Source: Burkholderia catarinensis (lineage in GTDB: Bacteria > Pseudomonadota > Gammaproteobacteria > Burkholderiales > Burkholderiaceae). Taken from it: a stretch of DNA of 64,000 nucleotides. This document shows, in pieces, positions 1 to 64,000 of the stretch. Within the stretch, counting starts at the first letter, position 1. The number at the start of each line of letters is the position of its first letter. The position numbers and the translations under genes are program-made. Below the pieces are notes generated by a model, which was not told the origin of the DNA, searched no databases, and saw nothing but the letters and a program-made list of their open reading frames with translations. Where the stretch lies: contig NZ_MDEQ02000015.1 in the NCBI RefSeq assembly GCF_001883705.2, positions 1-64,000 of the forward strand, in the 5' to 3' direction.

Positions 1-152
1 ATCTAAGCGGGAAACTCGCCTTAAGATGAGATATCCCTGGGGACTAGATCCCCTTGAAGGGTCGTTCGAGACCAGGACGTTGATAGGTCAGGTGTGTAAG
101 CGCAGTAATGCGTTCAGCTAACTGATACTAATTGCCCGTAAGGCTTGATCCT
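1..152 (+). rRNA. rrl: 23S ribosomal RNA, 3' end (partial)
   Basis: The first ~150 bases match the conserved 3' end of bacterial 23S rRNA, including the 'actgatacta' block and a terminal 'aggcttgatc' segment. The 5' part lies outside the window. The exact 3' end is approximate. It is followed by 5S rRNA in the same orientation, so this is the distal part of an rRNA operon. About 150 bases of spacer separate the two genes and no tRNA is seen in it. Confidence 0.93.
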
Positions 153-302
153 ATAACAAGTCTGCCTTGTCGATCGGCGCCGTGCGAAAGCACTGGCCGC
201 GATCCAGGCGACAGGTTGGATTCTCGTGTGTGATACACACAACTCAAAATTACTGCTTCTTCCAAGATTGGTTGTGCTGCGAAGCAGCGCAACACCCCTC
301 TT

Positions 303-417
303 TGCCTGATGACCATAGCGAGTCGGTCCCACCCCTTCCCATCCCGAACAGGACCGTGAAACGACTCTACGCCGATGATAGTGCGGATTCCCGTGTGAAA
401 GTAGGTAATCGTCAGGC
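303..417 (+). rRNA. rrf: 5S ribosomal RNA
   Basis: The segment starts with 'tgcctgatgacc' and ends with 'gtcaggc', which pair as the terminal helix I. The internal 'cccatcccgaacagg' block is typical of proteobacterial 5S rRNA. Length of ~115 nt is normal. It is the last gene of the rRNA operon and is followed within 15 bases by an intrinsic terminator. Confidence 0.95.
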
Positions 418-430
418 TCCCTAAGCCAGA

Positions 431-460
431 AACCCCCGCCCGAAAGGCGGGGGTTTTTGC
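431..460 (+). terminator. rRNA operon intrinsic terminator
   Basis: A GC-rich stem ('aacccccgcc' with 'ggcgggggtt') around a short 'cgaaa' loop is followed by a T tract. It sits directly after 5S rRNA, as expected for the end of an rRNA operon. Confidence 0.9.
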
Positions 461-659
461 ATTTCAGCGACCGAAATGCGTGTGGAGTACTCGGCATGGA
501 TGCTTGTCGTGCTGCATGCGCTGATGATTGCGATGCCGTCGAATGCCGAGAGGGCGGAACGCAACTTTTCGTCTGTTGTGACGATTGTTGAAGTTACTTG
601 TAGCGCCGCCGCGGACCATTTGCATCAAGGCGCGTGCCGAAGTGCTTCACGCCGAGCCA

Positions 660-992
660 TCACCAGGCAACAGAGCGGCGCAAAGGGGCCAGCGCTGCGT
701 ATTCCTGATCCTCGTCCTCTTTTTGCGCAGCTGCACCATAGGGCTGCTCTCGCCAGTTCAGCGCGCTGTAGTCGGGCGTGATGATGACCCTTCGGGAATC
801 AAAGTTGAACCGAAGATAGACGCGATCACCCGGCTTGAATCCGAACATCTCAAAATGCGCGTCGATGGCGAGCATCCATGGCATGTACGGTTGGCCATCC
901 TGAGGAAGGTCAGGCTTGTTGCCGAGGGTCAGCTCAACCTCGGGATACTGTTTGAGCTTCTTGGGACGTGACTTACTATAGGCGTTAGCCAT
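660..992 (-). CDS. SymE-like toxin (type I TA family, AbrB-like fold)
   Basis: 110-residue protein. The central part (about residues 35-75: 'MPWMLAIDAHFEMFGFKPGD', then a beta-rich 'RRVIITPDY') has the layout of the SymE toxin family: MPW...L, then a G-[FY]-x-x-G-D turn and a short strand. E. coli SymE is an SOS-induced protein repressed by the antisense RNA SymR; it is thought to affect RNA or nucleoid. The N-terminus is basic. The C-terminal ~35 residues (acidic 'KEDEDQE') are not typical. A GGAG lies ~6 nt before the ATG. Its neighbours are a PAAR gene and IS remnants. SymE-like genes in Burkholderia often sit in such accessory loci. The function here is inferred from family only. Confidence 0.7.
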   Translation of the reverse strand: MANAYSKSRPKKLKQYPEVELTLGNKPDLPQDGQPYMPWMLAIDAHFEMFGFKPGDRVYLRFNFDSRRVIITPDYSALNWREQPYGAAAQKEDEDQEYAALAPLRRSVAW

Positions 993-1316
993 CTTCCGAC
1001 TCCGGTAACGAGTTGGTTGTGGTCAGCGGGTCGTATGGGTGGCAGCCCATGCGGCCCGCGCTCTTACTGCTTTGCTCGCTTCAGCCGCTCTTCCGATTCG
1101 CGCTGTGGAGCAGATCGCTTCTCCTTATCGGTGAAGCAATAAGAAGTTTAGTTCGGATTGCATCTCATAAATCAGTGTTGCAATCGAACTAGCCGAGCGG
1201 CAGATGCTCGGAATGACACGCTTCGACTCGCGAGAAGAGTTTCGTACGTGTCCAATAGTTTGCTGATGATGGCCATGATATGACTTCGCAGACCTAATAA
1301 AATAAGGCGAAGAAAA
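993..1316. other. Intergenic region between divergent symE-like and PAAR genes
   Basis: 324 bases separating the two divergent genes, so both promoters must lie here. An AAGG about 9 nt before the PAAR start is a plausible ribosome binding site. I see no convincing -35/-10 pair, ORF or RNA gene. In E. coli the SymR antisense RNA overlaps the symE start; an equivalent could lie around 950-1050 but I cannot show it. Confidence 0.5.
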
Positions 1317-1883
1317 ATGAGACGGTTCTATCTCAAGAAAGGAGACCGTTCGTCGAACGGCGGCGTTGTTCTGGAAGGTATGGATTTCTTCGTACACCAT
1401 GGCACCCCGGTGACATTTCTAGGCGCGGAGGTTTACTGCTCTGCGTGCGATTCGAAAGGTGTCATCGTCGCTCACGGACCACGACGGCCCGACTCGATCA
1501 TGGGGAAGCATGCTGCGCTTGATGGTGATCGATGTGCTTGCCGCTGCCATCCCAGCCCGGTCATGCACGCTTCTCAAGATACGGCATCTGTGGAATTCAC
1601 TGCAGGCGAACTTGCCGAGATGGGCTTCGGCCCCGCAGGAAATCCACTACCCCAACGTCGTCGCGAATCGCACGACGAGCAAGTGCGAGTCGTAGATCGT
1701 GCTGGAAAGCCAATATCCGGTGTGCCGTATCACATTCGTTCTGCGTCCGGTGCCACGTGCAAGGGGCTGACCGATAGCCAGGGGTACTGTCGTCGCGTCT
1801 ATACCGATAATCCTCAACAACTCGACATCGCGGTGGGCATTCAGGCGCTGGAAAGGTGGGAGCGATGCCGGCGCCGACGTTGA
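1317..1883 (+). pseudogene. PAAR-domain type VI secretion spike protein, 3' end disrupted by IS
   Basis: The N-terminal ~95 residues have the PAAR-like layout: 'KKGDRSSNGGVVLEG', then 'HHGTPVTFLGAEVYC', a 'CDSKGVIV' strand, and 'DGDRCACRCHPSPV' where Cys/His residues probably bind zinc. PAAR proteins cap the VgrG spike of type VI secretion systems and carry effectors. Residues ~125-180 form a small beta-rich domain ('VVDRAGKPISGVPYHI', 'LTDSQGYC'). After 'IQALERW' (~residue 181) the reading frame runs into IS21-like sequence and ends with seven arginine-rich residues, so the native C-terminus, and any downstream effector or immunity gene, is lost or displaced. It may still make a near-complete protein. 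Confidence 0.72.
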
Positions 1884-2798
1884 CGTCGGTAATGGCAGCA
1901 GTGCTACCTGCTCGACAGCCAGCCTCGCTGCCGGACGCTCACGCGTGGTGGCATGCACGCGAACGTTGGCGACTTCGGCCAGCCACCGACCGATACGCGC
2001 GTTGGCGGCCTCGACATCCAGCTTCAGCCCTGACTGCTTGAGCGTGGCTGCGAGCGGCACCACGAAACTCTCCTTCAGATAGCGGTTGAAGCGTTCGACC
2101 TTGCCCTTGGTCTTGGCCCGATAGGGTTGGCATACCTTCGGCGTGAAGCCGTAGGTCTCGGCCAGTGCGAGCAGTTGCGTGTTCCATCGATGCTGGCCTT
2201 CGCCGAATGCGTCGCGCTCGACAACCACCGACTTCGCGTTATCGAACAGCACCTGCTCGGGCGTGCCGCCGAAGTAGACGAATGCGTCGCGTAGGCACTA
2301 GCACAACGTCGTGGCGTCTTCGCCGGCGGTGAAGCGCACGAAGCTCGCACGGCTGTAACCGAGCGTCGCCACCAGCGCCAATAGCGGCGCGCGACCACGA
2401 CGGATGACGGTGAAATCGGCTTGCATCTGTTTGCCCGGCGCCGTCTCGAACCGCACCACCGGTTCGGGTTCGGCACGCTTGTACGGCAGGAGAAACGCCT
2501 TGAGCTGGCTGATGCCGCCGTCATAGCCGGCGTCTTGCAGTTCCCGAAGCAGCACCGTCGCGGGAATCCAGTGCGGCCGCGCAGCGGCGACACGCTCGAG
2601 CAGGTAGTCCTTGAACGGGGCGAGCTTCGTCGGACGTGGCTCCCGTTGCTTGTAACGCCCCGCCTGCTCGTCGCGCAGATAGCGGCGCACCGTGTTGCGC
2701 GACAAGCCCGTTTGCCGCGCTATCTCCCGTACCGCCGTCCCCCGTCTTGCCAATACCTTGATTTCCACTGCTTGCTCCTGAGTCAGCATCGGCGGCAA
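1858..2798 (-). pseudogene. istA: IstA transposase, internal amber stop and 3' truncation
   Basis: The N-terminal part (2298-2798, TTG start, or ATG at 2789) has a helix-turn-helix ('REIARQTGLSRNTVRRYL') and the first catalytic Asp ('QMQADFTV'). The frame is interrupted by one TAG at 2298-2300. Translation resumed in the same frame gives 'LRDAFVYFGGTPEQVLFDNA' with the second Asp, then 'KGKVERFNRYLKE' with the catalytic Glu. A single point change, probably a Glu codon to amber, therefore split the gene. The C-terminus is lost: after 'EQVALLPLP' the frame crosses into PAAR-gene DNA. No istB follows. Confidence 0.85.
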
Positions 2799-2870
2799 AA
2801 AGCCGCCATCCTCTCCCAGGTGGGTCAGGTTTACTTCGGCGGGTGGGTCAGTTTTACATCGGCGCTAACA
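1858..2870 (-). mobile_element. IS21-family element remnant (istA only)
   Basis: The right boundary is clear: read on the minus strand it starts 'TGTTAGCGCC' (2861-2870) and is followed by two imperfect ~22-bp tandem copies of 'ggtgggtcag-t-ttaca/cttcggc' (about 2819-2840 and 2841-2863), the typical multiple terminal repeats of IS21-family ends. The left boundary is a junction with the PAAR gene near 1855-1905. Only istA is present: istB and the other end are missing, so the copy is deleted and immobile on its own. The boundary on the PAAR side is approximate. Confidence 0.8.
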
Positions 2871-2975
2871 GCTCACCGCAAATTCCCGGTCGAACGTCGC
2901 AATGCGAGTCAAACGGTCACGGTAGGTCACCTGTTCTCCGCTGAAGCCTTTCTTACTTGTACTTTTCCCATGGCG

Positions 2976-5591
2976 TCAAAGATAGTCGCTCGCCAGGCTG
3001 CCGGCGAAAAGGCTTTGCGCCGTGACATCCCCGCTTTGTAACGTGTTGATCGCCGCGCGCACGTCCTCGCGAGTCAAATCGAGAGCCCGCAATTTGCCGC
3101 TCACTTCCGCAACGGATTCGATACGGCGATATACCTTTGAATGGGTCTGCGCATATTGCGCAAGCCCACGCAATTTCGGGATCGCATCGCTGAACTGCGT
3201 GCCGTGCGGATCGACGAGATCCGCGACCACAGTTCCGTCGTCGAGCGTAGCAAAGAATATGAAGTCCGGGCGGACCATCCGGTATTGCCCGTCCGCCAGA
3301 TATGCCACGCCCAAAGACGATTGACCCGGCTGCTGCGGGTTGCGATACCAGAAGCTGAAGCCCTTGCGGCCGGATTCAGTTTCGAGCACCTTTATTTCCC
3401 ATGCGTTCAGTTCGGCCGGATACCCGCCGTCCTTAACGCAGAGCAAATGGTTCTTCCAGATCGGCAGGTCTAACACCGTGCCGCCGTCACGGGCCTTCGT
3501 CGGCTCAAACCGCGCCTCCGGCTTGATCAATTCTACGTCCTGCGGATCCGCGCTCATCTCGACGATCTGACGGTACGATTCCTTGCGGTCGTCGTTCAAC
3601 GCCTTGATCCGCGCTCCGTATTGCGTCATCCACGCCTTTACCAGACGGTCAGCCTCGCCGTCAAAGTAAGCCTGGACTTCGGTCACAAGGCCCAGGCCGG
3701 CCACAGTGACGCGCGCTTCAACGATGGCCTCCAGGAACTCCTCGGGATCGTGGTCCGGATTGGCCATTTTGTAGGCCAGATGATCAACATAGGTACGTGC
3801 AATGTCGGGCGTGAAGACGTGCGTGGCACGTCGATAGACATCGGCGATGGCCGCTGCATCGGCGTCCTCTTCCCACAACTGGTTGAAGCTCTTGGCCTTG
3901 CCTTGCAGATCGGCGCGGACGGTTCGCCCGTCCACCGTCAACACGGCCTCGCGCCGGGCCGCGATCGTCTCCCGGTTCTCCCGTTGGAACTGGTCTAGTG
4001 CTTCGTGCAATGCTGCATGAGCCAACTTGCCCGCGTTCGGCAGAATCCCGTCCGATGCCAGCTCATGCGCCAGCGCAGTCAGGCGCTTGGCTAGCTTCGC
4101 GCCACGTTGCGGACGGGTCTGCGACGGCAGGGCCTCGAACGCTTGCCATACCGATTCTGGCGCGTCGGGATTGGGCTTGACCTCAACGTAATCGATCAGG
4201 ATGCGACCCGGCGTCGCTGCCTGCGTATCATCGCCGCTGATCAACGCATCGACTACACTCATTGCCGTCTTTCGGTCGAACTTCGGCAGCAAACAGTCGA
4301 CCGTGTTCAATAGTTCGTTGCCGGGGATGCGACGCGCAAGGGGCGAACGCACCATGCGACCGAGCAACTGCGTAATGTGTGTGCGGTCGCTGGCCGCGCG
4401 GAACGACACCATTACCTCGGCGCGCGGGCAATCCCAACCGGTGCTAATCGCGTCCTTTGCGACCAGCACGCGGACCCAGTTCGACTCCTGAACGCGCTGC
4501 GGCTCGATGTAGGGTACGTCACGGTTGCCGAAGCGCTGAGTGGTGTGCTCCCCGAATACGTGCGCTACGCTACCGGGCGGCAGTTCCGGATAACGCGCAT
4601 AGATGGTGTCCAGTGCGCGTCCGATCTCGTTCGGATCCGGCGTGTTTGGCACCTGCAATACCATCAGCGGGAGAACGGCGTGTGATTCTTCCTGCTGCTT
4701 GGCGTACTCGCCCCACGCTTGCGTGGAATCCTTCAGCTTGTCGGTCGCACGACGGACCAATACCGTATCGAACTCGCCAGCCTCTTCCGGAATGTCGAGC
4801 AATATCGTGTCTTTGATCAGACCGGATTCCTGTACCTTCGTCGGGTCCACCGTCACGTTATCCAACTTCATGCGCTTCGCGGCGCCTTCCATCGCCTGGT
4901 TGAATCGATCGACCGTAGCGGAGATGCCAAGGACGACCGGAATGCCCGGCACCCCACCTGTGCCGTTGATCAAACGAAGGACGATGGTGCTTTTGGCATT
5001 TTGGCTGGCGGTAGTGGAATTGCCCATGCCACGATGCGCTTCGTCGAGCACCAGGTACAGGGTCAAGTCTGGGTCCTCGATGGTGTTCTGGATGGTGTCC
5101 CAGATCGTATAGGCCCGCAGGTCCGGACGGGTCTCGGGCAGCAGGTCGCCCGCTTTGGCTTCGAGTTCTTCCTGATCGAACCCTCGAACCAACAAACTGT
5201 TTTTGCCCAACTTCTGTGTATTGAGGAAGTAGATCTTCCCCGCTTCGAACTTGGCCCGATTGAACGTGTTCTCCACGACAACCATGTCGGTGTGGTTAAT
5301 ACGGTCGCTGGCTTCCATCAGTCGGAAGCGGGTCTGTTCGTTTAGGGAGGGATCATCGCTGAACCAGATGACGACGGCACCCGCGTCAGCCTCGAAGCCG
5401 AATTCGTCGTCCCCGTGGAACAGCGCCTCGAACGCCGCAGCGGCCATGACGGTCTTACCTGCACCCGTGACGGCCGTGAGGGAGAAGGCGGTCTTGTCCC
5501 TCTCACCGCGCCAATACCTGCGTGCCTTGCCCAGATTGGTCAAAGCGTCGCGCACGGCATCGCGCTGGTAATCCTTGAGAGTGAACTTCAT
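2976..5591 (-). CDS. res: Type III restriction enzyme, Res (helicase/nuclease) subunit
   Basis: 871-residue superfamily-2 helicase-like ATPase, the restriction subunit of a type III R-M system. Walker A 'GAGKT' is at residues 43-47, the DEAH box at 184-187, motif III 'GISATVDRF' follows, and motif VI is 'QLLGRMVRSP'. The C-terminal third should hold the PD-(D/E)xK nuclease. I see 'RPDFIFFATLDDGTVVADLVD', where the usual acidic-x-Lys has no Lys, a noncanonical form. It lies 3 nt downstream of mod on the same strand, so the two are co-transcribed. Res and Mod act as one complex that cuts DNA between head-to-head unmethylated sites using ATP. Confidence 0.88.
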   Translation of the reverse strand: MKFTLKDYQRDAVRDALTNLGKARRYWRGERDKTAFSLTAVTGAGKTVMAAAAFEALFHGDDEFGFEADAGAVVIWFSDDPSLNEQTRFRLMEASDRINHTDMVVVENTFNRAKFEAGKIYFLNTQKLGKNSLLVRGFDQEELEAKAGDLLPETRPDLRAYTIWDTIQNTIEDPDLTLYLVLDEAHRGMGNSTTASQNAKSTIVLRLINGTGGVPGIPVVLGISATVDRFNQAMEGAAKRMKLDNVTVDPTKVQESGLIKDTILLDIPEEAGEFDTVLVRRATDKLKDSTQAWGEYAKQQEESHAVLPLMVLQVPNTPDPNEIGRALDTIYARYPELPPGSVAHVFGEHTTQRFGNRDVPYIEPQRVQESNWVRVLVAKDAISTGWDCPRAEVMVSFRAASDRTHITQLLGRMVRSPLARRIPGNELLNTVDCLLPKFDRKTAMSVVDALISGDDTQAATPGRILIDYVEVKPNPDAPESVWQAFEALPSQTRPQRGAKLAKRLTALAHELASDGILPNAGKLAHAALHEALDQFQRENRETIAARREAVLTVDGRTVRADLQGKAKSFNQLWEEDADAAAIADVYRRATHVFTPDIARTYVDHLAYKMANPDHDPEEFLEAIVEARVTVAGLGLVTEVQAYFDGEADRLVKAWMTQYGARIKALNDDRKESYRQIVEMSADPQDVELIKPEARFEPTKARDGGTVLDLPIWKNHLLCVKDGGYPAELNAWEIKVLETESGRKGFSFWYRNPQQPGQSSLGVAYLADGQYRMVRPDFIFFATLDDGTVVADLVDPHGTQFSDAIPKLRGLAQYAQTHSKVYRRIESVAEVSGKLRALDLTREDVRAAINTLQSGDVTAQSLFAGSLASDYL

Positions 5592-5594
5592 CCG

Positions 5595-7697
5595 TCAGTC
5601 TCCGTGGGTAAAGCTAAAGTTGGTCAAATAGGATTCGTACAGGCGCACGGGCTCCGCACCGTCCGGCAGACGGCGTGCGATCGCTTGATAGCGCCGATCG
5701 TCGTCGGTGACGATGTAAACGGTGTTGATTCCGGTTGCTGCATTCACTGCCTTGACGAAGGGTGTTGCCGCGTCAACGTCGGTCAATAAACCATAGGCAT
5801 CCGCGACGGCCCAGCCATCGGACGGCAACTTGTCGATCCGCCGCCCACGAGCTCCCGCCCGCAACCAAAGCAATGGAGCAATGCGATGAAAAGCCAAGTT
5901 GTGGCTAACCGAGATCGGGGTCTCGTAGGTCAGCGTGAAGAACTCTGCATTCTCCTCGAAGCCTTCGGACATGGGGAATTCGTCGGTGAACTTGTAGTCG
6001 CCCTTGATCGCTTGACCATCCGGAGTCTTCCCCGTAATGGCGACTTCGACGCGAGGCTTAGTGATGAAGTCGCAGATTCCGTGCTGCTCCCAATCTGCGT
6101 CACCTGGCCGCAATCCTTGCTCGCGTAGTCTCTTCTGTTCATCTGCCGCAACTTCATTGTTCGTCACAGAGATTGACTGGCGGCTTCCGCCATCTTGGCG
6201 GTTCAAGCGCATGACGGCATGCGCTGCCGTCCCGGACCCTGAGAAGAAGTCGAGTACAACGGCCCTAGCGTTTTCGCCGATAGCAAGGCGCAGACAATCT
6301 TCGACTGCATATAACGACTTCGCGAACGGAAACTTTCTCCCGGGCAACAACGCTGCTAGTAAGCCCGTACCATTTGGTTGTGCGTTGTGAGACTCTTTAT
6401 CCCATTGTGTCGTTGGCAATGCCGCCTTACCTGTCTCGAATTCGACGATAACTGACCCGTCCGGGTCGCGGCCGGTCACTTTCAAATGACCTTCGGCGAC
6501 CTCCGATACTTGCCCACTCGTTAAATAGTAAATTGTGGGAGACTTTCCACGTTTGCCTGGAATGACCTTTACGAAACCTTCCGCTAAGCGTTTCTTTAGC
6601 GTGGCCGGCGTAAGCCCCCAAATCATCTCTGTACCATCCGGTTTCAAAGGCCAAACGGTAGTGCAGCCGGCTTTCTCGTCTACAGTTGACCGATCAACAC
6701 CAGCCGCGAGCGATGTCCCGATTGACTCAATGCGGCCCGAATGGTTGCCGACGAAAATAGGGTAGAACTGGTCAGGCCTAGGCTGGGGACCATTTCTTCT
6801 CGAAGAGTCTTCAAACCGCCGCAGGCTCGCCCATCGAACTTTCTCACCCGAACTGTCGCGTTCTGCCGCCAGTTTGGCAGATCCAAATTTTACGAAATAG
6901 ATGAATTCATTAGTTCGAGTCAGCTCATTCGCTCGGACTACGCCCTTGCGGTTAATGACTGACGACACCATCTGGATATTTGCTTCAGGGAACGTTTGCT
7001 CTAAAAGGAGCCCTAACCGCAAATATTCCTTCTCGTCGATCGTGACTATGAGCACCGATCCTTGAGGATTTAACAAATCCCTCGCAATCGCAAGGCGGCG
7101 CTCCATAAATGCAAGCCACTTGCTATGTCTATATAGGTCATCGTTCCCGACGTAGTCGTTGTTATATTTCCAGTCTTTCGCGCCCGAGTTGTACGGCGGA
7201 TCAATATAAATAGCGTCGATCCTACCGCGATGCGTGTAGGTCAACGCATTGAGGACGTGATAATTCTCGCCGTTGATGACGGTATGGAAAGGTTTGTCGC
7301 CCCCGCGCTGTACTTTACCGGTGCTGACAAGGCCCGGGTGGATCGTGTCACTGAACTCCGCCACCACCACTAGATCATCCAGCGCAACCATCTGCCTCTC
7401 GATGCTTTCCACACCCAGCAGGATCAATTCGGCTTGTTTCGTCGCCTTGTAGACTGCTTTCACCTGCCACAAGCGCTGATCGCCCTTCTTGACGGTGCCA
7501 CGTGGCGGCAAAACGCGGACCTTGTCTCCCTTACGGACGAGACGCTCGGGTAACTCAACGGCTTCAGGGCGGTGGCGCTCAAAGTTCAGGCCGAAGGGAA
7601 GGCGCGAGGATAGAACCTTGAACTCCCGATCAAGATCTGCCCCTAATTGTGGATCTTTGGCTTTGGTTTGGGCAATCAGGTCGGTCAGACGGGACAC
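5595..7697 (-). CDS. mod: Type III DNA adenine methyltransferase, Mod subunit
   Basis: 700-residue beta-class N6-adenine methyltransferase. The catalytic 'DPPYN' motif is at residues 166-170 and the AdoMet-binding 'FSGSGT' at 485-490. The ~315 residues between them form the target-recognition domain that sets the sequence specificity for both methylation and restriction. The start is GTG at 7697: an 'AAAGGAG' box lies ~6 nt upstream. It is first in the mod-res operon, as in known type III systems. No simple-sequence repeat is visible in the gene, so phase variation by slippage is not suggested. The lower GC of 6.2-7.2 kb compared with the core genes suggests transfer. Confidence 0.9.
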   Translation of the reverse strand: MSRLTDLIAQTKAKDPQLGADLDREFKVLSSRLPFGLNFERHRPEAVELPERLVRKGDKVRVLPPRGTVKKGDQRLWQVKAVYKATKQAELILLGVESIERQMVALDDLVVVAEFSDTIHPGLVSTGKVQRGGDKPFHTVINGENYHVLNALTYTHRGRIDAIYIDPPYNSGAKDWKYNNDYVGNDDLYRHSKWLAFMERRLAIARDLLNPQGSVLIVTIDEKEYLRLGLLLEQTFPEANIQMVSSVINRKGVVRANELTRTNEFIYFVKFGSAKLAAERDSSGEKVRWASLRRFEDSSRRNGPQPRPDQFYPIFVGNHSGRIESIGTSLAAGVDRSTVDEKAGCTTVWPLKPDGTEMIWGLTPATLKKRLAEGFVKVIPGKRGKSPTIYYLTSGQVSEVAEGHLKVTGRDPDGSVIVEFETGKAALPTTQWDKESHNAQPNGTGLLAALLPGRKFPFAKSLYAVEDCLRLAIGENARAVVLDFFSGSGTAAHAVMRLNRQDGGSRQSISVTNNEVAADEQKRLREQGLRPGDADWEQHGICDFITKPRVEVAITGKTPDGQAIKGDYKFTDEFPMSEGFEENAEFFTLTYETPISVSHNLAFHRIAPLLWLRAGARGRRIDKLPSDGWAVADAYGLLTDVDAATPFVKAVNAATGINTVYIVTDDDRRYQAIARRLPDGAEPVRLYESYLTNFSFTHGD

Positions 7698-8020
7698 GGG
7701 CTACTCCTTTAACGTAGCCCGCAATGATGCCAGAGGCCGGAGCGATAGGGCGAAGTTGCTGTTCGTCAGGCATGTTTCGTGCTCGCGACGTTGGACACGC
7801 CGAAAGCCAAGGCTTCATCCATGTCCTGCTTTCGTATCTTGGTTGAGTATTGCGGGAAAGACGATCAGCTGTGTCGCTGGGTGTGGTGAGTTTGGAAGCT
7901 CATGCTGAGGGGGGCCGTTCATTGCCATCGTGGCGTAGGGATGGTTGTTGTTCTATGTTGACCGGCCGGTCGAATGTCGGCCGAGTTCTGTCAGATGGCC
8001 GACGCGCGCTTCGGCCAATG
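7698..8020. other. Upstream region of mod; no gene recognised
   Basis: About 320 bases between the mod start and the IS256-family fragment. The mod ribosome binding site lies at 7704-7710 (minus strand). The remainder should contain the mod promoter, but I cannot name a convincing -35/-10. No coding sequence or RNA gene could be supported. Confidence 0.5.
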
Positions 8021-8167
8021 CCGACGTTCGAGGAGGCGATCAAGCTGCTCTGGCTGGCGCTGCGCAATGTGCTGGCCAAGACCGTGCGGTCCGCCTTCGA
8101 CTGGAAATCAGCGATGAACCAGTTTGCTATCCTGTTCGGAGAGCGATTTATGCAGGCGCGCGGATAA
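8021..8167 (+). pseudogene. IS256-family transposase, C-terminal fragment
   Basis: The last ~48 residues of this frame ('FEEAIKLLWLALRN' ... 'DWKSAMNQFAILFGERF') match the well-conserved C-terminal tail of IS256-family transposases. The frame upstream of 8021 has no transposase similarity, so only the 3' end of the gene remains. No terminal inverted repeat was found near it. It marks an old insertion between the R-M operon and the next gene cluster. Confidence 0.65.
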
Positions 8168-8325
8168 CGTGCTGTTCAACCGCCTCGCCCACAAAATGTC
8201 GGATAGGCCCGGTGCGTTGGACTGCAAAAACGAGCATTACGAAACGCGCCATCGAGTTGACGCAGTATCTAAGCAGAGAGTTTCAAGCAGTAAGCGGCAA
8301 TACCGCTGAACGCTGCGCCCGCACC

Positions 8326-8694
8326 TCACGCAGACCATCCAAAGAGATGCTCTTGATCAAAATATGCGTCTCCGTTCGACGCGTTGCCAGTGTATTTGAC
8401 CCGGATCGTCCCCTTGCCCTCGGATGAGAACCGTAGCTCCCCTGCCGTGAAATCATGACCGAGTTGATGCTGATTAACGCCATCGGTAACGAATGAATCG
8501 AGATGCCATGCCTGCCACTGGCACTTCGCGCGCTTCGAGGCGAATCTCACTGCGACACCCGCCGTAAGGTAGAGCCTTGTGGCGACGTTCATGTAGGGAA
8601 TCTCATGCAGGTCATCGTAGTGCAAGTCACTCACGTCGCCGAGTGCCCGCCGGAAGTGATCGAGTGTAAATACATCGTTTGTTGCGTATGTCAT
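8326..8694 (-). CDS. Hypothetical protein, 122 aa
   Basis: Not recognised. A soluble-looking protein without signal peptide or membrane segment; it is rich in aromatic and charged residues ('DLHYDDLHEIPYMNVATRLY'). The chosen ATG is preceded by 'AGGGGA' at a proper distance; an in-frame start 10 codons upstream is less likely. The next gene upstream on the same strand (8770-9141) is 75 nt away, so the two may be co-transcribed, possibly with the membrane protein gene at 9247-10536. Function unknown. Confidence 0.55.
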   Translation of the reverse strand: MTYATNDVFTLDHFRRALGDVSDLHYDDLHEIPYMNVATRLYLTAGVAVRFASKRAKCQWQAWHLDSFVTDGVNQHQLGHDFTAGELRFSSEGKGTIRVKYTGNASNGDAYFDQEHLFGWSA

Positions 8695-8769
8695 AGGTAT
8701 CCCCTGTGGGCAGTACCGGCCCATTTTTTGCGCGCATCAACGATGCAATTGGCGACCGAACGTCGTTAT

Positions 8770-9141
8770 TTATAGGCTTGCGTGGACATATACGCGCTCG
8801 CGCTCCAGCTCAGTCATTTGTTTGCGCTGCTCGTCCGCCAGATCGAGCGTCTCAGCATCGTCGGCGATACGGCGAAACTCCATCTTGCGGTGCGTCTTGA
8901 AGATGTCAAAAAAGCCGTCGCCCGGCAGGCCATCCTTCGCCCTCGCCATCACCGCGGAATAGATGACCTCATTCCATGGTCCAAGTTCTGAGCACGCCTT
9001 CTCCAGCGTGTCGTACACATCGGAAGGCGGCGTTTCAGGTGGAAACGCACTGAACAATTGCTTGAAGGTGACCGTTCCGCGCTTCCTGGCCGCGCTGCCA
9101 ATCATCGTGCGCACAGCACTAACATATCGATTAAGAACCAT
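8770..9141 (-). CDS. Hypothetical protein, 123 aa
   Basis: Not recognised. Predicted soluble and mostly helical, with a basic N-terminal third ('GSAARKRGTVTFKQLF') and a highly charged C-terminal helix ('EQRKQMTELERERVYVHA'). ATG at 9141 is chosen because 'AAAGG' lies ~7 nt upstream; a TTG 5 codons earlier lacks such a site. It lies between two other unrecognised genes on the same strand in the low-GC island. No nuclease, helicase or TA motif is visible. Confidence 0.55.
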   Translation of the reverse strand: MVLNRYVSAVRTMIGSAARKRGTVTFKQLFSAFPPETPPSDVYDTLEKACSELGPWNEVIYSAVMARAKDGLPGDGFFDIFKTHRKMEFRRIADDAETLDLADEQRKQMTELERERVYVHASL

Positions 9142-9195
9142 AGTGGACCTTTGCAATATCAGAGGTAAGCATTGCGCCTGTAATCAACATACGCT

Positions 9196-9224
9196 GTGAT
9201 CCGCCCCATACTTTGACGGATCAC
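9196..9224 (-). terminator. Hairpin after membrane-protein gene, weak terminator candidate
   Basis: A perfect 8-bp inverted repeat, GTGATCCG and CGGATCAC, is separated by 13 bases and lies just past the stop of the gene ending at 9247. It has no T tract, so it may be an RNA stabiliser or a protein site rather than an intrinsic terminator. Confidence 0.35.
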
Positions 9225-9246
9225 CGTCGTGCTGGCAAATGTTCTC

Positions 9247-10536
9247 TCACATTCGTAAAGGCCGCAGTTCTGATGACATCGCCTGGACGCAACCGGAACC
9301 TGCGAGCATCGTCGGGTCAGGGGTCTTGTTTTTCTGCGCCAACTTTATCGCATCGGCGGATACGAGGGATGGGTCGAAGGGCTGCCGGCAAAGGAGACGA
9401 ATACCTCCGAAGCCATACCTAACGTATCCGGTGGCAATATTTGTTTGTTCACCTTTATGAATTGGTACACCGGCAGCGTCAAGTGCCGCAGTGAGACTGG
9501 GCTGCAAGATCTGAAAACTTTGCTGTTCGTTGCTGTAGATGCCGGCTAGTCGCATGACCGTAGAAGAAACGGGTACAAAAAGCGCTGCGCCGGACACTAC
9601 GATGTACGAAAGCAGAAAGGCCCCAAGTGAAGCCAGCTTAAGGGGTTGGTAAAAGCCCGGCCTCCAGGTACGAGCGTTAAGATACATGATTGCAGGCAGC
9701 AGGCTAACGGCCGTTGTGCCAATGAATACGGCGAACACGAGCAGCTTCTCGAGCCAACCGCCGTCTGCATATCGCTCCGCGATGTGCAGAGTAATCAGGA
9801 GAGGAATCGATGTCGCTGTCAGTGCCAAAATGGCAGCTAGAGCCAAGCCACCAGCGTGGATTGCATGGATAGGAAATTTTGCACCACTCTTTTGAGAAAC
9901 ATCTAATGATCTGCCGTTATAGATTCCAAAAGCAAATGCTGCAAGAAAGGCCATCACGAACATGATCCAGACCTGACTCGTGTCCAGCTCAACCACCAAG
10001 ACAAATCCAGCGAGCCATCCAATAGTTGCACATAGAAACAACCGTGGAACCGCTTTCGGAAGAGTACGTTCCTGGCGGTAGTTCCACATGGTGCTAATCA
10101 GAAGCAGCGAGGGCGCGATGAACTGCAATAGGACAGCGACCGCGATAAGCATTGCCGCAATAAAAAGAAAGATCAAACCGCTGCCTGACATTGCCGAATC
10201 CTGGAACAAGCTTGTCCAATGTATTGACCGCAGATAACTCCAAACGAATAGAGCCGCTGGAAGGAAGGAAACAGGAGCTACTTTCCATGCGACGTCGAGT
10301 GTATCTTTGACCATCGCGATGGTTTCTTTGTACATGTCTTTTCGGCTCACCGCAGGCTGCTCTGAAACTGAGTCGCCCGACGTACTCTTGCGGATTTCGT
10401 GAACTGCGTGGTCGTTCGAGGACGGTGCTGCATCAAACTTACCTGATGAAGAAACTGAATGCAGCGTGCCATTTGGAAGTAAATTTTCTCCGGCAGAACG
10501 GGCGTCGCTCGCCGGTTTTCGACGGTCATCCTTCAT
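9247..10536 (-). CDS. Polytopic membrane protein of unknown function
   Basis: 429 residues. The N-terminal ~75 residues are hydrophilic, Ser/Asn-rich and probably cytoplasmic. About seven to eight hydrophobic segments follow ('VSFLPAALFVWSYL', 'GLIFLFIAAMLIAVAVLL', 'LFLCATIGWLAGFVLVV' and others) up to residue ~340. A C-terminal ~75-residue soluble tail contains two Cys. ATG at 10536 is chosen because GGAG lies ~8 nt upstream. I do not recognise a family. Its position beside PAAR, SymE-like and R-M genes allows an immunity or defence role, but the sequence itself does not show one. Confidence 0.6.
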   Translation of the reverse strand: MKDDRRKPASDARSAGENLLPNGTLHSVSSSGKFDAAPSSNDHAVHEIRKSTSGDSVSEQPAVSRKDMYKETIAMVKDTLDVAWKVAPVSFLPAALFVWSYLRSIHWTSLFQDSAMSGSGLIFLFIAAMLIAVAVLLQFIAPSLLLISTMWNYRQERTLPKAVPRLFLCATIGWLAGFVLVVELDTSQVWIMFVMAFLAAFAFGIYNGRSLDVSQKSGAKFPIHAIHAGGLALAAILALTATSIPLLITLHIAERYADGGWLEKLLVFAVFIGTTAVSLLPAIMYLNARTWRPGFYQPLKLASLGAFLLSYIVVSGAALFVPVSSTVMRLAGIYSNEQQSFQILQPSLTAALDAAGVPIHKGEQTNIATGYVRYGFGGIRLLCRQPFDPSLVSADAIKLAQKNKTPDPTMLAGSGCVQAMSSELRPLRM

Positions 10537-10838
10537 CTTAGTTCTCCATTCTTTATCTTCGTTGTGTACAGCGCCCATCCGAGCACTGCGCAAGAAACAC
10601 AGCAGTACGCCAACTGCTTTGTAGCCGCTAGCTGGTTGAGATAGTCGGCAGACTAATGGCGTCGCTCAGACCTAGTTGTGACGAGACGCGATTCGCGAAT
10701 TCGGAGCAAACTCGATCGCCACGGATATGCGCATGATGATGCGGGCTTGTCTATGCGGATCATCAATCGTGTCTGACCTTTCCCCTCTGAAGTATCCCAC
10801 TGTAAAGTTAGTGGCAAGGCCGCAGGAGAAACCTTGTC

Positions 10839-11102
10839 ATGAAGAAGTCGCGGTTCAGCGAAGAGCAGATTATCGGGGTGCTGAGGGAAGCCGATGCCGG
10901 CATGAAGGTCGCAGACTTGTGCCGCAAGCACGGCATATCGGATGCGACGTTTTATAACTGGCGTAGCCGCTACGGCGGCATGGATGTGTCGGAAGCGCGA
11001 CGATTGCGGCAACTGGAGGAGGAAAACCAGCGGCTCAAGCGGCTGGTGGCAGACCAGGCGCTGGACATCCAGGTTCTGAAGGACGTGCTCGGAAAAAAGT
11101 GA
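10839..11102 (+). CDS. IS3-family transposase OrfA
   Basis: 87 residues. The N-terminal helix-turn-helix ('SEEQIIGVLREADAGMKVAD' then 'CRKHGISDATFYNW') binds the IS ends. The C-terminal leucine-zipper-like coiled coil ('RRLRQLEEENQRLKRLVADQ') mediates multimerisation. It overlaps orfB by 4 nt in a different frame. IS3 elements normally make the active OrfAB transposase by programmed -1 frameshifting near this overlap. Confidence 0.92.
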   Translation: MKKSRFSEEQIIGVLREADAGMKVADLCRKHGISDATFYNWRSRYGGMDVSEARRLRQLEEENQRLKRLVADQALDIQVLKDVLGKK

Positions 11103-11968
11103 GTTCGCCCGCGCAGCGCCGGGAAGTCGTGCAGCAGGTAATTGGACAGCACGACTATTCGGAGCGTCGAGCGTGCGCGCTCATTGGCCTGAATCGCCGG
11201 ACATTCCGGCGATCGGTGCCGTCTGACGTCGACCACGAAGTGCGGCAACGGCTACGCGAACTGGCGCAGCAGCGGCCACGGTTTGGTTCGCCCCGCCTGC
11301 ACGTGTTGCTACGCCGAGAAGGTCTGGTCCAGAACCACAAGCGCACTGAGCGGCTATATCGCGAAGAAGGCCTGTCGCTTCGCCTGAAACGGCGAAAGAA
11401 GCGTCCAAGTCATTTGCGCGCGGTAATGCCGACACCCACCGGCGCCGACGAAAGCTGGGCGATGGACTTTGTTGCTGACGCGTTGGTGCATGGCCGACGC
11501 ATTCGAATGCTGACCATCATCGACACGTGGAACCGGGAGTGTCCGCACATCGAGGTCAACTTCTCGCTGACGGGTGTTCGCGTGGCGCGCGTTCTCGAGC
11601 AGTTGCGGCAACGGGGACGGCCCCCCAACCTGATTCAGGTGGATAACGGCCCGGAGTTCGTCAGCAAGGCGCTCGACGCCTGGGCGCACGAGCACAGCGT
11701 AAAACCGCAGTTCATTCGGCCCGGCAAACCGGTGGAGAACGCTTACATCGAGAGCTTCAACGGCCGACTGCGTGAAGAATGCTTGAATCAGCATGCGTTC
11801 GCCAGTCTCGACGATGCACGCGGGCGAATCGAAGCGTGGCGCACGGACTACAACTCGGTGCGTCCGCATAGTGCCTTGGGGCAACTGGCGCCGGACCAAT
11901 TCCGGCAATTGCATCAACCGAAAACCGGCGAGCCCACTAACTTACGAGTGGTGTACTCGAAGGGGTAA
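11099..11968 (+). CDS. IS3-family transposase OrfB (DDE catalytic domain)
   Basis: 289 residues with an intact retroviral-integrase-type catalytic core. The DDE triad is visible as D123 ('AMDFVAD'), D182 ('VDNGPEF') and E218 ('YIESFNGRLREECL'), with the typical 35-residue D-E spacing. The N-terminal 'HTH_21'-like region precedes it. The GTG start overlaps the orfA stop. The reading frame is undamaged, so the element could still be active. Confidence 0.93.
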   Translation: MSSPAQRREVVQQVIGQHDYSERRACALIGLNRRTFRRSVPSDVDHEVRQRLRELAQQRPRFGSPRLHVLLRREGLVQNHKRTERLYREEGLSLRLKRRKKRPSHLRAVMPTPTGADESWAMDFVADALVHGRRIRMLTIIDTWNRECPHIEVNFSLTGVRVARVLEQLRQRGRPPNLIQVDNGPEFVSKALDAWAHEHSVKPQFIRPGKPVENAYIESFNGRLREECLNQHAFASLDDARGRIEAWRTDYNSVRPHSALGQLAPDQFRQLHQPKTGEPTNLRVVYSKG

Positions 11969-11973
11969 GGTCA

Positions 11974-12453
11974 ACGTCCTACAGCAGCTACTCCTTTGAG
12001 GCGTTGCGACAGGCAGGATTGGGACTACGGTCGATCGCATCCGTCCAAAGCGGACGTTCGAGGTTCGTGGGAACACTCATAGATTGAACGACCGCTTAGG
12101 CCGAACTGCTGTCCCCGCGAAGCCGGCTTGGATGACCGGACCACTCTGAAGCAGCCGCCTGTTGGTGACGCGCCGAAGGACGGCTCTGGGTCGTCAACCG
12201 GCTGTCGCATTCTTGGAAACGGTCATTCATCAGCGCGCGTACTAGAACCGACCACGCCGCGGGATGCTCTTCCTGATGACAAGCTCATGTCTGTCTGCGA
12301 CGAGCGGACTGTGCCCCACAGGGGCACAGTCTGACGTAGGTCGGGGTGTTCCCTCGAACTCGGAGTGTTCCAGGCAGTCCAGTCAACTCCGTGCTCTCCA
12401 GTCCAGCTAACCATGCACTAATCCAGCCAATTTCGTTTCCCTGCACAAATAAG
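11974..12453. other. Junction between the IS element and gyrB
   Basis: 480 bases holding no gene that I can support. It contains one perfect short hairpin (12308-12330, listed separately). The sequence forms the boundary between the accessory island and the conserved gyrB-dnaN-dnaA block. Confidence 0.5.
12308..12330 (-). terminator. Perfect 10-bp hairpin downstream of gyrB
   Basis: 'actgtgcccc' and 'ggggcacagt' form a perfect 10-bp stem with a 3-nt loop, ~125 nt past the gyrB stop. It lacks a T tract on either strand. It may be an atypical gyrB terminator or a mobile-element scar. Confidence 0.4.
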
Positions 12454-15030
<2,577 letters not shown>

Positions 15031-15119
15031 TCAGGCACCCGAAGGACGGGTTGTCGGTTCGCCATAAAAACGCCAAAGGGGCTTGCCGCCCCCTGGTGTG
15101 TGTCGTGATGTCGCGCGCG

Positions 15120-16226
15120 TCAGATGCGCATCGGCATCACGACATACTTGAACTCTTCGTTCTCGGGCACCGTGATCAGCGCGCTCGAGCTGGCGTCGCC
15201 GAGGCTCACCTGCACGGTGTCGACCTTCAGGTTCGCGAGCACGTCGAGCAGGTACGTGACGTTGAAGCCGATGTCGACGGTATCGCCCTGATACGCGATT
15301 TCCAGTTCTTCCTGCGCCTCTTCCTGGTCGGCGTTGGTCGACATGATCTTCAGCTGGCCCGGGGCGATGATGCAGCGCACGCCCTTGAACTTGTCGGAGG
15401 TCAGGATGGCCGCGCGCTGCAGCGAACGCTGCAGTTCTTCACGGCCGATCTCGAACGTGTTCTTGTGCGCCTTCGGGATCACGCGCTGGAAGTCGGGGAA
15501 CTTGCCCTCGACGAGTTTCGACACGAGCTCGACCTGGCCGAACGTGAACTTGGCCTGGGTCTGCGCGATGTCGATGGTGACGGTGTCGTCGATGTCCTCG
15601 AGCAGGCGCTGCAGCTCGAGAATGGTCTTGCGCGGGACGATCACTTCCTGGCGGCCGAACGTGCCGCCTTCGAGCTTCATCGACGAGAACGCGAGGCGGT
15701 GGCCGTCGGTGGCCACGGCCATCAGCTGGTCGCCGTCGACGACGAGCAGCATGCCGTTCAGGTAGTAGCGGATGTCCTGCTGCGCCATCGCGAAGTGCAC
15801 CATGCCGAGCAGCTGGCGGAACGACTTCTGCGGGACGGTGAGGGTCGCGCCGAAATCCTTCGCCTGCGCGACGGTCGGGAACTCGTCGGCCGCGAGCGTC
15901 TGCAATGCGAAGCGGCTCTTGCCCGATTGAACGGTGAGGCGCTTGTCGGCGAGCGACAGCGTGACCTGGCCGTCAGGCATCGCGCGCAGGATGTCGAGCA
16001 GCTTGCGGGCCGCGACGGTGGTCGCCACCTGGTCGCCGCCGACGCCGAAATCGGCGCGCGTGGTGATCTGCAGCTCCAGGTCGGTCGACAGGAACGAAAC
16101 GTCCGGGCCGTTCTTGGTGATCAGCAGGTTGGCAAGGATCGGCAACGTATGGCGGCGTTCGACGATGCCGCTGACCGTTTGCAGCGGCCTGAGGAGGGTG
16201 TCTCGTTCGGTCTTGACCAGTTGCAT
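15120..16226 (-). CDS. dnaN: DNA polymerase III beta sliding clamp
   Basis: 368 residues, the normal length. It starts 'MQLVKTERDTLLRPLQTVSG' followed by the conserved 'ERRHTLPILANLL', and ends with 'MPMRI'. The protein forms the dimeric ring that tethers DNA polymerase III and binds clamp-binding peptides in other factors. It lies 169 nt downstream of dnaA on the same strand. That gap contains a small GC hairpin ('cgcccc'/'ggggcg', 16345-16365) that could affect read-through. Confidence 0.98.
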   Translation of the reverse strand: MQLVKTERDTLLRPLQTVSGIVERRHTLPILANLLITKNGPDVSFLSTDLELQITTRADFGVGGDQVATTVAARKLLDILRAMPDGQVTLSLADKRLTVQSGKSRFALQTLAADEFPTVAQAKDFGATLTVPQKSFRQLLGMVHFAMAQQDIRYYLNGMLLVVDGDQLMAVATDGHRLAFSSMKLEGGTFGRQEVIVPRKTILELQRLLEDIDDTVTIDIAQTQAKFTFGQVELVSKLVEGKFPDFQRVIPKAHKNTFEIGREELQRSLQRAAILTSDKFKGVRCIIAPGQLKIMSTNADQEEAQEELEIAYQGDTVDIGFNVTYLLDVLANLKVDTVQVSLGDASSSALITVPENEEFKYVVMPMRI

Positions 16227-16395
16227 AGAGTTCCTTCGTTGAGTAACGGCCTGCAGCGCAGCAGCCTCGCAGCGCCCCGCCGGCCGGGCTCTTGGCCCGC
16301 CGCCGCCGGAGCGGTCAAACCAGTATTGTGCCTCAAAACCGAATCGCCCCCCTTAAATTGGGGCGGAGGCCGAATTATCAAGTGCGCCCGCGTGC

Positions 16396-17964
<1,569 letters not shown>

Positions 17965-18166
17965 CAAGTAACTGTCGTTTTTTGCATGCACAGCGCGGCT
18001 CGCCGCCGCCCTTGTCGCGGTCGCGCAACAAGGCCCGAAGCGGTCGTGCGAGCGTGCCTCGGACGCCTGCGTCACAGTCGTGGAGAGGCAGGCGGGAGCC
18101 GGGGCGGCGTGCGGGATTCTTGGAGATAAGGCGAGATTCTAACGCCAAACGCAGCCACAGCGGGAC

Positions 18167-18175
18167 TTATCCACA
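18167..18175 (+). promoter_or_regulatory. DnaA box
   Basis: A perfect consensus DnaA-binding site, TTATCCACA, lies in the dnaA leader region. A single box at this place usually mediates dnaA autoregulation. Confidence 0.75.
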
Positions 18176-18241
18176 GGCTGGTTTTGTGGGGCGCGGGGCC
18201 GGATCGGCCGGGGCGGGCACAGGTGGTCGACTCCTAAGGTA

Positions 18242-18270
18242 TTGACCGTCAAGAGAAAAACGGTTTAAAT
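18242..18270 (+). promoter_or_regulatory. Promoter of the rpmH-rnpA operon
   Basis: TTGACC (18242-18247) and TTAAAT (18265-18270) are separated by exactly 17 bases. The pair lies ~115 nt upstream of rpmH and reads toward it. It is the best sigma70-type match in the divergent region. Confidence 0.65.
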
Positions 18271-18385
18271 AGCGGGTTCCGCGAAAACCAATCCTGTATT
18301 CCCGGCGATTGCGTTCGCCCGAATGCCTCCGGTTAAGGGCACGCGGTCCCCTGAATTTCGACATTCTCGAACAAGTGAGAACATC

Positions 18386-18520
18386 ATGAAACGTACTTAC
18401 CAACCGTCCGTGACGCGCCGCAAGCGCACCCATGGCTTCCGTGTCCGTATGAAGACGGCAGGTGGCCGCAAGGTCATCAACGCTCGCCGCGCGAAGGGCC
18501 GCAAGCGCCTCGCCATCTAA
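18386..18520 (+). CDS. rpmH: 50S ribosomal protein L34
   Basis: 44 residues, very basic, starting '[20 protein letters not shown]' and ending 'GRKRLAI', the invariant L34 pattern. L34 binds 23S rRNA. It is followed 6-15 nt later by rnpA, the conserved arrangement. An in-frame extension upstream is excluded by the family's fixed N-terminus. Confidence 0.98.
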
Positions 18521-18526
18521 GGCAGG

Positions 18527-18997
18527 TTGCGCGCTGTGTCCGCCGTCCGCAGTCCTGCGGAAGGTACCGTCGAGCCGGGTGCGAATCCGTCGCAGACGAA
18601 AGCCGCCTTCCCGAAAGCTGCGCGACTTCTGAAAACGGATGAATTTTCATCCGTTTTTCGTTTGCGCCCCTGGCGGCGCTCCGCGCACTTCGTGATTTAC
18701 GGCAAGCCGACCGGCCAGGCAGCTCGGCTGGGGCTTGTCGTCGGCAAGAAGTACGCGCCGCGTGCAGTCACGCGTAATCTCGTGAAGCGGCTGGCGCGCG
18801 ACGCGTTTCGCTTGCGCCGGGCCGAATTCGCCGGTTACGACCTGCTGCTGCGGCAGCACACGCGCTTCGACAAGAAAGCGCTGCCGAGCGCGGCTTCCGC
18901 CCCGCTCGCAGCGATGTGCGCGGCCGAGATCCGCGAACTGCTCGACAGGGCAGTCCGGGAAATCTCCCGCCGCGCGTCGAAGCCCGCGTCCGAGTGA
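18527..18997 (+). CDS. rnpA: Ribonuclease P protein component
   Basis: Up to 156 residues. RnpA is the protein cofactor of RNase P, which matures the 5' ends of tRNAs. The conserved RNA-binding motif is visible as '[17 protein letters not shown]', with '[11 protein letters not shown]' near the N-terminus. The start is uncertain: TTG at 18527 or GTG at 18536, the latter with 'AAGGCAGG' upstream. Residues before ~32 are not conserved in the family. It is part of rpmH-rnpA-yidD-yidC. Confidence 0.95.
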
Positions 18998-19072
18998 CGC
19001 ATCCGTTCGCGGTGCGGCGTTCGCGCCCGCCCGGCCGGTTTTGACGCGGTGCCGAACGGCGCCGCCCAAGGT

Positions 19073-19339
19073 ATGGAAACGGTATTGATCGCCTTGCTGC
19101 GCTTCTACAAGGTTGCCGTGAGCCCCCTGCTCGGCAACCGTTGCCGTTTTTATCCTTCCTGTTCGGATTACGCGCGCGAGGCAATCCAGTATCATGGCGC
19201 CGCGCGCGGCACGTATCTCGCCGTCAGGCGCGTGTGCCGATGCCATCCGTTTTCCGCGGGCGGCATCGACCTCGTCCCGCCGCCCAATTCCGACACTCGC
19301 GCTCGCGGCGAAGCCGACGCGCGGTCCCATCGACTCTGA
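19073..19339 (+). CDS. yidD: Membrane protein insertion efficiency factor YidD
   Basis: 88 residues with the family signature: an N-terminal amphipathic segment '[17 protein letters not shown]', then '[15 protein letters not shown]' and '[18 protein letters not shown]', with conserved Cys and Pro. YidD helps insertion of inner-membrane proteins together with YidC. ATG at 19073 has 'AAGG' just upstream. The stop lies 8 nt before yidC. Confidence 0.95.
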
Positions 19340-19347
19340 GACAACGC

Positions 19348-21012
19348 ATGGATATCAAACGCACCGTCCTATGGGTGATCTTCTTCATGTCAGCTGTCAT
19401 GCTGTACGACAACTGGCAGCGGTCCCACGGACGCCCGTCGATGTTCTTCCCGAGTGCTACGCAGACGGCCCCCGCGGCCGCTGCCGGCGGCGCATCGGGC
19501 ACGGGCGCGACGACGACCGCAGGTGAAGTACCTGCCGCCGCAGCCGGCACCGCTCCGTCGACGACGGCACCGGCCGCGCAGGCGCAGCTCGTGAAGTTCT
19601 CGACCGACGTATACGACGGCGAAATCGACACGCGCGGCGGCACGCTCGCGAAGCTGACGCTGAAGAAGCAAGGCGACGGCAAGCAGCCCGACCTGTACAT
19701 CACGCTGTTCGACCACGCGGCCGGCCACACGTATCTCGCACGCTCGGGCCTGCTCGGCGGCGATTTCCCGAACCACAACGACGTCTACTCGCAGGTCAAT
19801 GCGGGCCCGACGTCGCTGACGGGCGACCAGAACACGCTGAAGCTGTCGTTCGAATCGCCGGTGAAGGGCGGCGTGAAGGTCGTGAAGACCTACACGTTCA
19901 CGCGCGGCAGCTACGTGATCGGCGTCGACACCAAGATCGACAACGTCGGCACGGCGCCTGTCACGCCGACGGTCTACATGGAGCTCGTGCGCGACAACAC
20001 GGCCGTCGAAACGCCGATGTTCTCGCACACGTTCCTCGGGCCGGCGGTCTACACGGACACGAAGCACTTCCAGAAGATCGATTTCAGCGACCTCGACAAG
20101 AACAAGGCGAACTTCGAGAAGTCGGCCGACAACGGCTGGGTCGCGATGGTGCAGCACTACTTCGCGTCGGCATGGATTCCGCAGCAGGGCGTGAAGCGTG
20201 ACATCTACGCCGAGAAGATCGATCCGGCGCTGTATCGCGTCGGCGTGAAGCAGCCGGTCGCCGCGATCGCCCCGGGCCAGTCGGCCGACGTGCAGGCGCG
20301 CCTGTTCGCCGGTCCGGAAGAAGAGCGCATGCTCGAAGGCATCGCGCCGGGCCTGGAACTCGTGAAGGACTACGGCTGGGTGACGATCATCGCGAAGCCG
20401 CTGTTCTGGCTGCTCGAGAAGATCCACGGCTATGTCGGCAACTGGGGCTGGGCGATCGTGCTGCTCACGGTCCTGATCAAGGCGGTGTTCTTCCCGCTGT
20501 CGGCTGCGAGCTACAAGTCGATGGCGCGCATGAAGGAAATCACGCCGCGGATGCAGGCGCTGCGCGAACGCTTCAAGAGCGATCCGCAGAAGATGAACTC
20601 GGCGCTGATGGAGCTGTACAAGACCGAGAAGGTCAATCCGTTCGGCGGCTGCCTGCCGGTCGTGATCCAGATCCCGGTGTTCATCTCGCTGTACTGGGTG
20701 CTGCTCGCATCGGTCGAAATGCGCGGCGCGCCGTGGATTCTGTGGATTCACGACCTGTCGCAGCGCGATCCGTTCTTCATCCTGCCGGTGCTGATGGCCG
20801 TCTCGATGTTCGTGCAGACGAGCCTGAACCCGACGCCGCCGGACCCCGTCCAGGCGAAGATGATGAAGTTCATGCCGATCGCGTTCTCGGTCATGTTCTT
20901 CTTCTTCCCGGCCGGCCTGGTGCTGTACTACGTCGTGAACAACGTGCTGTCGATCGCGCAGCAGTACTACATCACGCGCAAGCTCGGCGGGGTCAAGAAG
21001 AAACCGGCCTGA
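19348..21012 (+). CDS. yidC: Membrane protein insertase YidC
   Basis: 554 residues, the gram-negative long form. The N-terminal membrane anchor ('[18 protein letters not shown]') is followed by a ~300-residue periplasmic beta domain. The conserved five-helix insertase core includes '[20 protein letters not shown]', '[10 protein letters not shown]', and '[20 protein letters not shown]'. The basic C-terminus ends 'GGVKKKPA'. It is the last gene of the rpmH operon, with a terminator immediately after. Confidence 0.98.
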
Positions 21013-21054
21013 CGCCTGTCGCACACGCGGGCGGCCAGCCGCCCGCGATGCATG

Positions 21055-21095
21055 CAAAAAAGCCGCATGGTTTGCCCCATGCGGCTTTTTGTTTT
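21055..21095. terminator. Bidirectional terminator between yidC and HTH gene
   Basis: The stem 'aaaaagccgcatgg' / 'ccatgcggcttttt' encloses a short loop and has A and T runs on its outer sides, so it can end yidC transcripts (+) and the convergent regulator gene (-). Confidence 0.85.
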
Positions 21096-21136
21096 TGGGC
21101 GGCGATGCGTGATGCGTGTGCGTCCGTCGTTCCCGG

Positions 21137-21574
21137 TCAGGCCTTCTTCGCTTCGATTTTCGGTTCGACGATGTAGAACTGCTCGATCAGTTCCTGAACG
21201 AGGTAACGCTGATGCGGCGGCAGCGCCTCGATCTTCGACGCGAGTTCGATCGTCTCGGGCGTCGGCGGATAGCGCTCGTCGCGCGGCAGCGGTTGCGGCG
21301 TCGGGTGTTCGATCACGCTCGGCGACGGGCCGTAATGCAGCCAGTGCAGCTCGACGCGCAGCCACTCGGCGAGCGTTTCGAGTTTGTCCGACGTCGGAAT
21401 CGTGCGGCCCGTCAGCCATTTGTGCGCGGTTTGCGGCGAAACGGGATGCGTTCCGCGGTGGCGCAGATTGAATCGGTTCGCCAGCTCCGTCGCGCCGGTG
21501 ACCTTCTCCGGGCTGCGCCGCAGGGCGAATTTCAGGCGTTCCGAGAACGCGGCTTTTTCTTCGGATGTCGGCAT
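21137..21574 (-). CDS. Helix-turn-helix transcriptional regulator
   Basis: 145 residues. An N-terminal XRE/Cro-like DNA-binding region is seen at ~residues 10-75: 'FSERLKFALRR', 'GATELANRF', 'VSPQTAHKWLTGRTIPTSDK' and 'LETLAEWLRV'. The rest is helical with no known ligand domain. It sits between yidC and mnmE on the opposite strand. The start at 21574 fits the domain, but no good ribosome binding site is visible, so the message may be leaderless or the start different. Target genes are unknown. Confidence 0.75.
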   Translation of the reverse strand: MPTSEEKAAFSERLKFALRRSPEKVTGATELANRFNLRHRGTHPVSPQTAHKWLTGRTIPTSDKLETLAEWLRVELHWLHYGPSPSVIEHPTPQPLPRDERYPPTPETIELASKIEALPPHQRYLVQELIEQFYIVEPKIEAKKA

Positions 21575-21912
21575 GGGGGAGATTGTGCAATTCCGCCGAT
21601 GACTTTCAGACAACTGCGTAGGATAAACGTATCTCATTTGGATGAATCCCAACCAGGTGCGGAGCGGGCGATCGAATTGGGGGCCCAGTCGTTGGCCCAC
21701 TCCGGCAGGCATACTCGTCCGAAACGGGTGGTTCGATGCTACGCCGGATTGATACTCGGCTTAGCCCCAGCGGGATAAATTCGGGGGAGTCCGAAACCAA
21801 CGGGGTGGCCGGTGGCGTGCGGGCCGGCACGCTACAATGCCCGCGTTCCGATGCCCGAACTGTTGCGCGGGCGCACCATTCACTGCCTGACCACCCGATT
21901 CATCCGATTCCC
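21575..21912. other. Divergent intergenic region, HTH gene / mnmE
   Basis: 338 bases that must hold the promoters of the HTH regulator (-) and mnmE (+). No ORF with a good start signal, RNA gene or clear palindrome was found here. Confidence 0.4.
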
Positions 21913-23307
21913 ATGCTCGCTACCGATTCCGATCCCATCGTCGCCATTGCCACTGCTGCCGGCCGGGGAGGGATCGGTGTCGTCCGCGTGTCGTTCGGAC
22001 GAGGCGGCGAGGCGGCCGCGTTGCCGCTGATCGACGCGTTGTGCGGGCAGAAGCTCGCGCCGCGTCATGCGAGCTACGTGCCGTTCCTCGACGAGCACGG
22101 CGCGCCGCTCGACCGCGGGATCGCGCTGTATTTCCCGGCGCCGCATTCGTACACCGGCGAGCACGTGCTCGAGCTGCAGGGGCATGGCGGGCCGATCGTG
22201 ATGCAGTTGCTGCTGCAGCGCTGCCTGGATGCGGGGCGCGGCTTCGGGTTGCGGCTCGCGGAGCCGGGCGAGTTCACGCGGCGTGCATTCCTGAACGACA
22301 AGCTCGACCTCGCGCAGGCCGAGGCCGTAGCCGACCTGATCGAGGCGAGCACCGAGGCGGCGGCGCGGTCGGCCGGGCGTTCGCTGGACGGCGCATTTTC
22401 AAAGCAGATCCATGCGCTCGTCGACGACGTGATCACGCTGCGGATGCTGGTCGAGGCGACGCTCGATTTTCCGGAAGAGGAAATCGATTTCCTCGAAGCG
22501 GCCGATGCGCGCGGCAAGCTCGCGAAGATCCGCGCGCAGCTCGCGCACGTGCTCGGCGATGCACGGCAGGGTGCGCTGTTGCGCGAGGGCTTGTCGGTGG
22601 TGCTCGCGGGGCAGCCGAACGTCGGCAAGTCGTCGCTGCTGAACGCGCTCGCCGGCGCGGAGCTGGCGATCGTCACGCCGATCGCCGGGACGACGCGCGA
22701 CAAGGTTGCGCAGACGATCCAGGTCGAAGGGATTCCGCTGCACATCGTCGATACGGCCGGGCTGCGGGAGACGGAGGACGAGGTCGAGCGGATCGGCATT
22801 GCGCGCACGTGGAGCGAGATCGAGCGCGCGGACGTCGTGCTGCATCTGCTCGATTCGCGCACGGGGATGACGCCGGATGACGAGACGATCGCGGCGCGGT
22901 TTCCGGGCGGCGTGCCGGTGGTGCGCGTGCTGAACAAGACGGATCTGACCGGGGTGGCTGCTTGCGTCGAGCATCCGGCGGCGGAAGGCGATCTGACCGA
23001 GGTGCATCTGTCGGCGAAGCGCGGCGACGGGATCGACATGCTGCGCGCGGAGCTGCTGCGGATCGCCGGTTGGCAGGCGGGGGCCGAAGGCGTGTATCTC
23101 GCGCGCGAGCGGCACCTGATCGCGCTGCGGGCCGCGCAGGAGCATTTGGCGCAGGCGGCGGATCATGCGGAGCAGAGGGCGCAGTCGCTCGATCTGTTTG
23201 CCGAGGAGTTGCGGCTCGCGCAGGAACAGCTCAATGCGATTACCGGGGAATTCACTTCGGATGATCTGCTGGGGGTGATTTTCAGCAGGTTTTGTATCGG
23301 GAAATAA
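21913..23307 (+). CDS. mnmE: tRNA uridine-5-carboxymethylaminomethyl modification GTPase MnmE
   Basis: 464 residues. MnmE with MnmG modifies the wobble uridine of several tRNAs. The N-terminal folate-binding domain begins '[19 protein letters not shown]'. The G domain has '[14 protein letters not shown]', 'IAGTTRDK', 'DTAGLRE' and 'NKTDL'. The C-terminal 'FCIGK' carries the invariant Cys. ATG at 21913 fits the conserved N-terminus; upstream in-frame codons do not. Confidence 0.97.
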
Positions 23308-23356
23308 CTGCGTCACCCGAAGACTCGGAGAAACGCAGAGGCCGACTGCACACTCG

Positions 23357-23710
23357 TCAATACGGTTTGACTCCAACGCGATGGTTCGCGCAGGCGTATG
23401 CGAGAGAGAACGCTACAAAGATGAAGAGGCACGCGGCAACAATCCTGGCGACTCGACTCGTTTTCTCGATCTTCGTGAACAGAACACTGCCGATGAGAAT
23501 GAGCGCGACGCCGATGAAGAAGTCACTTGCCGCGCTGCCCATACCGCCTTCGGCGTGGCTGTCCACAAAGCTCATGTAGTCGTAACTCAGAAGATGGTGC
23601 AATTGTTCCATGTTTCGCACATGGATGAGTGTCGCAACGGCAAAGGCTAGTCCCGCTACCGAGATGACCGACGCGGCGATTGACAGTGCAACTTGGGCTC
23701 GTGTTTTCAT
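23357..23710 (-). CDS. Small membrane protein, 117 aa, unknown function
   Basis: Three hydrophobic segments are visible ('VALSIAASVISVAGLAFAV', 'FFIGVALILIGSVLF', 'IVAACLFIFVAFSLAYAC'), with a His-rich loop ('HVRNMEQLHHLLSYDY') between the first two. Only 3 nt separate it from the upstream gene (23714-24067), also a small membrane protein, so the two form an operon. I do not recognise a family. Confidence 0.6.
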   Translation of the reverse strand: MKTRAQVALSIAASVISVAGLAFAVATLIHVRNMEQLHHLLSYDYMSFVDSHAEGGMGSAASDFFIGVALILIGSVLFTKIEKTSRVARIVAACLFIFVAFSLAYACANHRVGVKPY

Positions 23711-23713
23711 GAG

Positions 23714-24067
23714 TTATCCCACCGTGTAATAGGCTTGCGTCTGCGCGTAGATCAGGATAACAAGGAGGGCGATGGCACAGCCAAGAGCGACGTTGAAGCT
23801 GCTGGCGCTGCGATTTGCCTTAAGCGCGGATAGCGCCGCGAACGCGCTAATGGCGGCGAGCACCAAGACGTAAAAGCGACTCGCGAGCAGTTCAGCTGCC
23901 GGTACCTCTCGATCGAAGCGATTTGTCCAATGGTAGGTAATCGCTTTCAGCGTCAGGCCATCAGTGATGACGGCCGGTTTGAGCAGCAGGTGAGACGCAG
24001 GCGCGCCCGCACCAAGGTAGCAGAGAATGAGCACGAGAAATGCCACCGCGACAAATTTCAGTTTCAT
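23714..24067 (-). CDS. Small membrane protein, 117 aa, unknown function
   Basis: An N-terminal hydrophobic segment ('FVAVAFLVLILCYLGAGAPA') acts as signal anchor. A soluble ~45-residue stretch follows, then two further helices ('FYVLVLAAISAFAALSAL', 'VALGCAIALLVILIYA'). It is the first or second gene of a short minus-strand operon with the gene at 23357-23710. No family recognised. Confidence 0.6.
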   Translation of the reverse strand: MKLKFVAVAFLVLILCYLGAGAPASHLLLKPAVITDGLTLKAITYHWTNRFDREVPAAELLASRFYVLVLAAISAFAALSALKANRSASSFNVALGCAIALLVILIYAQTQAYYTVG

Positions 24068-24107
24068 AGGTTATTGAATTCAGCAAAATTCCAGCGCAAA
24101 TGCGTAT

Positions 24108-24260
24108 TCACTGTTCCCAAACGTCGCCGTCCCGGTTTTGATAGCTGCCGTAGTGGTGCTGATACATCCACTTGCCGCCACGTAGTTCACAGCTGGCATT
24201 TGTCGCAAGCTGGCGCCGCCCATATCGCCTGACGCGATTGTGCTTCGTAACAGCCAACAT
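24108..24260 (-). CDS. Possible 50-aa hypothetical protein
   Basis: An open frame of 51 codons with protein-like composition: a basic N-terminus ('TKHNRVRRYGRRQ') and an aromatic C-terminus ('GGKWMYQHHYGSYQNRDGD'), ending in 'VWEQ'. It lies 40 nt upstream of the membrane-protein pair on the same strand. No good ribosome binding site precedes the ATG, so it may be the 3' remnant of a longer gene. Confidence 0.35.
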   Translation of the reverse strand: MLAVTKHNRVRRYGRRQLATNASCELRGGKWMYQHHYGSYQNRDGDVWEQ

Positions 24261-24317
24261 TGAGCAAAAAGCGTTGCCGCTCATTGTCGCGAGCCGACCT
24301 CACCACGCCCTGCGGCT

Positions 24318-25094
24318 ATGCGCCTGTCCCGCCGCCGTTTTCTTTGCACGCTCGTCGCGTTGCCGATGGTTGCCGCACGCGCCGCAGAGAATTCTTCCGT
24401 GCGGCTTCGGGCGGCCGACCGCAACGCAATCATCCGCGCCGTCTTTTCCGATGGCGCATCGTTTCCCGATCTGAGCTCGCGTCACGTTGCGCTGATGAAG
24501 ACCCTGCGAGTGATGTGGCTTCCGGTCGAATCCGGTGCACCGGGTATCGATCCGATACGGCCGCTGATCGGTGAAGGGGCGACGATCGCACTAGTGAAAG
24601 CGACACTCAAAACCGACGACGATACGCTCGCCATTCGCACACTGGCCGAACTCGGACATCTCGTGCCCGAGTTTGCAGCGGTTTCCGGCACGCTTGCGCC
24701 TGGGCGATACACAATCCCGCCAGCGCTTCGCAAGCTGTTCTCGTTCAAGGAAAGCGGTGTCGATGCGTCGGGCCATTTCGAATTTCGTGCCGTGCATTTC
24801 GCCGTGCTGAGGGGCGCCAACTGGACGACCGTGGATGCGAACTCGATCGACGACGTGTTGGACGAAGGGGACTTTTGGCCAATGCCCTACATCGATGGCA
24901 AGCGGCCGTATGGAGATTGCACTTACTACCAGTTTGACATGGCCGAACTGCTGGGCGAGCCGTACAAGCGGGACGCCCGAGGCAATCTGGTCAAAGATGC
25001 GGAAAAGGATGCGCGCCTCGAGCGTCTCCACTACGAAACGCTCGCTGCGCTACAGGTGTTCCTGATGCATGCCGAACTGAACCGATCGGCATGA
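24318..25094 (+). CDS. Exported hypothetical protein with Tat-like signal
   Basis: 258 residues. The N-terminus 'MRLSRRRFLCTLVALPMVAARA' has a twin-arginine-like motif (RRRFL), a short hydrophobic core and an AxA cleavage site. The mature part is globular and acidic ('SIDDVLDEGDFWPMPYIDGK'). No catalytic motif recognised. It appears monocistronic, divergent from the small membrane genes to the left. Confidence 0.6.
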   Translation: MRLSRRRFLCTLVALPMVAARAAENSSVRLRAADRNAIIRAVFSDGASFPDLSSRHVALMKTLRVMWLPVESGAPGIDPIRPLIGEGATIALVKATLKTDDDTLAIRTLAELGHLVPEFAAVSGTLAPGRYTIPPALRKLFSFKESGVDASGHFEFRAVHFAVLRGANWTTVDANSIDDVLDEGDFWPMPYIDGKRPYGDCTYYQFDMAELLGEPYKRDARGNLVKDAEKDARLERLHYETLAALQVFLMHAELNRSA

Positions 25095-25166
25095 TTGGCT
25101 CACGGTTCGGACCAACAATTACGCTTTGACCGTCAGGCGATCAAAGCCCCCGAACCGTCACTCACT

Positions 25167-25289
25167 TCAATCCCAATGCCGATGATGATAGTACCCGCCA
25201 CCACCGTAATACCCACCGCCGTCAGGCACCACGATACAGCCGCTCAACAACACGGCGATACCGGCAATCAGTAAAAGGGTCTTCTTCAT
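25167..25289 (-). CDS. Small lipoprotein, 40 aa
   Basis: A very short gene: 'MKKTLLLIAGIAVLLSGC' is a complete lipoprotein signal with lipobox LLSGC (Cys18). The mature part is 23 residues, Gly/Tyr-rich ('GGGYYGGGGYYHH') and ends in 'RHWD'. An 'AGGTGA' lies ~6 nt before the ATG. Such Gly/Tyr/His-rich miniature lipoproteins are common in Burkholderia, with no known function. The gene stands alone between the Tat-exported protein and a diguanylate cyclase. Confidence 0.75.
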   Translation of the reverse strand: MKKTLLLIAGIAVLLSGCIVVPDGGGYYGGGGYYHHRHWD

Positions 25290-25439
25290 CGCGTTCACCT
25301 GCTCGGGTTCGGTATGAAACCCAGCATAGCGAGCACTGACAACACCGGCTGTAAGCGTTCGTATCCCTGTCCCGCAATCCGTAACGGCGGATTATTCCGG
25401 TCACAATGACCGTAACAAATACCCAAACAGCAGACGTTT

Positions 25440-26798
25440 TCAGGCGACGACGACCCTGTTTCGCCCCGCATCCTTCGCACGATACAGCGCGGCATCGGCG
25501 GCTTCGATCAATGCATCGGGCGTCGACAGGTCGTCGGCCGACACGGTCGCGCAGCCGACGCTGACGCTCACGCGCCCGGCCGGCGCAGCAGGCATCGCGA
25601 GATCGAGCCGCAGCACCGCTTCGCGCACTTCGTCGGCGACTACCCGCGCGCCGCGCGCGCCGGTGTTCGGCAGCACGATCGCGAACTCCTCGCCGCCGTA
25701 ACGCGCGACGATATCCGCGGGCCGCCTCACCGCGCCGGCCAGCGCATTCGCGACCGCAATCAGGCACGCATCGCCCTTCACGTGACCGAACGCGTCGTTG
25801 TACGCCTTGAAGCGATCGACGTCGACCATCAGCAGCGACAGCGGTTCGCCCTGCCGCCGCGCCTGCAGGAACAGCGTGTGGAAATGATCGTTGAAGTGGC
25901 TGCGGTTGAATGCGCCCGTCAGCCCGTCGCGCGCGGAGGAACGGATCAGCGTCGCGTGCGCCTCGAACAGCCGCTGGTACAGCATCGTCACTTCCCACGC
26001 GAGCACGCACACGAGCACGCCCGGCGTGAACATGCTGAACACGCGCGCGAGATACCAGCCGACCGTGAAGCGATGGTTGCTCATCAGGTTCAGCGTCGTG
26101 TCGGTGAGGCACGCGAGCACCGCGATCGCGAGCCACAGGTCGAGCGTCGTGCGCAGCCGCCCGCTGACCAGCACGGCAACGAGCGCCAGCGCATTGAGCA
26201 TCCACACGACGAGCGCGACGCCGTTGACGGGCAGCACGGCCGCGTCGCCCGGAGGATGAAACGCTGGCGGCAGCGACACGTTCAGCGCGAACAGGCACAG
26301 CAGCCCGGCGGCGACGGCCGGCCCGCCGACCAGTGCGAGCGTCCACCAGCGCGTCTGCTGCGCGCCGATCGGTGCGCGCGCCAGCCGCACGCGGGCGAGC
26401 AGCGCGACCATCACGAAACCCGGGAAGCCCGCGTGCCAGAAGATCCACATCCACGCGGCGCTTTGCGGTTGCGCGCCGAACAGCCCCTGCGGCGCGAACA
26501 CGCCGGGAAAGGTGAGCAGCTGCAGCGCGACGGCGAGCGCAGTGAACGCGTAGGCGCCGCCGAGCGCGCCGAGCACCGGCTGGCGCGTCACGGTGAACTG
26601 CGCGCCGAGAAAGAACGCCGCGATGCTCGCGGTGGTGAACACGGTGAGCGCGCACATCGGCATGAACGGCTCGACGGCCGGCAGCGCGACGTTCGCATGC
26701 GGCGCGGCGATCCCGAGCGCAAGCATGATGACGAGCGCCGTCAGCGCGCCGAACCAGAGCTGACGGCGCGTCGTATGCTGGATCAGGATGCCTTCCAT
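25440..26798 (-). CDS. Membrane diguanylate cyclase (GGDEF)
   Basis: 452 residues. The N-terminal ~270 residues form about eight hydrophobic segments, a MASE4-like sensor region. The C-terminal GGDEF domain (~residues 290-450) has 'DGLTGAFNRSHF' and the active-site loop 'RYGGEEF'. An inhibitory c-di-GMP-binding I-site, 'RPAD', lies five residues before GGEEF, so product feedback is expected. It makes c-di-GMP from GTP. It is a single gene with no EAL partner nearby. Confidence 0.9.
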   Translation of the reverse strand: MEGILIQHTTRRQLWFGALTALVIMLALGIAAPHANVALPAVEPFMPMCALTVFTTASIAAFFLGAQFTVTRQPVLGALGGAYAFTALAVALQLLTFPGVFAPQGLFGAQPQSAAWMWIFWHAGFPGFVMVALLARVRLARAPIGAQQTRWWTLALVGGPAVAAGLLCLFALNVSLPPAFHPPGDAAVLPVNGVALVVWMLNALALVAVLVSGRLRTTLDLWLAIAVLACLTDTTLNLMSNHRFTVGWYLARVFSMFTPGVLVCVLAWEVTMLYQRLFEAHATLIRSSARDGLTGAFNRSHFNDHFHTLFLQARRQGEPLSLLMVDVDRFKAYNDAFGHVKGDACLIAVANALAGAVRRPADIVARYGGEEFAIVLPNTGARGARVVADEVREAVLRLDLAMPAAPAGRVSVSVGCATVSADDLSTPDALIEAADAALYRAKDAGRNRVVVA

Positions 26799-26907
26799 GG
26801 ATGTCCCCGGGCACGTATGCGTAAAACGCCCGGTCGTGCGCCGGGCGGCAGGCAGCCGGCGCTGTGCGACCGGTGCCGCCTGATGCTATCGCGTTATGGG
26901 GGCGCGC

Positions 26908-27222
26908 TCAAATCCCGAGGCCGGGACCGAAATTGCCGGCGACCCAGTGCGTGACGGCGTCAACGTCCGCGTAGTCCTGTTCGGGCAGGCCGTCGAGCAT
27001 CGACAGCACTTCGTTGCTGGCGCCGGCGTCGCGCGCGGCATCGACGATCGTATCCTTGTTCGCCGGGTAGTGGACGGCCGCCAGCACGTCGGCGATCTGC
27101 AGATCGATCGTTTCGTGGGGAATGTCATGCGGGGGGCTGGCGGGCTTGTCGTTCACGGCGGCGTCTCGCGGGTTGAGCGGGAATCGGATCGAGGCGGAAT
27201 TCGGGGGCGTAACGGAGCGCAT
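26908..27222 (-). CDS. DUF2795 domain protein
   Basis: About 104 residues. The C-terminal half ('LQIADVLAAVHYPANKDTIV', 'LSMLDGLPEQDYADVDAVTHW') matches the DUF2795 pattern, a small helical domain of unknown function seen in actinobacteria and Burkholderia. The N-terminal ~35 residues are low-complexity. The start could be ATG 27222 or a downstream GTG at 'NDKPAS'. Confidence 0.65.
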   Translation of the reverse strand: MRSVTPPNSASIRFPLNPRDAAVNDKPASPPHDIPHETIDLQIADVLAAVHYPANKDTIVDAARDAGASNEVLSMLDGLPEQDYADVDAVTHWVAGNFGPGLGI

Positions 27223-27283
27223 CACGCGCTGCACAATCCGGGGCGGCCAAGCCGGCGCGCCCCGCGGATGGACGGCGATCGAC

Positions 27284-27454
27284 TCAATGCCCGCGTCGCA
27301 CGCGGCGCCACGGATGCTTCCAGTCGATGTGCGGTGCGTTTTCGTCGCGAGGATGCTGGCGCCGATGTTCCTGCCAAAGTTCGTCGGAGAACAGCGCCGC
27401 CACGATCACGAGCGGCAGCACGAGGAAAATACCGAGTATGACTTGCTCGATCAC
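27284..27454 (-). CDS. Small membrane protein, 56 aa
   Basis: A short gene with GTG start at 27454 and a strong 'GGAGG' ~6 nt upstream. The N-terminal ~22 residues form one membrane helix ('VILGIFLVLPLVIVAALF'). The cytoplasmic tail is hydrophilic and basic ('DELWQEHRRQHPRDENAPH', 'WKHPWRRVRRGH'). It is divergent from speG. Function unknown. Confidence 0.65.
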   Translation of the reverse strand: MIEQVILGIFLVLPLVIVAALFSDELWQEHRRQHPRDENAPHIDWKHPWRRVRRGH

Positions 27455-27605
27455 GATAGCCTCCGTGCGGTGGCAGGAACCCTTGCTCCCATTTTAGGCT
27501 CTGAACTTCGCCCGCGTTCAATTTCTTACAGTGCGAAACGGGCCCGCGCGCGGCCATGCCGCGCGGGCGTTCCGCACGTGCGCCGGCATCAAAAAGGATA
27601 TGAAC

Positions 27606-28148
27606 ATGCAACTCCAGAACGATACCAACACGCTCGCGCTGCGGCCGCTGGAGCGCCAGGACCTGCGCTTCGTCCACGAGCTGAACAACGACGCGAAGAT
27701 CATGCGCTACTGGTTCGAGGAGCCGTACGAAACCTTCTCGGAACTGTCGCAACTGTACGACCGTCACGTGCACGACCAGCGCGAGCGCCGGTTCGTCGCG
27801 GTCGACGCGCAAGGCGAACTGATCGGCCTCGTCGAGCTGATCGAGCTCGACTACATCCATCGCCGCGGCGAGTTCCAGATCATCATCGCACCGCAATGCC
27901 AGGGGCGCGGCTATGCGGGCCAGGCGACGCGCCTCGCGATCGAATACGCATTCAAGGTGCTGAACATGCGCAAGCTGTACCTGATTGTCGATACGTCGAA
28001 TGCAGCGGCGATTCACGTGTACGAAAAATGCGGATTCCAGCACGAGGCCGAATTGAGGGAAGAATTTTTCGGAAACGGCGCGTATCACAACGCTTATCGC
28101 ATGTGCATCTTCCAGCGCGATTATTTCGAGCGTCAGCAATCGGCCTGA
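27606..28148 (+). CDS. speG: Spermidine N1-acetyltransferase
   Basis: 180 residues, GNAT fold. It aligns along its whole length with E. coli SpeG: '[17 protein letters not shown]', '[10 protein letters not shown]', '[10 protein letters not shown]', '[10 protein letters not shown]' and 'NAYRMCIFQ' are all recognisable. It uses acetyl-CoA to acetylate spermidine or spermine and so limits polyamine toxicity. ATG at 27606 has AAGGA at the better distance; ATG 27600 is two codons upstream. Confidence 0.93.
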
Positions 28149-28650
28149 TTGAAGCTGGGTAAATACCTGGATGAAAGTCGCCCGCGGCGGGGCTTCCGCG
28201 GGCGCCGGATGCATGCGGGGAAATACGGATAAATACGGATCCGCTTATACCTGGCATTGTTCTTGTATCAGGTAAATGCGATTCCGCGCTGCGATAAAGT
28301 CGAATCGTTTCGGATGACTTTAGGTGCAACGCATCAAAATGATCCGGATAGCGAAATGGATTATCCAAACCGTTCAATTGCCGCATTGTAAATTTTCTGA
28401 AAGTCTTGTCGGGTAACGCTTTCCGCCCGGCGCCATGAGCCTGTCCGCCGCGCGCCGAACGTTGCCGCTTGCGCGCATCGAGCGAAAAACGGGCTGCGCG
28501 CGGGGTGCGACAATCCGCCGCTATTGCGGTCGCACAACAAATGTGCTTGCTATCGCTTGCCGGTCTTCTAAAGTGAAAAACGCGGGTTCACGATCACCTT
28601 TAAACACATAGCTAACCCAAGCCTGGTGCCCGCAAGCCTGGAGACAGAAT
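28149..28650. other. Intergenic region downstream of speG
   Basis: 500 bases without a supported gene. It contains a GC hairpin at 28179-28204 (9-bp stem 'cgcccgcgg'/'ccgcgggcg', no T tract), a second imperfect inverted repeat near 28505-28533 ('gtgcga...tcgcac'), and a possible promoter TTGCTA-16-TAAAGT (28547-28574) reading into the next gene. Confidence 0.45.
28547..28574 (+). promoter_or_regulatory. Possible promoter of the secreted-protein gene
   Basis: TTGCTA and TAAAGT separated by 16 bases, ~75 nt upstream of the start at 28651. A moderate match to sigma70; no other support. Confidence 0.35.
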
Positions 28651-28998
28651 ATGATGAAGCGTACCGGTATCCTTTTTGCCCTCGTCGGCGCATTTGCCGT
28701 GGTGTCGATTGCCCAGGCAGGCGGCGATTCGGCGGTCAAGCCGAAGCAGGAAATCCAGCTGACGAAGAACGCATGGGGCTGCCTGTCGAAAGACAATCTG
28801 GACTCCGTACTGAATCACGAGCGCGACGGCAAGTCGCAGGCGAGGCAGCAGTACTTCGACGACTACCGGTGCCTGTCGGTGCCCGAAGGCCAGCGCTTCC
28901 GCGTGGTGTCGGTCGACCAGGGCGACGTGCAGTTCGTCAGTGCCGACAACAGCGACCAGCAGGGTCTCTGGACCGATTCGCGCTTCGTCAAGCAATAA
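28651..28998 (+). CDS. Small secreted protein of unknown function
   Basis: 115 residues. The N-terminal 23 residues ('MMKRTGILFALVGAFAVVS', AQA cleavage) are a Sec signal. The mature part is hydrophilic, has two Cys ('AWGCLS', 'YRCLSV') that could form a disulfide, and a C-terminal beta-rich region ('FRVVSVDQGDVQFVS'). GGAG ~7 nt upstream supports the start. A GC hairpin at 29071-29092 follows it. No family recognised. Confidence 0.65.
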   Translation: MMKRTGILFALVGAFAVVSIAQAGGDSAVKPKQEIQLTKNAWGCLSKDNLDSVLNHERDGKSQARQQYFDDYRCLSVPEGQRFRVVSVDQGDVQFVSADNSDQQGLWTDSRFVKQ

Positions 28999-29070
28999 CC
29001 GCCCAGTCACCGCGCAGTCGCTCGACGCGCGAGCGCGCCGGCCCGACGAGCCGGCGGCGCGAACCGAATA

Positions 29071-29092
29071 CGGCCCGGCTCATGCCGGGCCG
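29071..29092 (+). terminator. GC-rich hairpin, terminator candidate
   Basis: 'cggcccggc' and 'gccgggccg' pair over 9 bp with a 4-nt loop, followed by 'ttg'. The T tract is short, so termination is likely but not certain. Confidence 0.5.
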
Positions 29093-29187
29093 TTGCGCTG
29101 TGAGTCGCGCATGACACGCGCCGGACGGCGCGCATTCGGTATCATCACGGCCCGACCGAACCGAATGCCCGCCCGGGCCGCATCCGC

Positions 29188-29742
29188 ATGGCGCTGAAAT
29201 CCACGATCTACAAAGCCGAACTGCAAATCGCCGACATGGATCGGCATTACTACGCCGATCACGCGCTGACGGTGGCGCGCCATCCGTCGGAAACCGACGA
29301 CCGGATGATGGTGCGCCTCGTCGCGTTCGCGCTGTTCGCGCACGAGCGGCTCGAATTCTGCAAGGGGTTGTCGGATGTCGACGAGCCCGACCTGTGGCAG
29401 AAGGACCTGACTGGCGCGATCGACGTCTGGATCGAAGCCGGCCAGCCCGACGAACGGCGCATCTCGAAGGCGGCCGGCCGCGCCGGGCAGGTCACGGTGA
29501 TCGCGTACGGCGGCAAGACGTCGGATATCTGGTGGCAGGGTGTACGCAGCAAGGTCGAGCGGCTGCGCAACGTGCAGGTGCTGTCGCTCGCCGACGGCGT
29601 CGCGACCGCGCTCGGGCAGCTCGCGGAGCGCACGATGCGCCTGCAGTGCACGGTGCAGGACGGCGCGGCGTGGATCTCGAGCGCCGACCACGATCCGGTC
29701 GCGGTCGAATGGACGGTGCTGAAGGCGCGCGCGGGCGCGTGA
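29188..29742 (+). CDS. yaeQ: YaeQ family protein
   Basis: 184 residues. The protein starts 'MALKSTIYKAELQIADMDRH' and contains 'ARHPSETDDRMMVRL', 'DLWIEAGQPDERRI'-like segments and 'TMRLQCTVQDGAAWIS', the conserved YaeQ pattern. The fold resembles PD-(D/E)xK nucleases. E. coli YaeQ was linked to suppression of RfaH loss, but its molecular role is not known. It appears to be a single gene. Confidence 0.9.
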   Translation: MALKSTIYKAELQIADMDRHYYADHALTVARHPSETDDRMMVRLVAFALFAHERLEFCKGLSDVDEPDLWQKDLTGAIDVWIEAGQPDERRISKAAGRAGQVTVIAYGGKTSDIWWQGVRSKVERLRNVQVLSLADGVATALGQLAERTMRLQCTVQDGAAWISSADHDPVAVEWTVLKARAGA

Positions 29743-29763
29743 CGGCCCGCGCACCGGCCGCAT

Positions 29764-30177
29764 TCAGCCGATCGCGGCCGGCGGCCCCTTGAATTCGAGC
29801 ATGTTGCCTTCGGGATCGAACAGGTAGATCGATGGCCCGTAGCCGCCGGCGCCGTAGCGCTCCGCGGGCGCGCCCGGCCGCGCGCCATGTGCGGCGAAAT
29901 GCGCGATCAGCGCGTCAGGGTCGAACGGCTCGACGCGCAGGCACAGGTGATCGAGGTTGCGTCCCGTGCCGGGCGGGCCGCTGTCGGGACGGTCGATCGG
30001 GCCGCCGACCGACAGCAGGTCGATCAGCGCATCGCCGGCGCGCAACTGCACGAGGCCCAGATCGGGCTGTTCCTTCTCCACATGGCAGCCGACGGCGTCG
30101 CAGTAAAAGCGCGTCATCGCCGCCATGTCGGTCACGCGCAGCACGATATGATCGATCGCGCGGATGGTGGGCTTCAT
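29764..30177 (-). CDS. VOC (glyoxalase-like) family protein
   Basis: 137 residues with two beta-alpha-beta-beta-beta modules. 'IDHIVLRVTDMAAMTRFY' carries the first metal-ligand His, 'LDHLCLRVEPFD' the second, and 'IYLFDPEGNMLEFKGP' the C-terminal Glu. This is the common small VOC dioxygenase/glyoxalase layout; the substrate cannot be told. It converges with yaeQ. Confidence 0.85.
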   Translation of the reverse strand: MKPTIRAIDHIVLRVTDMAAMTRFYCDAVGCHVEKEQPDLGLVQLRAGDALIDLLSVGGPIDRPDSGPPGTGRNLDHLCLRVEPFDPDALIAHFAAHGARPGAPAERYGAGGYGPSIYLFDPEGNMLEFKGPPAAIG

Positions 30178-30266
30178 GAGTGGATACTCCTTCGCAGTCG
30201 ACGAGCATCGAGTGTAGACGCATCGCGCCTGCGCCGCCCGCTGGAACGCGGCACAATCGACAGACG

Positions 30267-30335
30267 AAAAAAAGCCCGTTCACGCAGAGCGGAACGGGCT
30301 TAATCCATATCAGGAGGAGACATGGAGGAGACAGT
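30267..30335 (-). ncRNA. Candidate ~70-nt small RNA with two anti-Shine-Dalgarno motifs
   Basis: The minus strand has a complete transcription unit without a gene: promoter TTGCGT-17-TATAGT, then ~30 nt containing TCTCCTCC twice (complement of 30324-30331 and 30313-30320, 11 nt apart), then a 10-bp stem ('aagcccgttc'/'gaacgggctt', 30272-30301) and seven T residues. The TCTCCTCC motifs are complementary to strong ribosome binding sites, as in the CUCCUCCC-bearing 'cuckoo' sRNAs of other proteobacteria. The 5' end is approximate. The competing view is a 40-codon plus-strand ORF at 30322-30444. Confidence 0.6.
30272..30301 (-). terminator. Intrinsic terminator of the sRNA candidate
   Basis: Stem 'aagcccgttc'/'gaacgggctt' with a 10-nt loop; read on the minus strand it ends in seven T (30267-30273). 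No annotated gene on the minus strand reads into it from the right, which points to a short independent transcript. Confidence 0.75.
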
Positions 30336-30339
30336 TCCA

Positions 30340-30368
30340 ACTATACACACGGCGATGGTGCGACGCAA
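30340..30368 (-). promoter_or_regulatory. Promoter of the sRNA candidate
   Basis: On the minus strand, -35 TTGCGT (30363-30368) and -10 TATAGT (30340-30345) with a 17-base spacer. The predicted start is near 30333-30336. Confidence 0.6.
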
Positions 30369-30565
30369 TATTCCGAATGCAAAAAAACGTCAGGACGACG
30401 ATTTGTCGCATCCGCACTGCAGCAAAATGGTGACGGGGCGATGACGAAAACCGTGCCGGAGCAGACGGCGCACGCGATTCGCCGGATTTATCTTCAATTG
30501 ATGTGACCCCGGTTCGCCGTCAGAATCACAGAGCAAGATTCAGGGCGCGACGGCACGTGCCGATG

Positions 30566-30592
30566 TCTAGAGTAGGCACCATCTACACTAGA
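30566..30592. promoter_or_regulatory. Inverted repeat in the ada leader, possible operator
   Basis: 'tctagagtag' and 'ctacactaga' form a 10-bp inverted repeat with one mismatch and a 7-bp centre, ending 13 nt before the ada ATG. A perfect GGCACGTGCC palindrome is just upstream. It may bind Ada or another regulator, or form a leader hairpin. Confidence 0.4.
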
Positions 30593-30605
30593 GTGCGAGG
30601 TTCAG

Positions 30606-31697
30606 ATGAAAACCGCCTATCCGACCGACGATGCCCGCTGGGGCGCCGTGACCGAGCGCGATCCGCATGCGGACGGCGCGTTCTTCTATGCCGTGAGCAC
30701 GACCGGCGTGTTCTGCCGCCCGACTTGCGCGTCGCGGCTGCCGCGTCGCGAGCATGTGTCCTTCTTCGCCGATCCGGCGGCTGCGCGTGCAGCCGGGTTC
30801 CGGCCCTGCAAGCGTTGCCAGCCGGAAGGGCTGCCGCGCGAGCTCGAGATCGTCAACCGCGCGTGCGCGGTGCTCGACGCGCATGCCGAGCGGCTCACGC
30901 TTCAGCAACTGAGCGATGCCGTGCACGTGAGCCCGTTCCACCTTCAGCGGCTCTTCAAGCGCGTGGTCGGCGTGTCGCCGCGGCAGTACCAGGCCGCGCA
31001 GCGCGGCGCCGCGCTGCGGCAGGCGCTGCAAAGCGGGCAGCCGGTCACGCAGGCGGCCGTGGACGCGGGCTTCAACTCGCCGTCGCGGCTCTATGCATCG
31101 GTGCCGCGCGAGCTCGGGATGGCGCCGTCCGCGTTCCGCCGCCAGGGCGCCGGCCTGCGGATCGACTATACGACCGCACCGACGTCGCTCGGCACGGTAC
31201 TCGTCGCCGCGACCGAACAAGGCATCTGCCGGATCGCGTTCGGCGATGAACCGGCGTCGCTTGTCGGCGAGCTGAAGGACGCGTTCGCGCGCGCCGAACT
31301 GGTCGAATCGTCGGCACGGCTCGCGCCGTTCGTCACGCAGATCCGTGCATACCTGGATGGCACGCGGCACGCGTTCGACCTGCCGCTCGACATCGCGCCG
31401 ACGGCGTTCCAGCAGCGCGTGTGGGAAGCGCTGACGCATATTCCGTACGGCGAAACGCGCAGCTACTCGGAGATCGCCGAGGCGCTCGGCTCGCCGCGCG
31501 CGGTGCGGGCCGTCGCGTCCGCGTGCGCGTCGAACCCGGTCGCGATCGCGATCCCGTGCCACCGCGTCGTGCAAAAGGGCGGCGCGCTCGCCGGGTATCG
31601 CTGGGGCGTGCGCCGCAAGGCGACGCTGCTTGCGTCCGAGGCGCGTCATGTGCACAACGATGAAACCGAGTCCGTTGCGGAGGGCAGCGTAGTTTGA
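30606..31697 (+). CDS. ada: Ada: bifunctional methyl-DNA repair protein and transcription activator
   Basis: 363 residues with all three Ada modules. The N-terminal zinc module has Cys37, Cys41, Cys68 and Cys71 ('GVFCRPTC', 'PCKRC'); methyl-phosphotriester transfer to one Cys turns Ada into an activator. An AraC-type helix-turn-helix follows ('TLQQLSDAVHVSPFHLQRLF'). The C-terminal O6-methylguanine methyltransferase has 'IPCHRVV' with the acceptor Cys. It overlaps alkA by 4 nt, forming the adaptive-response operon. Confidence 0.96.
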   Translation: MKTAYPTDDARWGAVTERDPHADGAFFYAVSTTGVFCRPTCASRLPRREHVSFFADPAAARAAGFRPCKRCQPEGLPRELEIVNRACAVLDAHAERLTLQQLSDAVHVSPFHLQRLFKRVVGVSPRQYQAAQRGAALRQALQSGQPVTQAAVDAGFNSPSRLYASVPRELGMAPSAFRRQGAGLRIDYTTAPTSLGTVLVAATEQGICRIAFGDEPASLVGELKDAFARAELVESSARLAPFVTQIRAYLDGTRHAFDLPLDIAPTAFQQRVWEALTHIPYGETRSYSEIAEALGSPRAVRAVASACASNPVAIAIPCHRVVQKGGALAGYRWGVRRKATLLASEARHVHNDETESVAEGSVV

Positions 31698-32653
31698 GCA
31701 TCGCAAAAACAACGATCACGTCAATCGTGAGCGGCGGCCATGTGCCGCCGTCCGCGCAGATGGAACTGCGCTTCAACGCACCGTACGACTGGGCGCGCGT
31801 GCTGCGCTTCTTCAGCGGGCGCGCGATTCCGGGTGCCGAGCAGGTGGCGGACGGCGCGTATCGCCGCATCGTCGATCTGCACGGCGATTCCGGCCGGCTC
31901 ACGGTCACGAAGCATCCGCGCAAGCATTGCCTGATCGCGACGGTCGAGGGGGCGGTCGCGCGCCATGTCGACGATGCGTTCGCCGCGCGCGTCGCGACGA
32001 TGTTCGATCTCGGCGCCGATCCGGCCGCGATCGGCGGCGGGCTCGCGCGCGATCCGTGGTTCGCGCCGCTCGTCGAGGCCGCGCCGGGGTTGCGCGTGCC
32101 GGGCGCATGGTCGGGGTTCGAGCTGGCCGTGCGCGCGATCGTCGGCCAGCAGGTGAGCGTGAAGGCCGCGACGACGATCGTCGGCCGGCTCGTCGAGCGG
32201 GCCGGCGAGCGTGTCGTGAGTGAGGACGACGGCGCGCCCGCGTGGCGCTTCCCGACGCCCGACGCGCTGGCCGCGTGCGATCTCGACAAGATCGGGATGC
32301 CCGGCAAGCGGGTTGCGGCGCTGACGGGCGTGGCGCGCGCGGTGGCGGCCGGCGACGTGCCGGTTGATCGCACGCATGCCGATCTCGCGACGCTGCGCGG
32401 CGCGTGGCTCGACCTGCCCGGGATCGGCCCGTGGACCGTCGAATACATCGCGATGCGTGCATGGCGCGACCCGGACGCGTGGCCGGCATCCGATCTCGTG
32501 CTGATGCAGTCGATCGCCGCACGCGATCCTGCGCTCGACCGGCTGACGAGCCAGAAGCGCCGCACCGAAGGCTGGCGGCCGTGGCGCGCGTATGCGGCGC
32601 TGCATTTGTGGAACGAAGTGGCCGACCGGGCGGGCGGCGCGCGCGGCGGTTGA
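31694..32653 (+). CDS. alkA: DNA-3-methyladenine glycosylase II
   Basis: 319 residues. The N-terminal AlkA_N beta domain is followed by a helix-hairpin-helix-GPD glycosylase domain: 'AIVGQQVSVKAAT', 'LDLPGIGPWTVEYIAM' (the hairpin and GPD loop) and 'WPASDLVLMQ' with the catalytic Asp. It removes alkylated purines. The TTG start overlaps the ada stop (TTGA), so the two are translationally coupled and co-induced by Ada. Confidence 0.95.
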   Translation: MSIAKTTITSIVSGGHVPPSAQMELRFNAPYDWARVLRFFSGRAIPGAEQVADGAYRRIVDLHGDSGRLTVTKHPRKHCLIATVEGAVARHVDDAFAARVATMFDLGADPAAIGGGLARDPWFAPLVEAAPGLRVPGAWSGFELAVRAIVGQQVSVKAATTIVGRLVERAGERVVSEDDGAPAWRFPTPDALAACDLDKIGMPGKRVAALTGVARAVAAGDVPVDRTHADLATLRGAWLDLPGIGPWTVEYIAMRAWRDPDAWPASDLVLMQSIAARDPALDRLTSQKRRTEGWRPWRAYAALHLWNEVADRAGGARGG

Positions 32654-32965
32654 TGGCGACGGCCCGCGGCCGGGCGCGGGGGCGCTTCCCGCAACCCCTT
32701 GTCCTGCGGGGCTGAGAGGCCGCAAGCCATTTCGACTAATGTCGTTTCGCAATGGACTGCGCCCGGGTCCGATTTCGAGCAGGGAAGTTGCGCGACATCG
32801 CGGCCAGCAAAATAAAACCCTCGATCACAAGCGTGAGATTTGCATGCCGAACGGGCGGATACGCCCATACGCCCGTGCGTGTGGCGCGGTCGGGATGCAT
32901 ATATGGCTGTCTGGGTTCGTCCCCGTACCTATACTGAATTCACCTGACGAAACCGGAGGCAGAGC
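32654..32965. other. Intergenic region before the second GGDEF gene
   Basis: 312 bases with no gene that I can support. The final stretch contains 'cggaggcag' 5-12 nt before the GGDEF start, a good ribosome binding site. No clear promoter could be assigned. Confidence 0.4.
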
Positions 32966-34369
32966 ATGAACGTCAATGTGGCCGCCAAGGAGCCCACCAG
33001 CGCTGGCCAGTTGGTCACCCGGAGCTATGCCAGGCTCGTGCTGGCGGGCTTCGCGCTGGTACCGGCGTATCTGATTGCCTACCTGTACTTTTTCCAGGAT
33101 CCGTCGCTGAAATTCGAGAATCACGCCTTTCACGAGCTGGCGATCGCGGTCGCGACGCTCGAAGGTGCGTTCGTCACCTATGTCTGCTGGCGGTGCTATC
33201 GCTTGTCGGGCGAGCCGCTGCTACGCTGGCTTACGCTAGGCTTTCTGGGTTTTACTCTCATCTATGCGTTGCATGGCGCCTTTACCGGCATGGCGCATCA
33301 CAATATCTGGCTGTTCCTGCTGTACGGGCCGGCCTCGCGCCTGACCATGTCGATCCTGCTGTTCGTCGGGCAACTGTCGTACAGCCGGGCGGCCGACAGC
33401 GCAACCGGACGCGCTGATCGCCGCGTCTGGGCGACGTGGATCGCGCTGTTCGGGCTGATCGACGTGGCGGTCGCCTGGATCGCCTACTCGCCGGTGGCCG
33501 GTGCCCTGTGGGTGCGCCTGTCGATGGAGGGCGGGGCCCTGGTGTTCTCTACCGTGAACGTCGCCGCGCTGGTCGTGCGCCGCATCCGCTCGCCGCTCAT
33601 GACGATCTACGGCATTTCAGTGGCGTCATTCGCGCTGTCCTCGCTCGCCTTCATCCTCGGGCGGCCGTGGAATCATATGTGGTGGCTGGCGCACGCGATC
33701 TTTGCCGCGGGCTTTGTCCTGCTCAGCTACGGTGTCGTCCAGGCCTTTCATACAACGCGGTCGTTTTCGAAGATCTACAGCCAGGAAGAGCTGTTTGCCC
33801 GCTTGAGAGACGCGATGGCGAGGACGGAGCGTGCGCTGCAGGAACTGCAGCGGACCAACGCGAAGCTCGAGCACATGGCGGCAACGGACCCGCTCACGGG
33901 TGCGGCCAATCGGCGCCAGTTCATCGAAAGCGTGGAAGCCGAAATTACCCGGGCGAAGCGCAATGGCGCGCCGTTTTCGTTGCTGGCGCTCGATCTCGAC
34001 CACTTCAAGGCGATCAACGACAGTTACGGGCATCAGGCGGGCGACGAGGTGTTGCAGCGCTTCGTCAACAAATGCCTCGATGCGATCCGGCCGTACGACG
34101 GCTTCGCGCGGGTGGGCGGAGAAGAATTCATGGTGCTGCTGCCGCAAGCCGCGCTGGATACCGCGCAGTCGATCGGTGAGCGCATCCGCGCAGCGATTGC
34201 GGGTGCCCCGTTCGAGGCCGGCATCGGCAAGCCGATTGAGGTCACCGTGAGCGTGGGGGCGTCCGAGTTCGGTCGGGACGGAGAGACGATCGACGCGATC
34301 CTGCGCAAGGCCGACGAACGCCTGTACTGTGCGAAACATCAAGGTCGCAACCGGGTGGTGACAGCGTAG
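32966..34369 (+). CDS. Membrane diguanylate cyclase (GGDEF), second copy type
   Basis: 467 residues. About seven transmembrane segments occupy residues ~25-265. A short coiled coil ('TERALQELQRTNAKLEHM') leads into the GGDEF domain: 'DPLTGAANRRQF', 'LALDLDHFKAINDSYGHQAGD', and active-site 'RVGGEEF'. The I-site 'RPYD' lies five residues before GGEEF. Its sensor region is unlike that of the cyclase at 25440-26798, so a different signal is expected. Confidence 0.9.
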   Translation: MNVNVAAKEPTSAGQLVTRSYARLVLAGFALVPAYLIAYLYFFQDPSLKFENHAFHELAIAVATLEGAFVTYVCWRCYRLSGEPLLRWLTLGFLGFTLIYALHGAFTGMAHHNIWLFLLYGPASRLTMSILLFVGQLSYSRAADSATGRADRRVWATWIALFGLIDVAVAWIAYSPVAGALWVRLSMEGGALVFSTVNVAALVVRRIRSPLMTIYGISVASFALSSLAFILGRPWNHMWWLAHAIFAAGFVLLSYGVVQAFHTTRSFSKIYSQEELFARLRDAMARTERALQELQRTNAKLEHMAATDPLTGAANRRQFIESVEAEITRAKRNGAPFSLLALDLDHFKAINDSYGHQAGDEVLQRFVNKCLDAIRPYDGFARVGGEEFMVLLPQAALDTAQSIGERIRAAIAGAPFEAGIGKPIEVTVSVGASEFGRDGETIDAILRKADERLYCAKHQGRNRVVTA

Positions 34370-34818
34370 CCGGCAGCAGATCTCCTGCCGGTCCCGCTCC
34401 GTCGCCGTCAGATCGTGCGGCGAGCAGCCATCGCGCGAGCACGCCGGCCACCGGCGAGTAGGCGATCCGGGCAACCGCCCCGGCGATCGCGAGTTCGGGG
34501 TGACCACGACTTGAGGTGCGCGAGCGGTCAGGTCGACGGCACGGTGGCACCTGCCGCCGCTTGCCCACTCGTCGCATTCCGTCGGACGAATTCGTCTGGC
34601 CGACGTGCGCGTCGACGCCGCCGGGAACCGGCGAGGCATGACGCGATAGCCGCAACCGGCCCGTCCGGCGGCCTGCTCCGGCCCGCGCACCATGCCCGGG
34701 GCCACCTCAAGCGCGGGTCTCGGCGAGATGTTAAAGTGCCCGCTACCAACGAAGCGACCAATAATCCAGCCGGCCGCGCGCGGCGTTCTGCGCGCGGTCG
34801 TCACGCACTTGCGTCTCC
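34370..34818. other. Intergenic region before gshA; hairpin but no gene
   Basis: 450 bases. Immediately after the GGDEF stop lies a 7-bp hairpin 'ccggcag'/'ctgccgg' (34370-34391) that may help end transcription. A minus-strand frame around 34400-34650 reads 'ELAIAGAVARIAYSPVAGVL', which could be a remnant of a membrane protein, but start and family are not supported. Confidence 0.4.
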
Positions 34819-36432
34819 ATGTCGAACACCATGACTCACCGCCAGTCCGAACTGCTGCTGAATCGCCTCGAAGCGCTGAGCTCGGGCCCGACGCGGCAGC
34901 ATCTGCCCGACGGCCTGCGCGGCATCGAAAGGGAAAGCCTGCGCGTGACGCGCGACGGGATGATCGCGTTCACGCCGCATCCGCGCGCGCTCGGTTCGGC
35001 GCTCACGCACCCGTCGCTGACGACCGACTATTCCGAAGCGCTGATCGAGCTGATCACGCCCGCGGAACGCGACGCCGCGATCACGCTCGAACGTCTCGAC
35101 GATCTGCATCGCAACGTGTATGCATCGCTCGGCGACGAGATGCTGTGGAACGACTCGATGCCGGGCCTGCTGCCGGCGGACGACCAGATCCCGATCGCCG
35201 ATTACGGTACGTCGAACATCGGCCGCCTGAAGACGGTGTACCGGCGCGGCCTCGCGTATCGCTACGGCCGCACGATGCAGTGCATCGCCGGCATCCACTA
35301 CAACTACTCGCTGCATGAGGAAGTGTGGCGGCGCCTGCATGCGGAAGAAGGCTCGACGGCCACGCTCGTCGATTACCAGTCGGAGCGCTATCTCGCGCAG
35401 ATCCGCAACTTCCGCCGCCGCAGCTGGTTGCTGATGTACCTGTTCGGCGCGTCGCCCGCGCTCGACACGAGGTTCCTGCGCGGCAAGCCGCACAAACTCG
35501 ACACGTTCGACGCCGATACGCTGTACCTGCCGTACGCGACGAGCCTGCGGATGAGCGATCTCGGCTACTCGAACACGACCGCGCAGGCCGCGCTGCACGT
35601 CGACTACAACACGCTGTCCGGCTATCTCGACGCGCTGTCGAAGGCCGTGAGCGAGCCGTATCCGGCGTACGAGGCGATCGGTACGCATCGCGACGGCGAG
35701 TGGATCCAGATCAACACGAACGTGCTGCAGATCGAGAACGAGTTCTACTCGACGATCCGGCCGAAGCGTGTCACGTATTCGGGCGAGCGGCCGCTGCATG
35801 CGCTCGCGTCGCGCGGCGTGCAGTACATCGAGGTGCGCTGCCTCGACATCGATCCGTTCGAGCCGACCGGCATCGCGCTGGAAACCGCGCGCTTCATCGA
35901 CGCGTTCCTGCTCGCGTGCGCGCTCGACGAGAGCCCGGCGCTCGACTGCCCCGCGTACAAAGAAGCGAACGCGAACTTCGGCAGCGTGACGATGGAAGGG
36001 CGCAAGCCGGGGCTCACGCTGACGCGCGACGGCCAGCCGGTCACGTTGCAGGCGTGGGCCGACGAGCTGATGGCCGATATCGAAACCGTCGGCCGCCGTC
36101 TCGACGAGATCCGCGGCGGCGACGAGCATGCGCGCGCGATCGCCGCGCAACGCGAGAAGCTCGCCGATCCGGAGCGCACGGCGTCCGCGCGCGTGCTGCG
36201 CACGATGCGCGAGAACGGGCAGTCGTTCCTCGGATTCGCGCTGGCGCAGAGCGAAACGCATGCCGCGCATTTCCGCGCGCGTCCGCCGTCGGCGGACACG
36301 CTGCGCACCGAGCAGGCGCTCGCCGCGAAGTCGCTGGCCGAGCAGGCCGAGCTCGAAGCGAAGGAGGCCGGATCGTTCGACGCGTTCGTCGCGGCCTACC
36401 GCGCGTATACGCTGAACCGCTTCAGCGTCTGA
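34819..36432 (+). CDS. gshA: Glutamate-cysteine ligase
   Basis: 537 residues, the length and sequence pattern of the proteobacterial GshA type: 'LRGIERESLRVT', 'PSLTTDYSEALIELITP', 'QCIAGIHYNYS' and 'RNFRRRSWLLMYLFGASPA'. It makes gamma-glutamylcysteine from Glu, Cys and ATP, the first step of glutathione synthesis. It appears to stand alone. Confidence 0.96.
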   Translation: MSNTMTHRQSELLLNRLEALSSGPTRQHLPDGLRGIERESLRVTRDGMIAFTPHPRALGSALTHPSLTTDYSEALIELITPAERDAAITLERLDDLHRNVYASLGDEMLWNDSMPGLLPADDQIPIADYGTSNIGRLKTVYRRGLAYRYGRTMQCIAGIHYNYSLHEEVWRRLHAEEGSTATLVDYQSERYLAQIRNFRRRSWLLMYLFGASPALDTRFLRGKPHKLDTFDADTLYLPYATSLRMSDLGYSNTTAQAALHVDYNTLSGYLDALSKAVSEPYPAYEAIGTHRDGEWIQINTNVLQIENEFYSTIRPKRVTYSGERPLHALASRGVQYIEVRCLDIDPFEPTGIALETARFIDAFLLACALDESPALDCPAYKEANANFGSVTMEGRKPGLTLTRDGQPVTLQAWADELMADIETVGRRLDEIRGGDEHARAIAAQREKLADPERTASARVLRTMRENGQSFLGFALAQSETHAAHFRARPPSADTLRTEQALAAKSLAEQAELEAKEAGSFDAFVAAYRAYTLNRFSV

Positions 36433-36596
36433 CGATCGCGCCCGCGGCCGCGCGTGTTGGCATGCGGGCCGCGAGTGAGGCGGCCGGCGCAGGGCGCGCT
36501 ACGGGGTGGCCGCCGCCAGTGGGCAGTGCCTCGGGCCTCGCCGGCCACCAGGCGGTTCGTCGCGCTGATGCGCGATCGATCCGGTCCAGCCGACAG

Positions 36597-36908
36597 TCAA
36601 TGATGGGCGTATGTGCCGCGATCGATCGCGTGCGGCAGCGCCGGCTTCCCTGATTCCACGTTCGCCCGGCCGTCGCGGCCATAACCGGCATCCTCGCCGC
36701 GCGCCTGCGCGGCACGCTGCATGATCGCCTGCATGTTCTCCGGAAAGTCGGGACTGCTCGCGAGGCTCGTCCGGTAGCCGGCTGCCTGCAACTCCACGAG
36801 TTCCTGGCGGACCTGCGCGCGCGTCAGCGTCGACGCGGCCTGCGCGTGCGCCGTGAAGGCCGCGCCGATCAGCAGGAACGCGCATGCCGCGTGTTTCATC
36901 GTCTTCAT
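36597..36908 (-). CDS. DUF4148 domain exported protein
   Basis: 103 residues. The signal peptide 'KHAACAFLLIGAAFTAHA' precedes the short DUF4148 motif 'LTRAQVRQELVELQAAGY'. DUF4148 proteins are small periplasmic proteins, very numerous in Burkholderia, with no known function. The tail is hydrophilic ('EDAGYGRDGRANVESGKP'). Confidence 0.8.
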   Translation of the reverse strand: MKTMKHAACAFLLIGAAFTAHAQAASTLTRAQVRQELVELQAAGYRTSLASSPDFPENMQAIMQRAAQARGEDAGYGRDGRANVESGKPALPHAIDRGTYAHH

Positions 36909-37503
36909 CGTGTTCGCTCCGTGAGGTTCCGGCGCCGCGCCGTCGCTGGCGCGGGCGGAATCGATGCGGCCAGTCTAGGCTTCGGACGCCAAACGAAACA
37001 TCCCGCCCGCCGGCAGGCACCTTTGCCGCACGTGCAACATTGCGCGGGTGACGACGTTGCGCAGCCCCGGCAAACCGTTCGCGACGGGCTTCCTGTCGAA
37101 CGCGACAGCGACTCGCCAATTTCCGGTCATCGTGCGGCGGATGGTCCGTACCGGGGCGCCACGTATCGGGCTTGTCCCCCTTGTGCAAGCGTCGCGCGCC
37201 TCCTAACCTCTTTTAAGCGACTGATCGGTTGGCCGTGCAACGTCGTTGCGTGCGCAAGCGCCCGATCGTTGTCGCGACGGCAGAACGACCGCTTTGCACC
37301 GAATCCGGGGGCGCGCCGAAGCGCCAACCCGGGTCGACCGCGCAAGGCATGGAACCCGAGCAAGCGCTAAAGCGCCAACCCGGGTCGACCGCGCAAGGCA
37401 TGGGACCCGAGTAAGCGCTGAAGCGCTAACTCGGGTCGACCGCGCAAGGCATGGGACCCGAGTAAGCGCTAAAGCGCTAACTCGGGTCGACATTGGAGAC
37501 ACG
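36909..37503. other. Long leader / intergenic region upstream of lldP
   Basis: About 595 bases. The left part holds the DUF4148 gene's upstream region. The right ~190 bases are filled by the tandem palindrome array described separately, which runs to within ~15 nt of the lldP ATG. GGAGAC just before the ATG is the ribosome binding site. Confidence 0.6.
37302..37488 (+). repeat. 51-bp tandem repeats of a 34-bp palindrome in the lldP leader
   Basis: 'gggtcgac' recurs at 37331, 37382, 37433 and 37484, exactly 51 bp apart. Each unit is a 34-bp near-perfect palindrome (arms 'gacccgagtaagcgct' and 'agcgctaactcgggtc', 2-nt centre) plus a 17-bp linker 'gaccgcgcaaggcatgg'. Palindromes lie at 37455-37488 and 37404-37437 (best), 37353-37386 (diverged) and ~37302-37335 (degenerate). 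As RNA each forms a 16-bp hairpin; the last ends 15 nt before the lldP start. Confidence 0.9.
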
Positions 37504-39144
37504 ATGAGCCCTACCGACGCCCTACCGCCCGGCATCGTCTTCGCGCAGCCGTTGACGCCCGTCGCCAACTCGCTGCTCCTGTCCTTCCTCGTCGCCGCGA
37601 TCCCGATCGCGGTTGCGCTGATCGCGCTCGGCGTGCTGCGCCGCCCCGCGTGGCAGGCATCGCTCGCCGGGCTCGTCGCCGGCCTCGCGGTCGCGATCGG
37701 CGCGTGGGGCATGCCGGCCGGGCTCGCGTTCGACGCGGTCGGCGCGGGCATGGCGCTCGCGGTCGTGCCCGTGATGTGGATCGTCTTCAACGCGCTGCTG
37801 CTGTACAACATCGCGGTGAAGTCGGGCCGCTTCGACCAGTTCCGGCAGTGGATGCTCGACAACCTGCCCGACGATCGCCGCCTCGTGCTGCTCGTCGTCG
37901 CGTTCTCGTTCGGCTGCCTGCTCGAAGGGATCTCGGGATTCGGCACACCGGTCGCGATCACCAGCGCGCTGCTGATCGCGCTCGGCTTCCCCGCGCTCGA
38001 AGCGCTCACCTACACGCTGCTGTTCAACACGGCGCCGGTCGCGTTCGGTGCGCTCGGCGTGCCGATCACCGTGCTCGGCGCGGTCACGTCGCTGCCGCCC
38101 GCGACGCTCGCCCAGATGGTCGGCCGGCAGTTGCCGTTTTTTGCGCTGCTGCTGCCGTTCTACGTGGTCGGCGCGTATGGCGGGCTGCGCTCGATCTCGA
38201 AGCTGTGGCCGGCGCTGCTCGTGTCGGGCGCCAGCTTCGCGATCGCGCAGTTCGTCACGTCGAACTTCCTCGGCTACCAGCTCACCGACGTGCTGTCGTC
38301 GCTCACGTCGCTGATCGTCACGATCGGCTTCCTGCAGGTGTGGAAGCCGCAGCCCGATCCGCAGTTCGCGCTCGCGCGCAGCGTGCCCGCAACGGCCGGC
38401 GCGGCGCGCGCGGGCTTCGGCGGCTGGCTGCCATGGCTCGTCGTGTCGGTGGTCGTGATCGTGTGGGTGCACGCGGGCATCGCGGCGATCGGCGACGTGA
38501 AGATCAAGTGGCCGGGCCTGCACAATGCGGTGTTCGTGTCGCTGTACCACAAGCCGTATGCGGCGATCTGGGACTTCCAGCCGCTCGGCACGGGCACCGC
38601 GATCCTGCTCTCGGCGGTCATCACGGCCGCGCTGACGCGCACCGGCGCCGGCGCGTTCCTCGAGTGCGTGGTCAAGACCTGGCGGCAGACGTGGATCGCG
38701 ATCGTCACGGTGATGATGATCGTCGGGCTCGCGTACCTGCTGAACTACTCGGGGATCAGCTACACGCTCGGCACGGGCGTCGCGTCCACGGGCGCGCTGT
38801 TCCCGCTGGTGTCCGCGTCGCTCGGCTGGATCGCCGTGTTCCTGTCCGGCAGCGACACGTCGGGCAATGCGCTGTTCGGCAACCTGCAGGTCGTCGCCGC
38901 CAGGCAGCTCGGCCTCGATCCCGTGCTGATGGCCGCGACCAACTCGTCCGGCGGCGTGATGGGCAAGATGATCTCGCCGCAGAACATCGCGACGGGCGTG
39001 TCGACGACGGACCTGAAGGGGCAGGAAGGCGTCGTGTTCGCGCGCACCTTCTGGCACAGCGTGATCCTCACGCTGCTGCTCGGCGTGCTCGTGTTCCTGC
39101 AGCAGCACGTGTTCACGTGGATGATTCCGGCGCTGCCGAAGTGA
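37504..39144 (+). CDS. lldP: L-lactate permease (LctP family)
   Basis: 546 residues with ~12-14 transmembrane segments. Conserved family stretches include 'FEGISGFGTP'-type ('CLLEGISGFGTPVAI'), 'FNTAPVAFGALG', 'SGSDTSGNALFGNLQ' and 'NSSGGVMGKMISPQNIA'. It imports L- or D-lactate with protons. ATG at 37504 is chosen because GGAG lies at the right distance; the frame is open further upstream only through the 51-bp repeats (51 is a multiple of 3). No lldD neighbour is present. Confidence 0.93.
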   Translation: MSPTDALPPGIVFAQPLTPVANSLLLSFLVAAIPIAVALIALGVLRRPAWQASLAGLVAGLAVAIGAWGMPAGLAFDAVGAGMALAVVPVMWIVFNALLLYNIAVKSGRFDQFRQWMLDNLPDDRRLVLLVVAFSFGCLLEGISGFGTPVAITSALLIALGFPALEALTYTLLFNTAPVAFGALGVPITVLGAVTSLPPATLAQMVGRQLPFFALLLPFYVVGAYGGLRSISKLWPALLVSGASFAIAQFVTSNFLGYQLTDVLSSLTSLIVTIGFLQVWKPQPDPQFALARSVPATAGAARAGFGGWLPWLVVSVVVIVWVHAGIAAIGDVKIKWPGLHNAVFVSLYHKPYAAIWDFQPLGTGTAILLSAVITAALTRTGAGAFLECVVKTWRQTWIAIVTVMMIVGLAYLLNYSGISYTLGTGVASTGALFPLVSASLGWIAVFLSGSDTSGNALFGNLQVVAARQLGLDPVLMAATNSSGGVMGKMISPQNIATGVSTTDLKGQEGVVFARTFWHSVILTLLLGVLVFLQQHVFTWMIPALPK

Positions 39145-39242
39145 TGCGCGGCGCAACGAGAGAAGGAAGGCACGAGGAAAGGACGAGGGAAGGCGCGGGA
39201 AAAGCGCCAGTCAAAGCGCGAAACCGGTGAACGCGCGGCAGT

Positions 39243-40169
39243 TCAGCGCGCGTTCACTCGTCGCGTCGCGTCCACCGCTTCGCCGCCGGCCGGCAGGATG
39301 CACGCGAGGAACGCGTCGATCGCCGGGCTCTGGCGGCGCGCCTTCAGGTAGTACACGTATTCGTCGATCGTCGTGTCGACGCCGCGCAGCGCGATCACAC
39401 GCAGGTCCGGATGGCGCTCGGCCTCGCCGAGCGGAAACAGGCTGCCGCCCACGCCGTGCAGGATCGCCTCGCGGATCGCTTCGCGGCTGCCGATCTCGGC
39501 CACCGATACGGCCGCGACGCCGGCCGTCGCGAGGATCGTCTCGGTGCAGCGGCGCGTGACCGAGCCTTCCTCGCGAATCAGAAGCCGCACGTCGGCGAGC
39601 TGCACCGGATCGATCGCGTCGAAACGCGCGAGCGGATGGGTGCGATGCACGACGAGCACGAGCGGATCGGTCGAGATCACCTTGCGTTCGAGCCCTTCGG
39701 TGTCGTTGCGCTGCGACGAGACGGCGAGATCGATGCGGAATTCCTGCAGCGCCTGCAGGATTTCCTCGGAGTTGCCGATCCGGCAGGTGAGCGCGATCGA
39801 CGGATGCGCGTTCGAGAAGCGGCCGACCGCGTTCATGATGTAGTACGGCCCCGTCGCGCCGATCCGCAGATGGCCCTCGAACAGGCCGCCGACGTTGCGC
39901 AGCATGATGTCGGCCTGCGCCTCGAGCGCGATCATCTTCTCGACGAGCGGCAGCAGCTCGACGCCCGTCTCGGTGACCTCGAGCTTGCGGCCGCTGCGGT
40001 AGAACAGCTCGACGCCGTACACCTGCTCGACCTGCCGGATCTGCGCGGCAATGGTCGGCTGGCTCACGCCGAGATGGCGCGCGGCGCGCGTGATGCTGCC
40101 CTGCCGGACGGTCGCGTGGAACGCCTTCAGCTGATCGAACACGACTCGGCTTCTCCCCCCCCTCTTCAT
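39243..40169 (-). CDS. LysR-type regulator, probably of aminophosphonate catabolism
   Basis: 308 residues. The N-terminal winged helix ('FDQLKAFHATVRQGSITRAA', 'LGVSQPTIAAQIRQVE') and the LysR substrate domain ('GHLRIGATGPYYIMNAVGRF') are clear. The sequence resembles the LysR subgroup found with 2-aminoethylphosphonate gene clusters, and a phn cluster lies 3 kb away, so that role is inferred. It is divergent from the phospholipase C gene and could control it too. The start may be GTG at residue 9 or 10. Confidence 0.82.
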   Translation of the reverse strand: MKRGGRSRVVFDQLKAFHATVRQGSITRAARHLGVSQPTIAAQIRQVEQVYGVELFYRSGRKLEVTETGVELLPLVEKMIALEAQADIMLRNVGGLFEGHLRIGATGPYYIMNAVGRFSNAHPSIALTCRIGNSEEILQALQEFRIDLAVSSQRNDTEGLERKVISTDPLVLVVHRTHPLARFDAIDPVQLADVRLLIREEGSVTRRCTETILATAGVAAVSVAEIGSREAIREAILHGVGGSLFPLGEAERHPDLRVIALRGVDTTIDEYVYYLKARRQSPAIDAFLACILPAGGEAVDATRRVNAR

Positions 40170-40374
40170 CGCGCGTCAGCGTAGCGCAGGCGTGTGTCGG
40201 CCGCATGAAACGCGCGTCGTGCGCCGCTTCGAAAAAAAACTGGGGGTCACCAAAAGAAACCTGCGGTAACCGGTCACGGCTAGGACACGCCGGTGCGGGG
40301 TAATAGCGGCAACGCACCGACCGCCGGCCCCGCTTGACCGGCGCCTCACTCCTACCGACAACAGGGTTCTCTTC

Positions 40375-42546
40375 ATGTCCTCGAACAATCGACGCGATTT
40401 CCTGCGCCTCGCCGCGCAGTCGGCCGGCGCGATGGCCGCCTACGCCGGCTTCCCGCCCGCGATCCGCAACGCGTTGGCGATGCCGGCCGCCTACCGCACC
40501 GGCACGATCCGCGACGTCGAACACGTCGTGATCTTCATGCAGGAAAACCGTTCGTTCGACCATTACTTCGGCGGGCTGCGCGGCGTGCGCGGTTTCAACG
40601 ACCCGCGCCCGCACCTGTTGCCGAGCGGCGCACCGGTGTGGCAGCAGCCGCCGGCGTCGGTGTTCACGAAGAACTACCATTCGCGCGGCCTCGATCCTTC
40701 GGCGCCGTACGTGCTGCCGTTCTACCTCGATCCGAAGCAGACGACCGAATTCCAGCCGGGCACCAACCACGGCTGGAGCAGCGGCCACCTGTCCTGGAAC
40801 AACGGCCAGTGGGACCAGTGGGTGAACCAGAAGCAGGACGTGCTGACGATGGGCTACCTGAAGCGCCAGGACCTTACGTACCACTACGCACTGGCCGATG
40901 CGTTCACGATCTGCGATTCGTACTTCTGCTCCGCGCACGCCGACACGGCGCCGAACCGCATCTATCTGTGGACCGGCACGATCGACCCGCTCAACCGCTA
41001 CGGCGCGCAGCCGAACGGCCCCGGCATCGGCGAGCGCAACAACGTGAACGGCTACACATGGACGACCTATGCCGAACGCCTCGAGGACGCGAAGATCAGC
41101 TGGAAGCTGTACCAGGGCGGTACGGGCATCCCGGGCGACCCGACCGACAACTACACCGACAACTCGCTGATGTTCTTCAAGCGCTTCCAGGTGAAGGAAG
41201 GCGCGAGCGGCCCGCTGGTCGACAAGGGCGCGTCGAACCACACGCTGGCCGAGCTGAAGGCCGACGTGCAGGCGAACAACCTGCCGCAGGTGTCGTGGAT
41301 CGTGTCGCCGTACAAGTACAGCGAGCACCCGCAGGCGTCGCCGACCGACGGCGCGTTCTACATCAACATGGTGCTCGAGGCGCTGACGTCGAACCCCGAG
41401 GTGTGGGCGAAGACGGTGTTCATCCTCAACTACGACGAGAACGACGGGCTGTTCGACCACGTCGTGCCGCCGGTGCCGCCGGTGACGAGCGGCGTGGGCG
41501 GGCAGGGCATCGTGTCGCCGGACCTGCTGTCGACTCTCGGCGACGAGCTGCTCGACCTGAACAAGTACCCGGGCGAGATGAGCCCGCTCGTGCCGGGCGC
41601 GGACCCGGGCGGCCTCCAGCCGATCGGCCTCGGGCCGCGCGTGCCGCTGATCATCATCTCGCCGTGGACGAAGGGCGGCTGGGTCTGCTCGGAGACGTTC
41701 GACCATACATCGGTGCTGCGTTTCCTCGAAGCGCGGTTCGGCGTGAAGGAGCCGAACATCAGCGCATGGCGCCGGTCGATCTGCGGCGACCTCACGTCGG
41801 CGTTCGACTTCTCCGCGCGCCCCGACACGCGTACGGTGAGCTTCACGGTGCCGCAGCACATCGCGACGGCCGGCCAGGCGTACCAGGTGCCCGCGCAGCA
41901 GTCGATGCCGGCGCAGGAGCCCGGCACGCGGCCCGCGCGTGCGCTGCCGTACGAGTTGTTCGTGCACAGCCGCGTGGGCGCGCATGACGACACCGTATCG
42001 CTCGACTTCGCGAACACCGGCGACGCGGGCGCGGCGCTCTACGTGTACGACCGCCGCAACCCGGCGACGCCGGCGCGCCGCTATGCGGTGTCCGCGCACG
42101 ATCGCTTCGTCGACACGTGGAGCACGTCGGCCGCGCGCGGCGACTATCATCTCGCGGCATACGGCCCGAACGGCTATCTGTGCGAGTTCCAGGGCAACAC
42201 GCGGCTCGTGGCGGACGGCCGTCACGCGAACCTCGAAGCGAAGATCGGCTACGACGTACGCAACCGCCACGTGTACCTGCAACTGCGCAACAGCGGGCGC
42301 GCGGCATGCAGCGTGACGGTCGACAACGCGTACAGCCATGCGCATGCACGCACCTATACGCTGGAGCCGGGCGAGCGCGTCGAGGATCACTTCGAGCTGT
42401 CGTCGAGCCACGGCTGGTACGATCTGACGATCACCGCGACGACGCTGCGCGGCGGCGACGACAAGGTTGTGCGCCGCTTCGCGGGCCACGTCGAGACGGG
42501 CCAGCCGAGCCACAGCGATCCGGGGCCGGTGAAGCACACGGCCTGA
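40375..42546 (+). CDS. plcN: Tat-exported phospholipase C, phosphocholine-specific
   Basis: 723 residues. The N-terminus 'NNRRDFLRLAAQSAGAMAAY' is a twin-arginine signal. The catalytic phosphoesterase domain begins 'VVIFMQENRSFDHYFG', the family hallmark, and has 'NYDENDGLFDHV' further on. The C-terminal ~200 residues form two DUF756-like beta domains ('YELFVHSRVGAHDDTVSLDF'). It hydrolyses phosphatidylcholine, releasing phosphocholine, and supplies phosphorus and choline. Burkholderia carry several such PLCs; hemolytic or not cannot be told here. Confidence 0.92.
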   Translation: MSSNNRRDFLRLAAQSAGAMAAYAGFPPAIRNALAMPAAYRTGTIRDVEHVVIFMQENRSFDHYFGGLRGVRGFNDPRPHLLPSGAPVWQQPPASVFTKNYHSRGLDPSAPYVLPFYLDPKQTTEFQPGTNHGWSSGHLSWNNGQWDQWVNQKQDVLTMGYLKRQDLTYHYALADAFTICDSYFCSAHADTAPNRIYLWTGTIDPLNRYGAQPNGPGIGERNNVNGYTWTTYAERLEDAKISWKLYQGGTGIPGDPTDNYTDNSLMFFKRFQVKEGASGPLVDKGASNHTLAELKADVQANNLPQVSWIVSPYKYSEHPQASPTDGAFYINMVLEALTSNPEVWAKTVFILNYDENDGLFDHVVPPVPPVTSGVGGQGIVSPDLLSTLGDELLDLNKYPGEMSPLVPGADPGGLQPIGLGPRVPLIIISPWTKGGWVCSETFDHTSVLRFLEARFGVKEPNISAWRRSICGDLTSAFDFSARPDTRTVSFTVPQHIATAGQAYQVPAQQSMPAQEPGTRPARALPYELFVHSRVGAHDDTVSLDFANTGDAGAALYVYDRRNPATPARRYAVSAHDRFVDTWSTSAARGDYHLAAYGPNGYLCEFQGNTRLVADGRHANLEAKIGYDVRNRHVYLQLRNSGRAACSVTVDNAYSHAHARTYTLEPGERVEDHFELSSSHGWYDLTITATTLRGGDDKVVRRFAGHVETGQPSHSDPGPVKHTA

Positions 42547-42652
42547 CGGCCGGCATGCGTCGCGCGGTTCGGGCACGGGGCGCCCGCCGCGCGGCCGCTG
42601 CATTCCGGCTGCATTCCGGTAGGCGGAATTGGCTTTTGGAAACTGAAAACTG

Positions 42653-42682
42653 TTGACGATGTGTCGGGCCGAGGGTTATACA
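42653..42682 (+). promoter_or_regulatory. Promoter of the gntR-type gene
   Basis: TTGACG (42653-42658) and TATACA (42677-42682) with an 18-base spacer. It overlaps the upstream in-frame extension of the gene, which supports the downstream start at 42743. Confidence 0.6.
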
Positions 42683-42742
42683 AGGATCATTCGCCGATAT
42701 GGCGCCCTCGATTTCTACCGCAGCCTCGCTGCCTGCCCGACC

Positions 42743-43471
42743 ATGACTGCCCCGAACGCGCTCAGCGCCATCGAACTCCTGCAAAGCCAGTCGCTCGCGA
42801 TGATTGTCCAGGACATGCTCGAGCGCGCGATCGTCTCCGGCGAATACGCGCCCGGCGAGAAGCTCAACGAAGTCGAGATCGCGACCAGGCTGAACGTATC
42901 GCGCGGCCCCGTGCGCGAAGCGTTCCGCGCGCTCGAACAGGCCGGCCTGCTGCGCAACGAGAAGAACCGCGGCGTGACCGTGCGCGTCGTGCCGCTGCGC
43001 GAGGCCGAGGAGATCTACGAAGTGCGCGCGATGCTCGACGAGTCGGTCGCGCGCGCGCTCGCGAAGCGCATCTCGCCCGATACGCTGAAAGTGCTGAAGG
43101 GCATCATCCAGTCGATGAAGGACGCCGCGAAGACGCACGACGTCACGCGCTATACCGAGCTGAACGTGCAGTTCCACGACGCGATGGTCGTCGGCGTCGG
43201 TAATACGCACCTCACCGACACCTACCGCCGGCTCGTGCGCCAGCTCGGCCTGCTGCGCCAGGCTGCGATCGAGGCCGAGGAGGATGCGATCGCGGTGTCC
43301 GCGGCCGAGCACGACAAGATCGTGCAGGCGCTCGCGGGCGGCGACGAGAAGAAGGCCGTCGCACTCGTGCGCGAGCACGTCGCGCACGGTCTCGCACGGA
43401 TGCGCCGCACGCACGAGCAGGGGCTGCCGGCGACGGGCAAGGCGGCGCGGGAGAAAACCGCGCGCGCGTAA
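42743..43471 (+). CDS. GntR-family regulator of phosphonate use (PhnR-like)
   Basis: 242 residues. The GntR winged helix is seen in 'GEYAPGEKLNEVEIATRLNV' and 'SRGPVREAFRALEQAGL', followed by an FCD-type helical ligand domain ('DTLKVLKGIIQSM', 'YTELNVQFHDAMV', 'EHDKIVQALAGGD'). It resembles the 'phosphonate utilization associated' GntR group. Position at the head of the phn cluster supports that. A terminator follows at 43508. Confidence 0.85.
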   Translation: MTAPNALSAIELLQSQSLAMIVQDMLERAIVSGEYAPGEKLNEVEIATRLNVSRGPVREAFRALEQAGLLRNEKNRGVTVRVVPLREAEEIYEVRAMLDESVARALAKRISPDTLKVLKGIIQSMKDAAKTHDVTRYTELNVQFHDAMVVGVGNTHLTDTYRRLVRQLGLLRQAAIEAEEDAIAVSAAEHDKIVQALAGGDEKKAVALVREHVAHGLARMRRTHEQGLPATGKAAREKTARA

Positions 43472-43507
43472 GGCCGGCAAGGCCCACGCGGCAGCCGCAC
43501 AAAAGCC

Positions 43508-43536
43508 AAGGGACGCTTCGCAGCGTCCCTTTTGCT
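43508..43536. terminator. Terminator between gntR-type gene and FAD oxidoreductase gene
   Basis: 'aagggacgct' and 'agcgtccctt' form a 10-bp stem with a 4-nt loop, followed by T-rich sequence. The genes on both sides converge on it, so it probably serves both. Confidence 0.8.
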
Positions 43537-43560
43537 TTGCGTCGTCAGGCCGACGCGTCG

Positions 43561-44949
43561 TCACGCCTTGTCGGCTTTCCCGGCCGCGCTCGCGAATTTC
43601 GCGAGCCACGTATCGACGGCCGCCGGCCGCCGGCTCTCGTCCTCCGCGCGCTCCTTGCGGCGGATCGCATTGCGCACGACGTGCGCGCCGACATAGCGGA
43701 TCGGCTCCGGCGGGAAATGGCCGAGCGGGCCGCGCACGATCGGGCTGCGCGTCCACGCGTTGTCGAGGCCGAGCACGAGCGACGACAGGATCTGCCCGCC
43801 CATGTAGGTCGGCCCGACGCCGTTGCCCGAATAGCCGAAGCCGTAGAACACGTTCGGCGCATCGTCGAGGCGGCCGAAGAACGGGAAGCCCGTCACCGAA
43901 CGATCCGACGGCCCGTTCCAGCTCGCGGTGACCGGTACGCCCGCGAGCGACGGGAAGAATTCGCGCAGGCTGTGCGTGAGCTGTGCCTCGTACGGCGAAC
44001 GCCGGTCGAACACGGGCGCGATGCGGCTGCGCCACGAGAACGTATTGCCGCCCTTGCCGAGCATCAGCCGCCCGTCGGCCGTCGTGCGGTAGTAGTAGAC
44101 GAAGATCCGCGAATCGAGCACCGACACACCGTCCACGAGCCCGGTTTTCTCGAGCAGCTCGGGACACTTCTCGGTGATGACCATGTCGCTCGACACGACC
44201 GCGATCGTGCGCTCGAACTGCGGGAAACGGCTCGCCATCCACGCGTTGATCGCGAACACGAGCTTGCCCGCGCTCACGCTGCCGGACGGCGTGCGAACGA
44301 CGGCCGGCTGCCCGGGCGTGAAGTCGAGCATCGGCGTGCGCTCGTAGATCCGGATGCCCATCGCGAGCGCGACGCGGCGCAGCCCGCGCACGAGCTTGCC
44401 GGGATGCACGGTCGCGGCGATCGGCGAGTAGACGCCGTCGAGATTGCGCGCGGAACCCGAGCGGCGCGCGACTTCGGCGGGCGGCAGCGGCTCGTAGCTA
44501 TGGATGCCGCACGCGGCGAGCGCGTCGAGCACCGGCGCGAGCGTGCCGACCTGCGCGCGCGACGTCGCGGTGTACAGCGTGCCGTCGAGCCGCAGTTCGG
44601 CATCGATGTCATGCGCGCGGCAGAAATCGGCGATGTGCTGGACGGCTGCTTCGGATGCCTTCACGAGCCGGATCGCCTCGGCTTCGCCGAACAGGCGCCG
44701 CAGCGTCAGGAATTTCGCGGACCACGTGAGCAGGCAGCCGCCGTTGCGGCCGCTCGCGCCGGCGCCGCACAGGTCGGCCTCGAGGATCGCGATGTCGAGC
44801 GCGGGGTTGTGCTGCTTCGCCTGGATCGCGGTCCAGAGCCCGGTGAAGCCGCCGCCGACGATGCAGACGTCGGCCTGCGTCGCACCTTGCAGCGCGGGGG
44901 CGAGATCGCCGTCGTTGAACAGCGCTTGTTCGATCCAGAAGGGGCGCAT
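43561..44949 (-). CDS. FAD-dependent aminophosphonate oxidoreductase
   Basis: 462 residues, DAO-type flavoenzyme. The FAD site 'ADVCIVGGGFTGLWTAIQA' lies near residue 30, then 'GRNGGCLLTW' and the C-terminal 'DRSVTGFPFFGRLDD', 'GFGYSGNGVGPTYMGGQIL'. It matches the family annotated as putative aminophosphonate oxidoreductase, some members of which oxidise 2-aminoethylphosphonate or its N-methyl form to phosphonoacetaldehyde. It neighbours phnA-phnY and a broken phnW, so it could supply the first step. The start (44949, or 44985) is uncertain. Confidence 0.88.
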   Translation of the reverse strand: MRPFWIEQALFNDGDLAPALQGATQADVCIVGGGFTGLWTAIQAKQHNPALDIAILEADLCGAGASGRNGGCLLTWSAKFLTLRRLFGEAEAIRLVKASEAAVQHIADFCRAHDIDAELRLDGTLYTATSRAQVGTLAPVLDALAACGIHSYEPLPPAEVARRSGSARNLDGVYSPIAATVHPGKLVRGLRRVALAMGIRIYERTPMLDFTPGQPAVVRTPSGSVSAGKLVFAINAWMASRFPQFERTIAVVSSDMVITEKCPELLEKTGLVDGVSVLDSRIFVYYYRTTADGRLMLGKGGNTFSWRSRIAPVFDRRSPYEAQLTHSLREFFPSLAGVPVTASWNGPSDRSVTGFPFFGRLDDAPNVFYGFGYSGNGVGPTYMGGQILSSLVLGLDNAWTRSPIVRGPLGHFPPEPIRYVGAHVVRNAIRRKERAEDESRRPAAVDTWLAKFASAAGKADKA

Positions 44950-45050
44950 CGGATGGTTCGTCAATAAGAGTCGGGGCCGCGCCATGCACGGCGGAAAACC
45001 TGGCGGCCGCGTGCGCACTCGCGTGCGGCCAGATGCATCGCGTGACGTCG

Positions 45051-45345
45051 TCAGGCCGCCGCTTCGGCCGACACGCGGCGCACGCCCGTCGCGCGCAGCG
45101 TGTCGGCGATCGCGGCGACGGCGCCCGGAATGCCGGCTTCACCGAAGTGGCCGATGCAGCCGACACGGAACGTCTCGACTTCGGTCAGCTTGCCCGGATA
45201 CGGAATGTAGCCGCGCTTTTTGACCTCCTGATAAAACCGCTTGAAATCGTAGTTCGGATCGTCCGGCGCATGGAACGTGACGATGATCGGCGCCTGGATC
45301 GCCGGGTCGAGGAACGGCCGGAAGCCGAGCGCGCCGGCCGCTGCC
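45051..45345 (-). pseudogene. phnW: 2-Aminoethylphosphonate-pyruvate transaminase, C-terminal remnant
   Basis: The last ~95 codons encode 'LGFRPFLDP', '[20 protein letters not shown]' and '[17 protein letters not shown]', which match the C-terminus of PhnW aminotransferases (normally ~360-370 residues). The frame continues upstream to 45515 but with unrelated sequence, and the PLP-lysine domain is absent. The gene is therefore 5'-deleted and cannot make an active enzyme. The boundary near 45345 is approximate. A full copy elsewhere in the genome is possible. Confidence 0.85.
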
Positions 45346-45433
45346 CACCCGTTGAAACGCTTGCATACCGGCACTTCATTCACCTTCGGACCCCTTGACT
45401 GTGGCGCCGCGGCACGCGGCGGATGAGTGGTGA

Positions 45434-46831
<1,398 letters not shown>

Positions 46832-46860
46832 TGCGCACGCATCCGCAAGGGGACACACTC

Positions 46861-48315
46861 ATGAACGCCATTGCAGCATCGACGGCCGTCCGCGAGATTC
46901 GTCGCGAAGCACTGCGAATCGACGGCGAACGGATTCATCGGGATGCGGTGATCGACGTACGAAACCCGTACGATGGCTCGCTGGTCGGCACCGTGCCGAA
47001 GGCGACGCTGGACGACGTGCGGCGCGCCTTCGCGGTCGCGCACGCATACCGGCCGACGCTCACGCGCCACGACCGCGCGGCGATCCTGCGCCGCGCGGCC
47101 GACATCGTGCGCTCGCGCACGGCTGAAATCGCGGCGCTGATCACGGCCGAAGCCGGGTTGTGCATCAAGGATTCGACGTACGAAGCGGGCCGCGTGGCCG
47201 ACGTGCTGACGTTCGGCGCCGGTGAAGTGCTGAAGGACGACGGGCAGATCTTCTCGTGCGACCTGACGCCGCACGGCAAGAAACGCCGCGTGTACACGCA
47301 GCGCGATCCGCTGCTCGGCGTGATCTCGGCGATCACGCCGTTCAATCACCCGATGAACCAGGTCGCGCACAAGATCGTGCCGTCGATCGCGACCAACAAC
47401 CGGATCGTCGTGAAGCCGTCGGAGAAGGTGCCGCTGTCGTGCTACCTGTTCGCGGACATCCTGTATGAAGCGGGCCTGCCGCCGCAGATGCTGCAGGTGC
47501 TGACCGGCGACCCGAAGGAAATCGCCGACGAGCTGATCACGAACCCGGCGATCGACCTGATCACGTTCACCGGCGGCGTCTCGATCGGCAAGTCGATCGC
47601 GTCGCGGATGGGCTACCGGCGCGCGGTGCTCGAACTCGGCGGCAACGATCCGATCATCGTGATGGAAGACGCCGATCTCGACGAAGCGAGCACGCTCGCG
47701 GTGTCGGGTTCGTACAAGAACTCGGGGCAGCGCTGCACCGCGATCAAGCGGATGCTCGTGCACGAGGCGGTGGCCGATCGCTTCACCGAACTCGTGGTCG
47801 AGAAGACGCGTGCATGGTCGTACGGGAATCCGGCCGACCCGTCGGTCGACATGGGCACCGTGATCGACGAAGCGGCCGCGAAGTTCTGCGAGCAGCAGGT
47901 GAATGACGCGATCGCGCGCGGCGCGCGGCTCTTGGTCGGCAACGTGCGCGACGGCGCGCTGTATTCTCCGACGGTGATCGATCGCGTGACGCCCGACATG
48001 CCGCTCGTGAAGTATGAAACCTTCGGCCCCGTATCGCCGATCATGCGCTTTCGCGACATCGACGAGGCGATCCGGATGTCGAACAGCACCGACTATGCGC
48101 TGTCGTCGTCGGTGTGCACGAACCGCTTCGACACCATCACGCGCTTCATCACCGAGCTGGAAGTCGGCAGCGTGAACGTGCGCGAGGTGCCGGGCTACCG
48201 GCTCGAACTGACGCCGTTCGGCGGCGTGAAGGATTCGGGGCTCGGCTACAAGGAAGGCGTGCAGGAAGCGATGAAGAGCTTCACGAATACGAAGACGTAT
48301 TCGCTGCCGTGGTAA
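46861..48315 (+). CDS. phnY: Phosphonoacetaldehyde dehydrogenase
   Basis: 484 residues, NAD-dependent aldehyde dehydrogenase fold. The conserved 'ITPFNHPMNQVAHKI', 'VKPSEKVPLS', 'TFTGGVSIGK', 'LELGGNDPIIV' (Glu) and 'NSGQRCTAIKR' (catalytic Cys) are visible. It oxidises phosphonoacetaldehyde to phosphonoacetate, the substrate of the PhnA just upstream. 'GGGG' lies ~9 nt before the ATG. The assignment to PhnY rests on sequence pattern plus the phnA neighbour. Confidence 0.92.
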   Translation: MNAIAASTAVREIRREALRIDGERIHRDAVIDVRNPYDGSLVGTVPKATLDDVRRAFAVAHAYRPTLTRHDRAAILRRAADIVRSRTAEIAALITAEAGLCIKDSTYEAGRVADVLTFGAGEVLKDDGQIFSCDLTPHGKKRRVYTQRDPLLGVISAITPFNHPMNQVAHKIVPSIATNNRIVVKPSEKVPLSCYLFADILYEAGLPPQMLQVLTGDPKEIADELITNPAIDLITFTGGVSIGKSIASRMGYRRAVLELGGNDPIIVMEDADLDEASTLAVSGSYKNSGQRCTAIKRMLVHEAVADRFTELVVEKTRAWSYGNPADPSVDMGTVIDEAAAKFCEQQVNDAIARGARLLVGNVRDGALYSPTVIDRVTPDMPLVKYETFGPVSPIMRFRDIDEAIRMSNSTDYALSSSVCTNRFDTITRFITELEVGSVNVREVPGYRLELTPFGGVKDSGLGYKEGVQEAMKSFTNTKTYSLPW

Positions 48316-48400
48316 GCGTGGTGGCGCGCGCACGCCGCGCCGGCGGTGCGCGCCGCGATGCCACCCGGCCGTGCGTGGCCATCACGGCCACAGGCGGCGG

Positions 48401-48676
48401 TCAATCGTCGTCGTCGCCGTGACGGTGATGGCGCCAGCCTCGATGCCGGCCGTTGTCGTGCCAGCGACGGTCGCGGTATTCGCCGTAGTACGGGGCGTAG
48501 TAGGCCGGCGCAGGTTCATAGTAGACGGGCGGCGGCGCGTAGACCACCGGAGGCGGCGTTTCGATTACCGGGCCCGGCACGCCGAAGTACACGCCGACGT
48601 CGGCATGTGCGAACGCGCTTGCCGACAGGCAGGCCGCCGCGATGCCGATGACGCCGGACAACAGGATTCGCTTCAT
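48401..48676 (-). CDS. PXPV-repeat secreted protein
   Basis: 91 residues. The signal peptide 'KRILLSGVIGIAAACLSASA' precedes a Pro/Tyr-rich repeat region ('PPPVVYAPPPVYYEPAPAYY') and a basic His/Arg-rich tail ending in 'DDDD'. These features match the small PXPV-repeat proteins common in Burkholderia, of unknown function. ATG at 48676 has GAGAG upstream. Confidence 0.75.
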   Translation of the reverse strand: MKRILLSGVIGIAAACLSASAFAHADVGVYFGVPGPVIETPPPVVYAPPPVYYEPAPAYYAPYYGEYRDRRWHDNGRHRGWRHHRHGDDDD

Positions 48677-49018
48677 CTCTCTTCGCTCCGTTCGCGGCCG
48701 ACCGGCCTGCGAATAACCCACTTCATCCTGTCTCAATGGTACGTAGCGCTCACGGCGCGGGTGATACCGGGTTGTCGCTTCTGTAACTACCCGTAACGCC
48801 TCGTCGTGCCCCGCTTCCGGCAAGATTTCGTCTGACGTTGATGAGGGGTGGCCGACGCAGGCCGTCGCGACATGGTTCGCGCGTTATTCGATAGGCTCAT
48901 ATCGTTAGCCGATTTGCGTTTTTGCGGCGCTTCGACGCGTCGGTAGAATTCGCGGACCTCTCGAACGGCGCATGCGTGCCGGCGGGATGATTCTGTCCAA
49001 TCATTCGGGGTCCGCACC
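48677..49018. other. Divergent intergenic region, PXPV gene / ABC transporter
   Basis: 342 bases holding both promoters for divergent genes. I see no clear -35/-10 pair, RNA gene or palindrome here. Confidence 0.4.
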
Positions 49019-49801
49019 ATGAAATTCTTCCGCTCCATCCTGATCGTCGCAGTGCTGCAGGCCACCGCGGCAACCAGCGCGCTGGCTGCCGACGACCTGT
49101 CGCAGATCAAGTCGGCCGGCGTGTTCCGGGTCGGCACCGAAGGCACCTACGCGCCGTTCACGTACCACGACGAGACGGGCAAGCTGACGGGCTTCGACGT
49201 CGACATCGCGACCGCGATCGCGCAGCGCCTCGGCGTGAAGCCACAGTTCGTCGAAGGCAAGTGGGACGGGCTGATCGCGGGCCTCGACGTGAACCGCTAC
49301 GACGCGGTCGTCAACGAAGTGTCGATCACCGACGCACGCAAGGCGAAATACGATTTCTCGACGCCGTACATCACGTCGCACGCGGTACTGATCGTGCGCG
49401 CGGACAACACGACGATCCGCTCGTTCGACGACCTGAAAGGCAAGCGGTCGGCGAACACGCTGACGAGCAATTTCGGCAAGCTCGCAGCCGCGCATGGCGC
49501 GGACGTGGTGCCCGTGCAGGGTTTCAACGAATCGATCGACCTGCTGACGTCGGGACGAGTCGACGCGACGATCAACGATTCGCTGTCGTACCTCGATTTC
49601 CGCAAGCACAAGCCCGACGCGAAACTGAAGATCGCGGCGACCGACAAGACCGGCGCCGGCGACGCGTCCGGCGTGCTGTTGCGCAAGGGCAGCCCCGCGC
49701 TGGTGGCCGCGATCGACAAGGCGCTCGCGGACATCAAGGCGGACGGCACCTACGCGAAGATCTCGCAGAAGTACTTCGGCCGCGACGTGTCGCAGCCGTG
49801 A
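49019..49801 (+). CDS. Periplasmic amino-acid (cystine-type) binding protein
   Basis: 260 residues. Signal peptide 'KFFRSILIVAVLQATAATSA' with ALA cleavage. The mature protein has the SBP-family-3 pattern: 'FRVGTEGTYAPFTYHD', 'LTGFDVDIATAIAQRLGV', 'RYDAVVNEVSITDARK'. It delivers a polar amino acid, probably L-cystine as in FliY/TcyJ, to the permease encoded 14 nt downstream. The substrate is inferred from similarity. Confidence 0.9.
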   Translation: MKFFRSILIVAVLQATAATSALAADDLSQIKSAGVFRVGTEGTYAPFTYHDETGKLTGFDVDIATAIAQRLGVKPQFVEGKWDGLIAGLDVNRYDAVVNEVSITDARKAKYDFSTPYITSHAVLIVRADNTTIRSFDDLKGKRSANTLTSNFGKLAAAHGADVVPVQGFNESIDLLTSGRVDATINDSLSYLDFRKHKPDAKLKIAATDKTGAGDASGVLLRKGSPALVAAIDKALADIKADGTYAKISQKYFGRDVSQP

Positions 49802-49815
49802 TGCGAGGCTGAACG

Positions 49816-50492
49816 ATGCCGGCCTGGCTGAACCTGATGACGGAATCGCTGCGGCCCCTGCTTTACGCAGGGCTCGTGTTCACGGTTCCGCTCACGCTCG
49901 CGTCGTTCGCGATCGGCTTGCTGCTCGCGTTCGGCGCGGCGCTCGCGCGGCTGTTCGGGCCGCGCTGGGCGCAGGCCGCCGTACGCTTCTATATCTGGCT
50001 TTTCCGCGGCTCGCCGCTGCTCGTGCAACTGTTCGTGATCTTCTACGGATTGCCGAGCGTCGGCATCGTGCTCGATCCGCTGACGGCCGCCGTGATCGGC
50101 TTCTCGCTGAACGTCGGCGCGTACAACGCCGAGGTGATTCGCGGCGTGATCGAATCGATGCCGAAGGGGCAGTGGGAGGCGGCGTACTCGATGGCGATGA
50201 CGCGCGCGCAGGCGTTGCGCCGCGCGATCCTGCCGCAGGCTGCACGCGTGGCGCTGCCCGCGCTGTCGAATTCGTTCATTTCGCTCGTGAAGGACACGTC
50301 GCTCGCGGCCGTGCTGACGGTGCCCGAGATCTTCCAGGCCGCGCAGCGCATCGCGGCCGTGACCTACGAACCGCTGATTCTCTATACCGAAGCCGCGCTG
50401 ATCTATCTGCTGTTCAGCTCGGTGCTGTCCACGCTGCAACGCCGCCTCGAAACCCGCTTCGGCCGTCACGCGCTGTTCCAGGCGGAATTGCG

Positions 50493-50496
<4 letters not shown>
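49816..50496 (+). CDS. Amino-acid (cystine-type) ABC transporter permease
   Basis: 226 residues with five membrane segments. The His/Glu/Gln-permease signature is visible around 'WLFRGSPLLVQLFVIFYGLP' and 'NVGAYNAEVIRGVIESMPKG', followed by the EAA loop 'AYSMAMTRAQALRRAILPQA'. It overlaps the ATPase gene by 4 nt (ATGA). Forms the channel of the transporter (YecS-like). Confidence 0.93.
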
Positions 50497-51251
<755 letters not shown>

Positions 51252-51275
51252 CGCAAGTCGCGACACCGGCGACGC

Positions 51276-52091
51276 TCAGCTCGGCACGTACCCGTCGAGC
51301 ACGGCGGCGACGATGGCTTCCGGCGCATCTTCCTGGACCAGGTGGCCCGCATGCGGCACCCTGATCAGCTTGCCGTTCGCGATGCGATCGGCAAGCGCCT
51401 GCCCCTGTCCGAGCGGAATCCACGCGTCGTCCTCGCCCCACACGATGCGCACCGGAAAGTCCGGCGGCGCGTAGCGGGCCTCGGCTTCCTCGATGTAGCG
51501 CTGGCGCATCTGCGCGATCTGGCGATAGAACGCGGCCTGACCGGCTGGCGTGAGCCACGGCGCACGGTAGATCGACAGCGCGTCGTCGCTCAGCGGGCGC
51601 GCGACCGCATGGCCGAGATAGGCCGACACGAGCGCGTGATGCGCATACGGGGGCAGCCCGGCGAACGCGGCCTCGTGCTGCGCGACGTGCTGCACGAACG
51701 GCGACCCTTGCGGCGCGATCGCGACCGGATTCACGAGCGTGAGGTCTGCGTACGCGATGCCGTCGAGGAAGTGCGCGCGCAGCACGGTCGCGCCGCCGTA
51801 GTCGTGCGCGAGCACGCGCGGACGTGAAATCTTCCACTCGTTCAGCATCGCACCGAACAGCCCGTTCTGGCGGCCGAGCGACACGTCCGTGTCCGGCATG
51901 TCGGATTGACCATAGCCGAGCAGGTCGTAGAAGAACACGCGATGACGCCACGCGAGCCACGGCGCGATCCGGCGCCACACCTGCGAAGAAAACGGCGTGC
52001 CGTGCACGAGCACGAGCGGCGGGCCTTCTCCGAGCGTGCCCCATGCAATCCGGTGGCCTTCGAAATTGAAGCGGTTCGCGAGTTCGAGCAT
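51276..52091 (-). CDS. Alpha/beta-hydrolase, dehalogenase/epoxide-hydrolase type
   Basis: 271 residues. The oxyanion loop 'VLVHGTPFSSQVW', nucleophile elbow 'LAHDYGGATV' (Asp instead of Ser), acid loop 'VWGEDDAWIP' and catalytic His in 'PHAGHLVQED' are visible. An Asp nucleophile is typical of haloalkane dehalogenases and epoxide hydrolases, so the reaction is probably of that type; the substrate is unknown. It is divergent from the CGNR regulator, with an operator-like repeat between. Confidence 0.88.
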   Translation of the reverse strand: MLELANRFNFEGHRIAWGTLGEGPPLVLVHGTPFSSQVWRRIAPWLAWRHRVFFYDLLGYGQSDMPDTDVSLGRQNGLFGAMLNEWKISRPRVLAHDYGGATVLRAHFLDGIAYADLTLVNPVAIAPQGSPFVQHVAQHEAAFAGLPPYAHHALVSAYLGHAVARPLSDDALSIYRAPWLTPAGQAAFYRQIAQMRQRYIEEAEARYAPPDFPVRIVWGEDDAWIPLGQGQALADRIANGKLIRVPHAGHLVQEDAPEAIVAAVLDGYVPS

Positions 52092-52105
52092 CGGCTTCTC
52101 CGTGA

Positions 52106-52132
52106 TAACCTGTTTTGGCTGTTAACAGGTTA
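52106..52132. promoter_or_regulatory. Operator-like inverted repeat between hydrolase and CGNR genes
   Basis: A perfect 9-bp inverted repeat, TAACCTGTT and AACAGGTTA, with a 9-bp centre, lies 15 nt before the hydrolase start and 41 nt before the CGNR start. Position and symmetry suggest a binding site for a dimeric regulator, perhaps the CGNR protein. Confidence 0.55.
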
Positions 52133-52172
52133 CGCCGGATTGTCCGGATGTGAAACCGATAGGTGGAATTAA

Positions 52173-52787
52173 ATGGTTACTCGATCTGAGCCTGCGCGAT
52201 TCGCGCACGAATGGAGCACGGCCGATTTCGTCGGCGGCCATCCGGCGCTCGACTTCCTCAACACGGTGGCCGACACCGGCAAGACGCGCGACGAGGACAA
52301 GCTCGTCGACTGGCCGGCCGTGCGCGCGTGGGCCGAGAAAGCGGGATTGCTGGCGCCGGACGATCTGGCGCGGCTGCGGCGCCATCCGCGGCAGGACGGC
52401 CCGGACGAGCTGGCGGCGCTGCATCGCTTTCGTGACGATGCGTACGCCGCGATCGCGCACCTGACGGCCGGAGGCGGCGGCAGCGCCGGCGCGCGCGCGG
52501 CGGACCGGCTCGCGATGGCGATCCGCGAAGCGATCGGTCGCAGCGCGTTCGACGCGGTCGACGGCCGGTTCGCGTGGCGGCCTGACGCACGCGCCGCTTC
52601 GCGCTGGATCGATGCGGCCGCGCTTGGCTTCGAGCAACTGCTGCGCAGCGACGATTTCGCGCGCGTGCGGCAGTGCGGCCGGTGTACATGGTTTTTCGTC
52701 GACCGCGGCCGCGGCGTCGGGCGCCGATGGTGCGACATGCGCACGTGCGGGAATCGCGCGAAGGTGGAGGCGTTCAGGGAACGGTGA
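52173..52787 (+). CDS. ABATE/CGNR zinc-finger regulator-like protein
   Basis: 204 residues. The N-terminal part ('VGGHPALDFLNTVADTG') matches the ABATE domain, proposed to sense stress or ligands. The C-terminal CGNR zinc finger has 'RQCGRCTWFFVDRGRG' and 'RRWCDMRTCGNRAKVEAF', giving four Cys. Such proteins are thought to be DNA-binding regulators. It is divergent from the hydrolase gene, its likely target. Confidence 0.88.
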   Translation: MVTRSEPARFAHEWSTADFVGGHPALDFLNTVADTGKTRDEDKLVDWPAVRAWAEKAGLLAPDDLARLRRHPRQDGPDELAALHRFRDDAYAAIAHLTAGGGGSAGARAADRLAMAIREAIGRSAFDAVDGRFAWRPDARAASRWIDAAALGFEQLLRSDDFARVRQCGRCTWFFVDRGRGVGRRWCDMRTCGNRAKVEAFRER

Positions 52788-52834
52788 AGCGCGCCGTTAC
52801 GGTTGCCGCGTCGCGCGCGGCCGGCGCGCGAGCG

Positions 52835-53740
52835 TCATTGAGCGGCTTCGTGCGGCCGATGTTCCGGCCATAGCGTTGCGGCGACGAACAACCCGGCCGC
52901 GAGGAACGGCGCGCCGATCGCGAACAGGATGGCCATGAGACCCCAGCGATCCCAGAACCGGTCGACGACCGCGCGCTCGGGTGTGACGGGGTCGTACAGC
53001 ACATTGACCGCTTCGCCTGCGTACAGGCCCGGATGCGACGACGCCGAGCCCTGGGCGAACGTGATCCGGCGCCCGCTGTCGGTCGTGAACGCGACGATCG
53101 CCGAATACAGCGACGTGCGTGCACGGGATGAGCGCGCGTTTTCCGCGATCTCGACGACATGGCCGGTCGATTGCGCATAGTGACGGGCAATCTGCCACTG
53201 ACGCAGGCCGGTGGCGCCTGCGCCTGCCAGGAAGCCGGTGCCGATCGCGATCGGAATCAGCGCGATCGCGACATCCCAGCGGCGCCGCGCCTGCTTGCGT
53301 GCGGCCCGGGTCGGCGGTGCGTCGGATGGCCGGCGGCGGCGCTCGCCGATGATCAGCAGGCCGCCGATCGCGAACGACGCGATGGCGAGCAGCGCCGCCA
53401 CCGCAGCCGGAAACCAGCGCTGCGCAAAATCGTCGATCAGCGCGGGGCGGTCGGGATGGGCGGGGTCGAGCAATACGTCGACGTTCTCGCCGATGTCGTA
53501 GGCGGGGACGGTCGATGCGGTATTGCCGGCGATTTCGCGGCGCTGGCCGTCGTTCGCGAGGTACGCGACGATCGGCCGGTACGCGCGCATCGCGTCGCTG
53601 TCCTGCACGATGCGCACGATCGTGCCCGGCGCGCGAACCAGGTGGCCGGTCGCCCGGCCGGCCGTGACGGCGAGCACGCCTGCCAGCACGAGCAGCGCGA
53701 CGCCGAGCGCCAGCGCGCCGAGCGCGTCCTTACCGGGCAT
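52835..53740 (-). CDS. DUF3592 membrane protein
   Basis: About 301 residues. Two DUF3592-like units are visible, each a beta-rich extracytoplasmic segment with 'VDVLLDPAHPDRPALIDDF' or 'VNVLYDPVTPERAVVDRF', preceded and followed by membrane helices (about four in all). The function of the family is not known. The start at 53740 fits the first helix; a longer frame upstream is not typical. Confidence 0.8.
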   Translation of the reverse strand: MPGKDALGALALGVALLVLAGVLAVTAGRATGHLVRAPGTIVRIVQDSDAMRAYRPIVAYLANDGQRREIAGNTASTVPAYDIGENVDVLLDPAHPDRPALIDDFAQRWFPAAVAALLAIASFAIGGLLIIGERRRRPSDAPPTRAARKQARRRWDVAIALIPIAIGTGFLAGAGATGLRQWQIARHYAQSTGHVVEIAENARSSRARTSLYSAIVAFTTDSGRRITFAQGSASSHPGLYAGEAVNVLYDPVTPERAVVDRFWDRWGLMAILFAIGAPFLAAGLFVAATLWPEHRPHEAAQ

Positions 53741-54033
53741 GACCGGATCCGGTTCGTGCGTCGCGCGGCGGATTCGGGTGTGCCGGGGTGAGCGGCGTGT
53801 CCCGACGGACAGGCCGGTATCGGTGCAACCATGGCCTCTCAATGGTCGCGTCTCGTTCGCATGCATCCATGTCTGGCGTCCCATGTTCTCTCAGTGCCGG
53901 CGGGCAAACGGGAGTGCCTGCGCCGGTCGTGTGATATTTGTCGGACGATTCTAGCGGAAACGATGCGAAACGGGCGTGCGGGTGGGTACCGCGACAGAGG
54001 GCGTGCCGCGAGCGCGGCGCGCGGAAATGGAAA

Positions 54034-54063
54034 AAGCCCGGTTAGCTTTCGCTAACCGGGCTT
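54034..54063 (-). terminator. Terminator of tRNA-Lys
   Basis: A perfect 13-bp stem 'aagcccggttagc'/'gctaaccgggctt' with a 4-nt loop; on the minus strand a T run follows. It lies 10 bases past the tRNA 3' end. Confidence 0.9.
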
Positions 54064-54072
54064 CGGAATTCC

Positions 54073-54148
54073 TGGTGGGGCGTGAGTGACTCGAACACTC
54101 GACCTACGGATTAAGAGTCCGCTGCTCTACCAACTGAGCTAACGCCCC
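54073..54148 (-). tRNA. tRNA-Lys (anticodon CTT)
   Basis: 76 nt including encoded CCA. The acceptor GGGGCGT pairs with ACGCCCC. The D arm 'TAGCTCAGTTGGTAGAGCA' and T arm 'TCGAGTGTTCGAGTCACTC'-like stem-loop are normal. The anticodon stem GCGGA/TCCGT encloses loop CTCTTAA, giving anticodon CTT, which reads AAG (Lys). Confidence 0.96.
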
Positions 54149-54338
54149 CAACAGAAGAAAGATTATGCGTGAGTATTTCAGGCTTGGCAAGTCCTTTGTG
54201 CGAATTTCCTGAAAATATTTCGTCACGGCAACGGCAGCTGCCGGCGCGATGACGAGCGATCGCAGTTTGCGCGCTCCCGGTATGATGACGCCACACGTGT
54301 TGCGCGGCGGTCGCGCAACGCTTTCTGGACTTTCGAAG

Positions 54339-54743
54339 ATGGACGAAAACGCTGTCCGCGAATTGCTGGATCGCCTGCTGGCCCCGTGGGTCCGCTCGCT
54401 CGGTCTGGTCCCCGTGTCGATCGGCGACGACAGCGTCACGCTGCGCCTGCCGTTTTCCGGCGAATTCCGCCATTCGGGCGGCGGGATCTGCGGCCAGGTG
54501 TTCACGGCGGCCGCCGATACCGCGATGGTGGTCGCGATCTCGGCCGCGCTCGGCGAGTTCCGGCCGATGACGACCGTCTCGCTGAACACGAACTTCATGC
54601 GTCCCGTGCGCAAGGGCGACTTGCTCGTCACCGCGCGCGTGCTGCGGATGGGCCGCAACCTCGTGTTCGGCGAAGTCGAGCTGTTCGACGAGGACGGCAA
54701 GATGGCCGTCCACGCGACGTCGACCTACGCGCTCGTCAGCTGA
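54339..54743 (+). CDS. PaaI-type hotdog thioesterase
   Basis: 134 residues, hotdog fold. 'FRHSGGGICGQVFTAAADTA' is the active-site helix region, then 'MTTVSLNTNFMRPVRKGDL' and 'GRNLVFGEVELFDEDGK'. It probably hydrolyses acyl-CoA esters. ATG 54339 has GAAG just upstream. The patatin gene follows 8 nt later, so both may act on lipids. Confidence 0.85.
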   Translation: MDENAVRELLDRLLAPWVRSLGLVPVSIGDDSVTLRLPFSGEFRHSGGGICGQVFTAAADTAMVVAISAALGEFRPMTTVSLNTNFMRPVRKGDLLVTARVLRMGRNLVFGEVELFDEDGKMAVHATSTYALVS

Positions 54744-54751
54744 GCGGCGCG

Positions 54752-55618
54752 ATGTTCGACCAGATCGTCTTTGCGGGCGGCGGCAATCGCTGCTGGTGGC
54801 AGGCCGGCTTCTGGGACGTCGCGCAGCCGGCGCTCGGCCTGCGCCCGCGCGTGATCACCGGCATCTCGGCCGGCGCGGCGACCGCGTGCATGCTCTATAC
54901 GCGCGACGCCGCGTGGGTGATGCGCTATTACGAAGAGGCGCTGCGCCACAACCGGAAGAACGCGTACTGGGGCAACCTGTTCGGGCGCGAGCCCGTGTTT
55001 CCGCATTACCGGATCTACCGTCAGGCGTTGCTCGACATCTACGGCGAGCCGTTCGCGAAGCTCGCCGCGGCACCGGAGATCCGCATTGGCGTGTCGCACG
55101 TGCCGCGCTGGCTCGGCGCGCGCAGCGCGGTCGCCGCCGGCCTCGTCGCGTACAACATCGAGAAGTACGTGCGCAAGACGCTGCACCCGACGCTCGGTCG
55201 CACGCTCGGCTTTCGGCCCGAATTCGTGCGTGCGCAGGCTTGCACGCAAGTCGACGAACTCGCCGACCTGATCCTGCAGTCGTCCTGCACGCCGCCGTTC
55301 ACGCCGGTGCTGCGCCGCGGCGGCCGGCCCGTGCTCGACGGCGGGATGGTCGACAACGTGCCGGTCGACGCGCTCGACCCGTCGCCGGGTGACGTACTGG
55401 TGCTCGTCACGCGGCTGTATCCGCGCCCGCAGATGTTCACGGTCGCGCATGGCGACCAGCGGCGGCTGTACGTGCAGCCGTCGAGCAAGGTGCCGATTTC
55501 GAGCTGGGATTACACGAGCCCGTCGCAGATGCGGCATGCGTACGACCTCGGGCGGCGCGACGGCGAGCATTTCCTGTCGCGCGTCGGCGCGATGACGGGC
55601 GGCAGCGTGGCCGCCTGA
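54752..55618 (+). CDS. Patatin-like phospholipase
   Basis: 288 residues. The oxyanion-hole 'FAGGGNRCWWQAG', nucleophile 'GISAGAA' (GxSxG with catalytic Ser) and 'LDGGMVDNVPVDAL' with the Asp of the dyad are present, so the enzyme should be active. Patatins hydrolyse acyl groups of phospholipids. No signal peptide is visible, so it is cytoplasmic. It lies 8 nt after the thioesterase gene in the same operon. Confidence 0.9.
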   Translation: MFDQIVFAGGGNRCWWQAGFWDVAQPALGLRPRVITGISAGAATACMLYTRDAAWVMRYYEEALRHNRKNAYWGNLFGREPVFPHYRIYRQALLDIYGEPFAKLAAAPEIRIGVSHVPRWLGARSAVAAGLVAYNIEKYVRKTLHPTLGRTLGFRPEFVRAQACTQVDELADLILQSSCTPPFTPVLRRGGRPVLDGGMVDNVPVDALDPSPGDVLVLVTRLYPRPQMFTVAHGDQRRLYVQPSSKVPISSWDYTSPSQMRHAYDLGRRDGEHFLSRVGAMTGGSVAA

Positions 55619-55667
55619 CGGCAGGGAACGGAGCAGCGGGGCCGCGCGGCGCGCGCAGCCCGTGCGG

Positions 55668-56681
55668 TCAGCGCTTGCGGATCGGCGTCAGCGCTTGCGG
55701 GTTGGCGACGCTCGACATGTCGCCCTGGTCGAACGCAAGGATGTTCCTGAAGGCCGCGCTGAAGTAGAGCTCGTAGCTTTCGCGTTCGACGTAGCCGATG
55801 TGCGGCGTGCAGATCACGTTTTCCATCCGCAGCAGGCTGTAGCCCTGCAGGATCGGCTCGCTTTCGAACACGTCGATCGCGACCATCCCCGGCCGGTTGT
55901 GCGACAGCGCGTTGACCAGCGCATTTTCCTCGAGCAGTTCCGCGCGGCTCGTGTTGACGAGCAGCGACGTCGGCTTCATCCGCATCAGGTCTTCCTGCTT
56001 CACGATCCCGCGCGTGTCGTCGTGCATGCGCAGGTGCAGCGACAGCACGTCGCTCTGCTCGAACAGCGCTTCGCGGCTTTCGGCGGCCGCGTAGCCGTCG
56101 GCGCGGGCGGCCTCGAGCGAATGCTCGCGGCCCCAGATCAGCACGTTCATCCCGAATGCCTTGCCGTAGCCGGCGACGAGCCGGCCGATCTTGCCGTAGC
56201 CCCAGATGCCGAGCGTCTGGCCGCGCAGCACCTGGCCGAGGCCGAAGTTCGGCGGCATCGCCGACGTCTTCAGGCCCGACTGCTGCCAGGCGCCCTGCTT
56301 CAGGTTCGCGACGTACTGCGGAATGCGGCGCTGGGCGGCCATCACGAGCGCCCAGGTCAGCTCGGCGGGCGCGACCGGCGAACCCGTGCCTTCGAGCACC
56401 GCGATACCGCGGTCGGTACAGGCTTCGAGATCGATGTGACTCGAGACGCGGCCGGTCTGGCTGATCATGCGCAGGTTCGGCAGCTTGGCGAGCAGTTGCG
56501 ACGAAATCGGGGTCCGTTCACGAATCAGCACGAGCGCCTCGACTTCCGCCAGACGGCTTGCGAGCTGTCCCAACCCGCGCACCGTATTGTTGAAGACCTT
56601 CACATCGTGGTCGGCAAGCATCTCGAAGCAGTTCAGCTTGCGGACGGCGTCCTGGTAGTCGTCGAGGATGGCAATTTTCAT
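55668..56681 (-). CDS. D-2-hydroxyacid dehydrogenase
   Basis: 337 residues. NAD-binding 'LGIWGYGKIGRLVAGYGKAF' (GxGxxG), 'LVNTSRAELLEENAL' and catalytic His region 'CTPHIGYVERESYELY' fit the D-isomer hydroxyacid dehydrogenase family (phosphoglycerate/glycerate type). The substrate is unknown. It is divergent from a LysR gene 430 bp away that may control it. ATG at 56681 starts exactly at the conserved 'MKIAILDDYQD'. Confidence 0.9.
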   Translation of the reverse strand: MKIAILDDYQDAVRKLNCFEMLADHDVKVFNNTVRGLGQLASRLAEVEALVLIRERTPISSQLLAKLPNLRMISQTGRVSSHIDLEACTDRGIAVLEGTGSPVAPAELTWALVMAAQRRIPQYVANLKQGAWQQSGLKTSAMPPNFGLGQVLRGQTLGIWGYGKIGRLVAGYGKAFGMNVLIWGREHSLEAARADGYAAAESREALFEQSDVLSLHLRMHDDTRGIVKQEDLMRMKPTSLLVNTSRAELLEENALVNALSHNRPGMVAIDVFESEPILQGYSLLRMENVICTPHIGYVERESYELYFSAAFRNILAFDQGDMSSVANPQALTPIRKR

Positions 56682-57113
56682 GGTGAGCGGGTGTCGCGCG
56701 TGGAAAGCAGCGGTGGCGGTGGTGGCGGCGCACGTCGCGCGCCCGTCCCGCCCGGCCGGGGCCGACATGATGCTACGTCGGCCGCCTTCATGGTGTCTTT
56801 TTAACAGGTTGTTACGCTCCGCCGCAATCGGCGCCAGCCTCACCGGGAGGCGCTTGCGTGCCGGGCGGCGGGGTGCGCTGTTGTGTCGCATCAAATACGT
56901 CCTTCCTGATTCGACCGCGTACTCGACGAGGTTCACCCAATTGTTGCTCCAATCAGAATAATTGGATCAACTATCCGCAGAAGGCGAGGATTTTTGACTA
57001 TTTTTATCTCGATTCAGCGACCTGTTAGGCAACTCTGCATCTTTTTCGCTGTCGTAGGAGAATTACGCATTTGCTTCATCTTTTTGAAGTTGTAACAGCG
57101 GCAGGAGTCGTTT
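56682..57113. other. Divergent intergenic region, hydroxyacid dehydrogenase / LysR
   Basis: 430 bases. An inverted repeat CCAAT-N7-ATTGG (56949-56965) is embedded in AT-rich sequence, a plausible LysR or CRP-like site. The AT-rich stretch 56960-57110 is unusual for this genome. No ORF is supported. Confidence 0.5.
56949..56965. promoter_or_regulatory. Inverted repeat, possible LysR-type site
   Basis: CCAAT and ATTGG, separated by 7 bases, lie ~150 nt upstream of the LysR start. The arms are only 5 bp. Confidence 0.35.
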
Positions 57114-58163
57114 ATGGATCATTTGCAGTCGATGCGCGTGTTCGTCAGGGTTGCAGATCTCGGCAGTTTCGCGCGGGCCGCGAGCGCAATGGATATCTCC
57201 AACGCGGTTGCGACGCGTCACGTCGCCGATCTGGAAGGCCGGCTCGGCACGCGTTTGCTGAACCGCACCACACGCAGTCTTTCCCTGACGGAGTCGGGCC
57301 AGGTCTATCTGGAGCGTGCTCGCCAGATCCTCGATGAGCTCGAGGACGTCGAGCAGATGGTCGTCGCACGCAATCACGAGCCGGTCGGCACGCTGCGCAT
57401 CGTCGCGCCGGTCGTGTTCGGCCTGCATAACCTCGCGCCCGTGTTGCAGTCGTACACGGAGAATTTCCCGAAAGTGGTGCCGGATCTCACGCTGGTCGAC
57501 CGGCAGGTCGATCTCGTCGAGGAAGGCTTCGACGTCGGCATCGTCGTGACGCGCCAGATGCGCAGCGCGAGCATCGTCACGCGGCGCCTGACCACCGGCT
57601 GCATGACCGTATGTGCGACGCCGAGCTACCTGGAGAAGCACGGGGTCCCGACCCATCCGGAGCATCTCGCCGAACACCCGAGCCTGAGCCTGCCGACCGA
57701 ATACTGGGGCGACGAGCGCGTATTCACGGGGCCGGACGGCGAAGTGCGCGTGCGCCCGACCAACGTGATCGTCGCGAACAACACCGCGATGCTGCGCCAG
57801 TGCGCGCTGCTCGGGATGGGCGTCGCGATCCTGCCGAGCTACCTGATCGGCGGTGACATCGCGCACGGCGCGCTCGTGCGGCTGCTGCCGGATTTCCGGC
57901 TGCCGCAGGTCGAGATCAACATCGCTTACCCGAGCCGGCGCCATCTGCCCGCGAAGGTGCGCACGTTCATCGACCACCTCGTCGAGCATTTCAGCCACTC
58001 GACCGACGCGACGCTGGGCGAACAGTGGGCCGCGCAGAGTTCGGCGCTCGCGCCGATCGGCGTCGAGACGCGTGCCGAGCAGCCCGAATCGGCCGACCCT
58101 AACCTGTCGCCGCGCCTGCCGCGTTCGCTGCGCACGCGCGTCGCGGTGCCGTCGCCGCTGTAA
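57114..58163 (+). CDS. LysR-family transcriptional regulator
   Basis: 349 residues. The N-terminal winged helix ('MRVFVRVADLGSFARAASAM', 'ISNAVATRHVADLEGRLGTR') and the substrate-binding domain ('GTLRIVAPVVFGLHNLAPVL') are standard. The C-terminal ~45 residues are a Pro/Arg-rich tail not seen in typical members. 'GGAG' lies ~7 nt before the ATG. It probably regulates the divergent hydroxyacid dehydrogenase. Confidence 0.9.
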   Translation: MDHLQSMRVFVRVADLGSFARAASAMDISNAVATRHVADLEGRLGTRLLNRTTRSLSLTESGQVYLERARQILDELEDVEQMVVARNHEPVGTLRIVAPVVFGLHNLAPVLQSYTENFPKVVPDLTLVDRQVDLVEEGFDVGIVVTRQMRSASIVTRRLTTGCMTVCATPSYLEKHGVPTHPEHLAEHPSLSLPTEYWGDERVFTGPDGEVRVRPTNVIVANNTAMLRQCALLGMGVAILPSYLIGGDIAHGALVRLLPDFRLPQVEINIAYPSRRHLPAKVRTFIDHLVEHFSHSTDATLGEQWAAQSSALAPIGVETRAEQPESADPNLSPRLPRSLRTRVAVPSPL

Positions 58164-58201
58164 CGGCGCGACGGCCGGGCGGCGATTGCCGCGGCACAAG
58201 A

Positions 58202-58235
58202 AAAAACGCGGATCGAGCGATCGATCCGCGTTTTT
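58202..58235. terminator. Bidirectional terminator, LysR gene / topB
   Basis: The 15-bp stem 'aaaaacgcggatcga'/'tcgatccgcgttttt' encloses a 4-nt loop. A and T runs on both sides let it act for both converging genes. Confidence 0.92.
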
Positions 58236-58290
58236 TTATGGCTGCCTGCCGGAACCTGATGCGCCGGGGCGAACCCCGGCGGCCGGGTCG

Positions 58291-60888
58291 TTACGAACCC
58301 GTCTTGCGCGCCGTCGTCTTGCGGGCGGCGGTCTTGCGGGCCGGTGCCGGTTTCGCTTCGGCGCCTTCCGTCACGGTTTCGGCATCCTTCGTCGCCGATT
58401 TTGCCGTCTTCTTCGCGGCGGCCGCCTTCGGTTCCTTCTTCTCGAACTCGAAGCCGATCTTGCCGTCCGGCTGCTTCACGAGGAACGCCTTGAAGTTGCG
58501 GCCGGTGCGCGACGACTTGAAGTTCGGCATCAGATCCGTACGACCGTCGGCGAGCAGCTTGCCCATCTGCTCGCGCGTGATTTCCTGCTGCAGGATCACC
58601 TTGCCCGAGCGGAAGTCGCAAGTCTTCGGGTTGGCAACCGAGTGCTCGCACACGTAGCTCATCCCGTGCTCGAACACGCGGCCCTTGCACTTCGGGCACG
58701 CGCCGACCGGCTCCTGCGCGGAGAAGTCGGGCGCTTCGCCGTCCTCGCCGCCCTGGTCCTGGCCGAAATCGAACTCGAGCTTGTAGTTCTTCGTCTCGTC
58801 GTCGAAGGACAGCTTGAGGATCGCCGAGAACGGGCGGCCCATCTTGCTGCGGAACCCGGACAGCGGACCGATTTCCTTCTTCTGCAGCAGCTCCTCGACT
58901 TCCGGGATCTCGAACTGCCGGCTGCCCGGGATCTTCGAGATCGAGAACTCGCACTTCGTGCACGCGAAGCGGCGGTAGTTTTCCTTCACCTGGCCGCCGC
59001 AGTTCGGGCACGGCGTCACGAGCGTCGCGTAGTCGCCGGGGATCGTGTCGGAATCGTATTCCTTCGCGCGCTTGACGATCTGCTGCGTCATGCGGGCGAT
59101 TTCCTGCATGAACGCTTCGCGCCCGAGATTGCCGCGCTCCATCTGCGACAGCTTGTATTCCCATTCGCCGGTGAGTTCGGGCGCGGTGAGTTCCTTCACG
59201 CCGAGGCCGCGCAGCAGCGTCATCAGCTGGAATGCCTTCGCGGTCGGGATCAGTTCGCGGCCTTCGCGCAACAGGTATTTCTCGCCGAGCAGGCCTTCGA
59301 TGATCGCCGCGCGCGTCGCCGGCGTGCCGAGGCCCTTCGCGGCCATCGCCTCGCGCAGCTCGTCGTCCTCGACGAGCTTGCCCGCGCCTTCCATCGCGGA
59401 CAGCAGCGTCGCTTCCGAGTAGCGTGCGGGCGGCTTCGTCACGAGCGCGACGGCGGCGATTTCGTCCGTCTTCACCTTCTCGTTCTTCTGCACCGGCACG
59501 AGGTTCGCGTCCGCACCTTCGGCGTCGCGGCCGTACACCTGCAGCCAGCCCGGTTCGACGAGCACCTTGCCTTCGGTCTTGAAGTGATGGCCGGCGACTT
59601 CGGTGATCCGCGTCGTGACGCGGAATTCGGCCGCGGGGAAGAACACGGCGAGGAAGCGCTTCACGACCAGGTCGTACAGCTTCTGCTCCGGCTCGGACAG
59701 CGACTTCGGCGCCTGCAGCGTCGGGATGATTGCAAAGTGGTCGCTGATCTTCGAGTTGTCGAAGATGCGCTTGTTCGGCTTCACCCAGCCCTTGTCGAGC
59801 ACCTGCTTCGCATGCGGCAGGTAATTGTTGCTCTCCTTGAGCATCTCGAGCGTGGACTCGACCGTCGAAAGATAGTCTTCCGGCAGCGCGCGCGCGTCGG
59901 TACGCGGGTAGGTCAGCACCTTGTGCTTTTCATACAGTGCCTGCGCGAGACCGAGCGTGTTCTTCGCGGAGAACCCGAAGCGGCCGTTCGCCTCGCGCTG
60001 CAGGCTCGTCAGGTCGAACAGCAGCGGCGACAGTTGCGTCGACGGCTTCGATTCCTCGGAGACCGTGCCGACCTGGTCGCGGCATGCGGCGACGATCGTT
60101 TCGGCGGCAGGCAGGCTCCACAGGCGGGAGTCGCGCTTTTCCGGATCGAATTCGTCGCGCTTGAATTTCGGGTCATACCACTTGCCTTCGTAGAAGCCGC
60201 CCGCGCACGCGAATTCGGCCCTCACTTCCCAGTAGTCGCGCGGGATGAAGCGGCGGATTTTCTCTTCGCGTTCGACGACGATCGACAACGTTGGCGTCTG
60301 AACGCGGCCAACTGTCGTCAGGAAGAAGCCGCCGCCCTTGCTGTTGAACGCGGTCATCGCGCGGGTGCCGTTGATCCCGACGAGCCAGTCGGCTTCCGAG
60401 CGGCAGCGTGCGGCGTCGGCGAGCGGCAGCATGTCGGTGTCGCTGCGCAGGTTCGTGAAGCCGTCGCGGATCGCCTGCGGAGTCATCGACTGCAGCCACA
60501 GGCGCTGGACCGGCTGCTTCGCCTTTGCGTGCTGCGCGATCAGGCGGAAAATCAGCTCGCCCTCGCGCCCCGCGTCACATGCGTTGATCAGGCGGTCGAC
60601 GTCCTTGCGCTTCATCAGCTTGGTGAGCACCTTGAGCCGCGACTCGCTTTTTGCGATCGGGTTCAGGTCGAAATGCGGGGGGATGACGGGCAGATGCGCG
60701 AAGCTCCATTTCCCGCGCTTGACCTCGTACTCTTCCGGGGCGGCGATTTCCAGCAAGTGGCCGACAGCGGACGAAAGGACGAATTCGTCGCTCTCGTAAT
60801 ACTCGTCATGCTTGGTAAAGCCGCCCAAAGCGCGTGCGATGTCGTTCGCGACAGAAGGCTTTTCCGCAATGATCAGTGCTTTGGACAT
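58291..60888 (-). CDS. topB: DNA topoisomerase III
   Basis: 865 residues, type IA topoisomerase. The N-terminal TOPRIM 'KALIIAEKPSVANDIARALG' and 'INACDAGREGELIFRLI', and the active-site region 'FLTTVGRVQTPTLSIVV' are clear. The C-terminus has zinc-finger-type Cys pairs ('TPCPNCGGQV', 'GACPKCKGRV') and an Ala/Lys-rich tail. It decatenates and relaxes single-strand-containing DNA. Confidence 0.97.
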   Translation of the reverse strand: MSKALIIAEKPSVANDIARALGGFTKHDEYYESDEFVLSSAVGHLLEIAAPEEYEVKRGKWSFAHLPVIPPHFDLNPIAKSESRLKVLTKLMKRKDVDRLINACDAGREGELIFRLIAQHAKAKQPVQRLWLQSMTPQAIRDGFTNLRSDTDMLPLADAARCRSEADWLVGINGTRAMTAFNSKGGGFFLTTVGRVQTPTLSIVVEREEKIRRFIPRDYWEVRAEFACAGGFYEGKWYDPKFKRDEFDPEKRDSRLWSLPAAETIVAACRDQVGTVSEESKPSTQLSPLLFDLTSLQREANGRFGFSAKNTLGLAQALYEKHKVLTYPRTDARALPEDYLSTVESTLEMLKESNNYLPHAKQVLDKGWVKPNKRIFDNSKISDHFAIIPTLQAPKSLSEPEQKLYDLVVKRFLAVFFPAAEFRVTTRITEVAGHHFKTEGKVLVEPGWLQVYGRDAEGADANLVPVQKNEKVKTDEIAAVALVTKPPARYSEATLLSAMEGAGKLVEDDELREAMAAKGLGTPATRAAIIEGLLGEKYLLREGRELIPTAKAFQLMTLLRGLGVKELTAPELTGEWEYKLSQMERGNLGREAFMQEIARMTQQIVKRAKEYDSDTIPGDYATLVTPCPNCGGQVKENYRRFACTKCEFSISKIPGSRQFEIPEVEELLQKKEIGPLSGFRSKMGRPFSAILKLSFDDETKNYKLEFDFGQDQGGEDGEAPDFSAQEPVGACPKCKGRVFEHGMSYVCEHSVANPKTCDFRSGKVILQQEITREQMGKLLADGRTDLMPNFKSSRTGRNFKAFLVKQPDGKIGFEFEKKEPKAAAAKKTAKSATKDAETVTEGAEAKPAPARKTAARKTTARKTGS

Positions 60889-61081
60889 GACAGGTGTGTG
60901 TTGGTAGACCGGGTTCGCCGGTTGTGGGTCGCTTTTACGACCGCTTTATAGCACACGCCGTAGCGATGGCGGCTCGGCGTGTAAAAAGCGGCCCATCATA
61001 GAGGGGGGCCGCAGCGGCGGCAAGCGCCCGCCGCGGCGGAGCGCGCAAACATGCGAAAAACCGCCGGGCCGGCCCGCGAAT

Positions 61082-61462
61082 TCAGGCTTCGACGGTCAGG
61101 ACGTTGCGCAATTTCGGTGCGTGCGGCGCGCCGGGTACCGCGCTCAGGTCGGACAGCATCCGCTCGACGATCGCCGCATGCGGCAGCACCGTTCCGAAGA
61201 AGCGTGCGGTGTTGGCATCCTCGATCAGGATCGTCGGGAAGTTCTCGACGTCGAGATCGTCGAACTGGTCGGCATGCGTTTCGATGTCGATCCAGGCGAA
61301 GCAGGCGTCCGGATGTGCGTCGGCGAGCCGGTCGAAGGCCGTCCGGTAGTCGCGGCACGTGCCGCACCACTCGGCGCACAGGCAGGCGACGAGCAACGTG
61401 CCGGGATCGGCGAGACGCTCGGCGATCCGATCCGCATCGGTGTCGAGATTCAGCGCAGGCAT
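61082..61462 (-). CDS. Thioredoxin-like protein
   Basis: 126 residues with a thioredoxin fold. The redox motif is 'EWCGTCRDY' (CGTC) and the cis-Pro region 'VENFPTILI'. No signal peptide, so it acts in the cytoplasm as a thiol-disulfide reductant. It lies 37 nt after dprA on the same strand but may be a separate unit. Confidence 0.87.
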   Translation of the reverse strand: MPALNLDTDADRIAERLADPGTLLVACLCAEWCGTCRDYRTAFDRLADAHPDACFAWIDIETHADQFDDLDVENFPTILIEDANTARFFGTVLPHAAIVERMLSDLSAVPGAPHAPKLRNVLTVEA

Positions 61463-61498
61463 GGATTTCCTTGAGTATCGTCGGCGGCGCGGCCGCCC

Positions 61499-62779
61499 CT
61501 ATGCGGGGAAATGTAGCACGCCGCGCGCGGGCGGGGCGGGCGCCGCGTCAAGCCGGGCGAAGCGGCCGCCGGGGAGGCTGGCGACGTGGCCGGCCAATTC
61601 CAGCGCGAGCAGCGCGCGGTGCAGCACGTCGTCGGACAGGCCGCTGTGTTCGGCGAGCCATTCGTACGTGACGGGGCTGTATCCCATCGCGGCCAGCACG
61701 GCCAGTTCGGACGGGGTGCCGGGCGGTGGAGACGGCGGCGATGCGTCGGTTCGGGCTGGCGCGGCGGCCGCAGCGGCGGGATCCGCGTGCGTGCTGCCAG
61801 CGGCTTCGGTTCCGTGGGGGCCGCCGGCATTCGCGCCCTGATTTCCGGAGCACGGCGCGTCACCCGCCGCGCGAGCCGCCGGTTCGCCCAGCCCGTATTC
61901 CTCGAGCACATCGAGCGCCGCCGTCGTAAGCTTCGCGCCGTCGCGGATCAGCGCGTGGCAGCCCTGGGCGAGCGGCGCGTGGATCGAGCCCGGCATCGCG
62001 AACACATCGCGCCCCAGTTCGTTCGCGAGCCGCGCGGTAATCAGCGAGCCGGAGCGCGGCGCGGCCTCGACGACGAGCGTACCGATCGCGAGCGCGGCGA
62101 TCAGCCGGTTGCGCTGGGGGAAATGCGCGGCGCGGGCCGGCGTGCCGAGCGGCCATTCCGACACGATCGCGCCGTGCGCGGCGATCTCGTGGGCGAGCGC
62201 CCGGTGCCGCGCCGGGTAGACGAGGTCGGCGCCCGTCGCGATCACCGCGACCGTGCCCGACCGGCCATCGAGCCCACCGCGATGGGCGGCGCCGTCGATC
62301 CCGAGCGCGAGGCCCGAGACGATCGAGAGCCCCGCGTCGGACAACTCGCGTGCGAAGCGCGTCGCGTCGGCGAGCCCCTGCGGCGTCGCGTGGCGGCTGC
62401 CGACCACGGCGAGGCCGCGCGCGTGCAGCAGGTCGAGTCGGCCCTTTACATATAGCAGCAGCGGCGGATCGTGCAGGTCGCGCAACCGCGGCGGGTAGGC
62501 CGGATCGTTGAGCGTGACGAGCGCATTGCCCGGCGCATCGAGCCACGCGAGCGCGGCATCGGTGCGCGCGTCGAGATCGTCGTGCGGGCTCGCACGCACG
62601 GCCTGTGCGGCGGCGGGGCTGCCGACGGCGGCGATGGCTTGATCGGACGCGCGCAGCAGCGCCGCCGGCGACCCGAATGCATCGAGCAGCCCCTGCAGCA
62701 CGGCGGGCGCGAGGCCGGGCGCATGCGCGAGCTGCAGCCATGCGCGAAGCGCCGAGGTGGTCAGCGCTTGCGGCGACAT
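61499..62779 (-). CDS. dprA: DNA-processing protein DprA
   Basis: 426 residues. The Rossmann-like core has '[11 protein letters not shown]', '[18 protein letters not shown]', '[12 protein letters not shown]' and '[20 protein letters not shown]', the DprA signature. It loads RecA on incoming single-stranded DNA in transformation. A Pro/Ala-rich linker precedes a C-terminal winged helix ('[20 protein letters not shown]'). ATG 62779 has GGGGAG upstream. It is divergent from def. Confidence 0.95.
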
Positions 62780-63005
62780 GAGGCTCCCCTCGAACGCGGC
62801 GGCCAGCGGACCGCGTGGCGCCATGATAAAATTTTCATCATCCGAAATACTCGACAGGGCCGCGCGCGCAGGCGCCCGGCCAATTGCAGGGCGATCCGCG
62901 GCATTGATTCGCCGCGCATCCGCCTCATCTTCATTGCATCCCGGCGGCGGCGCCAGCCGGCCGGATGGCCGATGCGCCACGCCGCTCCACCGAATACCGA
63001 ACGCC

Positions 63006-63509
63006 ATGGCTTTGCTCAATATTCTTCATTACCCCGACAAGCGGCTGCACAAGGTCGCCAAGCCCGTCGACAAGGTCGACGACCGGATCCGCAAGCTCGT
63101 CGCCGACATGGCCGAGACCATGTACGCGGCGCCCGGCATCGGCCTTGCGGCCACGCAGGTCGACGTGCACGAGCGCGTGATCGTGATCGACATTTCCGAG
63201 GAGAAGAACGAGCTGCGCGCGTTCATCAACCCCGAGATCGTGTGGTCGAGCGACGTGAAGCAGATCTACGAAGAGGGCTGCCTGTCGGTGCCCGGCATCT
63301 ACGACGAAGTCGAGCGTCCCGACCACGTGCGCGTGCGCGCGCTCAACGAGCAGGGCGAGACCATCGAGCTCGACTGCGAGGGCCTGCTCGCCGTGTGCGT
63401 CCAGCACGAGATGGATCACCTGATGGGGCGCGTGTTCGTCGAATACCTGTCGCCGCTCAAGCAGACGCGCATCAAGACGAAGATGAAGAAACTCGAACGC
63501 GCGATGTAA
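63006..63509 (+). CDS. def: Peptide deformylase
   Basis: 167 residues. The three family motifs are present: 'GIGLAATQ', 'EEGCLSVPG' with the metal-binding Cys, and 'QHEMDHLMG' with both metal His. It removes the formyl group from nascent N-termini. ATG at 63006 fits the conserved '[11 protein letters not shown]'. fmt follows 32 nt later. Confidence 0.97.
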
Positions 63510-63541
63510 CGCGTTCGCCCTGCCCGATCCCGAACGCTGTC

Positions 63542-64000
63542 ATGACCCATACGTTGCGCGTGATTTTTGCCGGTACGCCGGAATTCGCCGCGGCTGCCCT
63601 CGCCGCGATCCACGAGGCCGGTTTTCCGGTGCCGCTCGTGCTGACCCAGCCCGATCGCCCTGCCGGGCGCGGGATGAAGCTGCAGGCGAGCGCCGTGAAG
63701 CGCTACGCCGTCGAGCACGGGATGCCCGTCGCGCAGCCGCCGTCGCTGCGCCGTGCGGGCAAGTACCCGGCGGAGGCGGCCGACGCGATCGAGCTGCTGC
63801 GCGCGACCCCGCACGACGTGATGGTGGTTGCCGCGTATGGCCTGCTGCTGCCGCAGGAGGTGCTCGACATTCCGCGCGACGGCTGCATCAACATCCATGC
63901 GTCGCTATTGCCGCGCTGGCGCGGCGCCGCGCCGATCCACCGCGCGATCGAGGCCGGCGACGCCGAGACGGGCGTCACGCTGATGCAGATGGACGTCGGC
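63542..64000 (+). CDS. fmt: Methionyl-tRNA formyltransferase, N-terminal part
   Basis: The window ends 153 codons into the gene. '[17 protein letters not shown]' and '[20 protein letters not shown]' (the [11 protein letters not shown] active-site signature) identify it. It formylates initiator Met-tRNA with 10-formyl-THF. It is the partner of def in a common def-fmt operon. The C-terminal part lies outside. Confidence 0.97.

Follow-up and report, generated by a model that had tools for sequence, protein, structure and literature searches.

The minus strand between a glyoxalase-family gene and a divergently transcribed ada gene of Burkholderia catarinensis, lying in a window of 64,000 nucleotides (the whole stretch of DNA analyzed here), raises the question of what is encoded by a compact unit in which a promoter, two anti-Shine-Dalgarno (anti-SD) stretches, and a terminator follow each other closely (Table 1). 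A first-pass annotation made from the letters of the sequence had read it as a candidate small RNA (sRNA) of about 70 nt with a duplicated anti-SD motif; Rfam, published RNA-seq from B. cenocepacia J2315, and comparative data point to an independent sRNA of about 67 nt with two anti-SD stretches. The observation holds, its interpretation was right in essence, and the RNA is a member of an already described family; a reading of raw sequence without tools can pick out a real regulatory RNA. In all likelihood, the unit is a trans-acting sRNA of the Rfam family RF02278, very probably the ortholog of ncS05, which has its own promoter and terminator and masks the ribosome-binding sites (RBSs) of a limited set of mRNAs.

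Table 1. Features of the sRNA unit and its two neighbors, in coordinates of the window.
Feature	Position	Strand	Evidence
Small RNA, RF02278, probable ncS05 ortholog	30266..30333	-	cmscan 75.8 bits; searches of own genome and relatives
-35 box TTGCGT	30368-30363	-	Sequence, pattern search
-10 box TATAGT, 17-nt spacer after TTGCGT	30340..30345	-	Sequence, pattern search, column conservation
Operator-like conserved block TTGCGTCGCACCA (-35 box plus spacer nt 1-7)	30356..30368	-	Column conservation in 92 rows; pattern search of the 8.2-Mb genome
Unpaired 5' tail UGUCUCC, complementary to GGAGACA	30327..30333	-	Mean unpaired probability 0.99-1.0, 76 distinct sequences
First TCTCCTCC	30324..30331	-	Pattern search
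Second TCTCCTCC, 11-nt period from the first	30313..30320	-	Pattern search
Hairpin 1, 8-bp stem	30304..30326	-	Fold
Hairpin 1 loop UCCUCCU, holding most of the second anti-SD stretch	30318-30312	-	Fold; unpaired probability 0.96-1.0
Intrinsic terminator hairpin and T7 (T7 = 30273-30267)	30267..30301	-	Fold
Glyoxalase-family gene, downstream, same strand	29764..30177	-	Pfam PF00903
ada, divergent neighbor	30606..31697	+	Pfam Ada_Zn_binding, HTH_18, DNA_binding_1

The RNA unit (30333-30266) is 67-68 nt long. The proposed promoter, TTGCGT-17-TATAGT, is indeed present on the minus strand (30368-30340), and the duplicated TCTCCTCC was found at the 11-nt period that had been noted for it (30331-30324 and 30320-30313). 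No other exact copy exists in the 64-kb window, whichever strand is read; 13 occur in 861 kb of this genome, the two of the sRNA included, without a second exact pair at the same spacing. The -35 box has only three of six bases in common with TTGACA, and a simple consensus scan missed both the promoter and the terminator, so both rest on sequence reading, fold, and conservation. The RNA is predicted to fold into two hairpins at -30.9 kcal/mol, against a mean of -11.1 (sd 2.0) for shuffled sequences (z -9.85; none of 200 shuffles equal). Hairpin 1 (30326-30304), which carries the second motif in its loop, is absent from the first-pass annotation. The terminator had been called perfect, with seven T, and facing away from all genes: the run of T is there (30273-30267), but the stem consists of ten pairs, one bulged base, and three further pairs, and the start of the same-strand glyoxalase-family gene (30177) lies 88 nt past the RNA end. 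From its sequence, the sRNA would be transcribed from its own sigma70-like promoter and would end at its own terminator; transcription of the J2315 copy has been shown by others. In the fold model, both the UGUCUCC of the 5' tail and the UCCUCCU of the loop are predicted to stay single-stranded.

A covariance search, which the first-pass annotation had proposed as a check, gives a full-length match above the gathering score: with cmscan, the unit matches RF02278 (“Betaproteobacteria toxic small RNA”) over model positions 1-64 of 64 at 75.8 bits, against a gathering score of 50. The family traits are present, namely two hairpins with CU-rich stretches in the 5' tail and the first loop, as is dispersal in multiple copies, with six RF02278 matches in the same genome, four of them over the cut-off. 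Across 61 genomes, matches occur in 51—the own genome, all 36 congeners with four to seven copies each, and 14 of 24 others of the same order—and exceed the cut-off in 44, with none in any of 14 control genomes. Two weak relatives in the own genome lie below the cut-off: one on contig C18 (L005, 42.5 bits) with a single TCTCCTCC, and one on contig C57 (L006, 32 bits) in which ACACCTCCTTGA replaces TCTCCTCC. In the literature, RF02278 is represented by the double-hairpin RNAs of B. cenocepacia J2315—ncS03, ncS05, ncS27, and ncS62—which the sections drawn on here describe as short independent transcripts mapped by RNA-seq (PMC4603805, PMC5688073). Set against the published description of these RNAs (Sass 2015, 2017), the window sRNA fits their covariance model and, like them, has two hairpins, two CU stretches, and a terminator, with no difference of substance seen.

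Among these siblings, ncS05 is reported as a 67-nt RNA on the minus strand in the gene order <- <- -> (PMC4603805), the same length, strand, and gene orientation as the window copy, where the order is glyoxalase <-, sRNA <-, ada ->, and the sRNA match spans 68 nt including one base beyond the T7 run. On contig C9 of a close relative (G003), RF02278 copies lie at 42587 (plus strand) and 300714 (minus strand), 258,127 nt apart; the published starts of ncS03 (221314, plus) and ncS05 (479440, minus) (PMC4603805) differ, by subtraction, by 258,126, in the same orientations as the G003 pair. The minus-strand copy of G003 is flanked by the same glyoxalase and ada genes, with 95-97% protein identity to those of the window, and the two loci are 93% identical over 421 bases around the sRNA. 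Because of the length, the orientation, the neighbors, and the matching 258-kb spacing in G003, sequence comparison makes the window copy very probably the ortholog of ncS05, that is, the same gene in another Burkholderia genome. The available sections of the double-hairpin RNA literature contain no identification of BCAL0436 and BCAL0437, the neighbors of ncS05, as glyoxalase and ada. For ncS05 they give a coverage of 2588 at the start site, with 3.5-fold higher expression in biofilm and 6.9-fold in glucose medium (PMC5688073), along with predicted targets, and they name no tested targets (PMC4603805, PMC5688073).

Other systems share parts of the design. One is S17S of Bordetella pertussis, a 67-nt form whose anti-RBS sites, at the 5' end and within a loop, are unpaired and which has many transporter targets; for it, the accessible part of the paper reports homology to RF02278; unlike the window sRNA, whose 5' end adjoins its promoter, it is processed from a 190-nt transcript (PMC11722255). 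The Neisseria NmsR siblings likewise place two unpaired CU stretches over RBSs and have metabolic targets, as related in PMC5688073, but they are tandem copies, and the window sRNA scores only 22.8 bits against their model (RF02877), below its gathering score of 52. Sub-threshold matches on the minus strand at 30266-30355 are those to anti-hemB (RF02837, 25.5 bits) and to NmsRb, the RF02877 match just given; both may reflect a shared CU-rich design, not descent. The likeness to the CUCCUCCC sRNAs of other proteobacteria that the first-pass annotation had drawn holds as an analogy only, none of them being among the five Rfam matches up to E 1; the same is true of the alphaproteobacterial CCUCCUCCC sRNAs, with which no homology was seen. 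NfeR1, which we take to be one of these CCUCCUCCC sRNAs, presumably has an anti-SD motif in common with the window sRNA.

In the mechanism that we propose, the tail and the loop would pair with GGAGACA and AGGAGGA at mRNA RBSs—direct pairing has been shown for Bordetella S17—and this would block the start of translation, chiefly of mRNAs whose products take up or degrade organic acids, amino acids, and aromatic compounds. RBS masking, as already suggested by the first-pass annotation, appears a probable function in the light of Rfam, published RNA-seq, and comparative data. We looked for such sites in 861 kb of the genome, 10.5% of the whole, where 640 open reading frames (ORFs) were called; of these, 639 starts were used for the complement counts and 637 for the duplex test; since the caller was a simple home-made one (78% coding), some starts will be wrong. 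AGGAGACA and GAGGAGAC each occur before 10 of 639 starts and in none of 639 windows inside genes. The 10-nt 5' end forms duplexes of -10 kcal/mol or below at 107 of 637 starts, as against 14 and 17 of 637 in two control windows. Across 40 shuffled versions of these ten bases, the count averaged 61.6 and never exceeded 99 of 637 starts; the real 107 thus surpasses what composition yields by less than twofold. The start-site enrichment is mostly simple anti-SD behavior, any anti-SD sequence scoring near start codons. Within the GGAGNNN heptamers near starts, GGAGACA is the commonest, yet it exceeds the expectation for independent bases only modestly (15 of 212 versus 8.2; P 0.02).

At least eight contiguous complementary bases are found at 15 of 637 starts. 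According to Pfam, 13 of these 15 genes are transport or catabolic genes, compared with 8 of 20 random genes on a generous count (Fisher P 0.007), a sorting that is our own and was made after the Pfam results were known; the random genes were drawn from 595 lying whole within one fetched stretch, and for one of the 15 targets the Pfam scan covered only the first 202 of 473 residues. The 13 comprise a POR-domain protein, which we take to resemble indolepyruvate oxidoreductase, HPPD, two aldehyde dehydrogenases, two MFS carriers, a CitMHS carrier, two solute-binding proteins, a GMC oxidoreductase, an M20 peptidase, a nitronate monooxygenase-like protein, and a TauD-like enzyme; the other two are one protein with a domain of the 3-demethylubiquinone methyltransferase type and one without a Pfam match. 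GGAGACA precedes hppD in 24 of the 25 congener rows counted out of 30 loci fetched, even where the remaining leader differs; the left-out rows, which do not have it, come from other genera (L222, L223, L224, L226) or from a congener paralog (L227). Similarly, the leader of the POR-domain gene has GGAGGAGAC in 23 of 25 congener rows. The conservation at these two genes may be that of the SD itself. The overall target pattern agrees with published work, as far as the consulted passages go: ncS27 affects the catabolic genes for phenylalanine, tyrosine, and other substrates and attenuates growth on these compounds (PMC10987360), 55-80% of the interactions predicted for the double-hairpin RNAs lie around the start codon (PMC5688073), and target repression by S17S in Bordetella is lost and then regained by matched changes in Site 1 (PMC11722255).

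A different reading is that the RNA is a general translation inhibitor, a toxin-like RNA, in line with the name of the family, competing with 16S rRNA at all SD sites. According to a citation in PMC4603805, the family was discovered through clones that were toxic to E. coli, and overexpression of ncS27 slows growth (PMC5688073). However, the available sections of the later papers report that the effects of ncS27 depend on the substrate (PMC10987360) and that S17S hardly affects E. coli growth (PMC11722255), so toxicity is not common to all relatives. Further, contiguous complementarity of at least eight bases is confined to the few starts counted above. We regard such general inhibition as quite unlikely and favor a trans-acting sRNA with a limited set of mRNA targets.

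The comparative picture comes from a scan of public contigs with the exact 20-mer GTCTCCTCCATGTCTCCTCC as bait, which recovered at least 120 loci, a sample in which conservation inside these 20 bases is uninformative because the loci were chosen by them. The loci listed belong to Burkholderia, Paraburkholderia, Caballeronia, Pandoraea, Trinickia, Mycetohabitans, Pararobbsia, Paucimonas, and a few MAGs. Beyond the bait, TGATATGGATT comes next in most of the 120 loci listed, and the 5' terminator arm takes 23 forms among them. The 3' part nevertheless folds at -8 kcal/mol or below in all 76 distinct sequences among the loci listed (excluding L040, at a contig end, and L091, without a clear terminator), and the arms change in ways that keep them paired: the seventh stem position, for example, reads C-G (61) or U-A (11). 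Over the same 76 sequences, the mean unpaired probability of tail and loop is at least 0.96. In a paralog from the own genome (L003), the bases of hairpin 1 differ yet still pair. At least one of ada, glyoxalase, yaeQ, and alkA is found in the fetched stretch at 92 of the 120 loci listed, and all four at 52; ada is present at 87, divergent in every one of these 87 and 190-394 nt from the motif.

The position of the glyoxalase-family gene, on the same strand with its start codon 88 nt past the terminator, could indicate that the unit is its 5' leader or attenuator instead of a free sRNA, and the co-occurrence of ada and glyoxalase at 67 of the 120 loci listed is in keeping with this. On the other hand, 20 of the listed loci have ada without a glyoxalase match, 13 of them with at least 1000 nt downstream of the RNA start, which disfavors a glyoxalase leader. 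The same RNA body is also found at listed loci with other neighbors, and the consulted account of ncS05 describes a separate short transcript (PMC4603805). A leader function is hence very improbable, and a free sRNA remains by far the preferred reading. The other strand offers a further reading, scarcely credible, in which a 40-codon protein is encoded on the plus strand (30322-30444) and the minus-strand features are incidental: although its ATG is kept in all rows listed, as it must be since it lies inside the bait 20-mer, and 19 of the 92 relatives listed, mostly close Burkholderia, retain a stop at codon 39-41, the other 73 rows stop elsewhere or stay open to the end of the stretch (L066 is too short), there is no Pfam match, and substitutions in codons 20-39 of 16 of the 19 rows (those with at most 15 differences) number 21, 55, and 40 at positions 1, 2, and 3, which runs contrary to coding constraint, so that the conserved ORF which the first-pass annotation had named as counter-evidence is not seen. 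A 7-codon ORF inside the sRNA (30323-30300) was also considered and rejected: in a paralog of the own genome (L001) the loop is one base shorter and the frame is lost, and GGATTCA in many listed relatives removes its stop.

The sRNA is otherwise an ordinary further member of its described family, and the loose ends are its conserved promoter element and its linkage to ada. In 92 of 93 rows among the loci listed (L066 being too short), column conservation extends beyond the TTGC of the -35 box to G, C, C, and A in the spacer at columns -29, -28, -25, and -24, which are kept in 89-91 of 92. As judged from the sequences, this seems to exceed what we would expect of a sigma70 promoter. A relaxed pattern for the TTGC-N3-GCA-N-CA element before TATA picks out only the sRNA site in the 8.2-Mb genome; both pattern searches of the own genome for a regulon of this element ended at this one site, so that no co-regulated genes emerged. 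The element is conserved in the ada-linked copies, and all eight Pandoraea copies among the loci listed (L054, L084, L097, L098, L114, L123, L140, and L141), which are without the four neighbor genes, also carry TGC-N3-GCA-N-CA. A common upstream motif in three of the four J2315 copies is already reported in the available part of Sass 2017 (PMC5688073), so the element described here is an extension of that finding and not a discovery.

Other copies have other promoters. A second type with GAAAACCC between -35 and -10 is seen in 12 of the 28 listed copies without the four neighbors (L037, L044, L059, L061, L070, L077, L091, L103, L130, L139, L144, and L152), and one copy of the own genome (L004) has GGGTTTTCCC in this place. 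The four above-threshold copies of the own genome have identical first ten bases and different upstream sequences, which suggests siblings with several inputs and one output—they would feed several signals into a single metabolic brake. Should the linkage to ada and the conserved element of the promoter be functional, they would tell which signal this sibling serves. One could thus envisage the siblings as one RNA effector with several dedicated inputs, a putative regulator of this copy reading TTGC-N3-GCA-N-CA, and the placement beside ada and alkA linking DNA alkylation or a related stress to a shutdown of nutrient uptake and breakdown; we hold this scenario to be unlikely as it stands. Upstream of the sRNA promoter, on the same strand, there is a second terminator-like hairpin followed by seven T (30400-30382).
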